64,000 nucleotides of DNA. It comes from Acidobacteriota bacterium. GTDB taxonomy: Bacteria; Acidobacteriota; Thermoanaerobaculia; Multivoradales; Multivoraceae. The position numbers and the translations under genes were made by a program. The notes under the pieces are model-generated. The model searched no databases, was not told where the DNA came from, and saw only the letters and a list, made by a program, of their open reading frames with translations. The stretch is from the NCBI GenBank assembly GCA_003388555.1, contig QQVD01000033.1:1-64000 (forward strand), given 5' to 3'. Each line of letters begins with the position of its first letter. The stretch's first letter is position 1. This document shows, piece by piece, positions 1 to 64,000 of the stretch.

Positions 1-399
1 CTGGTCGCCGCCGCGCTTCTCGGCGCGGCGCCGCCGCTGGTAGTCGAGCAGCACCCGCATCATGACCCGGTTGGCGAAGGCGTAGAAGTGCCGCCGGTTG
101 GCGAACTCCTGCTGCGAGCGGACGATCTTGAGCAGCGTCTCGTTGACCAGTGCCGAAGGGTCGAGGGTCAGGGCGGCCGGGTCTCCGGCGAATCGTCGTC
201 GCAGTCGGCGATTCGCCAGCTGCTGCAGGTCGGCGTAGACCATGGCGACGACCTCCTCGAACGCATCGCCCTCGCCGTCGGCGGCGCGGTGCAGCAGCTG
301 GGTGATGTCCCCTTCGTGGGTGTGCGTCGACGTGTCGCTCCGCGCCTGATCGTCGCGCGGGTCCTGCTCGGCGTCGGCGTCGCGGCGGGTGGCGCTCAT
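1..399 (-). CDS. ECF-like RNA polymerase sigma factor (partial, 3' end outside window)
   Basis: The reverse strand from the ATG at 397-399 reads 133 codons and leaves the window still open, so the C-terminal region 4 (the -35-binding helix-turn-helix) is missing. After a polar N-terminus of about 30 residues comes a sigma region 2-like segment with ITQLLHRAADGEGDAFEEVV, then VYADLQQLANRRL, then LTLDPSALVNETLLKIV, then FANRRHFYAFANRVMMRVLLDY followed by QRRRRAEKRGG. The ALVNE.LLK and HFYAFANRVMRRVLLDY-type motifs are typical of the ECF-like group (TIGR02999-type) common in Acidobacteriota and Planctomycetota. It would redirect RNA polymerase to a specific promoter set. In related genomes such genes often sit beside Ser/Thr kinase-TPR genes, but the neighbour is outside this window. 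Family assignment is confident; the regulon is unknown. Confidence 0.85.
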   Translation of the reverse strand, partial: MSATRRDADAEQDPRDDQARSDTSTHTHEGDITQLLHRAADGEGDAFEEVVAMVYADLQQLANRRLRRRFAGDPAALTLDPSALVNETLLKIVRSQQEFANRRHFYAFANRVMMRVLLDYQRRRRAEKRGGDQ

Positions 400-747
400 C
401 GGGACTCCTCTTCGTGGGCAGGTCGCGGTCGGCCGGTCGGCTGATCGTGGTGCGCCTGCCGCGGTGTTCACTCGCTGACGGCAAACGGCTCGAGAAGACA
501 CGAGCGGACAGGTTCTCTCGTCGAGGGAAGGTTCCCGTCGAAGCGTAGCAGCGGCACTTCTTGGGGGTGAGCCCCGGCAGTGCGCCGGCGATGACGGCTG
601 TCGTGGAACGAGCGCGTCTGATCGGTGTGGACGGCGCCGCACCATTGGCCCGATGCCGGATCCCGAGTCGCCCACGAAGCCGAGTGGCGGAGTGCGAAGC
701 GGGTCGGCGACCAGAGAAGGAACCACACCAGTACCAGGAGCCCCACC
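400..747. other. Intergenic region between divergent genes
   Basis: About 350 bp separate the start of the sigma factor from the start of the secreted two-module protein. Open frames across it have arginine-rich, low-complexity translations and look non-coding. It must carry both promoters, but I see no convincing -35/-10 pair. A plain ribosome-binding sequence (ccaggag) sits just before the downstream start. Confidence 0.5.
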
Positions 748-1737
748 ATGAACCGAACCACCGCCACCCGCACGCGATCCACCTCGCCCTCGTCGACCGG
801 CTCACCGCCGCGCGTCGGCAGGCGCCCGCATCTGCCGCTGCTCGCGGCGGCTGCGCTCTGCGCTCTCGCCGCGCTGCCCGCCGCCGGGCAGTACGACCTC
901 ACCGCGACCTTCGTCGAGTCGGGCCAGATCACGTGCCAGAAGGCGGGACGCGGCTGCGCGCCGGTCTCGCTCTCCATCGACTTCAAGAACAACGGTCCCA
1001 ATCCGAGCAAGGCGACCACCGTGTCACTCAACCAGTTCAACGGCCGTCGGGCCTCCGGCTACGCGGTGCGTTTCGGCGGCTCGGGCTCGCTGGAGCGCCT
1101 CGATGCCCTGCAGCCCGGCCAGACCCAGCGCCTGACCTGGACGTCGCGCGGGGTCACCGCCGGCCAGTACACCTTCAAGCCGAAGTACAGCTCGCCGATC
1201 AACGACGCGAACAACAACAACCACAACATCGAGCAGACGATCACGGTCGTGTACGCCAACACCGGCAGCGGCTCGAGCTCGGGCGGTGGCTACAGCTCGT
1301 CCGGCTCGGGAAGCTCGTCCGGCTCGGGCAGCTCGTCGAGCTCGAGCAGCAGCGGCTTCGACGTCGAGGCGAACTTCCCCTACGCCAACTCGGTGCAGTG
1401 CCAGACCGAGATCAACCAGATCGGCCAGGAGCAGTGCATCGCGCTGCAGATCCAGGTGGTGTTCAAGAACATCGGCGGCTCGAACTCGCCGCAGCGTCGG
1501 GTGTCGCTCAACAAGTACAACGGCACGCAGGCCTACGGCTACGCGCAGCGCTTCGGAGGCTCGGGGGCCTTCCAGACGCTGCCGCCGCTGGCGCCGGGTG
1601 AGGACGTGACGCTGACCTGGTCCTCGAACGCGGTGCCGCTCGGCCAGTACACCTTCCGGCCGATGTACTCGGGGCCGCTGAACGACGCCAACAACAACAA
1701 CCACGCGATCACCAAGACGCTCCAGGTCGTCGACTGA
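748..1737 (+). CDS. Secreted protein with two homologous beta-rich modules joined by a Ser/Gly linker
   Basis: 329 residues. I chose the ATG at 748 because ccaggag lies about 8 bp upstream and an Ala/Leu-rich signal peptide follows (roughly residues 25-48, ending near LPAAGQ). The mature protein has two related modules of about 120 residues. Each starts with a short strand and a Cys pair (ITCQKAGRGCAPVSL; VQCQTEINQIGQEQCIALQ), continues with a V.LN.(F/Y)NG.(R/Q)A.GYA.RFGGSG segment, then a proline-rich L.PG...LTW segment, and ends with SP(I)NDANNNNH or GPLNDANNNNH. A linker of about 35 Ser and Gly residues separates them. The strand pattern resembles CARDB/APHP-type Ig-like adhesion modules, but I could not assign a family. 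It is probably extracellular, each module held by one disulfide. It is likely monocistronic, with a strong hairpin after the stop. Confidence 0.8.
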   Translation: MNRTTATRTRSTSPSSTGSPPRVGRRPHLPLLAAAALCALAALPAAGQYDLTATFVESGQITCQKAGRGCAPVSLSIDFKNNGPNPSKATTVSLNQFNGRRASGYAVRFGGSGSLERLDALQPGQTQRLTWTSRGVTAGQYTFKPKYSSPINDANNNNHNIEQTITVVYANTGSGSSSGGGYSSSGSGSSSGSGSSSSSSSSGFDVEANFPYANSVQCQTEINQIGQEQCIALQIQVVFKNIGGSNSPQRRVSLNKYNGTQAYGYAQRFGGSGAFQTLPPLAPGEDVTLTWSSNAVPLGQYTFRPMYSGPLNDANNNNHAITKTLQVVD

Positions 1738-1768
1738 TCGTAGGTCTCGGAGAGATCCGGGCGAGGGC

Positions 1769-1800
1769 GGGCGCGGTCGGGGGACCGCGCCCTTCTTCGT
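1769..1800 (+). terminator. Rho-independent terminator between convergent genes
   Basis: A perfect 10-bp stem (gggcgcggtc / gaccgcgccc, 1769-1778 and 1783-1792) with a gggg loop is followed by ttcttcg. It lies 30 bp after the stop of the two-module protein. The stem is symmetric, so it may also stop transcription of the convergent membrane glycosyltransferase gene, although the T-rich side faces the plus-strand gene. Confidence 0.75.
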
Positions 1801-1860
1801 GTGGACCTGCGGGCAGCTGCTGGCCGGGTGCGTCGTGAAGAGGCCGGGTCGCTGCGACGC

Positions 1861-3390
1861 TCAGCCGCGACGGATCTCGCCGGCGAGCGGCCTCCGCCGA
1901 CTGGTGAGCAACCAGGCGAGGCAGATGGCTGCCACTCCGAGGTGCTGCACCAGCAGGGCCGGGAGGGGCGTGACGCCATCCAGATAGTGGGTGTAGGAGA
2001 CGGCCAGCAGACCGGAGCAGGCCAGCCACGGCCAACTTCGCAGCGCCGCGGAGAAGGGGAGGGCCCACAGGGCGTACCAGGGGTTCACCACCGGCCCGAG
2101 GAGGGCCAGCGCGGCGTACAGCATCCCGCAGCAGGCTACCAGCCGTTCTGCGGCTGCCTCGCCGCGCAGCGCCAGGCCAGTGCCCAGCGCCAGAACGAGC
2201 ACGGTGAGCCCGTAGACCGCGTTGGCGGCGCGCACCGGATCGAAGGAGCCGAGGGCGCTCGCGGCGCTCCGCGCCAGCTCCCAGGCGCCGGCGTTGAACT
2301 GCCAGCTGCCGGCGAAGTGGGCCTGTGCACGCAGGAAGTCGGGGACCGCCGTCGCGAAGGGGGCCCAGACCACGGTCAGGGTGGCTGCCAGCAGCAGCCA
2401 CGTGCGCACCGTCGGCGTGCGCCGGATGAGGACCGGGAGGACGAGCAGGGCTGTGGGCTTGATCGCTGCCGCCAGTCCCAGGGCGACCGCTGCCCACGGC
2501 GAGCGCCGCAGCGCCAGCAGCACCGCCCCGGTCTGCAGCGCCACGAGCACCGCGTCGACGTGTGCGGAGGCGGCGAGCTCCTTGAGCACGAGGGGATTCC
2601 ACGACCAGGCGAGGAGCGGCCAGCAGGCACCGTGGCCGAGGGATCGAGCCAGCCGGACGACCAGCCAGCAGACCAGCAGATCGGCGGCCACCGCGACCAG
2701 CTTCCAGGCCAGCACCCCTCCCGGAGCCAGCCGCTCGGTGGCGGCGAAGAGCGCCAGCGCCACCGGGCCGTACACAGTGCGCACCTCGGGGTAGCTGGTG
2801 CGCGCGAAGACGTCGGTCATCCGCTCGCTCTCGAGGATCTCGGCGCGGTAGCTGGCGAGCGCCGCCGCGTCGCTCTCCGGCAGGATGGGCGTGGGCCGGG
2901 TCTCGTCGACCTCGAGCGGCGCGATGCGGTACGGCACGACGCCGTGCGCCAGGAGCGAGCCGTCGACCCGGTAGCGCCAGACGTCGTTGTCGTAGAGCAG
3001 GAACGGCTCGTAGCCGGACGGCTGCGCGAGCGCGTCGGTACCGATGGCGAGCTCCCGCTGCAGGCCCCGCCACGGGTCGCCGTGGTCGAGACCGGCGCCG
3101 AGCGCGATCAGGCGGCAGGCGATGGCGGCCGTCCAGATGATCGTCGCGGGTCGCGCGGCGCCTGGCTGCGACCCTCTGCGTCGCGCGAGCAGGATCAGGG
3201 CCGCCGCATAGACGGCGAACTGGGCGCCGAGCGTGGCGAAGAACCTGGTCAGCGCGGCCTCGTCGCTGGTGGCGGCGAAGCCGAAGACGAGGTAGAGCTC
3301 GAGGCCGACCAGAGATGCCGCGAGCAGCACCAGGACCCGGCCCTGCGGGCCGAGACCGTAGGATCGGGCAGTGTCGGGGGATCGGGGCAT
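1861..3390 (-). CDS. GT-C-like polytopic membrane glycosyltransferase (GT87/mannosyltransferase-like)
   Basis: 509 residues with about ten to twelve hydrophobic helices. The first loop after TM3 carries acidic residues (ALGAGLDHGD) and a Tyr/Asp-rich segment, YDNDVWRYRVDGSLLAHGV. This matches the D(V/I)..Y...(G).....G..PY pattern of polyprenyl-phosphate-dependent GT-C enzymes, here followed by VPYRIAPLEVDE. Later come YP.VRTVYGPVAL and WNPLVLKE...SAHVDAVL, which recur in the alpha-1,6-mannosyltransferase/GT87-like group. The likely role is transfer of a sugar from a lipid-phosphate donor on the outer face of the inner membrane. The ATG at 3388-3390 has an AGGA about 10 bp upstream. It is divergent from the small secreted protein gene. 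The fold class is well supported; donor and acceptor are not known. Confidence 0.75.
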   Translation of the reverse strand: MPRSPDTARSYGLGPQGRVLVLLAASLVGLELYLVFGFAATSDEAALTRFFATLGAQFAVYAAALILLARRRGSQPGAARPATIIWTAAIACRLIALGAGLDHGDPWRGLQRELAIGTDALAQPSGYEPFLLYDNDVWRYRVDGSLLAHGVVPYRIAPLEVDETRPTPILPESDAAALASYRAEILESERMTDVFARTSYPEVRTVYGPVALALFAATERLAPGGVLAWKLVAVAADLLVCWLVVRLARSLGHGACWPLLAWSWNPLVLKELAASAHVDAVLVALQTGAVLLALRRSPWAAVALGLAAAIKPTALLVLPVLIRRTPTVRTWLLLAATLTVVWAPFATAVPDFLRAQAHFAGSWQFNAGAWELARSAASALGSFDPVRAANAVYGLTVLVLALGTGLALRGEAAAERLVACCGMLYAALALLGPVVNPWYALWALPFSAALRSWPWLACSGLLAVSYTHYLDGVTPLPALLVQHLGVAAICLAWLLTSRRRPLAGEIRRG

Positions 3391-3513
3391 GAACCGTCGT
3401 CCTGCGAGGAGCGTAGCGTCTGGCAGCCGACCAGGATCCGACCCGGATCAGCCGAACGCCTCCGGCCGCGCCCGCGTCGCCGGCCCTGAGGTACCAGGTG
3501 GAAGGAGCCAGCC

Positions 3514-3909
3514 ATGACCGAGAATCCGGCCCGACCGACGCCGGCCATCGTCGCCCTTGCAGTCGCTGGGCTCGTCACGATCTTCGCCGCCCTGCCGCTG
3601 CACGCCAGTGTACGGGCCGCGAAGCCGTCCAGCGGACCGGATCCGGCGGTCGCCACCGTGGTGGTCGATGCCGTCATCGCACGGATCACCGCCGAAGGCA
3701 CGCTGGTCCTGCGCCCGGAGGAGGAGGGCGCCGAACCGATCGAGCTGAGACTTCCGGAGGAGGTCCGGATCCGCGCCCAGCGCAAGAAGGACTTCGACGG
3801 CCGTCGCAAGCTCGAGTTCGCCGACCTGCGGGTGGGCCAGCGGTTGCGTCTGACGGTGCTGCCGGCCGAGAACCGACTGGTCGGCGTCACCGTGCTCAAG
3901 CTCACCTGA
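3514..3909 (+). CDS. Small exported protein of unknown function
   Basis: 131 residues from an ATG preceded by ggaaggagcc, a good ribosome-binding site. Residues 10-32 form a signal peptide or membrane anchor (AIVALAVAGLVTIFAALPLHA). The remaining ~90 residues alternate short strands: VVVDAVIARITAEGTLVLRPE, then IELRLPEEVRIRAQRKKDF, then ADLRVGQRLRLTVLPAENR. This resembles a small OB-fold-like domain of the DUF5666 kind, where a value is related to an RVGQRLRLTV turn, but I make no firm family claim. It is likely periplasmic. It stands alone, divergent from the membrane glycosyltransferase. Confidence 0.65.
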   Translation: MTENPARPTPAIVALAVAGLVTIFAALPLHASVRAAKPSSGPDPAVATVVVDAVIARITAEGTLVLRPEEEGAEPIELRLPEEVRIRAQRKKDFDGRRKLEFADLRVGQRLRLTVLPAENRLVGVTVLKLT

Positions 3910-4098
3910 GGAGGTGTCCGCGGGCGGTCCGGCTCCCGCTGCGGTGCATCTTCGGCACCCGCACGGTCCTCCGCGCGCCCTGCCCCCTGCGGGACGACGC
4001 GCTCTGCCACCGCGCCCGGTGACTGGGCTCGGTTGTCGTCGGGTCGCCGTCGACCACCCGAGGTCTGCAGGTAGAAGGCCTGATCTGGCGGCAGCCCC

Positions 4099-7000
4099 TC
4101 AGTTGGCGAACTCGCTTGCCTCCGCCGATCCAGACCGTCCGACGGTCGCCGGGCCGGAGCGTCCCGCCGCGATGGTTGCCGGACCGCGAGAGATGGCACT
4201 GGTCCCGGCCGTGTCTCTCTCCTCTTGCCCGCGACCTTCCAGAAGAGCCTGGATCCTCCGACCGACGGTCTCGGGGGCGAGGTCGTTCTTGACCTCCAGG
4301 GCGGCCCTGCGCCCCCTGCGGGCCGCCTCGCGCGGGTGCCGGTACACCGAACGGAGCTGATGCGCGGCGTGATCGAGGTCCGGCATGCCCCAGAGGCTTC
4401 CCCGCACGAAAGGCCCCTCCGGGATCTCGACCTCGCCGACCTCGCAGTCGACCAGGTAGGAGTTCTCCTCGTCCATGAAGTCGAGGTTCCCCGAATAGCC
4501 GCTGGCGATCGTTGGGCGACCGTAGGCCATCGCTTCCGCACAGGTGTAGCCGAATCCCTCGGCGTGGTGCAGCGAGACGTAGGCGTCGCAGGCCGAGACC
4601 ATCCGCAGCAGGTCGACGCGGTCCAGGCGCCTGAGGTCGAGCCGGATGTCGAGACCCGTGGCGTCGATCGACGCTGCCAGTCGCCGGAGACCGTCGGCCA
4701 CTTCGCGACGGTGACCGTGGGCGGCGCGAATCCACAGGGTGACCTCGTCGCGAGGATGGAAGGCGCGTCGGAAGGCCTCGACGAGGCCAAAGGGGTTCTT
4801 GCGCTCGATGGAGCTGTTGGGGTCGAAGTTGAAGAGGAACACCCGTCGCTGGCGCGGGAAGCCGACCTCGCTCTTGGCCGTTGGCGGGGGCCATCCGCGA
4901 CGGTCGAGGACGCAGGGCACGTGGTGGACTGGACGTTTCATCGCCGCGCTCAGGCTCTTGCCGGCGAAACGCGACAGCGCCCAGATGTCGTCGAAGTCGG
5001 CGAAGAGCTCCGCCCATTCCGGGTGCGCCTCTTGCTGCTCCCAGGCCAGGTAGGCGATGTTGCGGCGATCGGCGACGAGACTCTCCGGAAGCAGGTTGAG
5101 CATGCGCTCGCGACGGTGGGGGAAGTAGACGAAGACGTTGGTCTTCCAGTTCGGCTCGAAGTCGACTTCGAGATGCTCGAGGTCGAGGTCTTCGTCCATG
5201 ATCACGTTGGGCAGAGCCTGGCCGCGGCAGGGGATCGAACGTGTCCGGAGGGCCTCGACGACTCCTCTGCCCATGGTGCCGATACCGATGGGGCTTCGCA
5301 GGAAGCCGAAGACGTGGACTCCTGTCGGCTCGTTGCGATCGTTGCGGTCACGCAGGAGAGCGCTCTCGCCCTCCAGGGCTCGCCGCGGCGACGTCGATCG
5401 GGCCAGCCGGTCCCGCCACGGATGGCGTCGGCGGTGCGCTCGGTGGGCCTCGCGGAACCGCGGATCGCGCCCGAGAACGGGGCCGAGAAACGCCTCCTCG
5501 ACCTCTCGCATCGGTGGGTCGAGACGACGGGCGTTCACATGCAGCTCGAGAGTCGCGGGCACACCGAGCCAGGGCGCCTCGGCGACGATCCAGCGCAGGC
5601 AGTGGAGGTCGTCGAGGTCGTACTCGGGATGGGTGTCCATGCACCAGAGCAGATGCTGGATCAGGGTCTCGGAACCGATGCCCACCAGCCCCAGAGGAGC
5701 GATCTCGCCCAGGTGGCGGAAACGGTTCATGGCGCTGAGGATTCGGGCCAGCGTGCGCGAGGGTCGACAGCGCTCGAAGACTTCCGCGGCGTCCGCCGGA
5801 AGCCCCTCGACGGCGCCGTAGACCCTCAGCCAGCGGACCAGCCGGGGGTGGTCGTCGCCCAACGGCTCCGGGTAGGCGGAGCGGATGCCCCGTCTGCGGA
5901 CGAGCCGACGGATCCCAGCCATCGTCGTCTCCGCCCAGATCTCGTCGTCGAGAGTGCGGAGGCGGCGGGCCAGCTCGGCACGATCGCCGGTTCCCTCGAG
6001 TCGGCGCAGCAGCTTCGACCGGTCGGCACCGAGGGGCTGGTCGAGACCGCGGAGAGCCGAGCGCGGGACCTGCTCCCCGAAGTGCAGGAGATGATCCACA
6101 GTCGGCAGGGTCGGACGGTGCCGATCCAGCAGCTCGCCGTAGCCGAGCCGCTCCGCCTCGCCAGCGAACCACGCCAGCACCGGCTCGGGATGCACATCAC
6201 AGTCAGGATGGGCCGAGCGCACCGAGGGCTGCTCGTCTACGAGCTGCCGGATCAGAACCGGGAGCAGGCTCCCAGAGCCCGGTTGAGGACGGAGCATGGC
6301 GCTGGCGTAGTAGTGCTCGCCCTCCTCGGTCCACGGGTCGAGGCCGTTCGCGATGGTGGCCTCGTGACGCTTGTAGAGCATCCGCATCCGGCGGTCGATC
6401 TCGAGGCCGGAGGGGAACGTCGTCCAGGCGGCGACACTCTCCTGGTCTGCCCCACCGAGACGGTCCTCCTCCGACAGGACACGGCTGGAGTACTCCCGCA
6501 GCAGAGAGGCGAGGGCGGGATGGTCGAGGTAGGAGTGGCGGCGATCGTGCCGTGAGACCTGGAACGGTCGGTGGGGATCGAAGCCGCTGAAGTGGAAGCA
6601 GACGAGCGGCTCGCCGTTGACCGTGAAGGCGTCCGGGCGCCGGCCGCGGAGCGACCTCTCGTGGAGGTTCCAGTAGGCGACGTTGGTCGCCGGGTCCCGC
6701 AGAACGTGGACCGACTGCGAGAAGCTCAACACCCAGTTGAACGACTTCTGCTCCTCGCGGTGACCGCGATCCGGGTCGAAGGCGCCGAAGCCCTGGCAGA
6801 GGTCGCGCCACTGCTCGGTGAATTCGCCGGTCGCGGCGTTGACTCGAAGTCCGAAGAGCCCCGAATTGATCAGGCCCGCCCCGGCGATGTCCGTCAGGTC
6901 CGGGCGGACCCAGGTCCGCCTCGCATGGGGATACGGAGTCAGGACGTGGGGCGAGACCACCCAGTCGTGCTCGTCGAGCCGTGCGATCAGCTCCCTGGCC

Positions 7001-7314
7001 GGTGCGAAGAAGCAGAGGTCGGCGTCGAGGAACAGGATGCGGCGGGGTGCGAGGTGCGCCGCGGTCCACTGCAGCACCGAGGGTTTGGCCGCCATCGCGA
7101 ACTCCGACCGGTCGAGCTTGAGCCGCAGGTAGGGATCGTCGAACAGGCCCGTCTCCCGTGCGTCGACCTCGACGGCGACTCCGTCGAGCATCCAGGGAGC
7201 GTCGCGCTGCAAGCGGAAGACGTAGAGCGGTATCTCCGGGTGCACGCTGCGGAAGGACCGTGCGAGCACGGCCACGTTCGGCAGGTAGTCGTCGGACGCC
7301 ACCGTCACGGCCAC
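4099..7314 (-). CDS. Large two-domain glycosyltransferase (N-terminal GT-A type, C-terminal GT4 type)
   Basis: About 1071 residues from the proposed GTG start. The N-terminal ~270 residues are a GT-A nucleotide-sugar transferase: AVTVASDDYLPNVAVLARSF opens the Rossmann-like fold, and RILFLDADLCFF (D97 and D99 approximately) supplies the metal-binding DxD. Further acceptor-region motifs include INSGLFGLR and VAYWNLHER. A helical middle region of ~350 residues has no recognised domain. The last ~420 residues are a GT-B, GT4-like domain: GFLRSPIGIGTMGRG, FLFNFDPNSSIERKNP and the donor-binding EGFGYTCAEAMAYGRPTIAS. It is probably a cytosolic enzyme adding two sugars to a surface glycan. The frame is open up to 7629, but the extra ~105 residues are Arg/Pro-rich and look untranslated; no clear ribosome-binding site fixes the start (7314 and 7308 are GTG). 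Confidence 0.8.
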   Translation of the reverse strand: MAVTVASDDYLPNVAVLARSFRSVHPEIPLYVFRLQRDAPWMLDGVAVEVDARETGLFDDPYLRLKLDRSEFAMAAKPSVLQWTAAHLAPRRILFLDADLCFFAPARELIARLDEHDWVVSPHVLTPYPHARRTWVRPDLTDIAGAGLINSGLFGLRVNAATGEFTEQWRDLCQGFGAFDPDRGHREEQKSFNWVLSFSQSVHVLRDPATNVAYWNLHERSLRGRRPDAFTVNGEPLVCFHFSGFDPHRPFQVSRHDRRHSYLDHPALASLLREYSSRVLSEEDRLGGADQESVAAWTTFPSGLEIDRRMRMLYKRHEATIANGLDPWTEEGEHYYASAMLRPQPGSGSLLPVLIRQLVDEQPSVRSAHPDCDVHPEPVLAWFAGEAERLGYGELLDRHRPTLPTVDHLLHFGEQVPRSALRGLDQPLGADRSKLLRRLEGTGDRAELARRLRTLDDEIWAETTMAGIRRLVRRRGIRSAYPEPLGDDHPRLVRWLRVYGAVEGLPADAAEVFERCRPSRTLARILSAMNRFRHLGEIAPLGLVGIGSETLIQHLLWCMDTHPEYDLDDLHCLRWIVAEAPWLGVPATLELHVNARRLDPPMREVEEAFLGPVLGRDPRFREAHRAHRRRHPWRDRLARSTSPRRALEGESALLRDRNDRNEPTGVHVFGFLRSPIGIGTMGRGVVEALRTRSIPCRGQALPNVIMDEDLDLEHLEVDFEPNWKTNVFVYFPHRRERMLNLLPESLVADRRNIAYLAWEQQEAHPEWAELFADFDDIWALSRFAGKSLSAAMKRPVHHVPCVLDRRGWPPPTAKSEVGFPRQRRVFLFNFDPNSSIERKNPFGLVEAFRRAFHPRDEVTLWIRAAHGHRREVADGLRRLAASIDATGLDIRLDLRRLDRVDLLRMVSACDAYVSLHHAEGFGYTCAEAMAYGRPTIASGYSGNLDFMDEENSYLVDCEVGEVEIPEGPFVRGSLWGMPDLDHAAHQLRSVYRHPREAARRGRRAALEVKNDLAPETVGRRIQALLEGRGQEERDTAGTSAISRGPATIAAGRSGPATVGRSGSAEASEFAN

Positions 7315-7809
7315 GGTCGCGCCACAGCCCCGGGCAGTCGAGAGCTTCCCAGGTCGCGGAGTCCTCACACCCGTCTGTCCTGCGCAGCCGCTCCCTGACA
7401 AGGCGCCCGCGACGCGAGCGGGTGACGCGTGCGTGCTCGGCCATGCGGAGCTGCCTAGCCGAGGCGGCGGTGCTCCGCCGTCCGGCGGGCCTTCTCGCCC
7501 CGGCGGGGTGCTTTCGGCAGCGCGACCGGCGGACGAGCGCCGTCGAGCGGGCCCGGATCGATGACCGAACGGGTTGCCGGAGCGGCGACGAGCCCGACGC
7601 TCGTCGGTGCGGGGCGGAAACGGAGGCACCTCATCCGGGCCGACTCTACCGCTCAGGTCCGGGCCGCCGGGCGAGGCAGGCGCGAGGTTGCAGTGGTCGA
7701 GTCGTGGGCGTCAGCCGGAACGCCTCGGCGGCGTTCTCTGAGGGTGAAGCGCCGGCTCGGAACCTCCAGGTCCGACCGGCCTCGGAACCGCACCACCTGA
7801 GGAGGCGCC
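7315..7809. other. Intergenic region upstream of the large glycosyltransferase
   Basis: About 495 bp. Frames here translate into Arg/Pro/Ser-rich sequence without domain character, so I treat it as non-coding. The large glycosyltransferase frame is open through 7629, so part of this could be its N-terminus. The right end carries ctgaggaggcgcc, a strong ribosome-binding site for the ORF at 7810. Confidence 0.4.
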
Positions 7810-8489
7810 ATGCATCCTGCGATCACCGCCGCGACATCCACGTCCCTCGCTCCGAGCCGGTCCGTCTTCGTCTCCCCGTTGGATCCCTCGAGCGGATCGG
7901 GTGCGCCGCCCTTCGAGTGGATGATCGGTCGCTCCGCCGCCGACACTGGAGGAGCGCCTCCCTGGCTGATCGGTCGTCTGGTGCGCCGGAGCGCGTCGAC
8001 TGCCGACGAGGTCGGCGAGACCGGGGCCAGGCGCGGTGGGTCGACTGCCGACGCCCCGGCGTGCATCGTCGATCCGGTCTACTGCGCGATGTGGAGCGAG
8101 CTGGCGCTGCAGACCGTGGCCTCGCCGCAGCACGGTCGGCCCCCTGGTGGCCGCTCGTCTCGTCGACGCGGCGCGGCGCCCGGTGATCCGCTCGAGGTGT
8201 TGCACGCATTGCGCTGTTTCGTGGTGGTCTCGATCCAGCCCGGGAGCGGCGTCGAGCTGCAAGAGCTCGCCGCGCGCGGCCCGACCCACCGGTTCGTCGG
8301 CAGCGAGCTCGCGGCGACGCTGCTGCGCTGCGGCGACTCCTTCTCGCTCGGCCTGGATCCGACCAGCGCCGAGGAGGAGGCGCAGCGGAGCCTGCGCTTC
8401 CTGCCGCCGAGGCGGATGATCGAGCTGTGGCTGTGGACCCGTACGGGCCGCGATGCGCCGACCGCGCGAGGGGGTCGGCCCTTCGACGA

Positions 8490-9443
<954 letters not shown>

Positions 9444-9630
9444 GGAGGGAAGCTACCGGACGCCCGGTGCAGCGTCCAGGAGACGTCGGCCGGAGCGGTG
9501 CCGATCGTCGCCGGCAGGATCGTCTCGTGCTTCGGCAGGGACACGGCGTGCTGCCACACCGCTACAGTCACCGCTGCTGGCCATGTTCGGCCACCGGCGG
9601 GTGCGGCCCGGGCCGCGGGAGGAGTGAAGA

Positions 9631-10500
9631 GTGGGCGAGATCATCGGTCGGGTTGCGGAGATCTGGCGCTACCCGGTGAAGAGTCTGCAGGGCGAGAGGA
9701 TCGAGCATGTCGAGCTGAGCGAGCGGGGGGTGCCCGGAGATCGCTGCTGGGCGGTGCGCGACGAGGAGCGCGGCGGAATCCGTGGCGCCAAGCGATTCGC
9801 CGGCCTGATGCAGCTGGCGGCGCGGTTCCCCGCCGAGCCCGACGAGCGGGGCTCCAGTCCGGCGGTGATCCGCTTCCCGGACGGATCGGAGATCCGCACC
9901 GGCGATCCGACGGTCAGCGAACGGCTGTCGGAGTTCCTGGAGAGCCCGGTGACCCTGTGGCCGCTGGTGCCGGCCGAGGTGCTCGACCACTACCGGCGCG
10001 GCGCACCGGTGCACGAGGACTTCGACACCGAGCTGCGGGCGATCTTCGCGCGTACTCCCGACGAGCCGCTGCCCGATCTCTCCCGCTTCCCTCCCGAGGT
10101 CCTGGAGTTCGAGTCGCCGCCGGGGACGTACTTCGACGCCTCGCCGCTCCTGCTCCTCACCCGGAGATCGCTCGAGTCGATGGCGCGGTCGGCGCCGGGC
10201 AGTCGCTTCGACGTACGCCGCTTCCGTCCGAACTTCGTGCTCGAGGTCGAGGAGGGCGACGGGTCCGCCCATCCGGAGCTCGACTGGGTCGGCCGGCAGA
10301 TCTCCCTCGGCAGGGCCGTCGTCGAGGTCGAGATGCGCTGCCCACGCTGCGTGATGACGACACATCCGCAGGGCGACCTGCCGCGCGATCCGAAGGTGAT
10401 GCGGGCGCTGGTGCAGGAGGTGGATGGGGATCTCGGCGTCTACGCGCGGGTCGTGCAGCCCGGTGCGGTGGCCGAAGGGGCTGCCCTGCGGCTGCTCTGA
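9631..10500 (+). CDS. MOSC-domain protein (YcbX-like)
   Basis: 289 residues from a GTG preceded by GGGAGGAG. The N-terminal beta-barrel domain opens with GRVAEIWRYPVKSLQGERIE, continues with V.LSERGVPGDRCWAV and holds residues 1-100. The MOSC core follows, with FRPNFVLEVEEGDG (residues ~205-218) and the conserved Cys segment EMRCPRCVMTTHPQGDLPRD (residues ~235-255). The Cys is the residue that binds sulfur or molybdenum cofactor in MOSC proteins. Proteins of this type receive sulfur from IscS-like desulfurases or reduce N-hydroxylated compounds with molybdenum cofactor. It is divergent from menB, with a TACAGT hexamer at 9563-9568 as a possible -10 element. Confidence 0.88.
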   Translation: MGEIIGRVAEIWRYPVKSLQGERIEHVELSERGVPGDRCWAVRDEERGGIRGAKRFAGLMQLAARFPAEPDERGSSPAVIRFPDGSEIRTGDPTVSERLSEFLESPVTLWPLVPAEVLDHYRRGAPVHEDFDTELRAIFARTPDEPLPDLSRFPPEVLEFESPPGTYFDASPLLLLTRRSLESMARSAPGSRFDVRRFRPNFVLEVEEGDGSAHPELDWVGRQISLGRAVVEVEMRCPRCVMTTHPQGDLPRDPKVMRALVQEVDGDLGVYARVVQPGAVAEGAALRLL

Positions 10501-10586
10501 GCTCTCGCTGGATGGAGGACTCTCGGTGCCTGCATCCCAGGCGGAGGCGCCCCACTCGGCGAGGCTTGGGTACAGTCGTGATCGCA

Positions 10587-10603
10587 GCCAGGCATTGCCT
10601 GGC
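10587..10603. promoter_or_regulatory. Inverted repeat upstream of gloB
   Basis: GCCAGGC and GCCTGGC face each other across a 3-bp spacer (att). The repeat begins 10 bp after a possible -10 hexamer TACAGT (10571-10576). That places it across the expected transcription start of gloB, where a repressor operator would lie. No regulator gene is adjacent. It could equally be a small RNA hairpin in the leader. Confidence 0.3.
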
Positions 10604-10724
10604 GATCGACACGGTGCCGCGGTGCCGCGGTCGCCGGTGCTCGGCGGGCCAGAGATGCAGGGCGATCCGATGTCAGGAGACGGGACTGGCCCGAGCAGTC
10701 CGAGTTGCGCGGAAGGGGAGAGAG

Positions 10725-11510
10725 ATGAGCTCGTTGCAGATCGAGATCCTGCCGGTGCTGAACGACAACTACATGTACCTGCTGCGCGACCCGGCGACGG
10801 GCGTCGTCGGGGTGGTCGACCCGCCGGTGGCAGGCCCGGTGCTGGAGCGCCTCGCAGAGCTCGACTGGCGTGGAAAGCAGGGTGAGATCGACTGGATCCT
10901 CTCGACCCACCACCATCCCGACCACACCGCCGGCAACCTCGAGCTGAAGGAGCGCACCGGCTGCCAGGTGGCGGGCCCGGCGGCCGAGCGCGAGCGCATC
11001 CCGGGCATCGACGTCGCGCTGTCGGAGGGAGACCTCTTCTCCCTCGGCGAGCGGGCGGCCCGCATCTTCGACACCCCGGGACACACCGCCGGCCACATCA
11101 GCTACTGGTTCGACGACTCGCAGGCCCTGTTCTGCGCCGACACCCTCTTCGCCCTGGGTTGCGGACGCCTGTTCGAGGGCAGCGCGGAGCAGATGTGGCT
11201 GTCGTTGCAGAAGCTGCTCGCCCTGCCCAACGAGACGCTGGTGTACTGCGGCCACGAGTACACCCTCTCGAACGCCCGGTTCGCGACCAGCATCGATCCC
11301 GACAACTCGGCCCTCGCCGCGCGCGCCGCGGAGGTCGAGAAGCGGCGTCAGGCGGGCGAGCCGACCGTGCCGTCGCGTCTCGGCGAGGAGAAGGCGACCA
11401 ATCCGTTCCTGCGGCCCTTCGACGAGGGGATCCGCAGCCGCCTCGGGATGCAGGAGGCGGACGACGCCGAGGTCTTCGGCGAGATCCGAAGGCGCAAGGA
11501 CGAGGCGTAG
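10725..11510 (+). CDS. gloB: Hydroxyacylglutathione hydrolase-like metallo-beta-lactamase (glyoxalase II)
   Basis: 261 residues from an ATG preceded by ggaaggggagag; the frame is open far upstream but that part is low-complexity. The metallo-beta-lactamase dinuclear metal site is complete: THHHPDH at ~58-64, TPGHTAGHISY at ~115-125, FCADTLFALGCGRLFEGS at ~135-152 (Asp bridging the metals) and YCGHEYT at ~180. The C-terminal glyoxalase II segment is present: NARFATSIDPDN, then RR..GEPTVPS.LGEE...NPFLR. The enzyme hydrolyses S-D-lactoylglutathione or an equivalent thiol ester in methylglyoxal detoxification. No glyoxalase I gene is in the window. Confidence 0.92.
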   Translation: MSSLQIEILPVLNDNYMYLLRDPATGVVGVVDPPVAGPVLERLAELDWRGKQGEIDWILSTHHHPDHTAGNLELKERTGCQVAGPAAERERIPGIDVALSEGDLFSLGERAARIFDTPGHTAGHISYWFDDSQALFCADTLFALGCGRLFEGSAEQMWLSLQKLLALPNETLVYCGHEYTLSNARFATSIDPDNSALAARAAEVEKRRQAGEPTVPSRLGEEKATNPFLRPFDEGIRSRLGMQEADDAEVFGEIRRRKDEA

Positions 11511-11536
11511 CGACCCGGCGCCGAGCATCCGGGTCG
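11511..11536 (+). terminator. Hairpin immediately after gloB
   Basis: CGACCCGG and CCGGGTCG form an 8-bp stem with a 10-base loop starting at the base after the gloB stop. There is no U tract, so it may stabilise the 3' end or act as a weak terminator. Confidence 0.4.
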
Positions 11537-11663
11537 ATGCGGCGCGAGGACGGACGTCGCGTCAGGGCGTCCTGAAGCGGCGGGGCGGCGGGCGCGCGGT
11601 ACGATCCTCGGCAGGCCGATGACTCACGCGCCAGAGACCAACGTGTCCAGGAGGTTCCTCGTG

Positions 11664-13115
11664 ATGCCCCTTTTCTCCGAACAGCCAGCGAAGCAGCAGA
11701 CCCGCCGCTCGCCGCGTGTCGCGGTCACCCGCTGCCACCCGACCGTCGGCGCCGCGGTTCTCTTCGCCCTCCTCCTGGGGGTCGGAGTGGCGCCGGCCGT
11801 CGCCTCGACGGTCGACGCTCCGACCTACGCAGCGGATGTGGAGCCGATCCTGCGCCGACACTGCGTCAGCTGCCACCGTGCCGGCGAGATCGCGCCGATG
11901 TCGCTGCTCACCTACGACGAGGTGAGGCCGTGGGCGCGCTCGATCCGCGCCGCCGTCGCCGAACGCGTGATGCCGCCGTGGCACGCCGACTCCAGCAAGG
12001 TGGAGTACGCCAACGACCGTTCGCTCGACCCGGCGGCGATCGACACCATCTCGCGCTGGGTGGCGGCTGGGGCGCCGCTCGGCGACGAGAGCCGACTGGC
12101 GCCGCCGCCGACCTTCACCCGGGGCTGGCGGCTGGGCGAGCCCGATCTCGTGTTCACCGCCAAGCAGACGTTCACCGTCCCGGTCACCGCCGACGAGATC
12201 CCCTACCAGTCGATCACCTTCGAGATCGATCTCGACGAGGACCTCTACGTCGAGGCGTGGGAGATCCGGCCGCGGGTGCTCGGCGCGGTGCACCACGCCA
12301 ACCTGGTGCGCTCTCCGCGCAGCCTCGACGGCCGCGAGGTCGGCATCGCCTCGGCGGTGATGGAGGGCGGCGACTACATCGGCAGTTACCTGCCCGGGCA
12401 CAGCGCGGTGACCTATCCGGAAGGCATGGCCTACAAGCTGGCCAAGGGATCGCAGCTCGGCATCCAGGTGCACTACGTGTCGGTCGGTGAGGAGGTCGTC
12501 GACGAGCTGCAGTTCGGCGTGCACCTGGCCGATGGCAGGGTCGACAAGCTGGTGCGGGTGATCGGCACCGACTACCGCGCGATCGAGATCCCGCCCGGCG
12601 AGCCCGAGTACACCGTGGTCGACGAGATCCGCGTGCTCTACGACATGCACGCTCTCTCCAGCGGCATCCACATGCACCTGCGCGGCGCCGCCTACACGAT
12701 GGAGGCGGTGCGCCCGGACGGCACGGTGGCGCTGATCACCGAGGTGCCGGAGTACGACTTCAACTGGCAGAGCAACTACGTGCTCGCCGAACCGGTGGCG
12801 ATGCCGAAGGACACCCGGCTGCGGGTGACCTCGGTGTGGGACAACTCGCCGGAGAACCCGTACAACCCAGACCCCGGAGCCTGGGTGCGCTACGGCCCCT
12901 GGACCGATGACGAGATGGTGAACTCCTGGGCGCACGTGGTGCTCGACGACGAGCGGCTGGGGCTGAAGGTGGAGAACGGCCGGGTCGTCGGGCGTCACGA
13001 CGACGCCAACCTCGACTTCGAGTCCCCGTTCCTGATCCAGACCCTGCCGCAGGCGCCGTCGTTCCAGCGCGGCGCCGAGCAGATCGAGAGCCACGATCGC
13101 GGTGGATCGCGCTGA
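11664..13115 (+). CDS. Exported cytochrome c / copper type II ascorbate-dependent monooxygenase-like protein
   Basis: About 483 residues. AGGAGG at 11649-11654 fits the ATG at 11664 (or the GTG just before it) better than the earlier ATG at 11619. A signal peptide lies around residues 25-50. One haem c motif, CVSCH, follows in a short cytochrome-like domain (VEPILRRHCVSCHRAGEIAPM) ending with MPPWHAD, then ISRWVAAGAPLG. The rest resembles the PHM-type monooxygenase core, and the copper ligands can be matched: HH in VHHANLV, the single His in QVHYVSV, H.H in GIHMHLRG, and Met in DDEMVNSW. This suggests a periplasmic redox enzyme in which a haem feeds electrons to a two-copper site. The substrate is unknown. 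Confidence 0.82.
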   Translation: MPLFSEQPAKQQTRRSPRVAVTRCHPTVGAAVLFALLLGVGVAPAVASTVDAPTYAADVEPILRRHCVSCHRAGEIAPMSLLTYDEVRPWARSIRAAVAERVMPPWHADSSKVEYANDRSLDPAAIDTISRWVAAGAPLGDESRLAPPPTFTRGWRLGEPDLVFTAKQTFTVPVTADEIPYQSITFEIDLDEDLYVEAWEIRPRVLGAVHHANLVRSPRSLDGREVGIASAVMEGGDYIGSYLPGHSAVTYPEGMAYKLAKGSQLGIQVHYVSVGEEVVDELQFGVHLADGRVDKLVRVIGTDYRAIEIPPGEPEYTVVDEIRVLYDMHALSSGIHMHLRGAAYTMEAVRPDGTVALITEVPEYDFNWQSNYVLAEPVAMPKDTRLRVTSVWDNSPENPYNPDPGAWVRYGPWTDDEMVNSWAHVVLDDERLGLKVENGRVVGRHDDANLDFESPFLIQTLPQAPSFQRGAEQIESHDRGGSR

Positions 13116-13455
13116 TCGACCACCCTTCCCTGCCGAGCAGAACCCGAGGCGGACAGGGTCGGCCGGCAGGCCGCTCGAGGGGCTTGGGACGATCGCGCCC
13201 GGAGGCCATGGACTCGCGGCCCGGAAGTGGGCCATAATGTCCGGTGAGTGAGAGCCTGTGTGTCCTTCGTGGGGACTGGGCCGCTACTCCGTGGGCAGCT
13301 TGCGGGCTGCCGCCATCGGTTTCACGTAGCTACCTGACGCCACGACATGATTCAGCCTTTCGCCTCGGGTTCCGGTGTACGGAGCCAGTCAGCATTGTGA
13401 GGACGTCGCGAGATCTCTTCGGAGAGGTCGGGCGTCGAAACAGGTAGTAGGAACG
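13116..13455. other. Intergenic region and long leader of the RRM gene
   Basis: 340 bp without a convincing gene. It holds the promoter proposed at 13209-13238, which would leave a leader of about 210 nt before the RNA-binding protein. Long leaders are usual for cold-inducible genes, where they control translation, but I did not identify a known cold-shock motif here. Confidence 0.5.
13209..13238 (+). promoter_or_regulatory. Candidate sigma-70 promoter for the RRM gene
   Basis: A -35-like TGGACT (4 of 6 to consensus) and a -10-like CATAAT (5 of 6) are 18 bp apart. It is the only near-consensus -10 in this GC-rich gap. Confidence 0.4.
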
Positions 13456-13773
13456 ATGAGCAAGCGGATTTACGTGGGTAACCTTCCCTTCAGCGCCACC
13501 GAGGACGAAGTCCGGGAGAAGTTCTCCGAGCACGGCGAAGTGATCAGCGTGGCGCTGATCACCGACCGCGAGACCGGTCGGCCGCGTGGTTTCGGTTTCG
13601 TCGAGATGGACGATGACGCGGCTCTGGCTGCGATCTCGGCCCTCGACGGCCAGCAGATGGGCGGTCGCTCGCTGCGGGTGAACGAGGCCCAGCCGCGTCG
13701 CGAAGGCGGCGGCGGTGGCGGTGGCGGTGGCTACCGCGGTGGTGGCGGAGGCGGCGGCTACAACCGCTGGTGA
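13456..13773 (+). CDS. Glycine-rich RRM RNA-binding protein
   Basis: 105 residues. One RRM domain spans residues 1-78: RNP2 is IYVGNL at ~4-9 and RNP1 is RGFGFVEM at ~43-50. The tail is Gly-rich with Arg, Tyr and Trp, similar to cyanobacterial Rbp proteins and eukaryotic glycine-rich RNA-binding proteins. It binds RNA in the cytosol and probably acts in cold response or mRNA stability. The long leader and the strong hairpin downstream fit a highly expressed single-gene transcript. The upstream frame to 13375 has no start support, and the ATG at 13456 begins the canonical MSKRIYVGNLPF. Confidence 0.95.
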   Translation: MSKRIYVGNLPFSATEDEVREKFSEHGEVISVALITDRETGRPRGFGFVEMDDDAALAAISALDGQQMGGRSLRVNEAQPRREGGGGGGGGGYRGGGGGGGYNRW

Positions 13774-13835
13774 TCCTCCGCGGCGGCACCGCATAGCGGT
13801 CCGCCCGATCGCGTCCTCTTCAGGGCGCTGATTCC

Positions 13836-13880
13836 GATGCCCTGTCCGTGTCGTTTCGGCGCGGGCAGGGCATCATGCTT
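13836..13880 (+). terminator. Terminator-like hairpin after the RRM gene
   Basis: A 13-bp stem with one G-U pair (13836-13848 with 13862-13874; GATGCCCTGTCCG against CGGGCAGGGCATC) and a 13-base loop, followed by atgcttt. It sits between convergent genes and may serve both. Confidence 0.6.
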
Positions 13881-13935
13881 TGTGGGCCTGCCTTCGATCC
13901 AGCAGGCCTGGCGCGCTCGCGGGCTCTCGCGGACT

Positions 13936-14517
13936 TCAGTGCGCCACGAACTGGGTGCGCTCGTCGCTCTGCAGCCGGGCCACCAGCTGCTGCAGCGCTG
14001 GCTGCACCCCACCGTCACCCATCTCGACGCGCAGGTGGGCGAAACGCAGGCGACGGTTCCACTGGTCGTACATCGAGCGCAGCGCGACGGGTCCCGGAGC
14101 CTCCAGGATCCAGCCCGGCGCCGACTCCGGATAGATGTCGCGATACTTGCGGTAGGCCTGGTCGGCGCTGTAGTCGAGGGCCACCACGAAACAGTGGGCG
14201 GCCAGCTCGCGCCGGTTGGCCCGCATGGCGATCGCGCGATCGGGGAGGGTGATCACTCCCCTGGGCCTGGCGCGCACCAGCTCGCGCAGGCTGTCCTGCT
14301 CGAGCCGCGAGTAGGCTAGAGGAGCGAGCTCGCTGCGCAGGCTCGCCGCCGAGGCGCCGCGCCGATGCTCCATGGCGCGCTGCAGGTCGGCGTACGGCAG
14401 CCCGTACAGCGCCGCCAGGCGGTAGCCGAGATGGCGCACTTCGGGATGCACCGAGCCGGTGATCGCGATCGGCCGTTCGAGGGTGACCAGCGCGTGGTGA
14501 TCGTAGTAGCCGTCCAT
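13936..14517 (-). CDS. Shikimate-kinase-like protein lacking the Walker A motif
   Basis: 193 residues. The order of elements matches the shikimate-kinase/AAA-type P-loop kinases: IAITGSVHPEVRHLGYRLAALYGLPYADLQ (residues ~15-45) corresponds to G.MGSGKST.G..LA..L..PF.DLD. There, however, the Gly-Lys-Ser/Thr of the P-loop is replaced by SVHPEVRH. Later come the lid-like RGVITLPDRAIAMRANRREL and VVALDYSADQAYRKYRDIYPE. The phosphate-binding loop is therefore absent, so it is probably not an ATP-dependent shikimate kinase as it stands. It may be a pseudokinase or a binding protein. Its ATG overlaps the ATG of the divergent TPR gene in the palindrome CATG. Confidence 0.65.
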   Translation of the reverse strand: MDGYYDHHALVTLERPIAITGSVHPEVRHLGYRLAALYGLPYADLQRAMEHRRGASAASLRSELAPLAYSRLEQDSLRELVRARPRGVITLPDRAIAMRANRRELAAHCFVVALDYSADQAYRKYRDIYPESAPGWILEAPGPVALRSMYDQWNRRLRFAHLRVEMGDGGVQPALQQLVARLQSDERTQFVAH

Positions 14518-15649
14518 GTCTGAAGGTTCGCACACCGGATCGGCGCGGATTCCGCGCCGCAGCCGCCGCCTTCGCACGGATCGCCGGGTTGTGGCCGCGG
14601 CGGCACTGTTCTTCGCCGTGGCGACCGCCAGCGCCCAACCGTGGACCCGGAGCCTGATCGAGGCCGACGAGGCCGGCGAAACCGTGCAGCGCCGCGCCGA
14701 GCTCGACCGCGCCCTCGACGAGCTGCTGCGAGAGGATGATCTCGTCGCTCTGGCGCGAGGCGGTGAGGCGCTGTGGATCGCTCTGCCCGAGGAGCCGTGG
14801 ATCCAGGAGCGCATGGCGAGACGGCTGGTCCGTGAGCGTCGTTTCGAGATCGCCGTGCAGCCGCTGCGGCGGCTGGCTGGTTCCGCCGCGCCGCGCGAAG
14901 CGGATCCCGAGTTGCTGGCGCTGCTCGCCGCCACCGAGTGGGAGCTCGGTGAGCTGGCGCGCGCCGAGGCGACCTTCCGTCGCGCGGTGGCCGCGGCGGA
15001 GGATCGTGGAGAGCGGCGTCTGGCCGCCGCCTACCGGCGCCAGCTCGGCGGCCTGCTCTCGTTCGCCGGTCGCTGGCCGGCAGCGGTCGAGGCGCTCGAA
15101 GGGCTCCTGTCGGAGGAGGAAGGCGAGAGCGATCCTGGCCTGCTGCTCGAGGCGGCTCGCGCCTGGGAGGGAGTGGCCATCGGCGCCTCCGAGGCCGGCG
15201 AGGTCGACGCCGCGCTCGGGCGCGCTCGCTCACTCTTCGAGGCTGCCGCGGCGGCCCTGCCGCAGAACGCCGAGGTGCACTACGGCCGTGCCCGGGTGCT
15301 CCGGCGGCTGGGCGACGAGGAGGGTGCGCGCTCGGCCCTACGGCTCTACCAGCGGCTCTACGCCGAGGACCAGGAGCGCATCCGCGCCACCGGTCGCTAT
15401 GCGGCGCTGATGGCGGCGGTGCGCGCCGACCTGGACGCCGGTCGGAGCTCGCAGGCGCTCGACCGGCTGCGGGCCATGCCGCAGCGGCTGGAGACGCTCG
15501 AGCTCCACGCCGACGTCGCCCGGTCCATGGGGCTGCGCGAAGAGGCGGCGTCGGCGCTGCAGCGGGCCGTCCTGCTGGCACCGCAGCGCACCGACCTGAT
15601 GATCCAGCTCAACGAGCTGCTGTTCGAAGACTCCGGCGGAGGGGAGTGA
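14516..15649 (+). CDS. Exported TPR protein
   Basis: 377 residues. After an Arg-rich N-terminus there is a signal peptide (VVAAAALFFAVATASAQP, residues ~25-42). The rest is all-helical with TPR-like repeats, for example AATEWELGELARAEATFRRA, then GGLLSFAGRWPAAVEALEGL, then VARSMGLREEAASALQRAV. The C-terminus is acidic. It is probably a periplasmic scaffold protein. The start shares bases with the start of the divergent shikimate-kinase-like gene, so one of the two annotated starts may be internal or both transcripts may be leaderless. A later start before the signal peptide would be needed to avoid this, but I see no better-supported codon. Confidence 0.78.
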   Translation: MSEGSHTGSARIPRRSRRLRTDRRVVAAAALFFAVATASAQPWTRSLIEADEAGETVQRRAELDRALDELLREDDLVALARGGEALWIALPEEPWIQERMARRLVRERRFEIAVQPLRRLAGSAAPREADPELLALLAATEWELGELARAEATFRRAVAAAEDRGERRLAAAYRRQLGGLLSFAGRWPAAVEALEGLLSEEEGESDPGLLLEAARAWEGVAIGASEAGEVDAALGRARSLFEAAAAALPQNAEVHYGRARVLRRLGDEEGARSALRLYQRLYAEDQERIRATGRYAALMAAVRADLDAGRSSQALDRLRAMPQRLETLELHADVARSMGLREEAASALQRAVLLAPQRTDLMIQLNELLFEDSGGGE

Positions 15650-15688
15650 GCTGTCCGGCGCCAGCGGGCGCCCGGCGACGCACGCCGG

Positions 15689-16810
15689 TCAGCGTCCGGG
15701 CACGTGCAGCACCCGGGTGCGGCGCTTGAGCGTGCGCAGCACGGTGTAGGCGCACAGCCCCGACAGCCAGGCGATCGCCCACCAGCGTCCCTCACCGGGC
15801 CACCACTCGGCCACGGGCCGGCCGTCGAAGACGAAGACGTCGGCGAGGCGTGCGAGCACGAACCACGTCAGCACCAGAAAGGCGCCGTTGTACTCGCGCC
15901 GGGCGATGGTCCGCCAGCAGAGGGCCAAGGGGCCCGGGCGCCACAGCCGCGGGTCGGGAACCAGTGCCGGCACCCGGTCGGCCCAGGCCCGGTAGCGGCC
16001 GCCGAAGCGCAGCTGCAGGTAGTGCTCCTCGACGGCGATGATGCGGTCGATGTAGATCCAGTAGAAGAGCGCCACCAGCAGGGTGAACCACGGCACCCGG
16101 AGCACCAGCGAGAAGGCGACGACGATGACGAAGTTGGCCAGGTACAGCGGATTGCGCACCACGGAGTAGAGACCGGTGGTGTTCAGGCTCGAAGCACGCA
16201 GGTGGTTGATGTTGCGACCGCAGGTGCCATCGGGCACCGCTCCGACGACCAGCGCTCGCAGGGCCTGCCCCACCAGCGCCAGGCCGACGCAGCCGGCGAG
16301 CCAGAGCCCGTCGGGCAGCATCGGCAGCGCCGGCCCGAGGGTGAGACGGTCGCGCACCGCGAGAGCGGCCGGCACCAGGAGCAGGAGCGGCAGGTAGCTG
16401 CGCCAGCCGAACAGGCGGATCCCGTCCTCGACGAGTCGCCCGGCGACCGATCCGCCGAGCGACGTCTCCACCAGGGGTCGCAGCTTCGCGGGCGGGACGG
16501 GGACGTCGTCGCGGCTCGGATCGAAGGCGAGCGGCCGCAGGTCGATGCTGCCGTCCGCACCGGTCGAGACCGGCCCGCAGGAGGCTGCGTCGTGGGCGTC
16601 GTCGTCAGCGTCCACGTCGCAGGAGACTTCGGCCCTGACCGGGCGCAGCTGTCGTCGAGCGCCGCGCCTGCTCTCCGCCGCCGTCGCCTGATCCGTGGCG
16701 GCGCCCGCGGCGTCGCGCTCGTTGTCGGATGGGTCGTCCCGCCTCTCGGTGAGCGGTCGATCCAGGGTGCGCGGCCGCAGGGGGCCGACCACCGAAGGGG
16801 TCGTGGTCAT
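15689..16810 (-). CDS. ICMT-like (isoprenylcysteine carboxyl methyltransferase family) membrane protein
   Basis: 373 residues from the ATG at 16808-16810; an upstream ATG (16885) would add 25 residues and neither start has a clear ribosome-binding site. The first ~130 residues are polar and acidic with no recognised domain. Membrane helices follow, with the family signature around residues 220-300: TTGLYSVVRNPLYLANFVI, then WIYIDRIIAVEEHYLQLRFG and RYRAWADRVPALVPDP. The VRNPLY and EE.L...FG..Y..W..RV residues form the SAM and substrate site in ICMT/PEMT-type enzymes. It likely methylates a lipid or lipidated substrate at the inner membrane. It is convergent with the TPR gene, 39 bp away. Confidence 0.78.
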   Translation of the reverse strand: MTTTPSVVGPLRPRTLDRPLTERRDDPSDNERDAAGAATDQATAAESRRGARRQLRPVRAEVSCDVDADDDAHDAASCGPVSTGADGSIDLRPLAFDPSRDDVPVPPAKLRPLVETSLGGSVAGRLVEDGIRLFGWRSYLPLLLLVPAALAVRDRLTLGPALPMLPDGLWLAGCVGLALVGQALRALVVGAVPDGTCGRNINHLRASSLNTTGLYSVVRNPLYLANFVIVVAFSLVLRVPWFTLLVALFYWIYIDRIIAVEEHYLQLRFGGRYRAWADRVPALVPDPRLWRPGPLALCWRTIARREYNGAFLVLTWFVLARLADVFVFDGRPVAEWWPGEGRWWAIAWLSGLCAYTVLRTLKRRTRVLHVPGR

Positions 16811-16965
16811 GGACGAGAAGCGAGTGAGGAGGAGAGAGGGAACGCCGAGGCGCGGCAGGATCGGACGCCGTCGGGACGAGACCACCCGCGGCGGCCGCAG
16901 CGAGCTGGCCGATGGGACGGTTCACACTACCAGCCCCGGGCGCCGACGAGGGCGCCGAACGCCGT

Positions 16966-19254
16966 TCAGTCGCCGCCGGCGCCGAACGACGGCGGTTCGA
17001 TCTGCGACAGATCGGCGTCTTGCAGCAGCTCTTCGCGCGGCCAGCGTCGACGAGCCTGGGCGAGCAGGCCCTCGCCGCTGCGGCGGTCGCCGAGGGCAGC
17101 GAGGGTGCGCGCCGCGTGCAGGTGGGCGCGCGGAGAGTCGAGGTCCTCGACCATGCGCTGGAGCACCGCGATCGCCTCGCCGGCCTGGCCGCGCAGCACC
17201 AGCAGGTAGGCCAGGTTGCTGTGCGCGTTGAGGGTCTGCGGGGCGAGCTCGATCTCGCGTCGGAAGGCGGCCTCCGCCTCGTCGCCGCGGCCGAGGTTGG
17301 CGAGAGCGTTGCCGCACTGCAGGTGCAGGCCGGCGAGCACGTCCCGGTCGCTTCGGTCGCCGAAGGCGGCCAGCGCCTCGTCGGCGATCGCCAGGGCGTC
17401 CTCCCAGCGCTCCTGGCGCACCAGCACCGTCACTTGGGTGACCAGCGGTGCCACCCGGTCGCCGCGCGCCTGCAGGGCTGCCCGCAACCGGGTCGTGGCT
17501 TCGTCGAGATCGCCCTCGACCAGGGCGACGCGTGCCAAGAGGTGATCCGCCTGCGCATGGCCGCCGCTCAGTGCGATCAGGGCGTGCTCCTTCGCCTCGG
17601 CGGTCTCGCCGAGCTGCAGCAGCACCTCGCCGACCGAGACGGCGATGGCCGCCGAGCCGCCGGAGAGCTCGAGCGCCTGGCGCAGCGGCTCGAGCGCCTC
17701 CTCGAGCCGGCCGTCGGCGCGCAGGGTCCGCCCCAGCTGCTGGTGGGCCAGCACCATCGTGGGCGCCTCGGCGAGGATCTGCCGATAGATGCGTTCCGCC
17801 TCCGGTCGGCGTCCGGAGTCGAAGGCGGCGGACGCCTGGCCCAGCATCTCGAGCAGGTGCACGAGCGACTTGGGATCGGGCAGCGGGCCCTCACCCGCCG
17901 GGCCACCGCCGCTGACGTAGCCGAGGCTGGCCAGGCGCGCCGCGGTCTCTTCGTCGATCTCCTCGGCGCTCTGCAGGGTGCGGTCGATGCCTTCGAGCGT
18001 CGCCTTCAGGGCGCGGTACTCGCGTCTCTGGTCGCGCAGCACGTTGCGCGTCTCGGCCGGGTCGGATGCGAGGTCGTAGAGCTCGGGGTCGGGGCCGTCG
18101 ATCAGGTGCCACGGCCAGCGCACGATCGACGACAGGTCGCTCCAGCCGAGGTGGATGCGCGGGTAGAGGCTCTCGGCGAAGAGATCGCGCTCACCGAGCT
18201 GCGGATCGGGACCGGGAGCCGCGCGCGCCAGGTCGATCAGCGTGCGCGGCGCGGTCGAGTCGTTGGCGGGCGGGCGGTCGCCGGGCGGATCGATGCCGAG
18301 CAGGTCGAGCACCGTCCAGAAGACGTCGCTGCTCTGCGCCGGCTCGATCACCGTGGCGCCCCCGAAGCGGCTCTTCGGCAGCTTGACCAGCAGCGGGATC
18401 TGGATCACCTCGCGGTAGAGGAAGACCAGATGGTCCATCTCGCCGTGATCCATCAGACCCTCGCCATGGTCGGAGAGGAAGACGATGAGGGCCTCGTCGT
18501 AGAGGCCGCGCTGGCGCAGGTGGTCGAGCAGGCCGCCGACGATGGCGTCGGATTCGGCGACCTCGGCGTCGTAGGGATCCTGGTAGCGGCTGCGGAACGG
18601 CTCCACCGGCTCGTAGGGCGCGTGTGGATCGTAGATGTGGAAGAACAGGAACCAGGGCCTCTCGGGATCGTCGGTGACTTGGCGGTCGAGCCAGGCCGTG
18701 GTCGGCTCGAGAGTGGCGAAGCCGTCGCGCTGCAGTCCGCCGAGCCCCTGCCGCGAGTCCATGGCGACCTGGTCGTCCCAGTGGTCGAAGCCCTGGCCGA
18801 TGCCGGTGTCGGCGCGCAGCACGAACGAGGAGACGAAGCCGCCGGTGGCGTAGCCACGCTGCGAGAGGACCTCGGCGAGGGTCGTCGCCTCTTCCGAGAG
18901 CTCGTAGCCGATGTTGTCGCGCACGCCGTGCTCGGGTGGCAGCTGCCCGGTGAAGATCGAGGCGTGGGAAGGCAGCGTCTGGTTGATGTGGGTGAACGCA
19001 CGCTCGAAGAGCACCGAGTCCCGGCGCAGAGCGTCGATCGCCGGCGTCTCGATGCCGCCGTAGCCGTAGACCGGGAGGCGATCCGAGCGCAGGGTGTCGA
19101 CCGAGATCAACACCACGGGCGTGCCGCGCTCGAGGCTCTCGCCCTTGCCGCTCCCGTCACCACCGGAGCAGGCCGCGAAGGTGACGGCGAGAACGGCCGC
19201 AGCGAGCAGCGGGCGCGTCCGGGTCAGCAGGTGCCCGTGGCCGGGGGGGCTCAT
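16966..19254 (-). CDS. Sulfatase-like alkaline-phosphatase-superfamily lipoprotein with C-terminal TPR array
   Basis: 762 residues. The ATG at 19252-19254 overlaps the TGA of the upstream gene (ATGA), so the two are translationally coupled. A lipobox (AVTFAACSG) follows the signal peptide. The hydrolase domain covers ~residues 40-420: VVLISVDTLRSDRLPVYGY (metal-binding Asp), HINQTLPSHASIFTG, FFHIYDPHAPYEP and LSDHGEGLMDHGEM. In arylsulfatases the third motif is C/S-x-P-S-R, with the Cys or Ser matured to formylglycine; here it is T-L-P-S-H. The nucleophile would then be Thr, as in phosphodiesterases and phosphoethanolamine transferases of the superfamily. Residues ~470-760 are TPR repeats. 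It is anchored at a membrane, and the substrate is unknown. Confidence 0.85.
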   Translation of the reverse strand: MSPPGHGHLLTRTRPLLAAAVLAVTFAACSGGDGSGKGESLERGTPVVLISVDTLRSDRLPVYGYGGIETPAIDALRRDSVLFERAFTHINQTLPSHASIFTGQLPPEHGVRDNIGYELSEEATTLAEVLSQRGYATGGFVSSFVLRADTGIGQGFDHWDDQVAMDSRQGLGGLQRDGFATLEPTTAWLDRQVTDDPERPWFLFFHIYDPHAPYEPVEPFRSRYQDPYDAEVAESDAIVGGLLDHLRQRGLYDEALIVFLSDHGEGLMDHGEMDHLVFLYREVIQIPLLVKLPKSRFGGATVIEPAQSSDVFWTVLDLLGIDPPGDRPPANDSTAPRTLIDLARAAPGPDPQLGERDLFAESLYPRIHLGWSDLSSIVRWPWHLIDGPDPELYDLASDPAETRNVLRDQRREYRALKATLEGIDRTLQSAEEIDEETAARLASLGYVSGGGPAGEGPLPDPKSLVHLLEMLGQASAAFDSGRRPEAERIYRQILAEAPTMVLAHQQLGRTLRADGRLEEALEPLRQALELSGGSAAIAVSVGEVLLQLGETAEAKEHALIALSGGHAQADHLLARVALVEGDLDEATTRLRAALQARGDRVAPLVTQVTVLVRQERWEDALAIADEALAAFGDRSDRDVLAGLHLQCGNALANLGRGDEAEAAFRREIELAPQTLNAHSNLAYLLVLRGQAGEAIAVLQRMVEDLDSPRAHLHAARTLAALGDRRSGEGLLAQARRRWPREELLQDADLSQIEPPSFGAGGD

Positions 19255-21422
19255 CGTGGAAGCTGTTCCAAGCGCCGCCGCGCCGCCGTGATGTCGGGGC
19301 CGTAGCGCTCCGGTGGCGCCTCGTCGACGAAGCGGCGCAGGGCACGCCGCGCCTCGTCGAGACGCCCCTGCTCGGCGCTGACGATGGCGAGGTTGTAGAG
19401 CAGATCGAAGTCGCTGGGCGCCAGCTCGACGGCTCGTCGCCAGGCGTCGAGCGCGGCGCTCGGCTGGCGCTGGTTGTAGAGCGCCACCCCGAGGTAGTTC
19501 CAGGCCAGCGGCAGCGCGTCGTTGAGCTCGAGGGCAGCTCGGGCGCTCTCGACCACGGCGCTCCAGTCCTCGCGCAGCAGGGCGGCGCGGGCCAGGTTCT
19601 GGTGCGCCTCGGGATTGCGCGGATCGTGCTCGAAGACGCGGCGCAGAGTGCGCACCGCCTCCTGGTGCCGGCCGGCCTCGGCGAGCACCAGCCCCCGCAC
19701 GTTGAGGGTGTCGGGGTCTCCGCCATCGGGCGCCGAGTCGAGCACCTGCAGGGCCTCCAGCGCGCGCCCGCTCTCGGTGAGGGTCAGTGCCAGCTGGCGT
19801 CTCAGGCCGGGAGTGGCGAGCTGGCGGCGGTAGGCGGTGCCCATGACCTCGAGCGCCTCGCCGGTGTCGCCGCGGTCGAGCAGCGCCTGCGCCAGGTGGT
19901 AGTAGCCGAGCCCCATGCTGGGGCGCTCCTCGACGAGCTGGCGCGCGAGACCGACCGCCTCGTCGAGGTCTCGCCTCTGGTAGGCGACGACGAAGCGGTG
20001 GGCCAGGTCGTCGACGTGCACCAGGTTCTTGGGATCGTCCTCGGCGGTGTAGGTCGCCTTGCCGGAGGCCGCGCCCGAGAGGTAGCCGAGGCTGCGCAGC
20101 TGGCGCTCCTCGTCGGCGCTGAGGTCGGTGCGGCCGCTCGGCGGCCACTGCGACTCCTCCGGCAGCTGACGACGGAGGGCCCGCACGCTGTCGGTGCGCT
20201 GGCCCACCAGGTTCTCGCTCTCGTCGGGGTCGCTGTCGAGATCGTAGAGCTCCGGGATGGGCAGCGAGATGAACTTCTCGCCGTCCTCCAGCACTCCCCG
20301 CAAAGGCGCCCAGCCGCGGTTGATGTTCGGCCCCAGGGCCTCGAAGTAGGTGCTGGCTGCGGCGGGAGCCGGGCGCAGCAACGAGGCGCCGGGAAGTCCG
20401 GTCGGCGCGGCGACGCCGGCGGCATCGAGCATCGTGGGCAGGAGGTCGACGTGTCTCGCCTCGCGGCGATCGTGTCCGCGCCCGGGGAGCGAGGGCGACC
20501 AGAGGAGGAGGGGAACGCGCAGGGTCGGCTCGTAGGCGAACAGGCCGTGGGTCTTCTCGCCGTGCTCGCCGAGCGCTTCGCCGTGGTCGGAGGTGACGAC
20601 CAGGAGCGTCGCGTCGTCGCCGTCGGCGCGCAGCTGCTCGACCAGTGGCGCCAGGTAGGCGTCGACCGCGCTGACCTCACCCTGGTAGGCGTCGCCCGGA
20701 TGCGAGCGCGCGAACCGGGCCTCGGCGGCGTAGGGTGCATGCGGGTCGAACAGGTGCAGCCACAGGAAGCGCTTGCCGCGCTGAGCGCGCCACCACCGCA
20801 GGCCGCGCTCGACGACGACGTCGCCGCGCCTCTCGGCCATCATGTACGAGCTCGTCTCGCTGCCCTCGGAGACGCGGTCGTCGTAGAGGTCGAATCCGGC
20901 GTCGAGGCCGAAACGGGCGTCGAGTGGGAACGCTCCGATCACCGCGGCGGTGGCGAAGCCCTCGGACCGCAGCAGCGTCGCCACGGTGGGCCAGCGCGGA
21001 TCGAGGCGGAAGCCGGCGTTGTCGCGCACGCCGTGCTCGTAGGGGAGGCGGCCGGTGAGGATGTTGGCGTGCGACGGCAGGGTCATCACGTTGTGGGCGT
21101 GGGCGCGGCTGAAGTACACGCCTTCCCGGGCGAGGCGATCGAACGTCGGCGTCGCGGCGTCGTCGCGCCCGCTGTAGCCGAGTACGTCGGCGCGCAGCGT
21201 GTCGACGGTGACCAGGACGATGCGCTCGGCGAAGCCGCTGGCGAGCTCGCTCTGCGGCCAACCGTCGTTGGTTCCGTCCGCGCCGGGGTCGCTCTCGGCC
21301 GGCGCCGCGCGGCGCTGCTGCGGCGCGGCGCCTTCCTGGCTGGACTCGCCGCCACCGCCGCAGGCGGACAGCGGTGCCGCGCACAGCACCAGGCCCAGGA
21401 TCAGGCGACGTAGGACCGCCAC
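19251..21422 (-). CDS. Sulfatase-like alkaline-phosphatase-superfamily lipoprotein with C-terminal TPR array (paralogue)
   Basis: 723 residues from a proposed GTG at 21420-21422, placed just before a lipoprotein signal (VLRRLILGLVLCAAPLSACG); the open frame upstream is Pro/Arg-rich and unlikely to be translated. The hydrolase domain repeats the organisation of the downstream gene: VLVTVDTLRADVLGYSG, HNVMTLPSHANILTG, LWLHLFDPHAPYAAEA and VTSDHGEALGEHGEKTHG. The formylglycine Cys is again Thr (TLPSH). The C-terminal ~280 residues are TPR repeats such as NPEAHQNLARAALLREDW and ALPLAWNYLGVALYNQRQ. Downstream translation is coupled through ATGA. The pair probably arose by duplication and may act on related substrates. 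Confidence 0.85.
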   Translation of the reverse strand: MAVLRRLILGLVLCAAPLSACGGGGESSQEGAAPQQRRAAPAESDPGADGTNDGWPQSELASGFAERIVLVTVDTLRADVLGYSGRDDAATPTFDRLAREGVYFSRAHAHNVMTLPSHANILTGRLPYEHGVRDNAGFRLDPRWPTVATLLRSEGFATAAVIGAFPLDARFGLDAGFDLYDDRVSEGSETSSYMMAERRGDVVVERGLRWWRAQRGKRFLWLHLFDPHAPYAAEARFARSHPGDAYQGEVSAVDAYLAPLVEQLRADGDDATLLVVTSDHGEALGEHGEKTHGLFAYEPTLRVPLLLWSPSLPGRGHDRREARHVDLLPTMLDAAGVAAPTGLPGASLLRPAPAAASTYFEALGPNINRGWAPLRGVLEDGEKFISLPIPELYDLDSDPDESENLVGQRTDSVRALRRQLPEESQWPPSGRTDLSADEERQLRSLGYLSGAASGKATYTAEDDPKNLVHVDDLAHRFVVAYQRRDLDEAVGLARQLVEERPSMGLGYYHLAQALLDRGDTGEALEVMGTAYRRQLATPGLRRQLALTLTESGRALEALQVLDSAPDGGDPDTLNVRGLVLAEAGRHQEAVRTLRRVFEHDPRNPEAHQNLARAALLREDWSAVVESARAALELNDALPLAWNYLGVALYNQRQPSAALDAWRRAVELAPSDFDLLYNLAIVSAEQGRLDEARRALRRFVDEAPPERYGPDITAARRRLEQLPR

Positions 21423-21674
21423 CTTCGCTCGGGACGTCGCCGAGCACGCTCCCCGCTGGTTTCCGGGCCGCGGCGCCGGCAACGGGTCCCGGGACTCTGG
21501 AAGCTTTGGCCCTGGCCCTGGCCCTGGCCGGTTCGGTTCAGCCTCGCCGAGCACCGGCGTCTTCCTCCACTCTCGGGGGGCGGTCGCGCATCGACGCGGC
21601 GTCCAGGTCGGGCGCCGCCCGGGCCGCCGGCGGCGGGACCCTCGATCGCGCCGCGAGCGACTCGCCGGCAAGCT

Positions 21675-22742
21675 CTACTCGACGCTGGCGAGGTAGTCGA
21701 CGAACTGCTGCGCCTCGCCCGCGTTCTCGTTGTCGGGATCGAGCTCGAGCAGCTTGCGGAAGTCGGCGAGAGCCTCGGCGTTGTTGCCCGCGTTCATGTT
21801 CGAGAGCCCGCGGTAGTAGTAGACCTCGGCCATGTTGGGGTAGTCGGTGACGACCTGGTCGAAGATCTCGAGCGCTGCGGCGATGTCGTTGGCGTTGAAC
21901 TTCTCGATGCCCTGGTTGAGCAGCGCGTTGGGGTCGATCTTCTCGCCCGCCGGGAGCTGGGCGATGTAGACGTCGGCCTCCGCCTGGCGACCCTCGTCGA
22001 CCAGGATCGAAGAGATCAGCTTCAGGGCCGGCACGTTGCCGGGCTGGTTGGCGAGCGCCTTCTCGAGTTGCGCAATCGCGTCGTCGACCTTCTCCTCGGC
22101 GTAGGCCACCCGTGCCAGTCCGATCAGGCCGAGGGTGCGCGGCGTGCCGCCGGCCTCCGACTCGGCGACCAGCTGCTCGAACTTGGCGCGCGCCGTCGCC
22201 TGGTCCTCGGCCGCCAGCGCCTGGTTGCCGGCGTCGAGCAGCGCCTGCTGGGCCTGAGCCTTGGCCGCTGCCTCGGCCATCGCCGCCTGCTGGTCGCTCG
22301 ACATCTTCTTGGCGTCGGCGGCGGCGGCGCTGATCGGCTTGAGGATCGTCTCCAGCGGCTTGCCGCGCTGGTACTCGTTCACCGGCGCGACGCCTTCCGA
22401 GATGAGGAATCCCGGCGCTTCGATGACCACGTTCCAAGGCCCACTCGAGAGCCCGAGGTAGCTCCAGCGTCCCTTGTCGTTGGTGGTCAGGGGTTCAGGA
22501 CCGCTGCCGTTCTCGTCGCGGAAGGTGAGTGTGACCTTGGCATCGGCCACGGGCTCACCCTTGTCGTCGAGGACGACACCCTGGATACGGCCGCGTCCCG
22601 ACCAGTCCTGGGCCGCCAGCGCGGCGCCGGTCAGCGCCAGCAGGCAGAAGACGAGCGTCGCGCGCACGCCCTGGCCGAGCCGGTCGCGGCGATGAGCATC
22701 GCGAGTGGTGGTGGTGCGAGCGATCGGACGGGAATGGCGCAT
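21675..22742 (-). CDS. Exported carboxypeptidase-regulatory-like / TPR protein
   Basis: 355 residues from an ATG with AGGAGG 10 bp upstream. A signal peptide (LVFCLLALTGAALAAQ) ends near residue 44. A carboxypeptidase-regulatory-like domain follows at ~50-135 (GRIQGVVLDDKGEPVADAKV...; SSGPWNVVIEAPGFL). Next is an Ala/Gln-rich helix likely to be a coiled coil (residues ~140-175), then five or so TPRs to the C-terminus (NALLNQGIEKFNANDIAAAL, then MAEVYYYRGLSNMNAGNNAE). It is probably a periplasmic or outer-membrane-associated scaffold. It precedes the sulfatase-like pair on the same strand with a 250-bp gap and is divergent from the first VWFA gene. Confidence 0.85.
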   Translation of the reverse strand: MRHSRPIARTTTTRDAHRRDRLGQGVRATLVFCLLALTGAALAAQDWSGRGRIQGVVLDDKGEPVADAKVTLTFRDENGSGPEPLTTNDKGRWSYLGLSSGPWNVVIEAPGFLISEGVAPVNEYQRGKPLETILKPISAAAADAKKMSSDQQAAMAEAAAKAQAQQALLDAGNQALAAEDQATARAKFEQLVAESEAGGTPRTLGLIGLARVAYAEEKVDDAIAQLEKALANQPGNVPALKLISSILVDEGRQAEADVYIAQLPAGEKIDPNALLNQGIEKFNANDIAAALEIFDQVVTDYPNMAEVYYYRGLSNMNAGNNAEALADFRKLLELDPDNENAGEAQQFVDYLASVE

Positions 22743-23197
22743 GGCACCTGTACCTCCTGTTGGACCTCTGATGAGACGGAATCAACCGGACGCGAACCGT
22801 GGTTGCCCTGACATCCGCTCGACCGTCGACCCGGCCCTCGGCCCCGGTACGATCGGGCGCCCGTTGCCGGAGGCGGGAGGTTCGCCCCCCGCTGGTGCCG
22901 GCCTCGCTGAGATGGGCACTGGCCACGTCGGCTGGCGCGGGGAGCGGCGCCGATGGCCGCCGTCTCCTGCACGGGTCAGCGGGTGCGCCGGAGCGCGTCG
23001 ATGAGTGCAACGATTCTACCTCAGCGGCCCATTCCGTCGCGGATCGTCCGCCGGTTCGCGGCCGGCGACCATGCCCGGGCCGGGGTCTGATCGAATCCCT
23101 CTCGCGGTCCGCGACCTCCCGGTTCGAACCACCGTCGCGCCGACCAGCAACCCCCTAGTCCCCGCACTCCCTGCACACTGTCCGAGGATGTGAAGCG
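22743..23197. other. Divergent intergenic region
   Basis: 455 bp between the carboxypeptidase-regulatory/TPR gene and the first VWFA gene. Open frames here are Arg/Pro-rich and look spurious. It includes a 20-bp sequence (22982-23001) identical to 7980-7999. No clear promoter element was found, although both flanking genes must start from here. Confidence 0.45.
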
Positions 23198-24955
23198 ATG
23201 AACTCCGAAACCAGAAACCGACGCCTCGCGTCGATCACCTCCGCGCCGGCTCTCCTCTGCCTGGTGCTGCTGTCTGCCGGCCCCCACGGCGCCCCGGCGG
23301 GTGCCCAACCCGCGGCCCAGGACGTCCCGGCGGCACAGGGAGAGCTCTACGCCGAGACGGTGAACGTCGAGGTGATCAACATCGACGTCTACGTGCGCGA
23401 CGGTGACGGCAATCCGGTTCAGGGTCTGGAAGCAGACGACTTCGAGCTCTTCGTCGACGGCAAACGGTCGACGATCTCGAACTTCTACGCCGTCTCGGGC
23501 GAGGCGACGACCACCGAGGTGGTCAAGCAGGCGGCGCTGCCCGAGGAGCTGCCGGTGGGCGAGGGACCCGGTGTCGAGGTGCGGCCGCTCGACCAGCGGC
23601 TGCACGTGGTGGTCTACATCGACAACTTCAACCTGACGCCGTTCAGCCGCAACAAGGTGCTGCGCGAGCTGCGGATCTTCCTGCGCGAGCAGCTCAGCGA
23701 AGACGACGAGGTGATGCTGGTCACCTACGATCGGGCGCTGAACATGCGGCACCCTTTCACCAACCGGCCCGAGAACGTGTCTCGCGCGCTGCTCGAAATC
23801 GAGGACATCAGCGCCCAGCGCATCCACCAGAACTCCGATCGCTACGACGCGATGCGCGAGATCGAGGACGCGGACTCCTTCTACAACGCCTTCGTCACCG
23901 CCGAGGAGTACGCCAAGAAGGTGCGCAACGACACCGAGTTCACCATCCAGGCGTTGCGGTCGCTGGTCGACAACCTGGCCGGCTCGGCGGGCCGCAAGGC
24001 GCTGATCTACGTCGGCGACGGCCTGCCGATGATCGCCGCCGAAGAGGCGTTCTGGGGGGTGCAGATGGTCTTCCCCGACCAGATGTCGATGATCCGCGTC
24101 GCGGAGTACGACTTCAGCTCCGACTACCAGCAGCTGGCCGCCCAGGCGAACGCCAACCGGGTCAGCTTCTACACCATCGACGCCCGCGGGCTGTCGGTGC
24201 TCTCCCAGGGCCAGGTCGACTACGACATCGCCGGCGCGGCGGGCGAGCGCGCGCGCCTGGATCAGATCACCAACAGCAACATGCAGGCGCCCTTCCAGCT
24301 GCTGGCCGAGAAGACCGGCGGCAGGGCGATCCTCAACACCAACCGGTTCCTCCCCGATCTCGAGCGCATCGGCACCGACTTCCGCGCCTACTACTCGCTC
24401 GGTTACCTGTCACCGACCCCGGGCGACGGGCGCTACCACGCCGTCGAGGTCAGGCTGAAGGACCCGCAGCGCGGCTGGACGGTGCGCCACCGCGAGGGCT
24501 ACCGCGACAAGACGGTCGAGTCGCGCATGCACGACGGCACGCTGTCGGCGCTGCACCTGTCGCTGGGCGAGAACGACCTCGATGCCAAGCTCGTCTTCGG
24601 TCCCCAGACCCTGCGCGCCGACGGGCTCTACGACGTCCCGTTCCGCCTGGTCGTACCGTGGGAGAAGATCGTGCTGATCCCGCAGCAGGGCGTTCACCGC
24701 GGATCGCTGCGGGTCTGGCTCGCCGCCAAGGACGAGGACGACAAGCTGTCCGATGTGCAGCAGGTGCCGCTCGACATCGCCTTTCCCAGCGACCAGATCG
24801 ACCGCACCGAGGGCACGGAGTACGTGCAGACCCTGTCGCTGACCATGGAGCCGGGCTACCAGGACGTCGCCGTCGGCGTGCGCGACCTGCTCGGCGGCAG
24901 CAAGGCATTCATCCGGCAGGGCGTGTTCGTCGGTCGCCGTACCAGCGGGCCCTGA
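23198..24955 (+). CDS. Exported VWFA-related protein, acidobacterial type (degenerate MIDAS)
   Basis: 585 residues with a signal peptide (SAPALLCLVLLSAGPHGAPA, residues ~13-32). The family opening strand is VEVINIDVYVRDGDGNPVQG, then LEADDFELFVDGKRSTISNF. The VWA core follows (residues ~130-400) with LHVVVYIDNFNLTPFSRNKV in the metal-site position, DEVMLVTYDRALNMRHPFT, GRKALIYVGDGLPMI and a late YSLGYLSPTPGDGRYHAVEV segment. The metal-ion-dependent adhesion site DxSxS reads D-N-F-N-L, so metal binding is doubtful, unlike its two neighbours. Such proteins (TIGR03436-like) are abundant in Acidobacteriota and of unknown function. It is predicted periplasmic or surface-exposed. Confidence 0.88.
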   Translation: MNSETRNRRLASITSAPALLCLVLLSAGPHGAPAGAQPAAQDVPAAQGELYAETVNVEVINIDVYVRDGDGNPVQGLEADDFELFVDGKRSTISNFYAVSGEATTTEVVKQAALPEELPVGEGPGVEVRPLDQRLHVVVYIDNFNLTPFSRNKVLRELRIFLREQLSEDDEVMLVTYDRALNMRHPFTNRPENVSRALLEIEDISAQRIHQNSDRYDAMREIEDADSFYNAFVTAEEYAKKVRNDTEFTIQALRSLVDNLAGSAGRKALIYVGDGLPMIAAEEAFWGVQMVFPDQMSMIRVAEYDFSSDYQQLAAQANANRVSFYTIDARGLSVLSQGQVDYDIAGAAGERARLDQITNSNMQAPFQLLAEKTGGRAILNTNRFLPDLERIGTDFRAYYSLGYLSPTPGDGRYHAVEVRLKDPQRGWTVRHREGYRDKTVESRMHDGTLSALHLSLGENDLDAKLVFGPQTLRADGLYDVPFRLVVPWEKIVLIPQQGVHRGSLRVWLAAKDEDDKLSDVQQVPLDIAFPSDQIDRTEGTEYVQTLSLTMEPGYQDVAVGVRDLLGGSKAFIRQGVFVGRRTSGP

Positions 24956-24962
24956 AGCGAGC

Positions 24963-24990
24963 GACCCGCGGCCGGCACCGGCCGCGGGTC
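24963..24990. terminator. Strong hairpin between convergent VWFA genes
   Basis: A perfect 12-bp GC-rich stem (24963-24974 with 24979-24990, GACCCGCGGCCG against its complement) with a 4-base loop lies 8 bp after the plus-strand stop and 45 bp before the minus-strand stop. There is no T tract on the plus side, so it may be a shared, bidirectional 3'-end structure. Confidence 0.5.
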
Positions 24991-25034
24991 ATGGAGTGCC
25001 TGCGCGCCGGGTACGAGCCGGCGCGCCTCCCCTC

Positions 25035-27221
25035 TCAGCCGCCGATGCGGATCGGCAGCGAGGCGTTCGCCTGCTGCGACGTCGCCAGGTTGCGCACGGT
25101 GACCAGCAGGGTGTACTCGCCCGGTGCCAGCGAGCCGGCCTGGAACTCGGCCGCCAGTCGGCTGACGCCGCTGGCATTGCCGGCGTCGTTCGCCAGCGAG
25201 ATCTCGGCCGGCTCGACGTCGCCGTCGGCGGTGATCACCTGGGCGCTGGCGGTGAGCGAGCCGGCACCGGCGTTGTGCGCAAAGAGGTAGAGCGGCAGGG
25301 TGCCGCCCTTGGCGACCGTCGGATGCGCCGCGGGCAGGAACGGCTGTCCCTCCATCATGAAGGGAAACTCGACCCCCTCGCGCTGCTCGCCCTCTTCCTC
25401 GCGCGCCAGCACCCACGTGCCGATCGGTTCGGGGGCCAGCGGCGGCACCAGCGACAGGTTCGCCGACGTCGTGTCGGGCACCTCGAGGGTGGTCACCTCG
25501 AGGCCGCTCGCCCCGGTGGCCGCGTTGCGCACCAGGACGCGCAGCGTGTACTCGCCCGGATTGAGATCGAGATGGCCGAAGTACTTGAGCCCGGTCTGCT
25601 TCAGCAGCGGCCCGGTCTGGCCGACGTCGAGGCCGAGAGGCCGGGCGAAGAAGTCCCGCACCGTGCCCTCGGAGTCCTGGGCGTAGGCGTAGATCTCGAC
25701 CGGCAGCACGCCCTCGCTCTGGCCCGCGGTGAGGCTCTGCCCCTCGAGCTCGAGCAGCACCGGCACGTAGCTCTTCTGGCCCGGCACCGGGAAGGGCGTG
25801 GCCAGCGCCGAGAGGCCGATGGCGCCCCCCTCCTCGCCGCCGACGACCTTCTGGGCGATGCGCAGACGGCGCTCCATCGGGCTCTGCTGGTCGTAGGGAC
25901 GGGTCGGGTAGTAGCCGGGACGGTGGGTCACCCGGGCGCCCCGCGGCGCGTTCTTGAGCTTCACCTCGATGTTGCGGAACTTACCGTCGTACTCGAGGTC
26001 CTTCGGCTGATAGCCGAGCAGGTAGGTGACGCTGGTGCGCTGCAGCATCTCCTGCATCGCGCTGCCGAGGTTGTTGTAGTTGGTGAACATCTCGCCGCCG
26101 GTCTCGTTGGCCATGTAGAAGAGCCCGTCGGCGTTCTTGTTGTGGGTGCCGGCGACCAGGCCGCCGATGTCGATCGTCTGGATCACCGCATCGGCCGCCT
26201 GGAACGCGTCGGCCATGCGGCGCATGGCGCCCTGGGCCTCGCTGTTGCCGAAGCGGGCGTCGTTGTCGACCTCCCAGGTGCGGCCTTCGCCGGCCTTGGC
26301 GGCCTCCTCCATCATGCGCTGCTGCTCCTGCGGGCTCATGCCGGAGGTGCCGGTGAGCACCGAGCTGTCGAAGCCCTCGGAGAGGAAGAGCACGTGCTTG
26401 CGCCCTTCGACGGCGGCGAGCATGCCGGCGATCGCCTCGAGCGAGCTGGTCATCGCCGCGAGGTCGTTCTTCGCCTGGTCCATCGCCTCGCGCGAGCGCA
26501 TGTGCGCCGTGGCGGTGCGCTGGTCCTGGAGCTCGGCCTGGGCGTCGAAGCCGGCGCCGGCGGTCTGCGCGGCCTCACCGGGATCGGCGTCGAGATCGCC
26601 GACCACCAGCCCGAGCGGGTCGACGTTCGCCTGGCGCCCCGCCTCGACGACGCCGAGAGCGTAGAACGCCTGGCGGATCTGGTTGCGATCGGGGGTGAAG
26701 CCGAGCACCAGCTGCGGGCCGCGCGACTGCGAGTAGGTCGCCACCGCCACCAGGTCGGTGGGATGCAGGCCGTCGAGCACCAGCTCGGAGGCGGCCTTCT
26801 GCGCCCGCACGATCGACTGCGGGTCGGTCGACGAGAGATCGAAGAGGGCGAGGAAGTGGCGACGGGCCGCCACCGGGATGTCGGTGTTGGCGACCTCCTG
26901 TTCGGTGACCGAGAGGTCGACCATCTCGAACGAGACGATGTCCTGCTTCTTGCGCCCCTCGACGATCTCGAAGTTGTCTTTGGTGAGGCCCTTCAGCGGG
27001 TCGCCGTCGACGACGACCTGCACCGGGACCTCGACCAGGGTGACGGTCGTGGTGTCGTCGAACTGGCGGCGCTGCGCCAGACTCGAGGCGGCTGCCAGCA
27101 GCAGCGCCACGGCGAGCAGGCCGAGCATGGGCAGACCGATTCGTCGGCCGCGGCCGGGCGGGGAGGCCAGGCCTAGCGGGCCGGAAGTACCTCTGGGTCG
27201 GTTGGGGGGCGACTTCTGCAT
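25035..27221 (-). CDS. Exported VWFA-related protein, acidobacterial type
   Basis: 728 residues from an ATG with AAAGGA about 9 bp upstream. The signal peptide is IGLPMLGLLAVALLLAAASS (residues ~28-48). The family start TTTVTLVEVPVQVVVDGDPL, then GLTKDNFEIVEGRKKQDIVS leads into the VWA domain with a near-canonical metal site (LALFDLSSTDPQSIV, D-x-S-x-T). LVAVATYSQSRGPQLVLGFT, HVLFLSEGFDSSVL and TYLLGYQPKDLEYDGKFRNI follow. The C-terminal ~250 residues hold beta-sandwich segments with PGEYTLRVLVRNAATGASG and PGEYTLLVTVRNLATSQ, shared with the next gene. It lies head-to-tail behind the third VWFA gene with a 150-bp gap. Function is unknown; adhesion or complex assembly at the envelope is inferred. 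Confidence 0.88.
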   Translation of the reverse strand: MQKSPPNRPRGTSGPLGLASPPGRGRRIGLPMLGLLAVALLLAAASSLAQRRQFDDTTTVTLVEVPVQVVVDGDPLKGLTKDNFEIVEGRKKQDIVSFEMVDLSVTEQEVANTDIPVAARRHFLALFDLSSTDPQSIVRAQKAASELVLDGLHPTDLVAVATYSQSRGPQLVLGFTPDRNQIRQAFYALGVVEAGRQANVDPLGLVVGDLDADPGEAAQTAGAGFDAQAELQDQRTATAHMRSREAMDQAKNDLAAMTSSLEAIAGMLAAVEGRKHVLFLSEGFDSSVLTGTSGMSPQEQQRMMEEAAKAGEGRTWEVDNDARFGNSEAQGAMRRMADAFQAADAVIQTIDIGGLVAGTHNKNADGLFYMANETGGEMFTNYNNLGSAMQEMLQRTSVTYLLGYQPKDLEYDGKFRNIEVKLKNAPRGARVTHRPGYYPTRPYDQQSPMERRLRIAQKVVGGEEGGAIGLSALATPFPVPGQKSYVPVLLELEGQSLTAGQSEGVLPVEIYAYAQDSEGTVRDFFARPLGLDVGQTGPLLKQTGLKYFGHLDLNPGEYTLRVLVRNAATGASGLEVTTLEVPDTTSANLSLVPPLAPEPIGTWVLAREEEGEQREGVEFPFMMEGQPFLPAAHPTVAKGGTLPLYLFAHNAGAGSLTASAQVITADGDVEPAEISLANDAGNASGVSRLAAEFQAGSLAPGEYTLLVTVRNLATSQQANASLPIRIGG

Positions 27222-27370
27222 CGTACGGTTCCTTTCGCGGAGTGGGCCCCGCAGCGGCGACGCGAAGGCGCCGCGTCATGGTGTTCTCGGGGACCGGGTC
27301 GGTCGGGATGGAGGGAGTCTATGTCGGCGATCCGGCGCCCGCTCGGGCACAGGGATCCGGAGCACCGGGC

Positions 27371-29614
27371 TCAGCTGTTGACCCGCAGGTCGATCTCGCT
27401 CGTTGTCTGTGAGTTCGAGGCCGGGTCGGTGAGGGTCACGACGAGGGTGTAGTCGCCTGCTGCGAGGCCGTCGCCGATGAACTTCGCCTTCACCTTGTCG
27501 AGCCCGGTGATGCCGGTGACGGTGCGATCCAGGACCACCAGCCTGCCGCCGGAGACGACGCTGCCGTCGGCGGAGCGCACCACGGAGTCGAAGCGCGGCT
27601 CCTGGTCACCGAGGTTGTAGGCCACCAGGCACAGGCTCGCCTCGCTGTCGACGGCGACCTGCGGCCGTGCGGCGGGCACGAAGGGCTGGCCTTCGACGGT
27701 GAAGGGGTAGACCAGCGTCTCCTGGTCGGCGGTCGTCGACTCGCGCACCAGCAGCCACGACCCCGGCGCCTCGAGGAAGAAGGGCGGCAGCAGTGCCAGC
27801 TCGTCGTCGAGCTCGGGGATCAGGAGGCTCTGCGAGCGCACCCCCGTGCGGCCGGTGGTGGCGTTGCGCGCCAGCACCCGCACCGAGTACTCGCCCGGCG
27901 GCAACTCGACGTGGCCGTAGTACTTGACGCCGCTGTCGCGGATGCCGTCCGAGCCTTCCTCGAGGGTGAGGGTGACCAGCTGGGTGAAGAAGTCGCGCAT
28001 GCGGCCGCTGGTGTCGGTCACGTAGGCGTAGAACTCGACTCCCAGCAGTCGTCCCTCGTGGCCCTGCATGAGGTCGGCGCCGCTGGCCTCGATGATCACC
28101 GGCACGTAGGCCATCTCGCCGCCCGAGCGGAAGGCGGCGGTGAGCACGTCGAGAGAGACGTCGTCTTCGACCACCGCGTTGGCGATCAGGTCCGAGGCGA
28201 GGAGCTGGCGCTCGATCGGGCTCAGCTGCTCGTAGGGCTGCGGCGCGTAGTAGCCCGAGCGGTGCGACAGTCGGGCGCCGCGGCCCGCCTTGGCGCGCAC
28301 CCGGATCGGGTGGAAGGAGCCGTCGGCGACCACGTCGTCGGCCCGGAACGTCAGCAGATAAGTGACCGAGGAGCTCTCGAGCACGTCGCGCAGCTGGGCC
28401 TCGAAGTTGTTGGCGTCCTTGAACAGCTGGCCGCCGGTGCCGTCGGCGATCCAGAACAGCGCGTCTCTCGACACCCGCTGAACGTTGCTTTCGAATCCGG
28501 TCTCGGTGGTGAGGCCACTGGTGTCGACGATCTGCAGCACGGCATCGGAGCGTTTGAAACGTTCGATCATCAAGTTGACATCGCTCTGCAGCTGCGTGTT
28601 GCCGAAACGATCGTCGTTGTCGACCAGGAAGATGTTGCCGAGAAGAATGTTGAGAGTGTCGCTCTCACTCTCGGGATCCTGGCTGTCGGGTTGGCGCCCG
28701 AGCAGCAGCCTGCCGTCGAAACCTTCTGTGAAGTAAACCAGGTGTTTGCGTCCTCTGATTGAATCGAGGATGTCACCGATCTCTCCCAGCGACTGGGTCC
28801 ACGAGGCGATGCGGGCGCGCTCGAAGCTCTTACCGGTGCGCTGCATCGTCTTCTCGAGGATCTCGACGTAGGCCTGCGCCGCCTGGGCCCGGAAGTCGGC
28901 GCCGAGCTCGACCGAGGGCGCTTCGCCGGAGCCCGAGTTGGAAGCCAGCGCCCCTTCGGTCTCGACGAAGAACTGCAGTGGATCGAGCCCGGCCCGGTTG
29001 AGCATCTCGGGAGATTCGAGGTTCTCGATGGCGCGTGCGAGCTGAGAGCGATCGGGGGTGAAGGTGAGGACGAGCTTGAAGCCGAACTCGACGCTGTGGG
29101 TGGCGACGGCCGCGAGGTCGGTGGGGTGCATCGATCCGGCGACGAAGCTCTGTGCCGCCTCGCGCGCTCGCAGCACCGAGGTCGGGGACGAGAACGACAG
29201 GTCGAAGAGGAAGAGGAAGTGGCGACGGGCGGAGGGAGGGATGGCCTCGCGGGCGCGGTCCTCCAGCCCCGGTTCGGGATCGATCTCGCGTAGGTCGACG
29301 ACTTCGAAGCGGGTGATCTCGCGTTGCTCGTTGCCGTCGAAGATCTCGAAGTCCTCGGCGGTGAGCCCGCGGATCGAGGCCCCCTTGCGGTCGGTGACGT
29401 TGACCGGCACCTGGACCTCGAGCACCGAGGCGCGGTCGGAGAAGCGCTCGAGATCTTCGGGCGAGGTGCGGGAGGGGCCGTCGTTCTCGACGTCGTCTCG
29501 GCCCGGGGGCTGTGGCGCGGGGCTGGCGAGCGCGGCACCGACGAGGACGAGAGCCAGCACAGCTGCGATGGTCGATGGAAGCGCGGCCCGGGAGTGTCTG
29601 GCTCGTCGAAACAT
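27371..29614 (-). CDS. Exported VWFA-related protein, acidobacterial type (paralogue)
   Basis: 747 residues. I place the start at the ATG 29612-29614, which has AGGAGG 7 bp upstream, rather than at the open frame's upstream limit. The signal peptide is AALPSTIAAVLALVLVGAAL. After VLEVQVPVNVTDRKGASIRG, then LTAEDFEIFDGNEQREITRF comes a VWA domain with a canonical MIDAS, FLFDLSFSSPTSVL (D-x-S-x-S), followed by KHLVYFTEGFDGRLL and SSVTYLLTFRADDV. The C-terminal part has the same PGEYSVRVLARNATTGRTG and AGDYTLVVTLTDPAS beta-sandwich repeats as its downstream neighbour, so the two are recent paralogues. It probably shares a transcript with that neighbour. Confidence 0.88.
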   Translation of the reverse strand: MFRRARHSRAALPSTIAAVLALVLVGAALASPAPQPPGRDDVENDGPSRTSPEDLERFSDRASVLEVQVPVNVTDRKGASIRGLTAEDFEIFDGNEQREITRFEVVDLREIDPEPGLEDRAREAIPPSARRHFLFLFDLSFSSPTSVLRAREAAQSFVAGSMHPTDLAAVATHSVEFGFKLVLTFTPDRSQLARAIENLESPEMLNRAGLDPLQFFVETEGALASNSGSGEAPSVELGADFRAQAAQAYVEILEKTMQRTGKSFERARIASWTQSLGEIGDILDSIRGRKHLVYFTEGFDGRLLLGRQPDSQDPESESDTLNILLGNIFLVDNDDRFGNTQLQSDVNLMIERFKRSDAVLQIVDTSGLTTETGFESNVQRVSRDALFWIADGTGGQLFKDANNFEAQLRDVLESSSVTYLLTFRADDVVADGSFHPIRVRAKAGRGARLSHRSGYYAPQPYEQLSPIERQLLASDLIANAVVEDDVSLDVLTAAFRSGGEMAYVPVIIEASGADLMQGHEGRLLGVEFYAYVTDTSGRMRDFFTQLVTLTLEEGSDGIRDSGVKYYGHVELPPGEYSVRVLARNATTGRTGVRSQSLLIPELDDELALLPPFFLEAPGSWLLVRESTTADQETLVYPFTVEGQPFVPAARPQVAVDSEASLCLVAYNLGDQEPRFDSVVRSADGSVVSGGRLVVLDRTVTGITGLDKVKAKFIGDGLAAGDYTLVVTLTDPASNSQTTSEIDLRVNS

Positions 29615-29804
29615 CGGCTGCCTCCTGTGCGAAGGGCGGCACGTCCAGGACTCGGCGCCGCCGGGCCTCACGCCCTGCTGTTCTCGGTGATCTCTCAGGA
29701 TGGCGAAGTCTGCTCTCGCTTGTTCACTCACGTGGCTCTTCGGGGCTTCGATCCGATCGTCGGGAACGGTCGTTCGGCGCCGGCGACGCGGCCTCCTCCG
29801 AACG

Positions 29805-31091
29805 TCACCGCGGCTCGCGACTCGAGGGCGGCGCGCCGCGTTCGAGCAGTCCAGCATACCTCCGCGCCTCCGGATCGGTGGCGTCGAGCTTGAGCGCTCT
29901 CGACACATGGTGCTTCGCTTCGTCGAGCCTGCCGAGCGCCAGGTAGACCTTGGTGAGACCTACGTGCACCTCGGGCAGGTTGTTGTCCGTCTGCCATGCC
30001 TGGCGCATGAACTCGAGCGCCCGCGGCTGATCTCCGCGGGTCAGCGCCAGCTCGCCGCGGTAGATGTAATAGAACGGGTTGCCCTGATTCGCGTCGTCGA
30101 GCTGAGCGAACAGCCGCTCGGCCTCCTCCTCGAAGCCGAGCTCCTGCTGGATCCGCGCCAGGTTGCCGAGCAGGGGCACGTTGCCGGGTGAGAGCTCGAG
30201 GCCGGCGCGCAGCACGCGATCGGCCTCCTCGAGGTCGCCGAGGCGGCGGTAGGCGATGCCGAGGTTGTTGATCGCCTTGTCGAAGCTGGGGGAGAGCGAG
30301 GTCGCGATCTGCAGGTAGGGCAGCGCCTCTTCGTCGCGGCCGTCCATCAGCGCCTCGGCGCCGAGGTTGTTGTAGAAGTGCGCCATCGCCTGGAAGTCGT
30401 CGATCGGCTCGAAATCGCGGTAGGCCTTCGGGCGGTAGGGGAGGAAGTCGAAGGTCGAGAGCTGGCCGTCGAGATAGGCGCCGGCGACGATGTGCCCGCG
30501 GCTGACCACCACGCCGTCCTGGTACGACCAGCGCTGGTAGTCCTGCACCTCGACGTAGAAGGGATTGAGGCGGAACGAGCGGCCGAGACCGACGAAGAGA
30601 TTGACGAACGACAGGCAGTTGCCCTGGCGGGCGGCGAAGGTCCCGGTGGCGGTGCGGGTGGGCAGCAGCTGGTACTCGAGATCGAGATCGTCGAACACGT
30701 AGCGCACCAGCGCGCTGGCGCGCGCCTGATCGCTGCCGGCCACGTTCACCCGCCCCGCCGCGGCCTCGACGATCTCCTGCGGCACCTCGAAGGGCACCGT
30801 GAGCTGGCTCAACAGGTGCGGGGGCAGTCGGCGATCGAGCTCCTGCTCGAGGATGAGCTCGGCGCCGGGGGCGGTGTAGGCGCTGCAGCCGGCGAGGCTC
30901 GCCGCCGCCAGCCCGGCGATCCAGAGGAGACTCGCTGCGCGCCGCGCTCGCTCGAGCGCGCGCCCTGCCGCGGGGCGACCGGGTCGTCGTCTACCGCTTC
31001 GGCGACAGGAGACGAGCGTGGCGCCGGCCGGGCGATGGAGGGAGGGCCGGGTCGATGGCGAGATCGAGGAGATGAGATGCCGCCGAGGCAT
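29805..31091 (-). CDS. Lipoprotein with transglutaminase-like domain and TPRs
   Basis: 428 residues from the ATG at 31089-31091; the frame also allows an upstream TTG at 31130. The lipoprotein signal SLLWIAGLAAASLAGCSAY puts Cys near residue 70, with an unusually long Arg-rich N-terminus before it. The transglutaminase-like segment follows, with the catalytic-type Cys in ARQGNCLSFVNLFVGLGR and a His in VVSRGHIVAGAYLDG. TPRs run from about residue 240 (AHFYNNLGAEALMDGRDEEA, then DKAINNLGIAYRRLGDLEEA and EVHVGLTKVYLALGRLDEAK). The arrangement is common for exported acidobacterial and gammaproteobacterial transglutaminase-TPR lipoproteins. It could act as a peptidase or cross-linking enzyme at the outer membrane. 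It lies just upstream of the VWFA pair on the same strand. Confidence 0.83.
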   Translation of the reverse strand: MPRRHLISSISPSTRPSLHRPAGATLVSCRRSGRRRPGRPAAGRALERARRAASLLWIAGLAAASLAGCSAYTAPGAELILEQELDRRLPPHLLSQLTVPFEVPQEIVEAAAGRVNVAGSDQARASALVRYVFDDLDLEYQLLPTRTATGTFAARQGNCLSFVNLFVGLGRSFRLNPFYVEVQDYQRWSYQDGVVVSRGHIVAGAYLDGQLSTFDFLPYRPKAYRDFEPIDDFQAMAHFYNNLGAEALMDGRDEEALPYLQIATSLSPSFDKAINNLGIAYRRLGDLEEADRVLRAGLELSPGNVPLLGNLARIQQELGFEEEAERLFAQLDDANQGNPFYYIYRGELALTRGDQPRALEFMRQAWQTDNNLPEVHVGLTKVYLALGRLDEAKHHVSRALKLDATDPEARRYAGLLERGAPPSSREPR

Positions 31092-31168
31092 GGTGTCACC
31101 GACGGCGCCGGGGGTGGCGATGGGCGTCAAGGGCTGACTCTGGGAGGTTACGGGCGGTGACTCTTCGA

Positions 31169-31226
31169 GAGCGGAATTCGAGAGCGGAATGCTGGAGCGG
31201 AATGCTGGAGCGGAATGCTGGAGCGG
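31169..31226. repeat. 13-bp tandem repeat
   Basis: The unit gagcggaatgctg occurs three times perfectly (31182-31220), with one diverged copy before it and a partial copy after it. It lies just upstream of the lipoprotein gene start. Confidence 0.85.
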
Positions 31227-31380
31227 AGAGCGTGGACCCGCCCATCGTGCGGGACGGCCGCGTGGCGGTGATCGGCCTGGTTGGGCGAAGCGCCGAGAAC
31301 CGCCGGGCTACAACGAGTCGATCGCGGCAGGATGTTCCGACCTGGAGGCCGGCGGCCTCTCGGCGCCGGGCTACGTTCGC

Positions 31381-31424
31381 ATCCGAGCGAAATCCGAGCG
31401 CAATCCGAGTGCAATCCGAGAGAC
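31381..31424. repeat. 11-bp tandem repeat
   Basis: Four copies of atccgagNgNa-type units (31381, 31392, 31403, 31414), differing at two or three positions. It lies in the same non-coding region as the 13-bp repeat, 155 bp further on. Confidence 0.8.
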
Positions 31425-31932
31425 GCCCGACCGTTCCGGCTCGTCGGCCCTGACGGATCGCCCTTCTCGCCGGCGGATCCGGTCTTCGGTCCTGGCTCCT
31501 TGGGAGGTCGAGGGAAGCAAGCTCCGGTCCAGCTTCCGGGTTCGCGCTCCCGCAGCGCCGTAGCGCCCCGCGGAAGCATCGCTGCGCCGGCGGAGGGCTG
31601 TCTCGAGACTGCCGAAAGGTGGCTCACAGGGTCGGCCTCCGTGCCTCCCGCTCGTTCCTCTGCCTCGCAGCGACAGGCTCCGTGGGCGCAGGGACTTGCG
31701 TCCGTCGATCACGCCGAGTGGCCCGGCGCCAGGCGGGCGCGCGGGCGCCGCCGCGCGGGTGGACAGCAGTGCCCCGGTGCCGGGACGGGCCTCTTCGCCT
31801 TGGCTCATTCATCTCCGCCCGGACTGGACGCGGACCCGGTTCGCCGCTATCCTCCGCCTCAATCCATTGGATCGAGCCCGCCGGGGATCGTTCAGAGCTT
31901 TGGAGAGCTCGCGAGCAGGACCCGCGCAAATT

Positions 31933-31944
31933 TGGCACGTGCCA
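31933..31944. promoter_or_regulatory. Perfect 12-bp palindrome upstream of the sigma-54-type promoter
   Basis: TGGCACGTGCCA is perfectly self-complementary and lies about 65 bp upstream of the -24 element. This is a typical place for an enhancer-binding-protein or regulator site. No regulator gene is adjacent. Confidence 0.4.
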
Positions 31945-32008
31945 CTTTGGCGGCGCTCGAATGCCCGAATCTGCAGCACTTACGGTCGTCTCTCGAGATG
32001 GCCCAAGA

Positions 32009-32024
32009 TGGCACAGCCATTGCT
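32009..32024 (+). promoter_or_regulatory. Sigma-54 (-24/-12) type promoter for the Oar-like receptor
   Basis: TGGCACAGCCATTGCT matches the consensus TGGCACrN4TTGCw at every fixed position. The GG (32010-32011) and GC (32022-32023) dinucleotides are separated by the required 10 bp. Transcription would begin near 32035, giving a leader of about 77 nt. Activity would need RpoN and an enhancer-binding protein encoded elsewhere. Confidence 0.6.
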
Positions 32025-32111
32025 GCTCTTGTGCTGCAAGCCAAAACCGCGTCTTCGCCCGGCCCGTGGCCGGGGCTACGGGGCGCACCAACCACAAGGG
32101 AGTTTTCCTAG

Positions 32112-35051
32112 ATGAAAGACCTCCGACTTTGGACCCGGCTCGCAGTCGCCGGTGCCATTCTCGCCCTGGTCGCCGGCGGCGCTTTCGCGCAGTCGCTGAA
32201 CACGGGCAGCATCTTCGGAACCGTCACCGACGCTGACGGCGCGCCGCTTCCCGGCGTGCAGATCACGGTCAGCGGTGTCGGCGCCGACAAGGTGCAGATG
32301 ACCAACGCCCAGGGCGTGTTCCGTTTCCTCGGTCTCGACCCGGCGGACTACACCGTCAAGGCCGAGCTCTCGGGCTTCGGCACCGCCGAGTACCCGGGCG
32401 TCACCGTCAACGCGGGTCGTAACACTGCGATCGAGCTCGCCCTGACGCCGGCGGTCGAGGAGACCATCACGGTCACCTCCGAGTCGCCGCTGCTCGACGA
32501 GCGCAAGCTCGTGCAGGGCACCACGGTCAACCAGACCGAGCTCGAGAAGATCCCGACCGCCCGTGACCCGTGGGCGCTGCTCAGCCAGACCCCGGGCGTG
32601 CTCGTCGACCGCACCAACGTCGGCGGCTCCGAGTCCGGTCAGCAGTCGATCTTCCGCGCCCAGGGCGTGTCGTCGAACGAGAACGACTTCATGATCGACG
32701 GCGTGACGATCACCGACATGCGCGCCATCGGCGCCTCGTCGACCTACTACGACTTCGACCAGTTCACCGAGATGAGCTTCTCGACCGGTGGCACCGACGT
32801 CACCAAGAACAGCGCCGGTGTGCAGGTCAACCTGGTCACCAAGCGCGGCAACAACGAGTTCCGCGGCTCGGCCCGGTTCTACAACACCAAGGCGATCGGT
32901 TACTTCGGTGGCGTCCTCGACCAGGCCGACATCGACGTGGCGGGCGACCTGGGTGACGGCCAGATCTTCCGCGCCAACTGCTCGCCGGGCACCACCGGCG
33001 TGTACTGCGGCACCAAGACGGTCGAGGTGCAGGACATCGGCTTCGAGGCCGGCGGCGCGGTCGTGCGCGACCGTCTGTGGCTGTGGGGCTCGTTCGGTGA
33101 GAACGACATCGACTCGCTGGCCGCCTCCGGCGACCGCGACGACACGGTGCTCGAGAACACCTCGCTGAAGGTCAACGCCCAGATCAACCAGGCCAACAGC
33201 TTCGTGGCCTCGTGGAACAACGGCGACAAGATCAAGGCCGGCCGTGGCGCCGGACCGGATCGCGCGCCGGAGACCCTCTGGGATCAGCGTGGTCCTTCGG
33301 CCATCTACAAGGCCGAGGACACCCACGTGTTCTCGTCGAACTTCTTCCTCACCGGCACCTACTCGTACGGCGACTTCGGCTTCGCGCTGATCTCCCGCAC
33401 CGTGCCGGGCTTCGAGAACGGCCTGTCGCCGGGCGCTCCGCGCTCGTTCTACAACTCGGACGCCGTGTGGACCCAGAACTTCCTCTCCGGGTACGCGTCG
33501 GCGCCGAACGACGAGCTGAAGATCGACGGTTCCTACTTCTTCAACACCGGCAACGCCAGCCACGAGCTGAAGGTCGGTGGCCGCTACCGCAACTACGAGT
33601 CCTTCTCGGACTTCGCGTGGGGCCCGGAGAACGTGTTCGACGTGTTCTGGGGCGTCTCGATCGCCCAGCGCGGCGTCGAGGGCCCGACGACGATGGAGTA
33701 CTTCTCCCTCTGGGCGCAGGACACCATCACCGTCGGCAAGGCGACGATCAACGTCGGTCTGCGCTTCGATGATCAGGAAGGCACCAACGAGGCGGTCAGC
33801 GTGCCGGCTCAGCCGTTCTTCCCGACCACGATGCCTGCCGTGTCGATCGACCAGGCGTACAGCGACTTCAGCTGGGACAGCATCCTGCCCCGCATCGGCG
33901 TGACCTACGCCTTCGGACAGGACCGCGACACCCTGCTGCGGGCGAGCTTCTCGCAGTTCGCCGATCAGCTGTCGGTCGGGCTCTCCGCCTGGACGGCCGT
34001 CACGGGTGAGGTCTACGGCTACTTCGCCGGTGGCGTCGAGTCGGGTTTCTACGCAGCGGCCGGTTTCGACCCGCTGAACCCGAACCGTTCGCCGAACACG
34101 GTCGATCCTGGCCTCGACGCTCCGGTCACCACCGAGCTCATCGCGCAGATCGAGCACTCGATCCTGCCTGAGCTGGTGGTCGGCGCGACGGTCACCATCC
34201 GCAACATCACCGACATCCTCGACTCGCGCGAGAACGTGCGCGCCGCGGGCGGTGGCCTGCGTCCGGCGACCCGTGCCGACTACGTGCTCAACCGCACGGT
34301 GAACGGCAATCTGGCGTCGAACTTCGGTGGCATCCCGTATGGCGCCCTCGGCTACCGGATCCCCTGCTACGACTCGTTCGATCCGACGCCGGGCTGCTAC
34401 GCCGGTGGCTCCTACCTCTCGAACGGTGCGCGCGAGCGCAACTACGAGGGCGTCTCGGTGAACTTCACCAAGCGCCTGTCGAACCGCTGGATGGCCCGCG
34501 GCTTCTACAGCACCGGTGAGTCCGAGTGGGACGTGCCGGCCGAGTGGGCTGCCCTGAACAGCCCCACCGTCTTCCGTGGCGGTGGTCAGCGTGACGGTCA
34601 GATCTACCTCGAGCGGTCGACCGGCTCCGGCAAGGGCGAGCGCTTCCTGCAGTCGACCTGGACCGCCAACCTGAACGGCATGTATCAGGTGGCTCCGGAT
34701 CGTCCGTGGGGCTTCAACATCTCGGGCAGCATGCAGGCCCGTGAAGGCCACCCGATTCCGTTCTACGACAACGTAGGCGGCGGCATCGGCAACGTCGACG
34801 TCTTCAACGGCAACACGCCGCTCGACCGGTTCCGTCTCGACGACGTGATCACGTTCGACCTGCGGTTGGAGAAGGAGTTCGCGCTCTCGAGTGCGGTCAA
34901 CTTCACGTTCGGCATCGACGCCTTCAACATCACCAACGAGCAGACCGCCCTGTCGGTGCAGACCCGCACCGACTCCGGCACTGCCGGTTACCTCCAGGAC
35001 AACGTGGCGCCGCGGATCTACCGCCTCGGCGTGCGGCTGGGCTGGAAGTAA
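32112..35051 (+). CDS. Oar-like TonB-dependent receptor with N-terminal carboxypeptidase-regulatory domain
   Basis: 979 residues with agggag 10 bp before the ATG. A signal peptide (LAVAGAILALVAGGAFAQ) ends near residue 27. A carboxypeptidase-regulatory-like domain follows at ~30-115 (SIFGTVTDADGAPLPGVQIT; GFGTAEYPGVTVNAG), with a short TonB-box-like ETITVTSESPLL. The plug domain comes next (ELEKIPTARDPWALLSQTPG, then FMIDGVTITD). A large beta-barrel of aromatic-rich strands runs to the end (NITNEQTALSVQTR, then YRLGVRLGWK). Proteins of this type (Oar in Myxococcus) are outer-membrane channels thought to export or import large substrates. It has its own promoter and a strong terminator, so it is probably a single-gene unit. 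Confidence 0.92.
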   Translation: MKDLRLWTRLAVAGAILALVAGGAFAQSLNTGSIFGTVTDADGAPLPGVQITVSGVGADKVQMTNAQGVFRFLGLDPADYTVKAELSGFGTAEYPGVTVNAGRNTAIELALTPAVEETITVTSESPLLDERKLVQGTTVNQTELEKIPTARDPWALLSQTPGVLVDRTNVGGSESGQQSIFRAQGVSSNENDFMIDGVTITDMRAIGASSTYYDFDQFTEMSFSTGGTDVTKNSAGVQVNLVTKRGNNEFRGSARFYNTKAIGYFGGVLDQADIDVAGDLGDGQIFRANCSPGTTGVYCGTKTVEVQDIGFEAGGAVVRDRLWLWGSFGENDIDSLAASGDRDDTVLENTSLKVNAQINQANSFVASWNNGDKIKAGRGAGPDRAPETLWDQRGPSAIYKAEDTHVFSSNFFLTGTYSYGDFGFALISRTVPGFENGLSPGAPRSFYNSDAVWTQNFLSGYASAPNDELKIDGSYFFNTGNASHELKVGGRYRNYESFSDFAWGPENVFDVFWGVSIAQRGVEGPTTMEYFSLWAQDTITVGKATINVGLRFDDQEGTNEAVSVPAQPFFPTTMPAVSIDQAYSDFSWDSILPRIGVTYAFGQDRDTLLRASFSQFADQLSVGLSAWTAVTGEVYGYFAGGVESGFYAAAGFDPLNPNRSPNTVDPGLDAPVTTELIAQIEHSILPELVVGATVTIRNITDILDSRENVRAAGGGLRPATRADYVLNRTVNGNLASNFGGIPYGALGYRIPCYDSFDPTPGCYAGGSYLSNGARERNYEGVSVNFTKRLSNRWMARGFYSTGESEWDVPAEWAALNSPTVFRGGGQRDGQIYLERSTGSGKGERFLQSTWTANLNGMYQVAPDRPWGFNISGSMQAREGHPIPFYDNVGGGIGNVDVFNGNTPLDRFRLDDVITFDLRLEKEFALSSAVNFTFGIDAFNITNEQTALSVQTRTDSGTAGYLQDNVAPRIYRLGVRLGWK

Positions 35052-35060
35052 GAGCTAGTT

Positions 35061-35149
35061 CGTAGGGACGGCGGCTGCGGCCGCCGTCCGCTACGACGAA
35101 GGCTTCGACGAGGCCGGAGGGACGCGAGTCCCCCGGCCTCTCTTCGTTT
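35061..35149 (+). terminator. Double-hairpin terminator after the Oar-like receptor
   Basis: The first hairpin (35061-35095) has a 10-bp stem GGACGGCGGC/GCCGCCGTCC, extended by a further CGTAG/CTACG pairing. The second (35111-35139) pairs AGGCCGG and GGGAC with GTCCC and CCGGCCT around a gcga loop and one bulged A, followed by ctcttcgttt. The second is a good rho-independent terminator. Confidence 0.8.
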
Positions 35150-35209
35150 CTGGAGCGTCATGGCGGCGAAGGTCCGTGCGTCGCACGCCGACGCGAGCGC
35201 GGCCGCGCC

Positions 35210-36598
35210 ATGGCCCCTGAGGAGCACCTTTGGGTGGCCTGTCTGGTCGCGCGCCGAGTCCACGAGCAGGATTTCTGCGTACGACAGTCAGTGATCACCT
35301 TCGTCAGCCTGCTCCTCGGTCTGGTGCTCGGGCCGCACGAGATCGAGATCGCGGTCAGCGGCCCCATCGAACGCGTCGAGCTGGTCCTCGACGGCGAGAT
35401 CCGCGCGACCTGGCTCGGACCGCCCTGGAAGGCCACCGTCGATCTCGGGGCCGAGCTGGTGCCGCACCGCCTCGAGGCGGTGGGATACGACGGCGAGGGC
35501 ACGGAGATCGCTCGCGCCGTGCAGCTGCTCAACCTGCCGCGACCGCAGAGCGAGGTGAGCCTGGCCCTGGAGCTCGATCCGGCCGGCCAGACCAGCACCT
35601 TCGACGTGCACTGGAGCACGGTGCTGGGAGTGGCTCCACGCGAAGTCGAGGCCTTCTTCGACGGCCGTCCTCTGGAGGCGGATCGTTTCGCAGCGATCGC
35701 GCTGCCGCCCTACGACCCGCGGCAGCTGCACTTCCTCCAGGTCGAGGTGGCCTTCTCCGAGACCCAGGTAGCGACCGCCGAGGCCACCTTCGGAGGCATC
35801 TATGCCGACACGGTGAGCAGCGAGCTCACCGCGGTGGTGCTGCGACCGCGCGACAGTGATCGCGGTGGCCGCAGTGGTCGAAGGGCCTCAACGATCGGCG
35901 TCGACTCCACCTTGCTGGTCGCCGGAGAGGAACGGTCCCCGGAGGTGGTGGAGCGCGGCAGCGGTGAGTTCGTGGTCCTGCGCGACCTCGGAGCGCGCAG
36001 CGATCTCGAGCTGCTCGCCGGCGGTGGGCTTCGCCGTTCGGTCTTCACCGAGCTCGGTGACGCCGAGATCCTGCGTCTGGTCGGCAGCGTGCCGGAGCTG
36101 CGTCGTGGACCGCAGGGTGAGTCCTGGTTGTTCCCGACCTCGGGCGAGCTCGAGGCCGGCGACGGTCGCCTGACCCGACTGCTCGCTTTCGTGGGCTGGC
36201 CCGAGGAAGGCACGCCGCGGCGCCCTCAGCAGCTGTTCCCGGCGCTGGCGATCGCCGGCGTCACCGCAGTCTCCCTCGATCGGCGGCGCATCGTGGTGCT
36301 GGTCCTCGGGCGGCCGACCGAGGCGGTGAGCGACATCTCGTCGGCCGAGCGCGTGCGTGGCTACCTCGCCGCTCTCGGCGTGCCGCTGCAGGTGTGGACC
36401 ACGGCGCCGAACGAATGGGCTGCAACGGAGCACGGCTGGGGAGAGCTCGTCGACGTGTCACGGCCTTCGAGGCTGCAGAGGGCGGTGCGTGCGGCGCGCC
36501 AGGAGCTCGAGCAGCAGACGGTGGCCTGGTTCTCGGGCGCCTTCCTGCCGCAGGAGTTCGCGGCGCCGGAGGGCGCACCTTACGAGGTGGCTCGATGA
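35210..36598 (+). CDS. Exported Ig-like domain protein, possibly a degenerate VWFA relative
   Basis: 462 residues. The N-terminus is uncertain: the ATG at 35210 lacks a ribosome-binding site, and the GTG at 35291 begins VITFVSLLLGLVLGPHEIEI, a plausible signal segment. An Ig-like domain follows (EIAVSGPIERVELVLDGEIR, then WLGPPWKATVDLGAELVPHR), then a second one with VEAFFDGRPLEADRFAAIAL. The C-terminal half contains RIVVLVLGRPTEAVSDISSA, then ERVRGYLAALGVPLQVWTT. Its strand-helix order recalls the VWFA-related proteins upstream but lacks a metal site. Its stop overlaps the next start as ATGA, so it is co-translated with the peptidase-like protein. Confidence 0.7.
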   Translation: MAPEEHLWVACLVARRVHEQDFCVRQSVITFVSLLLGLVLGPHEIEIAVSGPIERVELVLDGEIRATWLGPPWKATVDLGAELVPHRLEAVGYDGEGTEIARAVQLLNLPRPQSEVSLALELDPAGQTSTFDVHWSTVLGVAPREVEAFFDGRPLEADRFAAIALPPYDPRQLHFLQVEVAFSETQVATAEATFGGIYADTVSSELTAVVLRPRDSDRGGRSGRRASTIGVDSTLLVAGEERSPEVVERGSGEFVVLRDLGARSDLELLAGGGLRRSVFTELGDAEILRLVGSVPELRRGPQGESWLFPTSGELEAGDGRLTRLLAFVGWPEEGTPRRPQQLFPALAIAGVTAVSLDRRRIVVLVLGRPTEAVSDISSAERVRGYLAALGVPLQVWTTAPNEWAATEHGWGELVDVSRPSRLQRAVRAARQELEQQTVAWFSGAFLPQEFAAPEGAPYEVAR

Positions 36599-38313
36599 CC
36601 GGGTGGGGCTCCCTAGCCTCCGGCGCGCCCGACCGCGCTCGAGGCGCGCCGAGGGGCCTGCCGGCCACAGCCCAGGACCGCCCGGAGATCTGGATCCCAA
36701 CGCGATACTCCGCCGGGCTTCTCCAGCGAGCTCCAGGGTCGGCGGGCACTCGGCCCACGACACGGCGCCCTGCGACGACGGTCGGCTCGCTGGGCGGCTG
36801 GACAGCGCCGCCTGGAACGTTGCGAGCCCTCGGATCCTGGCGCCGAGGTGGCGATCGCGTCGCCGCGCCGGCCTCCGGACGCGGCGTCGCCGGTCCGACG
36901 CAGAGTCGCCACTCACCGCTCCTCGGCCTGACCCTGGCCCTGATGCTGTCGGCGACCGATCTTGTGCTGGCCCAGACCCCGGAGCCCTCGTCGTCACCGC
37001 CCGAGCCGCCGCGGCGCGAGGTGCTCGGCGCTCCCGCCGCCCTGGCGCCGGGCGCTTTCGAGCGCTCTTCGGTGGTCGCGGCCGCCGGATCGGTGCTCTG
37101 GTCCGAGCCGGATCTGCGCAGCCTGCCGGTCGCGACCCTGCCGGCTCCCGCCGAGGTGGTGCTGCTGGAGACGCGCGGTGACTGGCAGAGAGTGCAGTGG
37201 GGCGAGGCGCGGGGCTGGATCTCGGTGCTGGGGCAAGGCTTGCCCGATCCTCTGCTCGGCCTCGACGAGGCGGTGACCCGCGATCAGGCGGCGCGTCGGG
37301 ACGATCTGGTGCGGCGGCGACTCGAGCGCGTGCACGCCGAGATGGAGGGCGAGCAGACGCGCGACGTCGCGGGCTACCGCCTGATCACCGATCTGGCGCC
37401 GCGGGATCTCCGGCGACGCGCCGCCGAGCGGCTCCTCGGTTGCTTCGCAGGTCTCTACACGGCACGCACGGGTCTGCCCGCGAGGAGCGAATCCCCCGGC
37501 GTGGGCCGTCCTTCCGGCGGCGGTGTGGAGGTTGCCGTGGACGTCGTGGCCCTGTTCGCGCGCCAGTCGGCGTACGAGGAGTTCGTGCGCGACGAAGAGG
37601 TGCTGCTCGGCGTGGTCAGCGGCGGCCACGCGTTCCCCGGCTTCGCGGCACTGCACCTGGAGTCCGAGCTGCCGCGCGACGCTCTGGCGCTGCTGGCCCA
37701 CGAGCTGGCCCATCTCGAGAACGCCCGCCGCTTCGGTCAGCGGCTGCCTGCGTGGCTCGAGGAGGGGTTGGCGGAGGAGCTCTCCTGGGCGGTGGCGGCG
37801 ACCGGCGACTGCAGCCGACCGGGCGCCTTCCCGCGCCCGGAGCGGACCCAGCGCACCGGCGCCGGCCGCTCGGTGGAGATCGTCGTCACCTGGCCGGGAG
37901 ACAGCGTCGAGGTGGCCTGCGCCCTGGCCGCCTGGGGCGATGCGGGACCGCCCGTCGCCGAGCTGCTGGCGCTGGATCACGAAGCTCTGATGCGGCGGCA
38001 GGACCGGCCTCGGCTCTACGCCGCGGCGGCCCTGCTGGTGCGCCTGCTGGCCGAGCAGCCCGCCCAGCTCGTCGGCGTGCGAGGGAGCGGTGCGCCGGCC
38101 CGGCAGAGCGGGCTGCACGCCATTCTCACCCTGTACCAGCGAGGCGGCGCGGGAATCGGCACCGAGGTCGTCGGCGATTCGGGAAGCGGCACACCGCCTT
38201 CCGGGGCGGTCGAGCTGCCCGTCGCCGACCTGCCGACCGCTCTACTCGGTTGGCTCCCGGAAGGCCGACGGGCCCTCGAGCCGCTGCCCGCCTGCCCCGA
38301 GCACCGTCGCTGA
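36595..38313 (+). CDS. Exported HExxH metallopeptidase-like protein with SH3-like domain
   Basis: 572 residues if it starts at the ATG overlapping the previous stop. Residues 1-105 are low-complexity, and the apparent signal peptide (SPLLGLTLALMLSATDLVLA) begins only near residue 106, so the true start may lie close to 36900. An SH3b-like domain follows (VVAAAGSVLWSEPDLRSLPV, then LLETRGDWQRVQWGEARGWI). A gluzincin-type zinc site comes next: LLAHELAHLENARRFGQRLP, then AWLEEGLAEELSWA, where HELAH gives two ligands and the Glu of the downstream EEGLAEE the third. This is the peptidase MA-like arrangement. It probably cleaves protein in the periplasm or at the surface. Co-translated with the Ig-like protein. 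Confidence 0.78.
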   Translation: MTGWGSLASGAPDRARGAPRGLPATAQDRPEIWIPTRYSAGLLQRAPGSAGTRPTTRRPATTVGSLGGWTAPPGTLRALGSWRRGGDRVAAPASGRGVAGPTQSRHSPLLGLTLALMLSATDLVLAQTPEPSSSPPEPPRREVLGAPAALAPGAFERSSVVAAAGSVLWSEPDLRSLPVATLPAPAEVVLLETRGDWQRVQWGEARGWISVLGQGLPDPLLGLDEAVTRDQAARRDDLVRRRLERVHAEMEGEQTRDVAGYRLITDLAPRDLRRRAAERLLGCFAGLYTARTGLPARSESPGVGRPSGGGVEVAVDVVALFARQSAYEEFVRDEEVLLGVVSGGHAFPGFAALHLESELPRDALALLAHELAHLENARRFGQRLPAWLEEGLAEELSWAVAATGDCSRPGAFPRPERTQRTGAGRSVEIVVTWPGDSVEVACALAAWGDAGPPVAELLALDHEALMRRQDRPRLYAAAALLVRLLAEQPAQLVGVRGSGAPARQSGLHAILTLYQRGGAGIGTEVVGDSGSGTPPSGAVELPVADLPTALLGWLPEGRRALEPLPACPEHRR

Positions 38314-38389
38314 CCCGCGGGGGCGCCCCCGAGGAAGCCCACCGGGGTGCGCCGCTTGCCGCTTATCATCGGCTGAGCCTGCGGACCCG

Positions 38390-38438
38390 CTGAGCCCCCT
38401 GAGCCCCTCAGCCCACTGAGCCCGCTGAGCCCCTGAAC
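38390..38438. repeat. Degenerate 9-10-bp tandem repeat (ctgagccc units)
   Basis: Five or so imperfect copies of ctgagcccc separate the peptidase-like gene from the amidohydrolase gene. The unit length varies between copies, which suggests slippage. Confidence 0.7.
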
Positions 38439-38531
38439 CCATCGAGCCGCCACGCGCGGGCAGTACGCCCGGCCGCAGCGATGGGGACTCGAGGAACCGA
38501 CGGACCGACGCAACGCGAGGAAGATCCCGAC

Positions 38532-39917
38532 ATGCGACCGAGCGATCACGACCACCTTCGACCGACCCGCCGCCCCGGCCACCCCGCCGGAAGGCCGCTG
38601 CTGCCGGCTCTCCTGATCCTGCTGTCGACCGTTCCGCTCGCCGCCACTGTGGCTCGGGGTGAGGGGCTGGCGCTGGTCGGAGGCCGTCTGATCGACGGCT
38701 TCGGCGGCGAGCCACTCGAGAACAGCGTCGTGCTGATCGAGGGAGAACGCATCGCCGCCGTCGGCCAGGTCGGTCAGCTGGCGGTTCCCGAGGGCTGGGA
38801 GGTGGTCTCGACCGAGGGGATGAGCGTGCTGCCCGGCCTGTGGGAGATGCACGCCCACCTGATGCTGGTGGGGCACTCCGACTACGACCACTGGGACAGC
38901 ACCTATCCCGACCGTTTCGGCAGTGTGATCATGCCGGCCGCCGCCGAGCAGCTGCTGCGCGCGGGAGTCACCAGCGCCCGCGACCTCGGCGCGCCGCTGG
39001 CGGAGAGCATCCAGGTGCGCGACGCGATCAACGCCGGCGAGCTGCCCGGCCCGACGATGTACGTCTCGGGCCCCTTCCTGCAGAAGGAGCCGTATCCCGG
39101 CACCGAGGCGTTCCGCTGGGGAGTCGACGGCCCGGAGGACGCCCGCGCCAAGGTGCGCCGACTCGCGGACGCCGGCGTCGACCTGATCAAGATGATCGAC
39201 CAGGACCAGATGACGATGGACGAGGTGCGCGCGATCGTCGACGAGGCGCACGCTCGCGGGCTGCAGGTCATCGGACACTCCCACCGGCCGGAGGAGATCC
39301 GCCGCGGCATCGAGGTCGGAGTCGACTGCTTCGAGCACACCGGTCTGGGCACCATGCCGGAGTACCCCGCCGACGTCTTCGAGCTGATGAAGTCGCGCGC
39401 CGACAAGCTCTTCTGGACGCCGACGCTGACTCCGCTCTACCTCTACGAGTACACCCGCGACAACCCCGAGCGCATCGACGACCCGCGCTGGCGCCGCGGG
39501 CTGCCGGATGAGATCGCCGAGGACGTGCGCCGCTCGCTCGACCACCTCGAGCGGCTCGACTACTACCAACTGATTCCCAAGCGCCGGCCGACCCTCAAGC
39601 GGAAGTTCGAGCAGCTCAGAGAGAGCGGCGTGGTGCTGCTGATCGGGACCGACAGCGGCGTTCCGCTCACCTTCCACAGCGACTCCACCTGGCGCGAGAT
39701 GGACCTCTGGGTGCGCGAGCACGGCATGGATCCGATGGCGGTGATTCAGGCCGCCACCTACTGGCCGGCGGTGGCGCAGCGCGTCATCGACGACTTCGGA
39801 ACCGTCTCGGAGGGCAAGTACGCGGACGTGATCGCGGTGCGCGGCGACGTGCTGCGCGAGATCAACCTGCTGCAGGACGTCGATCTGGTGGTCAAGAAGG
39901 GTCGCAGGATCCGCTGA
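38532..39917 (+). CDS. Exported amidohydrolase-family protein (imidazolonepropionase-like)
   Basis: 461 residues from the ATG at 38532, which has gcgaggaag upstream; an earlier ATG at 38481 has none. A signal peptide (LLPALLILLSTVPLAATVAR) ends near residue 43. The metal-dependent hydrolase barrel is complete: GLWEMHAHLM (HxH) at ~100-110, IKMIDQDQMT at ~220 where the bridging Lys lies, GHSHRPEE at ~245, CFEHTGLG at ~270 and GTDSGVP (catalytic Asp) at ~375. GTVSEGKYADVIAV closes the composite domain. Exported members of this group act as prolidases or cyclic-amide hydrolases, but the substrate cannot be read from sequence. It is probably periplasmic. Confidence 0.88.
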   Translation: MRPSDHDHLRPTRRPGHPAGRPLLPALLILLSTVPLAATVARGEGLALVGGRLIDGFGGEPLENSVVLIEGERIAAVGQVGQLAVPEGWEVVSTEGMSVLPGLWEMHAHLMLVGHSDYDHWDSTYPDRFGSVIMPAAAEQLLRAGVTSARDLGAPLAESIQVRDAINAGELPGPTMYVSGPFLQKEPYPGTEAFRWGVDGPEDARAKVRRLADAGVDLIKMIDQDQMTMDEVRAIVDEAHARGLQVIGHSHRPEEIRRGIEVGVDCFEHTGLGTMPEYPADVFELMKSRADKLFWTPTLTPLYLYEYTRDNPERIDDPRWRRGLPDEIAEDVRRSLDHLERLDYYQLIPKRRPTLKRKFEQLRESGVVLLIGTDSGVPLTFHSDSTWREMDLWVREHGMDPMAVIQAATYWPAVAQRVIDDFGTVSEGKYADVIAVRGDVLREINLLQDVDLVVKKGRRIR

Positions 39918-40020
39918 CCCGCCCACGAGCCCCCGGGGAGCTGGCGCAGTCAAAGCTCCCGAAGGCCTTGGGGATCGGGAGCGGCCCATCCGAAGCCACG
40001 GCGGCAACGAACCTCGAAGC

Positions 40021-41526
40021 GTGAAGAGAGCCACAGAGACATCCCGGCGATCCGAGCCTCGACGGCGGCCCCGGCGGCCGGGCAGCGCTGCTGCAGGCCG
40101 CGCGCACTGGAGGCAGCTCGCAGCAGGAGCGCTGCTGGTGCTCCTGTCCGGCATCGCGATGGCGAGACCGCCGTCAGGAGCTGCTGTGGACTCCGCAGGC
40201 TCCGACCTCCACCCCGGCCTCGAGATCCTCCTCCGTCAGCCGCTGTCGTTCTCGCCGCTCAGCGCCTCGGACCTCGACACGTTGTGGACCGTCTGGGAGC
40301 CCGCCGAGCGGGAGCGCGCGGCGGCGGCGAGTGCCGAGGAGCGTCGACGGATGACCTTCGAGCGCTACGGCCTGGTCGATCGCGGCGCCATCGACGACTC
40401 GGGGCTGCCGCTCGGCTACGCCTCCGACGATCAGGGGCGCCTGTACCCCAACTGCCTCTCCTGCCACGGCGGCTCGATCGCCGGCCTCACCATCCCCGGT
40501 ATCGGCAACAACCGACAGGACCTCGCCGGTCTGGTCGGTGACCTCGCGGCGCTGCGCGCCGAGCGCGCCGGCGGCGACCCGGAGGCCGCCAGGCGCGGCG
40601 CGACGCTGGGCTTTCCGCTCAACTTCTCGCGTGGCACCACCAACGCGACGATGTACAGCATCCTGCTCGGATCGATGCGCGACGAGAACCTCGACCAGGT
40701 GATGCCGCCGCGGCTCTCTCAGGAGTTCGTGCACAACAGCATCGACGCGCCACCGTGGTGGCACTTCGCGAAGAAGTCGCGCATCTACTGGGACGGCATG
40801 GCGCCGAAGACCGGCCGCACGCTGATGCAGTTCGCCATGGCGCCGGGGCTGAGCGGCGAGGCCATCCGCTCGTGGGAGGACGAGTTCGAGACCATCCGTT
40901 CCTACATCGAGAGTCTCGAGCCGCCGCCCTTCCCCGGCGACATCGATCGCGACCTCGCCGCGCGCGGTCGGCAGGCCTTCGAGGCGGTCTGCTCGCGTTG
41001 CCACGGCACCTACGACCCCGAGGGCTCCGACGTCTACCCGGAACGGGTGGTCAGTCCGGAGGAGGTCGGCACCGACACGACTCGGCTGGAGGCGATCAGG
41101 CCCGAGTCGAAGCAGAGGTACAACCGGAGCTGGTTCTCCCACTACGGGCGGCATCCGGTGCTGGTCGACACCGAGGGTTACGTGGCGCCGCCGCTCGACG
41201 GCATCTGGGCCACCGCGCCCTACCTGCACAACGGCAGCGTGCCGACGCTCTGGCACCTGCTGCATCCCGACCAGCGCCCCGTCGTCTGGCGGCGGCGCAC
41301 GGGACACGACGGCGAGGCGGGAGTCCTCGGCGGCGACTACGACGCGACACGGCTGGGACTGCTCGTCGCCGAGCTGGAGGCGGTGCCTCCAGGCACCACC
41401 GGAGGCGAGGCGCGGGAGTACTACGACACCGCTCTGGCCTCGCAGAGCGCCGAAGGCCACCGCTTCCCCCTGCTGCTGACGGAGGAGCAGCGGCGCGCCG
41501 TCCTCGAGTACCTCAAGACGCTCTGA
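40021..41526 (+). CDS. Exported dihaem cytochrome c (RoxA-like / c-peroxidase-like)
   Basis: 501 residues from a GTG. A signal segment (LAAGALLVLLSGIAMARPPS) ends near residue 52. The first haem c motif is CLSCH (residues ~142-146), following LYPN and preceding GGSIAGLTIPGIGNN. The second is CSRCH (residues ~325-329). Between them lie MPPRLSQEFVHNSIDAPPWW and HFAKKSRIYWDGMAP. The C-terminal YVAPPLDGIWATAPYLHNGS, then VPTLWHLL is the signature shared by RoxA-like rubber oxygenases and dihaem peroxidases. The most likely role is an outer-periplasmic oxidase or dioxygenase. The ribosome-binding site is weak. Confidence 0.87.
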   Translation: MKRATETSRRSEPRRRPRRPGSAAAGRAHWRQLAAGALLVLLSGIAMARPPSGAAVDSAGSDLHPGLEILLRQPLSFSPLSASDLDTLWTVWEPAERERAAAASAEERRRMTFERYGLVDRGAIDDSGLPLGYASDDQGRLYPNCLSCHGGSIAGLTIPGIGNNRQDLAGLVGDLAALRAERAGGDPEAARRGATLGFPLNFSRGTTNATMYSILLGSMRDENLDQVMPPRLSQEFVHNSIDAPPWWHFAKKSRIYWDGMAPKTGRTLMQFAMAPGLSGEAIRSWEDEFETIRSYIESLEPPPFPGDIDRDLAARGRQAFEAVCSRCHGTYDPEGSDVYPERVVSPEEVGTDTTRLEAIRPESKQRYNRSWFSHYGRHPVLVDTEGYVAPPLDGIWATAPYLHNGSVPTLWHLLHPDQRPVVWRRRTGHDGEAGVLGGDYDATRLGLLVAELEAVPPGTTGGEAREYYDTALASQSAEGHRFPLLLTEEQRRAVLEYLKTL

Positions 41527-41704
41527 GCCGTAGCGAAGAGCTCACGGGTTCGCCGCGCGCTCGCCGCCCGCCCGGCTGTGGCCTGCGCCGTGGGCTTGGC
41601 CGCTCGGCCCATCGATCCCTCTGCTCCGTGTCGGACGATCGCCGACAAGTCTCTGGGGCGATCGCGGATACGTTCGTAGGTGGCGTCTCCCGTACGCTGC
41701 GCGG

Positions 41705-43012
41705 ATGAGCGAGTGCCCCGACCCTCTGCTCGGCATGGGAGCGACACGTCGTGTCGGTCCGCCCGAGCCGTCTCGCGAGCCGGTGACACCGACAGCGGGC
41801 CCGGTCGTCGACGCCGATCGGCCCGATCCGCGCGAGGAGAGTCTGTCGATCCCTCCGGTGGCGCGTCAGATCGCCCTGGCGGCCGTCTCTCTCGGGTCGG
41901 CCGGAGGCCGGCGGGGGACGGGATCGCCAGGCGGGCCCCGCGATCCCGCGAGCCGGTCCGCGGGCTGGCGTTGGGCTCGGAACCGATGGGTGGTGCGCGC
42001 CATCACGGTCTCGTTCTCGTCGGCCTTCTCCTGGCTGCTCGCTCTGCTTCTGGCTCCGCGCTTCGCGCCCACGGCCGCGGTCATCGGCGCCCTGTGCTCG
42101 GCGGCTACGGCGGTGCTCGTCGATCGCCTGGTCGCCGGCTACCGCGACATCATCCGCAAGCAGAACGGTCGCCTGGCCGATCAGGTCGCCGAGCTCGAGC
42201 GTGGCAACGGTCTGCTGGTCGACAGCAATGCCGAGCTACGCGCCTTCGCGCACACCGTCGCCCACGATCTGAAGAGCCCGATCACGGCGCTCCTGCTGGA
42301 AGCCGAGATGCTCTCCCAGGTGCTCGACGCGCCGTCTCCGAACGCATCTGAGGCTCGTCGGGGTGCGGCCGAGCTCGCCGCCGCGGGACGCACGATGGCG
42401 GCGATCGTCGACGACCTGCTGCTGCTCGCGAGTGTCAGTCAGGAGGAGGTCGAGCTGCGGCCTCTCGACATGACCTCGATCCTGCAGCGGGCGGTGGCGA
42501 GACTGCGTGCCGAGATCGAGGCCTCGGGAGCTCGCCTCTCCCTGCCGACCGAGCTGCCGAGCGCGGTGGGCTATCCGCCGTGGATCGAGCAGGTGTGGGT
42601 GAACTACCTGAGCAACGCCATCAAGTACGGCGGCGACGGTCAGGGCGCCGCGATCATCGAGGTCGGCGCGCTGCGGCGGGAGGGATGGGTGGACTTCTGG
42701 GTGCGCGACCACGGTACCGGGATCGCCGCGAACGATCGCCATCGGCTCTTCCAGGAGTTCACCCGCCTCGACGCTGGGCGTTGCGATGGCCACGGGCTCG
42801 GGCTCTGGATCGTGCGGCGCATCGTCGAGCGACTCGGCGGAACGGTGGGAGTCGACAGCCGGGTCGGCGAAGGAAGCACCTTCTCCTTCCGGCTCCCGGT
42901 CGCCCGCGGCCTCACGGCCGACGAGGGAACAGGCCTTGCCAGTGGCAGGCCGGGCTCGCGCCAGGACGCACCGCACGTCGCCGCAGAGCGAGCCGGGCGC
43001 CGCGTCGCCTGA
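41705..43012 (+). CDS. Orphan sensor histidine kinase
   Basis: 435 residues. After a polar ~90-residue N-terminus come two adjacent membrane helices (ITVSFSSAFSWLLALLLAPR; AAVIGALCSAATAVLVDRLV) with almost no periplasmic loop, then a short coiled coil. The dimerisation/phosphotransfer H-box is FAHTVAHDLKSPI. The ATPase domain shows the N-box VNYLSNAIKYGG, G1 RDHGTGIAAND, F-box LFQEF and G2 GHGLGLWIV. Sensing is therefore probably intramembrane or cytosolic. There is no response regulator next to it. A TACGCT hexamer at 41693-41698 ends 6 bp before the ATG and there is no ribosome-binding site, so the message could be leaderless. Confidence 0.9.
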   Translation: MSECPDPLLGMGATRRVGPPEPSREPVTPTAGPVVDADRPDPREESLSIPPVARQIALAAVSLGSAGGRRGTGSPGGPRDPASRSAGWRWARNRWVVRAITVSFSSAFSWLLALLLAPRFAPTAAVIGALCSAATAVLVDRLVAGYRDIIRKQNGRLADQVAELERGNGLLVDSNAELRAFAHTVAHDLKSPITALLLEAEMLSQVLDAPSPNASEARRGAAELAAAGRTMAAIVDDLLLLASVSQEEVELRPLDMTSILQRAVARLRAEIEASGARLSLPTELPSAVGYPPWIEQVWVNYLSNAIKYGGDGQGAAIIEVGALRREGWVDFWVRDHGTGIAANDRHRLFQEFTRLDAGRCDGHGLGLWIVRRIVERLGGTVGVDSRVGEGSTFSFRLPVARGLTADEGTGLASGRPGSRQDAPHVAAERAGRRVA

Positions 43013-43078
43013 GCGGTGTGAAGTCGGACGGTGCGATCCTCGGGTCCAGCGCGCCGGTGAGCCGCTCCCCGAAATCGC

Positions 43079-44080
43079 TCAGAGGATGCTGGTCTCGCCG
43101 TCCGGCCACTCGATACGGATGCCGCTGGCGGAGCGGCCGTCGGAGGCGAGGCGGATCTGCTCGAGGTCGTAGAGCACGTGTCCCTCGCCACGCTCGGCGA
43201 TCAGGCCGGCGAAGTGCTGGCGCAGCTTTTCGAGGCGAGCCAGCAGCGCCTCGCTCTCCATCTTGTCGAGCACCGGCCGAACCCGGTTCTCGAGCTCGCC
43301 CTCGTCGAGCTCGACGAGACGCCGGTAGAGGGTGGCCTCGATCGTGTGCACTCCGCCGACACCGTCGATCCTGGTGCTGCGCAGGAACGAGCGGGTGTGG
43401 TCGATGAACCAGAGCCTGCCGGAGGAGTCGAAGAGCTCGTTGTTGAGATGCCGATCCCAGTTGCCGACCAGCAGGTCGAAGACCCGCATGATCTGGCGCT
43501 GGTGGTAGGCGACCGGGACGCTGGCCCCTTCCTCGAGGAGCTCGGCGCCAGTGGCGGCGTTCTCGATCCACAGCTGCAGAGAGCCGTCACGGCCGCCGAT
43601 CTTGCGCCGCACCGTCGGTGGCACCCGTCCGAGGCCCAGAGACCGATCCACTTCGTAGGCGGCGATCTCGAACAGATGGGAGTCGCGCTTGGCGAACGGG
43701 CTCGGCCGGGTGCCGTAGGCGCGCCCGCCGATCACTTCGTCGACCGAGCGGAAGACCGCGTGCGCCCGGATCAGGCCGAGCTCCGGCCAGGTCGCCTCGA
43801 GGGTGACCTTGCGCACCCCGGTCGATCCCTTGCCGAGGAGCTTCGAGGAAACGACCTCGGCCTCGCGCAGGAAGCGCTCCACCTGCTCGGGATCGGTGAA
43901 GGGGAGCGACTCACCGTCGGGACCCTGCCAGGCGCGATCGACGTCGAAGAGGGCTGGCGCGAGATCGATCGGCAGCTCCGGTGTCGCGGCGGCGGCTGCC
44001 GTGAGCGGCAGCAGGAGGGCGAGCACGCAGGCGATCGCCGCCGCGAGACTCAGCGCACTCAGCGCACTCAGCGCGGTCAT
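43079..44080 (-). CDS. Exported protein-kinase-like protein (PI3/4K-, HipA- or Fam20-like fold)
   Basis: 333 residues with a clear signal peptide (SLAAAIACVLALLLPLTAAA, residues ~11-31). A nucleotide-loop-like SSKLLGKGSTGVRKVTLE lies near residue 78. Then come FEIAAYEVDRSLGLGRVPPT near 140 and WIENAATGAELL. The catalytic-loop-like RVFDLLVGNWDRHLNN (D-R-H-x-x-N) lies near 225 and the metal-binding Asp in LWFIDHTRSFL near 248. The D-R-H...N and I-D-H/N pair is the hallmark of atypical kinases such as HipA, PI3/4-kinase-related and Fam20 proteins. An exported bacterial member suggests phosphorylation, or AMP transfer, outside the cytosol. The start lies within a ctcagcgca repeat. The substrate is unknown. 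Confidence 0.75.
   Translation of the reverse strand: MTALSALSALSLAAAIACVLALLLPLTAAAAATPELPIDLAPALFDVDRAWQGPDGESLPFTDPEQVERFLREAEVVSSKLLGKGSTGVRKVTLEATWPELGLIRAHAVFRSVDEVIGGRAYGTRPSPFAKRDSHLFEIAAYEVDRSLGLGRVPPTVRRKIGGRDGSLQLWIENAATGAELLEEGASVPVAYHQRQIMRVFDLLVGNWDRHLNNELFDSSGRLWFIDHTRSFLRSTRIDGVGGVHTIEATLYRRLVELDEGELENRVRPVLDKMESEALLARLEKLRQHFAGLIAERGEGHVLYDLEQIRLASDGRSASGIRIEWPDGETSIL
44055..44075. repeat. Short tandem repeat inside the exported kinase-like signal peptide
   Basis: The unit ctcagcgca is repeated about 2.5 times and encodes the ALSALSLA stretch at the very N-terminus of the exported kinase-like protein. Nine bases per unit keeps the frame, so copy-number change would only lengthen or shorten the signal peptide. 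Confidence 0.6.
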
Positions 44081-44572
44081 TCGGGACCGGCGAGGCTCGC
44101 AGGTCGTCGAGCCAGGAGTTACGGGAGCGTCCTCTGTGATGTGCGACTTCAAGTGTCCTCGCTTCCTGTCGGATGCACTGGTTCCTTCGCCGGGGAGACG
44201 GGTGCCCTGCGCGTGCAGGATGCGGCTCCCCGGTGACCACCGCACCGGCCTGCTCGATCGTCCCCCGTGGACGCTGCCGGTGATCTCGAATCCGTCGCGC
44301 CTGCGATCGTCGCCGTTCGCTTCTACCCTGGTCTTGCCTGCGAGCTTCTGTTGGTGCTGCCGAGTTGCAGCGCGGCGGAGACCTCCGGGCGTCGGCGGCG
44401 ACCGCCTCTGACGGTCGTTGTAAGTTACGAACGAGTTGCCCGCACGTTCCGAAAGAGGGCCCAGCTTCTACCGGTCGGTAGGTCGGAGGTGACGAGGCGT
44501 CCGTGGAGGAGGATGGATCGCGCTGCGCCCGGCCGCGGCCAGGCGAGCGGGACCGTTCGGGAACCAGCGGAG
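44081..44572. other. Divergent intergenic region with paired palindromes
   Basis: 492 bp between the exported kinase-like gene and the glycerate kinase gene. The frames are not gene-like. The only clear structures are the two palindromes at 44415-44434 and 44468-44481. Confidence 0.5.
44415..44481. promoter_or_regulatory. Two palindromes upstream of glycerate 2-kinase
   Basis: The first reads TCGTTGTAAGTTACGAACGA (44415-44434): arms TCGTT/AACGA enclose GTAA-G-TTAC, with one extra base. The second is CTACCG-gt-CGGTAG (44468-44481). The first is also an AT-rich patch in a GC-rich context. Both look like dimeric-regulator operators, and their placement suggests control of glycerate metabolism, but no regulator is adjacent. 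Confidence 0.35.
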
Positions 44573-46012
44573 ATGCGAGACGACCTGGATCGGATCGGCG
44601 GCGAGCACGACCGGCGCTTCGCTGCCGGCGCCGGCGCCGGCGGCCTGAGCGCGCAGCTGCGCTCGATCTTCGAGCAGGCGGTGGCTGCGGTCGACCCGGC
44701 CGAGGCGGTGGATCGCGAGCTGCTGCCGCTCGCCGCCGCCGGGCACCCCCTGGGGCGACGCTGTGGCGTGCTCGCGGTGGGCAAGGGGTCGCTCGCCATG
44801 TGGCGGGCCGCCCGCGCGCAGCTCGAGCCGAGGAGGGTGTGGTGCGCGCCGCACGCTCTGGTCGTCAGCCACGTCGACACCGGCGAGGTACCGCTCAGTG
44901 ACGGTCCCGACGTGCTGGCGGGAGTGATCCACCGGGTCGCCGAGCATCCGGTGCCGGGCTCCGGCGGCGTCGCTGCCGCGGCGGCGCTCGAGCGGGCAGT
45001 CGGCGAGTGGCGCTGCACCGGCTGGCTGGTGCTGCTGTCCGGCGGAGCCTCGGCGCTGCTGCCGTCGCCGTGCCCGGGGATCACCCTCGCGGACAAGCAG
45101 AGAACCACCGAGTTGCTGCTGGGCTCCGGCGCCTCGATCGAGGAGCTGAACACGGTGCGGCGACATCTGTCGAAGCTCAAGGGTGGCGGGCTGGCGCGTC
45201 TGTTGTCGCCGGCCCCGGTGCTCGTGTTGGCGGTCTCCGACGTCGTCTCGGGCGGACTGTCGGCGCTCGCAAGCGGTCCCCTGACCGCCGATACGACCAC
45301 CTTCGCTGACGCCCTCGCGATCGTCCGCGACCGCCTCGGTGGGCGCGTGCCGGAGGCAGTGCTGCGACTTCTCGAAGACGGCGCCCGCGGCGAGCTCGAG
45401 GAGAATCCCGGCCCCGGCGACCCGGTGTTCGATCGCGTCGAGCATCGGGTGGTGGCCGACAACCGTCTCGCCGTCGCCGCCGCGGCGGCGCGCTGCGAAG
45501 AGCTCGGCTACCGCCCGGTGGTGGCGCCGCATCCCCTCTGCGGCGAGGCAAGCGACGCGGCGCGGCTGGTGGCGCGGGCGATGCAGCGCGCCGCTGAGCG
45601 CGTCGTCGATGCCGCGGAGGCCTCGCGCCGGAGCGGTGTCGCCCTGGTGTTCGGAGGTGAGACGACGGTGACGGTGCGCGGCGACGGCCTCGGTGGCCGC
45701 AACCAGGAGCTGGCGCTCGCCGTCGCGCTCGAGCTCGAGCGCGAGCCCCCGCGCAGGCCGCCGGATCGACCGTGGGCGTTGCTGGCGGCGGGCACCGACG
45801 GTCGCGACGGTCCCACCGCGGCGGCCGGTGCCGTGGTCGACGGCGACAGCCTGAGGAAGATGCGCTCCGCCGGCGTCGATCCGGCCGTCGCACTGGCGCG
45901 CAACGACAGCCACCGCGCCCACGCCGCGGCCGGCGCCCTGTTCGTGACCGGCGCCACCGGCACCAACGTTGCCGACCTCACCGTCGCGCTGCTGCCGGCA
46001 CCGGCCGGTTGA
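44573..46012 (+). CDS. Glycerate 2-kinase, MOFRL family
   Basis: 479 residues from the ATG at 44573; the frame is open upstream to 44267, and the ATG at 44513 is an alternative with a purine-rich sequence too close to it. The Rossmann-like N-terminal domain has GVLAVGKGSLAMWRAA near residue 65, WLVLLSGGASALLPSP near 150 and TVRRHLSKLKGGGLARLL near 200. LAVSDVVSGGLSALASGPLT follows near 225. The MOFRL C-terminal domain shows FGGETTVTVRGDGLGGRNQE, then LLAAGTDGRDGPTAAAGAVV and NDSHRAHAAAGALFVTGATG. It phosphorylates D-glycerate to 2-phosphoglycerate, which would feed directly into the enolase step; the enolase gene lies 2 kb away. Family assignment is strong. Confidence 0.92.
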   Translation: MRDDLDRIGGEHDRRFAAGAGAGGLSAQLRSIFEQAVAAVDPAEAVDRELLPLAAAGHPLGRRCGVLAVGKGSLAMWRAARAQLEPRRVWCAPHALVVSHVDTGEVPLSDGPDVLAGVIHRVAEHPVPGSGGVAAAAALERAVGEWRCTGWLVLLSGGASALLPSPCPGITLADKQRTTELLLGSGASIEELNTVRRHLSKLKGGGLARLLSPAPVLVLAVSDVVSGGLSALASGPLTADTTTFADALAIVRDRLGGRVPEAVLRLLEDGARGELEENPGPGDPVFDRVEHRVVADNRLAVAAAAARCEELGYRPVVAPHPLCGEASDAARLVARAMQRAAERVVDAAEASRRSGVALVFGGETTVTVRGDGLGGRNQELALAVALELEREPPRRPPDRPWALLAAGTDGRDGPTAAAGAVVDGDSLRKMRSAGVDPAVALARNDSHRAHAAAGALFVTGATGTNVADLTVALLPAPAG

Positions 46013-46259
46013 CTCGTCCAGGCGCCTGCGTGAAGGTAGGTGGGGGCCGGCGACGACGGGTCGATGAAGATGCCGCCGGGCGCTACGCCAGCGAGATCGC
46101 TGCTTCGCCAGCCATTCGCCGTCCGCCGGGGCACCCTTTCGTGACGAAGAGCCGTCACGGTGGTCGCGACGGTCGCGGCCACGGCGGAGCGCCGGCCAAC
46201 ACGAATCGAGAGCGAGTCGCCTGCGCGAATGCGCAGCGCGGCAGATCGGAGAGAGAGCT

Positions 46260-47420
46260 GTGAGAGTCGGACTGGTGGGATGGCGCGGCATGGTGGGATC
46301 GGTGCTGCGCGAGCGGATGCAGGAGGAGGGCGACTTCGAGGGGCTGGAGGTCACGTACTTCACCACCTCGCAGGTCGGCGAGGAGGGGCCCGTGCCGGGC
46401 ACCGAGCTGCACGACGCCCACGACCTCGAGCGGCTCGCGCGCCACGACGTGGTGATCACCTGCCAGGGCGGCGACTACACAGAGGCGGTGTATCGACCGC
46501 TGCGAGAGACCGGCTGGGACGGATACTGGATCGATGCCGCGTCCACCCTGCGCCTCGACCCGGACGCGGTCGTGGTGCTCGATCCGGTGAACGCCGAGGT
46601 GATCGATGCCGCCCTCGAGCGGGGCGTGCGCACTCTGGTCGGAGGCAACTGCACCGTCAGTCTGTTGCTGATGGCGGTGGCGCCGCTGCTGCGGCGGGGC
46701 TGGGTCGAGTGGATCTCGACCATGACCTACCAGGCGGCCTCCGGAGCGGGGGCCGCCGCGATGCGCGAGCTCGCCGAGCAGATCCGCCGCCTCGGAGCCG
46801 GGTTCGAGGCTCCGCTCAGCGCCGCGGATGCCTCGCCGCTCGATCTCGACGCAGTCACCGCGAAGCTGCAGCGGGGCGGTCTGCCCTGCGACGAGCTCGG
46901 CGCGCCGCTCGCCGGCAACCTGCTGCCCTGGATCGATCGAGCGATGCCCGGCGGCCAGACCCGCGAGGAGTGGAAGGCGCAGGTCGAGTGCCACCGCATC
47001 CTCGACCTCGAGCGACCGGTGCCGATCGACGGTGTCTGCGTGCGAGTCGGCACGATGCGCTGCCACGCCCAGGCGCTGACCATCAAGCTGCACGAGGCGG
47101 TCGAGCTGGAGGAGATCGAGGCGGTGCTCGGCTCGGCGCATCCTTGGGCCGAGGTCGTGCCCAACACCCGCGAGGCGACGCTCGAGCGACTGCATCCGGC
47201 GGCGGTCACCGGCACGCTGCAGGTACCGGTGGGCCGCCTGCGCACGATGCTGCAGGGGTCCGAGTACCTCGCGGCGTACACGGTGGGCGACCAGCTGCTC
47301 TGGGGTGCGGCCGAGCCGCTGCGCCGCGCTCTGGCGATCCTGCGCCGGCGCGCGGGCGCTGGAGGCTCCGCTGCCTCGCCCGCCGCCGAGCTGGCGCCCA
47401 GCGGATCGGCTGCACCTTGA
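46260..47420 (+). CDS. asd: Aspartate-semialdehyde dehydrogenase
   Basis: 386 residues from a GTG preceded by cggagagaga. The NADP-binding start is MRVGLVGWRGMVGSVLRERM. The catalytic Cys is in VGGNCTVSLLLMAVAPLL (residues ~123-140), followed by TYQAASGAGAAAMRELAEQI. The substrate-binding segments are GGQTREEWKAQVE (~235) and VRVGTMRCHAQALTIKL (~265), the general base His lying in the latter. The sequence follows the proteobacterial-type enzyme. It reduces aspartyl phosphate to aspartate semialdehyde for lysine, diaminopimelate, threonine and methionine synthesis. The last ~25 residues are a low-complexity Ala/Gly/Ser tail. The GFA-family gene begins at its stop codon. Confidence 0.95.
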   Translation: MRVGLVGWRGMVGSVLRERMQEEGDFEGLEVTYFTTSQVGEEGPVPGTELHDAHDLERLARHDVVITCQGGDYTEAVYRPLRETGWDGYWIDAASTLRLDPDAVVVLDPVNAEVIDAALERGVRTLVGGNCTVSLLLMAVAPLLRRGWVEWISTMTYQAASGAGAAAMRELAEQIRRLGAGFEAPLSAADASPLDLDAVTAKLQRGGLPCDELGAPLAGNLLPWIDRAMPGGQTREEWKAQVECHRILDLERPVPIDGVCVRVGTMRCHAQALTIKLHEAVELEEIEAVLGSAHPWAEVVPNTREATLERLHPAAVTGTLQVPVGRLRTMLQGSEYLAAYTVGDQLLWGAAEPLRRALAILRRRAGAGGSAASPAAELAPSGSAAP

Positions 47421-47425
47421 ACGCC

Positions 47426-47875
47426 GTGAACGCAGAGGCGGGCGGCGCCGACGATCCGCCGGTCGCCGGCGGCTGTCACTGCGGCGCGGTGCGCTTCGAG
47501 GTCGACCTCGATCGCGCCCAGGACCTCGATGGCGAGGGCAGGCTGCGGCTCACCGAGTGCAACTGCTCGATCTGCTCGGCCACCGGCTTCCTGCACTGGA
47601 TCGTGCCGGCGAGTCGGTTCCGCCTGCTCGCCGGCGAGCAGGCCCTCACCGAGTACCGCTTCGGTACCGGAGCGGCGCGACACCTCTTCTGTTCGCGCTG
47701 TGGCGTCAAGTCCTTCTACGTGCCGCGCTCACATCCCGACGGTTTCAGCGTCAACGCGCGCTGCGTCTCGCTCGAGGACCATCCGAGCATCCACGAGCTG
47801 GTGGCGGAGCCGTTCGACGGCCGGCAGTGGGAGGAGAACATCGCGGCGCTGCACGAGAAGGAGCGCTGGCGCTGA
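47426..47875 (+). CDS. GFA-family (glutathione-dependent formaldehyde-activating enzyme-like) zinc protein
   Basis: 149 residues from a GTG; a TTG at 47417 overlapping the asd stop is an alternative. Zinc-binding Cys clusters of the Gfa fold are all present: GGCHCGAVRFEV near residue 18, LTECNCSICSATGFLHW near 45, and HLFCSRCGVKSFYVPRSHPD near 90. The name comes from the founding member; most family members have no proven glutathione or formaldehyde activity. Overlapping or abutting asd, it is probably translated with it, but no functional link is obvious. Confidence 0.88.
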   Translation: MNAEAGGADDPPVAGGCHCGAVRFEVDLDRAQDLDGEGRLRLTECNCSICSATGFLHWIVPASRFRLLAGEQALTEYRFGTGAARHLFCSRCGVKSFYVPRSHPDGFSVNARCVSLEDHPSIHELVAEPFDGRQWEENIAALHEKERWR

Positions 47876-48011
47876 AGCCGGCTGGTGGTCCAGGTCCGGC
47901 CTCCCCGGGATCCTGGTGACGGTCATCGTGATTTCGTAGGCAGCCGAGTCGGAGGGAACGGCTCGGCACGACGGGCCGGTCCGCTCCTTCTGTCCAGGGG
48001 CTTTGATCCGC

Positions 48012-51498
<3,487 letters not shown>

Positions 51499-51503
51499 TC
51501 GCC

Positions 51504-52037
51504 GTGGGCGCGAAGGATCCGGTCAGTGCGGGCCTGCTGCTCTTCCGCCGCTCCGCCACGACGACGGATGGCGAGGGAGAGGGATCCTCAGGCATGGCTT
51601 CCGGCGAGCAGCTGAGAGTGCTCCTCGGGCACCCGGGCGGCCCCTACCACGCGCAGCGGGATCTGGGGGCCTGGAGCGTGCCGAAGGGGCTGGTCGAGGA
51701 CGGCGAGGACGCGCTGCAGGCGGCGAGGCGGGAGTTCGAGGAGGAGACGGAGCTCGCGCCTCCGGTCGACCCGCGGTGCTATCTCGATCTCGGCTCGGTG
51801 CGGTATCGCAACGGCAAGACGGTGCGCGCCTGGGCGTTCGAGGGCGAGTGCGACCCGGCCGCCCTGCGCAGCAACACGATCGCCATCGAGTGGCCTCCGC
51901 GCAGCGGCCGCAGCCTCGAGATCCCCGAGATCGATCGTTTCGAGCTGTTTCCGCTGGCCGAGGCGGAGCGGCGGATCCTGACCGCCCAGCGACCGCTGCT
52001 CGAACGTCTCGTCGAGCGGCTGCGTGCGGGCGATTGA
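51504..52037 (+). CDS. NUDIX hydrolase
   Basis: 177 residues from a GTG six bases after the methyltransferase stop. The NUDIX box is at residues ~73-95 (GLVEDGEDALQAARREFEEE, then T). It matches G-x5-E-x7-R-E-U-x-E-E, with the final Gly replaced by Thr, and W-S-V-P-K-G leads into it. It begins SAGLLLFRR and has the internal PGGPYHAQRDLGAWSVP. This arrangement is usual for the NTP pyrophosphohydrolase group with DUF-like inserts. It hydrolyses a nucleoside diphosphate linked to another moiety. The exact substrate is not readable. Translation is probably coupled to the preceding gene. Confidence 0.87.
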   Translation: MGAKDPVSAGLLLFRRSATTTDGEGEGSSGMASGEQLRVLLGHPGGPYHAQRDLGAWSVPKGLVEDGEDALQAARREFEEETELAPPVDPRCYLDLGSVRYRNGKTVRAWAFEGECDPAALRSNTIAIEWPPRSGRSLEIPEIDRFELFPLAEAERRILTAQRPLLERLVERLRAGD

Positions 52038-52063
52038 CGACGAGTTCGCGGCGCGCTCTGCTC

Positions 52064-52092
52064 TCGACAGCCGACGGGGCTGCGGGTAGCGT
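52064..52092 (+). promoter_or_regulatory. Candidate sigma-70 promoter of the ornithine-cyclodeaminase-family gene
   Basis: A -35-like TCGACA (52064-52069, 5 of 6) is 17 bp from a -10-like TAGCGT (52087-52092). It lies in the only non-coding gap between the NUDIX and ornithine-cyclodeaminase-family genes, 90 bp before the start. Confidence 0.5.
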
Positions 52093-52181
52093 GCAGCGGC
52101 CGTGCTCCGCGAGTCGGATTCGATCGCGCGGAGCCTTCAGCGCGCCCGTTGGTTGGATCAGGCAGTGGAACGGGAGGTTCG

Positions 52182-53144
52182 ATGGCCGTCACCCGAGTGT
52201 TGACCCAGAGCGAAGTGCGCCGTTGTCTCGAGATGGCCGAGGCCGTCCCGGCGGTCGAGGCGGCGTTCGCTGCCCACGGACGAGGCGAGACCCAGATGCC
52301 GGTCAAGGTCTACCTCGACCTGGTGAAGTACGACGGCGACTTCCGCGCGATGCCGGCCTATCTCGACGGTTCGGCCGGCGTGAAGTGGGTGAACGCACAC
52401 CCCCACAACCCCGAGCGTCACGGTCTGCCGTCGGTGCTCGGCATGTACATCCTGTCGGACCCGAAGACGGCTCTGCCCCTGGCGGTGATGGACGCGACCT
52501 ACCTGACCGCGGCGCGCACCGGCGCCGCCGCGGCGGTCGCGGCCAGGCACCTGGCGAGGGAGCCCGAGCGCATCGGCTTCATCGGCTGCGGGGTGCAGGC
52601 TCGCACCATGCTGGCGGCCCTTCGGGTCGTCTACAGCGGCGACTTCGAGGTCCTCGCCGCCGACCGCTCCGACATCGCCGCGCAGCGCTTCGCCGCCGAG
52701 GTCCACGGACGCGCCGTGACTCTCGAGGAAGCAGCTGGATGCGACATCGTCTGCACCGCGACCCCGTCGCGGCAGCCGGTGGTCCGGCGCGACTGGATCC
52801 GCCCCGGGACCCACATCAACGCGATGGGCGCCGACGCGCACGGCAAGCAGGAGCTGGAGGCCGCGATCCTGCTCGACGCCAAGGTGGTGGTCGACGACTG
52901 GGAGCAGGCCGGCGAGAGCGGTGAGGTCAACGTGCCGCTCGATCAGGGCGTGCTCGAGCCGGATCAGATCCACGCCACGCTGGGCGCCATCTGCGCCGGC
53001 AACAAGGAGGGGCGCGCCTCGCGGGAGGAGATCACGGTCTTCGATTCGACCGGTCTCGCGGTACAGGACGTGGCGCTGGCGCGCCTGGTGTACGAGCGAG
53101 CGGCTGCCGACGACGTGGGTCGTGAAGTCGACTTCTCGCAGTGA
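52182..53144 (+). CDS. Ornithine cyclodeaminase / mu-crystallin-family NAD(P)-dependent enzyme
   Basis: 320 residues from an ATG with cgggagg 6 bp upstream. The family pattern is present: VKWVNAHPHNPERHGLPSVL near residue 68, DATYLTAARTGAAAAVAARH near 105, and the nucleotide-binding IGFIGCGVQARTMLAALR near 130. CDIVCTATPSRQPVV follows near 190, then GTHINAMGADAHGKQELEA near 210, with the catalytic Asp equivalent in VVDDW. Members cyclise ornithine to proline, act as alanine dehydrogenases or as ketimine reductases. Sequence alone does not decide which. It precedes nth, whose start lies inside its end. Confidence 0.88.
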   Translation: MAVTRVLTQSEVRRCLEMAEAVPAVEAAFAAHGRGETQMPVKVYLDLVKYDGDFRAMPAYLDGSAGVKWVNAHPHNPERHGLPSVLGMYILSDPKTALPLAVMDATYLTAARTGAAAAVAARHLAREPERIGFIGCGVQARTMLAALRVVYSGDFEVLAADRSDIAAQRFAAEVHGRAVTLEEAAGCDIVCTATPSRQPVVRRDWIRPGTHINAMGADAHGKQELEAAILLDAKVVVDDWEQAGESGEVNVPLDQGVLEPDQIHATLGAICAGNKEGRASREEITVFDSTGLAVQDVALARLVYERAAADDVGREVDFSQ

Positions 53145-53850
53145 GCCGGTCGGCGCCGGCCGCAGCCGGACTCCCGGAGGTGACGCCAGGCGCTTCGACA
53201 GCCGTCGCCTCGCCGCCGCCCTGCGCCGGATCCGCCGTCGCCTCGAAGGCACTGCGCCGCCGGTCGTCACGCTGATCGCCGAGGCCGACCGCGATCCTTA
53301 CAAGGTCCTCTTCTCGACCCTGCTCAGCGCCCGCACCAAGGACGAGACCACCGCGGCGGCGTCGGCCCGCCTCTTCGCGGCCGCCCCGGATGCCCGGAGT
53401 CTCGCTCGCTTGGCCGCCTCCGAGGTCGCCGAGCTGATCTATCCGGTGGGCTTCTATCGCACCAAGGCCAGGAACGTGGTCGCCGCGGCCCAGATGCTGC
53501 TCGAGCGCTTCGCCGGTGAGGTGCCCGAGACCATCGACGAGCTGATCGAGCTGCCGGGCGTCGGGCGCAAGACCGCCAACCTGGTGCTCACCGAGGCCTT
53601 CGAGAGACCGGCGATCTGCGTCGACACCCACGTGCACCGGATCTGCAATCTGTGGGGCTACGTCGACACCGCGGATCCGCAGGCCACCGAGATGGCACTG
53701 CGGGCCAAGCTGCCGCGGCGACACTGGATCGATCTCAACAAGACCCTCGTGTCGTTCGGTCAGCAGGTCTGCACTCCGACCAGTCCGTGGTGCAGTCGCT
53801 GTCCGGTCGCCGAGTGGTGTCCGAGGATAGGGGTCGGCCGGACGCGTTGA
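53122..53850 (+). CDS. nth: Endonuclease III (DNA glycosylase/AP lyase)
   Basis: 242 residues from a GTG that overlaps the preceding gene by 23 bp; no later start gives a complete domain. The helix-hairpin-helix motif is LPGVGRKTANLVL with the catalytic Lys, and VDTHVHRICN carries the catalytic Asp. The iron-sulfur loop has the C-x6-C-x2-C-x5-C spacing (CTPTSPWCSRCPVAEWC) close to the C-terminus. The N-terminus also holds LLSARTKDETTAAA. It removes oxidised pyrimidines and cuts the abasic site in base-excision repair. It is the last gene before the DnaA-box-like array. Confidence 0.95.
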   Translation: MKSTSRSEPVGAGRSRTPGGDARRFDSRRLAAALRRIRRRLEGTAPPVVTLIAEADRDPYKVLFSTLLSARTKDETTAAASARLFAAAPDARSLARLAASEVAELIYPVGFYRTKARNVVAAAQMLLERFAGEVPETIDELIELPGVGRKTANLVLTEAFERPAICVDTHVHRICNLWGYVDTADPQATEMALRAKLPRRHWIDLNKTLVSFGQQVCTPTSPWCSRCPVAEWCPRIGVGRTR

Positions 53851-54247
53851 CAGACTTCGGGTCCAACCTGGACGCCGTGACTCCGCCCGCGGTGTCGGCG
53901 AGGGCTCGCCGAAGAGCGTTGCGCCCGGACCGGGTATCCACAGCGTCCTCCGCAGGGGATCCGCGCCCGCGGCGGGTGTTTTTCACAACCCAGGCCGGCG
54001 TTCCACAGGGATCTCCACACGGTCTTCCGCAGCGGTGGGCGAGATCTTCCGCAGCTCTCGAGGGCTTTCCGCCACGGATTCCTGCCGCGGCTCCACACCT
54101 TTTCCACAGGCGCGGGCGAGGACCACGCCGGCAGGCTCGGGAGAGGGGCAGAAGCGCGGGAGACGCCGTCCACAGGGTTTTCCACAGCAGCCGCGCCGGC
54201 AGAGCCCGCCATCCGGCGGGCTCAGCGGGCGGCGTCGTGCGAGGAGA
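53851..54247. other. Non-coding gap between nth and the M49-like peptidase, holding a DnaA-box-like array
   Basis: 397 bp between convergent genes. From 53934 to 54186 it carries many same-strand 9-mers with a TCCACA or TCCGCA core (listed under the origin feature). Frames through it are open but their translation is repetitive and Pro/Ser/Arg-rich, so I see no gene. Confidence 0.7.
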
Positions 54248-54278
54248 TCACGGAGCCAGCGCGGCTGCCTGTGGATAC
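53934..54278. other. Candidate origin of replication / DnaA-box array
   Basis: Same-strand 9-mers related to the DnaA box TTWTNCACA: GTATCCACA (53934), TTTTTCACA (53979, perfect), CGTTCCACA (53999), ATCTCCACA (54011), GGCTCCACA (54089), TTTTCCACA (54100, perfect), CCGTCCACA (54166) and TTTTCCACA (54178, perfect). Weaker TCCGCA-core copies lie at 53946, 54023 and 54045. Neighbouring members are 11-12 bp apart in four groups, one helical turn. An inverted copy, TGTGGATAC, at 54270-54278 lies just inside the M49-like gene and is the exact complement of the first box. Such clustering is what oriC regions show. Against this: no AT-rich unwinding element is obvious, dnaA and dnaN are not adjacent, and the flanking genes converge on it. 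It could instead be a DnaA-titration site. Confidence 0.55.
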
Positions 54279-56059
54279 TCGGGTCGGATGTCCACTGGCA
54301 CGTCGTCGAGCCTGGCGATGGCGCCCTCGAGCGCGGGCGTGGCGATGCCGTAGCGGTCGAGGAAGGCGGCGGTGCCGGCGTAGTCGCCGGTCGCCTGCAG
54401 CATCAGCATCTCCCGCAGCAGCGCCTCGATGCCGGCAGGGAAGAGCTCCGAATCGACGCGGAACCGGCCCTCCTCGTCGACCACCAGGGAGCCGTGCTCC
54501 AGAAGGTAGTTGAACTGGGAGACCACGCCGCGGCCGTGCGCCTCGTGCAGCCCGAAGCGGGCCGAGCGGAAGAGCCCGGCGACGTAGGTCGGCTCGAGGG
54601 TGGCGCGCAGCGAGTTGTCGATCTCGCCGCTGTCGATGAGCCTCAGGATGTTGTAGACCCCCATCACGTCCGCCTTGGCCTCCTCGAGGGTGGAGTAGAG
54701 GTCGCGCAGCTCGAGCCGCACCTCGGTGTCGCGCCCGTCCTTGCGGATCTTGCCGGGGCCGAGGCCGTGGCTGAGCTCGTGGTGCAACACCTCGGCGAAG
54801 AACGCCTCGAAGGAGACCTGCTCGGCCTGCTCGCCGGAGAGCACCCGCTGGGCGATCGGCACCAGGATCTTCTCGTACTTGGCCCGCATGACGTTGCGCA
54901 GCAGCACCTTCTTGGACCCCTTCTCCTCGCGCACCCGCTCGTCGTTGGGCAGGTTGAAGGCGGTGGTCTGCACACCGGCCTTGCTGTCGCCGCCGACGAA
55001 GACGACATCGACGACCCGCATCGGGCTCTCGGTGCCGCGCTGCAGGTTCTTGTGCTCGTCGGGGATCGGCAGGCCGCGTTCCAGCGTCGGCAGCAGCGCC
55101 TTGAAGCGCTCCAGCTCTGCCGACTGCTGCGGCAGGTCGACGGTGACGAAGGCCTCGAAGGCCGCCTTGTAGCCGAACAGCGAGTCCTCGTAGACCTCGT
55201 AGGGGCCGATGGTGACCTCGACCGGGGCGTCGAGGTCCATCCAGGCGAGGTCGCTCTCGTAGTAGTCGTCGCTGGCGAAGGCGTCGGCACGCAGCTCGAG
55301 GTAGCGGCGCAGCGACGCGTTCCCGGTGCTCGCGGCGGCGCTGCGCAGCAGGGCGGCCGCGGGCTCGAGCCATTCGCGGTAGACCACCGAGTACGGCTCG
55401 GCCACCAGGCCCGCCTCGGGCCCGCGCCGCACCACGGTGTACAGGGAGGTCATCGCCTCGGCCTGTTCTGGATGCTCGGCGATCCAGCCTTCGAGCTCCT
55501 CCCTGGTCAGGTCGGTGGGGTAGTAGCCCGCTCCTGGTGGGTGCGGCGGTGCGCCGTCGACGAAGGGGTGCATGTCGTCGAGGCGATCCCATGGACCGAA
55601 GTTGACCTCGAAGTACTCCCGCACGGGTGGTGGCGCGTCGGCGAGCGCGGCACGCATCTGTGGGTTCTCGGTCCACACCTGGCGCAGGAAGACCTCGTCC
55701 ATCAGCCGGGCGGCGCGGATCAGATCCCCGAGCACTGCACGTTCGGAACCAGGTACCCCGGAGAGGTCGGCATCCAGAGAGGTCGGCTCGAACTGCGCCA
55801 GGCGTTCCTCGACCGGCGGCTGCAGTCCGGCGTCGGGCCCGGCGTCGGCCGCCGCGCCCTCGCCGGTGGCGTCGCCGCCGCAGCCGGTGAGCAGGAGGAG
55901 GCCGGCGACGAGGGCGGCGGCCGCAGAGGGAAACCGACGACTGCCCCTCGGCGGCTTCGTCGTCGATCCGAGCGCCGACCGGTGGGGTCGGTCCGCTCGC
56001 TCCCACAGGTCCGGTGCGATGCGATGCGACGGAGCGCTGGCGTTCGTTTCCTGGTTCAC
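54248..56059 (-). CDS. Dipeptidyl-peptidase III-like (M49-type) lipoprotein
   Basis: 603 residues from a GTG with AGGAGG 8 bp upstream. A lipobox (LVAGLLLLTGCGG) sits near residue 60. The zinc site is EVLHHELSHGLGPGK near residue 430 with a second element LEEAKADVMGVYN near 470. These correspond to the HEXXGH and EECRAD elements of M49 peptidases, but the first is the shorter HELSH form. Upstream, FNLPNDERVREEKGSKKVLL and MRAKYEKILVPIAQRVL match the bacterial DPP III-like group. It is probably an envelope exopeptidase acting on peptides, and zinc-dependent. The C-terminus overlaps a DnaA-box-like 9-mer. The LolA-like gene lies upstream on the same strand. Confidence 0.85.
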   Translation of the reverse strand: MNQETNASAPSHRIAPDLWERADRPHRSALGSTTKPPRGSRRFPSAAAALVAGLLLLTGCGGDATGEGAAADAGPDAGLQPPVEERLAQFEPTSLDADLSGVPGSERAVLGDLIRAARLMDEVFLRQVWTENPQMRAALADAPPPVREYFEVNFGPWDRLDDMHPFVDGAPPHPPGAGYYPTDLTREELEGWIAEHPEQAEAMTSLYTVVRRGPEAGLVAEPYSVVYREWLEPAAALLRSAAASTGNASLRRYLELRADAFASDDYYESDLAWMDLDAPVEVTIGPYEVYEDSLFGYKAAFEAFVTVDLPQQSAELERFKALLPTLERGLPIPDEHKNLQRGTESPMRVVDVVFVGGDSKAGVQTTAFNLPNDERVREEKGSKKVLLRNVMRAKYEKILVPIAQRVLSGEQAEQVSFEAFFAEVLHHELSHGLGPGKIRKDGRDTEVRLELRDLYSTLEEAKADVMGVYNILRLIDSGEIDNSLRATLEPTYVAGLFRSARFGLHEAHGRGVVSQFNYLLEHGSLVVDEEGRFRVDSELFPAGIEALLREMLMLQATGDYAGTAAFLDRYGIATPALEGAIARLDDVPVDIRPEYPQAAALAP

Positions 56060-56094
56060 TCGTCTTCCTCCTCAGGTGGCAGCGCCGCGATGGG

Positions 56095-56922
56095 TCAGCG
56101 CTGCTGCACGGTCACCCCGGCTGGCGGCGAATAGGCAAAGGCGTCGCCGGGCAGGGCGCCGTCGTCCAGCAGCTCGTAGTCCTCGAAGCGCACGTCGAGT
56201 GCCGGCCGCTCGGGATCGCCGAGGCGCATGCGTAGAGGCAGGCCGTCGCGGCGCAGCTCGAGCCGCATGCCGCCCGCGAAGAGGGCGGCGGTGGCGCCGA
56301 GGCGATCCTCGAACTCGACGCTCGGCACTCCCGCCAGCACGACGCCTCCACCGGCGGCACGTTGCTCGACCTCGAGCTGCATCAGTGAGGCCAGCTCGAA
56401 GACCTGGCGGAACGGATCCAGGCCGCCGAGACCGGCGCCCATCCCCGGCAGACCGCCGGCGAGGGAGATCTCGTCGAGGCGGTCGGCGGTCGTCTTGGCC
56501 ACCTGTGGACGGCTCTCGGCGTTCTCGGTCTCGACCCAGACGACGCGGCCGTCGGACACCACCAGGGCGCGGAGCTCGACGCTACCGAGCCCCGCCGCCT
56601 CGAGGTCGACTTCGGCTTCGCTGCGCATCCGCCCGGAGCCGCCGTAGAGGAGGTCCATGCCGATCGTGGACCTCAGCTCGCCGCCGGGTTGCTGGAGCCG
56701 CGCCTGCACCAGGCAACGCACCCGCAGCGGCGCCCTTCGATCGAGCTCCTCGAGGCGCTCCAACCAGACCGCCGCCTCGTCGTCGCTGGTCGGCGTCGCG
56801 GCGAGCGCCCGGTAGGTCGGCATCGCTGCGACCAGCAGCGTCGCCAGCGCCAGGACCGGCGCCGAGGGGAGGGACGCGCCTGTCCTGCGATCCGGGTGGG
56901 TACAGCGGCGAGCGGTTGGCAC
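56095..56922 (-). CDS. LolA-like outer-membrane lipoprotein-sorting-type protein
   Basis: 275 residues from a GTG with ggagacc upstream. A signal segment (VLALATLLVAAMPTYRALAA) ends near residue 42. The mature part is a series of beta-strands: LRVRCLVQARLQQPGGELRS, DLLYGGSGRMRSEAEVDLEA, VSDGRVVWVETENAE and the closing ALDVRFEDYELLDDGALPGD, then AFAYSPPAGVTVQQR. That closing pattern (derivative of a fitted parameter, then F.Y.PP.G..V) is typical of LolA/LolB-fold and outer-membrane sorting-like proteins in Acidobacteriota. It is probably periplasmic. It precedes the M49-like gene with a 35-bp gap and may be co-transcribed with it. Confidence 0.78.
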   Translation of the reverse strand: MPTARRCTHPDRRTGASLPSAPVLALATLLVAAMPTYRALAATPTSDDEAAVWLERLEELDRRAPLRVRCLVQARLQQPGGELRSTIGMDLLYGGSGRMRSEAEVDLEAAGLGSVELRALVVSDGRVVWVETENAESRPQVAKTTADRLDEISLAGGLPGMGAGLGGLDPFRQVFELASLMQLEVEQRAAGGGVVLAGVPSVEFEDRLGATAALFAGGMRLELRRDGLPLRMRLGDPERPALDVRFEDYELLDDGALPGDAFAYSPPAGVTVQQR

Positions 56923-57026
56923 GTTTCGGTCTCCGGAAGCGCGGCGGCTGCGGGTTGGTGGTGTGATGGTGGTGTGGTGGGGGTGGGTCGCGGCGCGGGC
57001 AGGGCGTCGCCGTCGCAGATGCTACG

Positions 57027-57542
57027 TCAGCGCGGCGGCGGCTCCGCCGAGGCCAGGTCGGCCAGCAGGGCGTCGAGCGGCGCCGTGTAGCCGAGCAGGT
57101 AGTGGTGGGCGAAGCGTCGACTGGGCTGGCGGACCACGCCGTCGTCGCGCAGCCGGACGGCGCTGCCGCGGCCCGAGGGCGTGACGGTGAAGGTCCAGGT
57201 GCCCGAGAAGCCGCCGCCCGTCGCAGCGTAGTGCACGACGAGCTCCCCCGCCGCCCCGGCCGCGCCCCCGCTGCGTTCACCCGCTCCGAGGCGGAGGAAG
57301 AGGCCGCCCGCGGGCCCCTCGAGCAGCACCTCGCCGGTGACCTCGCGAGCGCTGTCGACGCCGCGGCGCCACCGTGGCCAGCCGTCGAGGTCGCTGAGCA
57401 GATCGAGCACCGCCGCCGGCGGCAGGGCGACGTTGCGCTCGGCCCGCGCCACGTGCTCCGCCGGCGCGGTCACGCCGAGGAGCCACGGCACGATCAGCAG
57501 GGCCAGGACGACGATCAGGAGGACGGCTGCCAGGAGACGCAT
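57027..57542 (-). CDS. Membrane-anchored SRPBCC (polyketide-cyclase-like) protein
   Basis: 171 residues. A single N-terminal membrane helix (LLAAVLLIVVLALLIVPWLL, residues ~3-22) is followed by a START/SRPBCC domain: VARAERNVALPPAAVLDLLS, then DLDGWPRWRRGVD, later TWTFTVTPSGRGSAVRL and FAHHYLLGYTAPLDALLADL. Such proteins bind hydrophobic ligands in a helix-grip pocket. It is probably anchored to the inner membrane facing the periplasm. The ligand is unknown. It sits between the kinase and the LolA-like gene on the same strand. Confidence 0.85.
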   Translation of the reverse strand: MRLLAAVLLIVVLALLIVPWLLGVTAPAEHVARAERNVALPPAAVLDLLSDLDGWPRWRRGVDSAREVTGEVLLEGPAGGLFLRLGAGERSGGAAGAAGELVVHYAATGGGFSGTWTFTVTPSGRGSAVRLRDDGVVRQPSRRFAHHYLLGYTAPLDALLADLASAEPPPR

Positions 57543-57672
57543 GGGAGGGCGGGTCGGGAGGGTCTGCCGCTCGTCTCGGCGGACGGGTCGGCGCCGCGGT
57601 CGTCTGTCCGGCGAGGCACCGCGGCGGTCTGCGGGTCGGCGGTGAAGTCGTGGCGGCCCCGGCCACCGCTGA

Positions 57673-59976
57673 TCAGCCCGGCTCGGCCGTCGTCGGCTCC
57701 GCAGCCGGTGCTCGCGCCAGGAAGCGGGAGACCGTGCGCGCCTCCTGGGCTGCAGTGAAGTCGCCCAGCCGTTCGTAGAGCGCGGTCGCGGCCTCGGCCT
57801 CGCGGAAGGCGACGGCTGGATCCCCGGCGCTGGCCAGCGCGCGAGCCAGCTCGAGGTGGGCGGCGGCGCGCACCGCCAGCTTGCCGGAGCGCTCGGCGCG
57901 CTGGAGACTGGAGCGGGCGGCTTCGACGTAGGCCTCGGGCGGCGCCGTCGCCGCCGCGAGTCGCGCCGCGAGCAGGTCGACCACCGGGTCGGCGCCGGAG
58001 CGCGCGGCGAGGCGCGCCAGCGAATCGCGCGCGTCCTGCCAGCGCTGGGCCTCGATCTGCGCCTGCACCAGCTCGAGGCCGTAGATCGTGACCTCGGGGT
58101 AGAACTCGAAGAGGGCAGACCACGCTCGCTCCGCTTCGAGCACGTCTCCCTCGATCTCGGCGGTGGTCGCCTGCAGCACGAGCTGCTCGTGTCGCGGCGC
58201 CGGCGCGTCCTCACGTGCCCGGCGCAGCTGTCGCCGCGCCTCCTCGGCGTCGCCGAGCCGCCACAGGGTGCGTGCGAAGTGGGCGCCGAGAGCGGCGTCG
58301 GAGCCGGAGGAGGATCGCTCGAACAGCCAGCGCGCCGCCTGCAGGTTGAGGTCTCCGAGCTCCGCCAGCGCCGCCGTGCCGAGGGCCTCGCGCCAACGCG
58401 CCTGTGCCTCGCTCGAGGCGCCGCCGGCAGCGGACGAGGTGTCGAGCCCGAGCTCGGTACCGAGCTGGCGGGCGACGCGGTCGAGCTCGTCGTGCAGGTC
58501 GGAGATCACGGCGCGGAATCGAATCTGGCGCAGGCGCAGATCGTCGCGGATCTGGATCTCGCCGAAGACCAGCTCCTGCTCGTCGTCGACGCCGTAGCTC
58601 CCGCTGACCACGGTGTCGCCGACCGCGCCGGCGGCGAGCCCGGTGGCCCGCTTCGCGCCGCCGGGGCCGGGCGGCGAGAGCTCGATGCCGTCGATCACCC
58701 GGGTGTCGACTTCGCCGTGCTCCCCCAGGGTGGCGGCGATGTAGCGCGCGATCCCCGAGGTGAGCCACTCCCGACCCGGTTGGCCGCTCTCGTACTCAGG
58801 GCGCGCCACCGCTATCTGCGGTGTGACTCCCTTTGCCAACAGGCTGGAGACCAGCGTCTCGGTGGGCTCGATCCGCTCGAGCAGGCTGCCGATCGCGAGC
58901 GTCGCCACCAGGCCGATGACCAGCGCCGCGGCGGAACCGAGCAGGAATCCCCGTCGGGCGACAGGCCTGGGCTCGGGCAGCTGGATCGGGATCGACGTCG
59001 AGTCGAGAGGCTTCTGCGGAGTGCCGGCGAGGACCGCCACCAGCTCGTCGAGGTCGGTGAGGCGCTCCTTGCGATCGACCTTGAGGCAGCGCAGGATGGC
59101 CCTTTCCCAGTTCTCCGGCAGGTCGGCGCGCAGGATCCTCGGTGACGGCGGCGCCTGGGTCAGTCGCTTGATCGCGGTCGAGATCTCGTTGCTACCGGTG
59201 AAGGGTCGGCGCCCGGTCAGCATCTCGTAGATGACGATGCCGAGCGAGTAGACGTCGGCTGCCGGGGTGATCTCGTCGCCGGTGAGCTGCTCCGGGGCCA
59301 TGTAGTAGGGCGTCCCGACGACGATGCCGGTGTTGGTCACCTCGCTCGAATCGGGGCCCTCGCCGCGCGCCAGGCCGAAGTCGGTGATCACCGCCCGCAC
59401 CTCGTCGCCCTGGCGCGCCAGCATCACGTTGGCGCTCTTGAAATCGCGGTGGATGATGCCGACGCGGTGCGCCGCCTTGAGTCCCTCGACCATGTCGACG
59501 ATGACCGGCAGCGCCTCGTCGGGAGTCATCGGCCCCTGTTTCTGTATCCGTTGCGACAACGTCTCGCCGACCAGCAGTTCCATGGTCAGGAAGAGGGTCT
59601 GCTCGGGCCCGCTCGGCCCGTCGATACCGTGTCGGAAGACGTCGAAGATCCGGCTCACGTTGGGGTGGGTGACCTGGCGAGCGAGCGCGATCTCGCGTCG
59701 GAACCGCTCGATGGCGAGCTCGTCCTGTGCCACCTCGGGACGCACGATCTTGAGCGCCACGGGGCAACGCAGCTCGAGATCGAACGCCTCGTAGACCTCG
59801 CCGGCGCCACCGCGTGCGATGAAGCGGAGGATCTTGAAGCGCTGCTGCAGGATCTCGCCGGCGCCGAGGGTCGACTGCTCGCGGTAGGGACGGCCGACGA
59901 CGGCGCCCATGCGCCCGGAGCCCTCGTGGGAGCTGGCGGCGCCGCTACCGAGGTTGGCGGTCTCTTCGCGCGTCAC
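57673..59976 (-). CDS. Transmembrane Ser/Thr protein kinase with C-terminal TPR-type domain
   Basis: 767 residues from a GTG. The kinase domain covers ~45-310: glycine loop IARGGAGEVYEAFD, VALKIV (Lys), Glu helix, HRDFKSANVML catalytic loop (the usual HRDLK with Phe for Leu), DFGLARG and YMAPEQL. One membrane helix follows (GFLLGSAAALVIGLVATLAI, residues ~345-365). The exterior part first has a TolB/adenylate-cyclase-like segment (TSGIARYIAATLGEHGEVDT, then VVSGSYGVDDEQE), then helical TPR-like repeats to the C-terminus. It is a PknB-type receptor kinase likely to sense envelope signals. It is divergent from the EamA exporter. Such kinases often pair with ECF-like sigma factors in this phylum. 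Confidence 0.92.
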   Translation of the reverse strand: MTREETANLGSGAASSHEGSGRMGAVVGRPYREQSTLGAGEILQQRFKILRFIARGGAGEVYEAFDLELRCPVALKIVRPEVAQDELAIERFRREIALARQVTHPNVSRIFDVFRHGIDGPSGPEQTLFLTMELLVGETLSQRIQKQGPMTPDEALPVIVDMVEGLKAAHRVGIIHRDFKSANVMLARQGDEVRAVITDFGLARGEGPDSSEVTNTGIVVGTPYYMAPEQLTGDEITPAADVYSLGIVIYEMLTGRRPFTGSNEISTAIKRLTQAPPSPRILRADLPENWERAILRCLKVDRKERLTDLDELVAVLAGTPQKPLDSTSIPIQLPEPRPVARRGFLLGSAAALVIGLVATLAIGSLLERIEPTETLVSSLLAKGVTPQIAVARPEYESGQPGREWLTSGIARYIAATLGEHGEVDTRVIDGIELSPPGPGGAKRATGLAAGAVGDTVVSGSYGVDDEQELVFGEIQIRDDLRLRQIRFRAVISDLHDELDRVARQLGTELGLDTSSAAGGASSEAQARWREALGTAALAELGDLNLQAARWLFERSSSGSDAALGAHFARTLWRLGDAEEARRQLRRAREDAPAPRHEQLVLQATTAEIEGDVLEAERAWSALFEFYPEVTIYGLELVQAQIEAQRWQDARDSLARLAARSGADPVVDLLAARLAAATAPPEAYVEAARSSLQRAERSGKLAVRAAAHLELARALASAGDPAVAFREAEAATALYERLGDFTAAQEARTVSRFLARAPAAEPTTAEPG

Positions 59977-60090
59977 GTCGGTTCCCGTCGCCCCGTGAAC
60001 TGCCCGTCGCCGCCGACCAGCGTTCCCCGCGCTGCTACGCTGCCGGCGGGCGGCCGGGCCGCGTCGCGCCGATCTGCCGGAGCACCCGCC

Positions 60091-61026
60091 GTGAGCAGCA
60101 CGATCCCAGAGCCCGCCGCCGTGACCGCTCGCACGACGGGCGCGGCAGCGACGATGGTGGTGGTGGCGCTGCTCTTCTCGACCGGCGGCGCCGCGGTCAA
60201 GGCGACCGATCTGGGCGCCTGGGAGGTGGCCTGCGGCCGGTCACTGATCGCCGCTCTGGTCATCGCCGCCCTCGATCCTTCCACCGTGCGTCGGGTCGCT
60301 CGCGCGGGCCTGGCGATCGGGCTCGCCTACGCAGCCACGCTGACGCTGTTCGTCCACGCCAACAAGCTGACGACGGCGTCACACGCGGTCTTCCTACAGG
60401 CCACAGCACCATTCTACGTCTTCGCTCTGGCTCCGTGGCTGCTCGGCGAGCGGTGGAACCCCTCGCAGCGCCGAGCCGCCGTCCTCTTCGCCGCGGCGCT
60501 CCTCTGCCTGGTCCTGGGGACCTCGGCGCCGTCGGCGACCGCGTCGGCGCCGGCTCTGGGAGGCGCGCTGGCGGCGGCTTCCGCGATCACCTACGCGCTG
60601 CTGGTGATCGGGCTGCGCGCCGCCGAGCGGGACCGGCCGGGACGCACCACCGCTGCCGGCATGCAGGGCGTGCTGTGGGGGAACCTGTTCGCGGTCGCCA
60701 TCTGCCTGCTGCCGGCCGTGCGCTCGCTGCGCGGGGCCGCGGTCGGCGTCGGTGCCTCCGACCTGCTGGTCGTGGTCTACCTGGGGGCCCTCCAGGTCGG
60801 CCTCGCCTACTGGCTGATGGTGCGGGCGGTCCGTTTCCTGGCGGCGGCCCAGGTCTCCCTGCTGCTGCTCCTCGAGCCCCTGGCGAGTCCGCTGTGGGCC
60901 TACCTGCTGCACGCCGAGCGCCCGACCGCCTGGACCCTGGCCGGCGGAGCGCTGGCGTTGGCGGCGACGGCCGCGGGCCTGCGCTCGCGGCGGATCGCAC
61001 CGATCTCGACGACGCCGGTCGGGTGA
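60091..61026 (+). CDS. EamA/DMT-family transporter
   Basis: 311 residues from a GTG with ggagc 9 bp upstream; the upstream frame is not gene-like. Ten hydrophobic helices form two EamA repeats, for example MVVVALLFSTGGAAVKATDL, then ALVIAALDPSTVRR, and the second starting GGALAAASAITYALLVIGLR. EamA signatures include LTTASHAVFLQATAPFYVFA, then LGERWNPSQRRA, and LLLLEPLASPLWAYLLHAER. The family exports amino acids, metabolites or nucleotide sugars. A TACGCT hexamer at 60036-60041 may be its -10. The substrate is unknown. Confidence 0.9.
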   Translation: MSSTIPEPAAVTARTTGAAATMVVVALLFSTGGAAVKATDLGAWEVACGRSLIAALVIAALDPSTVRRVARAGLAIGLAYAATLTLFVHANKLTTASHAVFLQATAPFYVFALAPWLLGERWNPSQRRAAVLFAAALLCLVLGTSAPSATASAPALGGALAAASAITYALLVIGLRAAERDRPGRTTAAGMQGVLWGNLFAVAICLLPAVRSLRGAAVGVGASDLLVVVYLGALQVGLAYWLMVRAVRFLAAAQVSLLLLLEPLASPLWAYLLHAERPTAWTLAGGALALAATAAGLRSRRIAPISTTPVG

Positions 61027-61135
61027 TTCGGCGGCGACCGACCGGCGCGCCAGGATCCACGGCCGAATCCCCGGCTGTAATCGGGGCGGCAGCTGCGCGT
61101 CTTCCCTTGTGAACGGGATCGCGCCGCGACGACAC

Positions 61136-61159
61136 CAGCCCGACAGCCCGACAGCCCCA
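61136..61159. repeat. 8-bp tandem repeat (cagcccga)
   Basis: Three copies of cagcccga (the last ending cagcccca) lie in the gap between the EamA gene and the sigma gene. Confidence 0.65.
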
Positions 61160-61247
61160 GACGGCCGGGCAGCGCGTCGCCAGAAGGATCGGGAGGCCGG
61201 TCCTGGAGAATCCCGCGGATTTCGAGAAGTTCTGAACTGGAGGTACC

Positions 61248-61820
61248 GTGCAAGCGATGATGCAAACGGCCAGCGAGGACCGACCCTCCCTCGAAGACCT
61301 CTTCGAGGAGCACGGATCGCGAGCTTTCCGGGCCGCCTACCGGGTGACCGGCAACACCACCGACGCCGAAGACGTGGTGCAGACCGTCTTCGTCAGGTTG
61401 CTCAAGCGGCCGGACGCGATCCAGCGTCGCGACACAGCGGGCAGCTACCTGCACCGGGCTGCCGTCAACGCGGGGCTCGATCTGCTGCGCAAGCGCAAGC
61501 GGTCGCGCAGTGTCGCCATCGACGACGAGGCGGATCGCGATCCCGCCCTGCACTCCGAGCGCGAGGACAGCGAGTCCCGCCTGCGCTCGCGCGAGATCCG
61601 CGACAACCTGCGCTCGGCGATGTCGCGTCTCAAGCCTGCCGAGGCGGAGGTGTTCGCCCTGCGCTACCTGGAGGGCCTCGGCAACAGCGAGATCGCCGAG
61701 CTCCTCGACACCAGCCGCGAAACCATCGGCGTGCGGCTCTTCCGCTGCCGCGCCCGTCTCAAGACCGAGCTCGCAGACCTCGTAGACGTTGGATCTGGAT
61801 CTCTTGGAGGTGCATCATGA
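61248..61820 (+). CDS. ECF-type RNA polymerase sigma factor
   Basis: 190 residues from a GTG with ggaggt 5 bp upstream. Region 2 runs from LEDLFEEHGSRAFRAAYRVT through DAEDVVQTVFVRLLKRP (-10 recognition helix) and SYLHRAAVNAGLDLLRKRKR. Region 4 (residues ~118-180) is LKPAEAEVFALRYLEGLGNS, then EIAELLDTSRETIGVRLFRC, a clear helix-turn-helix for the -35 element. A charged linker with an acidic run (IDDEADRDPALHSEREDSES) joins them. It is co-translated with the FecR-domain protein through an ATGA overlap, so that protein is its probable partner. It is a different subtype from the ECF-like factor at the left edge. Confidence 0.93.
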   Translation: MQAMMQTASEDRPSLEDLFEEHGSRAFRAAYRVTGNTTDAEDVVQTVFVRLLKRPDAIQRRDTAGSYLHRAAVNAGLDLLRKRKRSRSVAIDDEADRDPALHSEREDSESRLRSREIRDNLRSAMSRLKPAEAEVFALRYLEGLGNSEIAELLDTSRETIGVRLFRCRARLKTELADLVDVGSGSLGGAS

Positions 61821-64000
61821 CCGGTTTCGACGAAGGCGGCGGCCGAGCGGCCGACGCCCTGGACCAGCTCCTCGATCGTGAGATCGACGGCATGCGCAAC
61901 GACCTGCCCTCCGAGAGGGTGATCGCCGACTCTCTGGCGCGGGTGCGCGGCCGCCTGGCCGACGAGGGCGTTCTCGACGGCGCCAGAGGCCACGCGCCCG
62001 ATCGTGCGCTGGAGAGCTGCGCCGACTACCAGGCGCTGATGCCGGCGTTCGTCGCCGGAACCCTCGAGCCTTCGCTGCGGCTGCTGGTCGAAGACCACAC
62101 GCGCTCCTGCGTACCCTGCCGACGGGCGCTGAAGGCGGTGCGCGCCGGCGAGCCGATCCAGGCCGAAGGAGATCGGGAGACCGGTCGCGGTCCGCAGCGC
62201 AGCGGCCTGGTGCAGGGCATCTACGCCCTCGCCGCCATCTTCCTCGTGGCGCTGGCGGGCTGGCTCGCCTGGAACGTGCTGCGCGGCGACGGGACCGATC
62301 TGGTCCAGGTGCGCGGCATCGAGGGCCAGCTCTTCCAGGTGGCCGAGCAGGGTCTGGTGCCGCTGCAGCCCGGTGACTGGATCGACGGCGGGGTCGAGAT
62401 CCGCACCGCCAACGGCAGCGGCGCCCGCGTCGAGCTGGCTGACGGCTCGCGGGTCGAGATCGACGAGCGCTCGGCGCTCGAGGTGGTGCGCAAGCGTGGC
62501 GGACACCGCATCCGTGTCAGCCGCGGCAGCATCATCGTCGAAGCCGCCGATCAGGGCACGGGATCGCTCGACGTCGCCACCAACGAGCTGCTCGCCACGG
62601 TCAAGGGCACCATCTTCTCGGTGCGGCACGGGGTCAAGGGATCCCGCGTCTCCGTGATCGAGGGCGAGGTCGAGGTGGAGAACGGCCGCAAGCGGACCTC
62701 CCTGTACCCCGGCGACCAGATCGGCAGCCGGGCGACGATGGTGGCTGCCCCCTGGGCGCAGGAGATCGGCTGGAGCCAGAACGTCGACCAGTACCTCGCG
62801 ATGCTGGAGGAGTTCCAGCAGCTGCGCCGCGACCTCAACCAGGTGCTGTCGAGCACCACGCCGCGCTACGAGTCCTCGCTGGTCGAGCTGGTGCCCTCCA
62901 CCACGGTGGTCTACATCGCCCTGCCCAATCCCACCGCGACCGTGGGCGAGATCTACCAGATGATCCGTCAGCGGGTGGATTCCAACCCGGCCCTCGCCTC
63001 CTGGTGGGGTGAGGCCGGTCACGGCTCGCTGAGCGAGATCGACGACTTCGTAGCCACCCTGCGCGAGCTCGGCAGCTACCTGGGCGCCGAGACCGTGGTG
63101 GCGCTCGGGCTCGACGCCGAGGGCGAGATCGATCGCCCGGCGGTGCTCTCCGAGGTCGCCGACCCGATCGGGCTGCGCGCCGGTCTCGAAGCCGAGCTGG
63201 CGGCACTGCAGCAGAGCATGCCCGACCTGCCGGTGGTTCTGGTCGACGATCCGGCGCAGATCGACGGCTCGCTCGAGCGGCTGTTCGTCTGGGTCGGCGA
63301 CGAGGTGATGATCGCTTCCACCGAGGCCGACGAGATCCGCCGGATCGCCGCCGGGACTTCGGACGGATTCGCCGCCGGCGGTTTCTACGAGCAGATCGCG
63401 GCGAGCTACGCGATGGGGGCCGACTATCTCGGTGCGGTCGACCTGGCTTCGGTCTTCGATCGCCTGGTCGCCGGCGAGATCGCCTCGCAGGCCCCCAGTG
63501 CCGACAGCGGCGGAGAGGGCGACTTCGACACCGCCGAGGCACTCGAGTTCGTCGGCCTGGGGAACGTGCGCTACCTGGTCGTCGAGAGGCACCAGGAGGG
63601 CGATCGCTCCCACACCGCCGCCGACCTCACCTTCGAGGGCGAGCGCAGTGGCCTGGCCGCCTGGCTCGCGACGCCGGCACCGATGGGTGCACTCGGCTTC
63701 TTCTCGGCCGACACCTCGTTCGTCGCCGGAGTCGTCACCCGCGACCCGATCGACGTGCTCGACGAGGTGCTGGACTTCGCCGCCTCGCAGGGAGGCGACC
63801 CATACCAGGGCCTGAGCGAGTTCGAGCTGCAGACCGGCCTCGACCTGCGCGGCGACATCCTCGCCACCCTGGGCGGCGAGAGCGCCTTCGGCATCGACGG
63901 CCCGGCGCTGCCGGTGCCGAGCTGGAAGGCGGTGGTCGAGGTCTACGACGAGGGTCAGTTGCAGTACAGCCTCGAGCAGATGGTCGAGCGCCTGAACCAG
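61817..64000 (+). CDS. Membrane FecR-domain protein, partner of the ECF sigma factor (3' end outside window)
   Basis: 728 codons are visible and the frame is still open at the edge. The ATG overlaps the sigma stop, with ggagg 8 bp upstream. Residues 1-130 are cytosolic: a helix-rich part then a zinc-finger-like [16 protein letters not shown] near 95. A membrane helix ([20 protein letters not shown]) lies near 135-154. A FecR domain follows at ~160-300 ([52 protein letters not shown], then EGEVEVENG). The large C-terminal region begins [20 protein letters not shown] and resembles DUF3352-type exported proteins. It probably binds the sigma factor in the cytosol and senses envelope state outside. 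No TonB receptor gene is adjacent, unlike the FecIR pairs of iron uptake. Confidence 0.88.

Follow-up and report, generated by a model that had tools for sequence, protein, structure and literature searches.

A phased DnaA-box cluster outside the replication origin of an Acidobacteriota bacterium, and its possible role in DnaA titration

What is a dense run of DnaA-box-like sites doing between the ends of two converging genes, and could it be an origin of chromosome replication? The run lies in the window, by which we mean the whole stretch of 64,000 nucleotides analysed here, on contig C33 of an Acidobacteriota assembly (6.8 Mb in 74 contigs, 98.8% complete). An initial annotation had proposed either a candidate oriC or a site of DnaA titration.

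The array and its setting

The sites fall in a gap (53851-54247) between a gene for an nth-like endonuclease III (HhH-GPD; 53242..53850, plus strand, start codon uncertain) and one for an M49-family peptidase with a lipoprotein-like N-terminus (54248..56059, minus strand), whose closest named carriers include many Acidobacteriota, several of them labelled Thermoanaerobaculia. Both genes converge on the array, their ends at 53850 and 54248 bearing out the arrangement first described. Within the gap, GC3 is 0.68-0.75 as against 0.88-0.91 in the flanking genes and coding signal is absent, and a protein-coding source for the repeats was dismissed for want of that GC3 signal. The gap holds no match to a sigma-70 promoter and none to Rfam, so that a known structured RNA was not recognised there. 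A GC-rich inverted repeat with 17-nt arms and a 4-nt loop (54194..54231) sits between the gene ends; it is plausibly a transcription terminator for the converging genes, and is probably separate from the array.

The array itself (53934..54186) is composed of eleven DnaA-box-like 9-mers, all on the plus strand, of which eight end in CACA and three carry a TCCGCA core. It opens with the CACA-ended GTATCCACA (53934..53942), followed by TCCTCCGCA (53946..53954), a weaker box with a TCCGCA core and a G at position 7, and by TTTTTCACA (53979..53987), which ends in CACA and matches TTWTNCACA exactly. The CACA-ended CGTTCCACA (53999..54007) and ATCTCCACA (54011..54019) come next, then two copies of the TCCGCA-core box TCTTCCGCA (54023..54031 and 54045..54053). 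The remainder all end in CACA: the weak GGCTCCACA (54089..54097), CCGTCCACA (54166..54174), and two copies of TTTTCCACA (54100..54108 and 54178..54186), strong boxes that are exact matches to TTWTNCACA. The three perfect boxes claimed at 53979, 54100 and 54178 are therefore genuine, and every other site that had been listed was likewise recovered where it was placed, including an inverted copy of GTATCCACA on the minus strand (54270..54278), which falls within the final codons of the M49 gene and may be there by chance.

How unusual is such a concentration? Pattern searches, on which all our genome-wide statements are based, found that TTWTNCACA is matched exactly just seven times in 6.8 Mb, and that the array accounts for three of these matches. 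Over the 253 bp of the array, one strand carries 10 TCCRCA cores where 0.10 would be expected from their density in the remaining sampled genome; the highest count is 3 in each of the other stretches sampled, namely the remainder of the window, 120 kb of the contig bearing dnaA, and 560 kb of a relative (G010). Using a weighted cluster score, the array reaches 36.3, as against 10-14 for the best cluster in each of 15 order-3 Markov genomes of 6.8 Mb; the weights were set post hoc, with the array already seen, a choice that has no bearing on the TTWTNCACA and TCCRCA counts. This is a DnaA-box cluster far beyond chance, and the strongest seen in this genome. The initial impression that nothing similar occurs elsewhere holds for the window, but not for the genome, where contig C60 carries a second strong array (5 TCCRCA cores, the next highest count) and other contigs carry weaker ones.

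The start positions of all eleven sites fit a single period of 11.05 bp across 244 bp (R=0.94; p about 0.0002 if sites are placed at random), and the fit persists (p about 0.005) under a null that leaves the 11/12-bp groups intact and shuffles just the longer gaps. At 10.5 bp, R falls to just 0.27, so that the register is one of about 11 bp and is mismatched to the helical repeat. The 11/12-bp spacing noted at the outset is thus correct, and can be put more strongly, since one register embraces every site. We infer that the register reflects DnaA protomers packed on successive 9-mers rather than the repeat of B-DNA. Tandem repetition was also considered: the spacers between boxes differ in sequence, and since they are not repeated, the array is not a tandem duplication.

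Where replication begins

Having the top box-cluster score in the genome (the C60 array scores 30, and no cluster in the 20 kb surrounding dnaA exceeds 11.6), the array might be taken for the chromosomal origin, or for a second one. This we regard as very improbable indeed. The genome has a single canonical dnaA (Bac_DnaA_C, 1.7e-28), on contig C22, adjoining dnaN and a mutY-like gene, and the cumulative GC skew of that contig reaches its minimum at ~88-89 kb, at dnaN/dnaA, rising afterwards. Around the array, C33 shows positive skew to the left (+0.035) as well as to the right (+0.013), with no turn. The same picture emerges from G010, a complete genome of the same family, in which the sampled skew minimum is at dnaA, the change of sign falls inside the 20-kb piece holding dnaA, and nth lies 1.38 Mb away. 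Nor does the array offer an AT-rich unwinding element or an easily melted stretch when 50-bp stabilities are compared: its lowest-stability dG is -74.6, against -69.8 and -68.0 in the two gaps beside dnaA of the same genome, both of which hold easily melted stretches, as do the dnaA-dnaN gaps of two relatives of the same order, G040 and G037 (best dG about -61 to -63).

With the skew turning at dnaA/dnaN and no melted stretch in the array, the array is not the origin: this lies at dnaA/dnaN, with the array outside it. Of the features by which an oriC is recognised, the array has the DnaA-box cluster and lacks both the GC-skew minimum and the AT-rich unwinding element, and the proposal of a candidate oriC falls with them. 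The refuting outcome named in the initial annotation, which included a skew minimum far off and a better box cluster at that place, was borne out for the skew: the minimum indeed lies elsewhere, on another contig, although the origin's box cluster is weaker than the array. A likeness to bacterial origins nonetheless exists, in that phased, same-direction strong and weak boxes resemble a DnaA-oligomerisation region, such as G040 and G037 have between dnaA and dnaN; it is in lacking an unwinding element and a skew turn that the array differs.

Relatives and other arrays

Comparison with relatives bears on the identity of the boxes. A phased triple of TCCRCA cores separated by five or six nucleotides (TCCRCA-N5,6-TCCRCA-N5,6-TCCRCA, i.e. 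11/12-bp spacing) was matched in 6/41 genomes, and the matches in G040 and G037 are within the dnaA-dnaN gap. In one genus (g2), TTTTCCACA, TTTTCCGCA and CGTTCCGCA occur 11 bp apart immediately upstream of dnaA, so that the array's box variants match those found next to dnaA in relatives. Together, these observations tie both motif and phasing to DnaA in this order, and the phased triple in the relatives' dnaA-dnaN gaps supports reading the array's sites as DnaA boxes. The position of the array is another matter. None of 23 genomes of the same family carries the array downstream of nth, and it is also absent from the M49 locus in order-level relatives; conservation at the site is thus lacking among these relatives.

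Other clusters in the same genome were also seen. The C60 array (C60:18450-18690; L007:1480-1720) includes TTCTCCACT repeats at 11 bp and has a register of 11.1 bp (R=0.89, for hand-picked sites). It lies between divergent genes, upstream of a deoxynucleoside kinase gene whose G010 counterpart lies 48 kb from dnaA, which places C60 probably near the origin; yet none of the 28 relatives whose upstream DNA was usable has this array ahead of the kinase gene. An smc-like gene, identified by eye, is preceded by three DnaA-box-like sites, TTTTCCGCA among them (C2:204738-204777; L039:1501-1540), and upstream of a gene for a sigma-70-like factor (C12:10702-10810; L002:1415-1523) are two palindromic sites containing TGTGCACA, together with a TTTTCCACA flanked by inverted TCCGCA sites. 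Just upstream of dnaA are a box pair and an inverted box. Of the nine TTTTCCRCA sites of the genome, two fall in the array, two on C60, and one each just upstream of dnaA, upstream of smc and in the C12 cluster.

Similar arrays were observed beyond this genome. A member of a sister genus (G003) has two more phased TCCRCA arrays away from dnaA (L248:1201-1244 and L246:1501-1533), at loci unrelated to those described here; judging from such comparisons, array positions appear to turn over. In two sister families of the same class (f13 and f14; L258-L272), a phased DnaA-box array occupies the same place in 15 genomes, namely the recN-tsaC / gamma-carbonic anhydrase-hisS gap. Its typical form is three TTTTCCACA-type boxes exactly 12 bp apart; in most genomes it falls around locus position 1500, and in several it adjoins AT-rich DNA. 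The contigs of two of these genomes (G126 and G101) have no GC-skew turn around it; this conserved DnaA array away from dnaA is possibly a regulatory cluster.

What the array may do

DnaA clusters outside the origin are known in depth chiefly in E. coli and B. subtilis. The array agrees with such clusters in its excess of boxes over chance and in its location outside the origin, and most closely resembles those of B. subtilis, which likewise pack about ten boxes into a short stretch between genes, outside oriC, with several clusters per genome; the gcp/ydiF cluster, too, lies between two gene 3' ends. The differences are that B. subtilis belongs to another phylum, that the boxes here are GC-richer variants (TTTTCCRCA), and that binding, ATP preference and an effect on initiation have been measured there, whereas here they would be predictions.

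We favour, as probable, an ectopic non-origin cluster that acts by titrating DnaA or by modulating initiation, through cooperative assembly, and, of the two options first proposed, titration is the one that best survives. The identity and phasing of the boxes, their lookalikes at dnaA-dnaN in two relatives, and the convergent intergenic position all point this way. Head-to-tail DnaA protomers would nucleate on the strong boxes at 53979, 54100 and 54178, and would extend cooperatively from there across the weaker CCACA/CCGCA boxes, all in the 11-bp register, to give a nucleoprotein complex occupying a convergent, promoter-free gap. Such a complex could hold a sizeable share of the free DnaA, perhaps favouring ATP-DnaA, and this sequestration might delay or tune initiation at dnaA/dnaN, the true origin, jointly with the C60 array and the smaller arrays on C12 and upstream of smc. 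Binding, cooperativity, titration and the effect on timing are all inferred, and should titration be all that the array does, what its sequence predicts extends as far as binding. An action of this kind, independent of position, fits with arrays that are not conserved in place.

Could the array do more than sequester DnaA? In a site like datA or DARS, DnaA would assemble and its nucleotide state would be changed, by ATP hydrolysis or ADP release. The essential boxes of E. coli datA all face the same direction (PMC5742627), as do those of the array, which is also intergenic and apart from oriC, though spacing and number differ. The DARS half of this comparison fares worse: its three-box core has box I opposed, at fixed spacing, to boxes II and III (PMC5742627), and since the array boxes are uniform in direction, a DARS-like core is rejected, the sole opposed box lying 84 bp off and within a gene. 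Moreover, the activities of E. coli datA and DARS2 depend on IHF/Fis sites, and an IHF motif is not known for this lineage. Overall, we consider a site of this kind unlikely. Alternatively, DnaA or another bound protein could regulate transcription of nth, of the M49 gene, or of an unseen antisense or small RNA. B. subtilis DnaA does regulate genes from some of its clusters (PMC4447404), and the C60 array does occupy upstream DNA that separates divergent genes. However, the gap offers neither promoter match nor RNA family, and with both neighbours converging the array sits at gene ends, making transcriptional control quite unlikely here. That the sites belong to a protein other than DnaA, or are a functionless decaying repeat, might be suggested by the unconserved position and by the mismatches of several boxes in their first three bases; we judge this highly improbable given that the same motif and phasing recur at dnaA-dnaN in relatives, that the spacers are not repeated, and that the register is kept across long gaps.

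DnaA titration by a cluster away from the origin thus remains our preferred reading, and the array is a real feature of a known kind, a DnaA-box cluster, with an unusually clean 11-bp register. A limited search of the open-access literature found no paper on non-origin DnaA clusters in Acidobacteriota. With considerable doubt, we might go further: perhaps several strong DnaA arrays, specific to this lineage and shifting about the chromosome, control initiation and outcompete an origin poor in boxes. The 244-bp array, with its continuous 11-bp register, would then template one DnaA filament on double-stranded DNA and serve as a remote timing element holding more boxes than oriC. In any case, an 11-bp register across 244 bp makes a direct prediction for how DnaA packs on double-stranded DNA, and an array so clearly phased suggests that sites of DnaA titration or processing may be widespread, and findable from sequence alone in uncultured bacteria.
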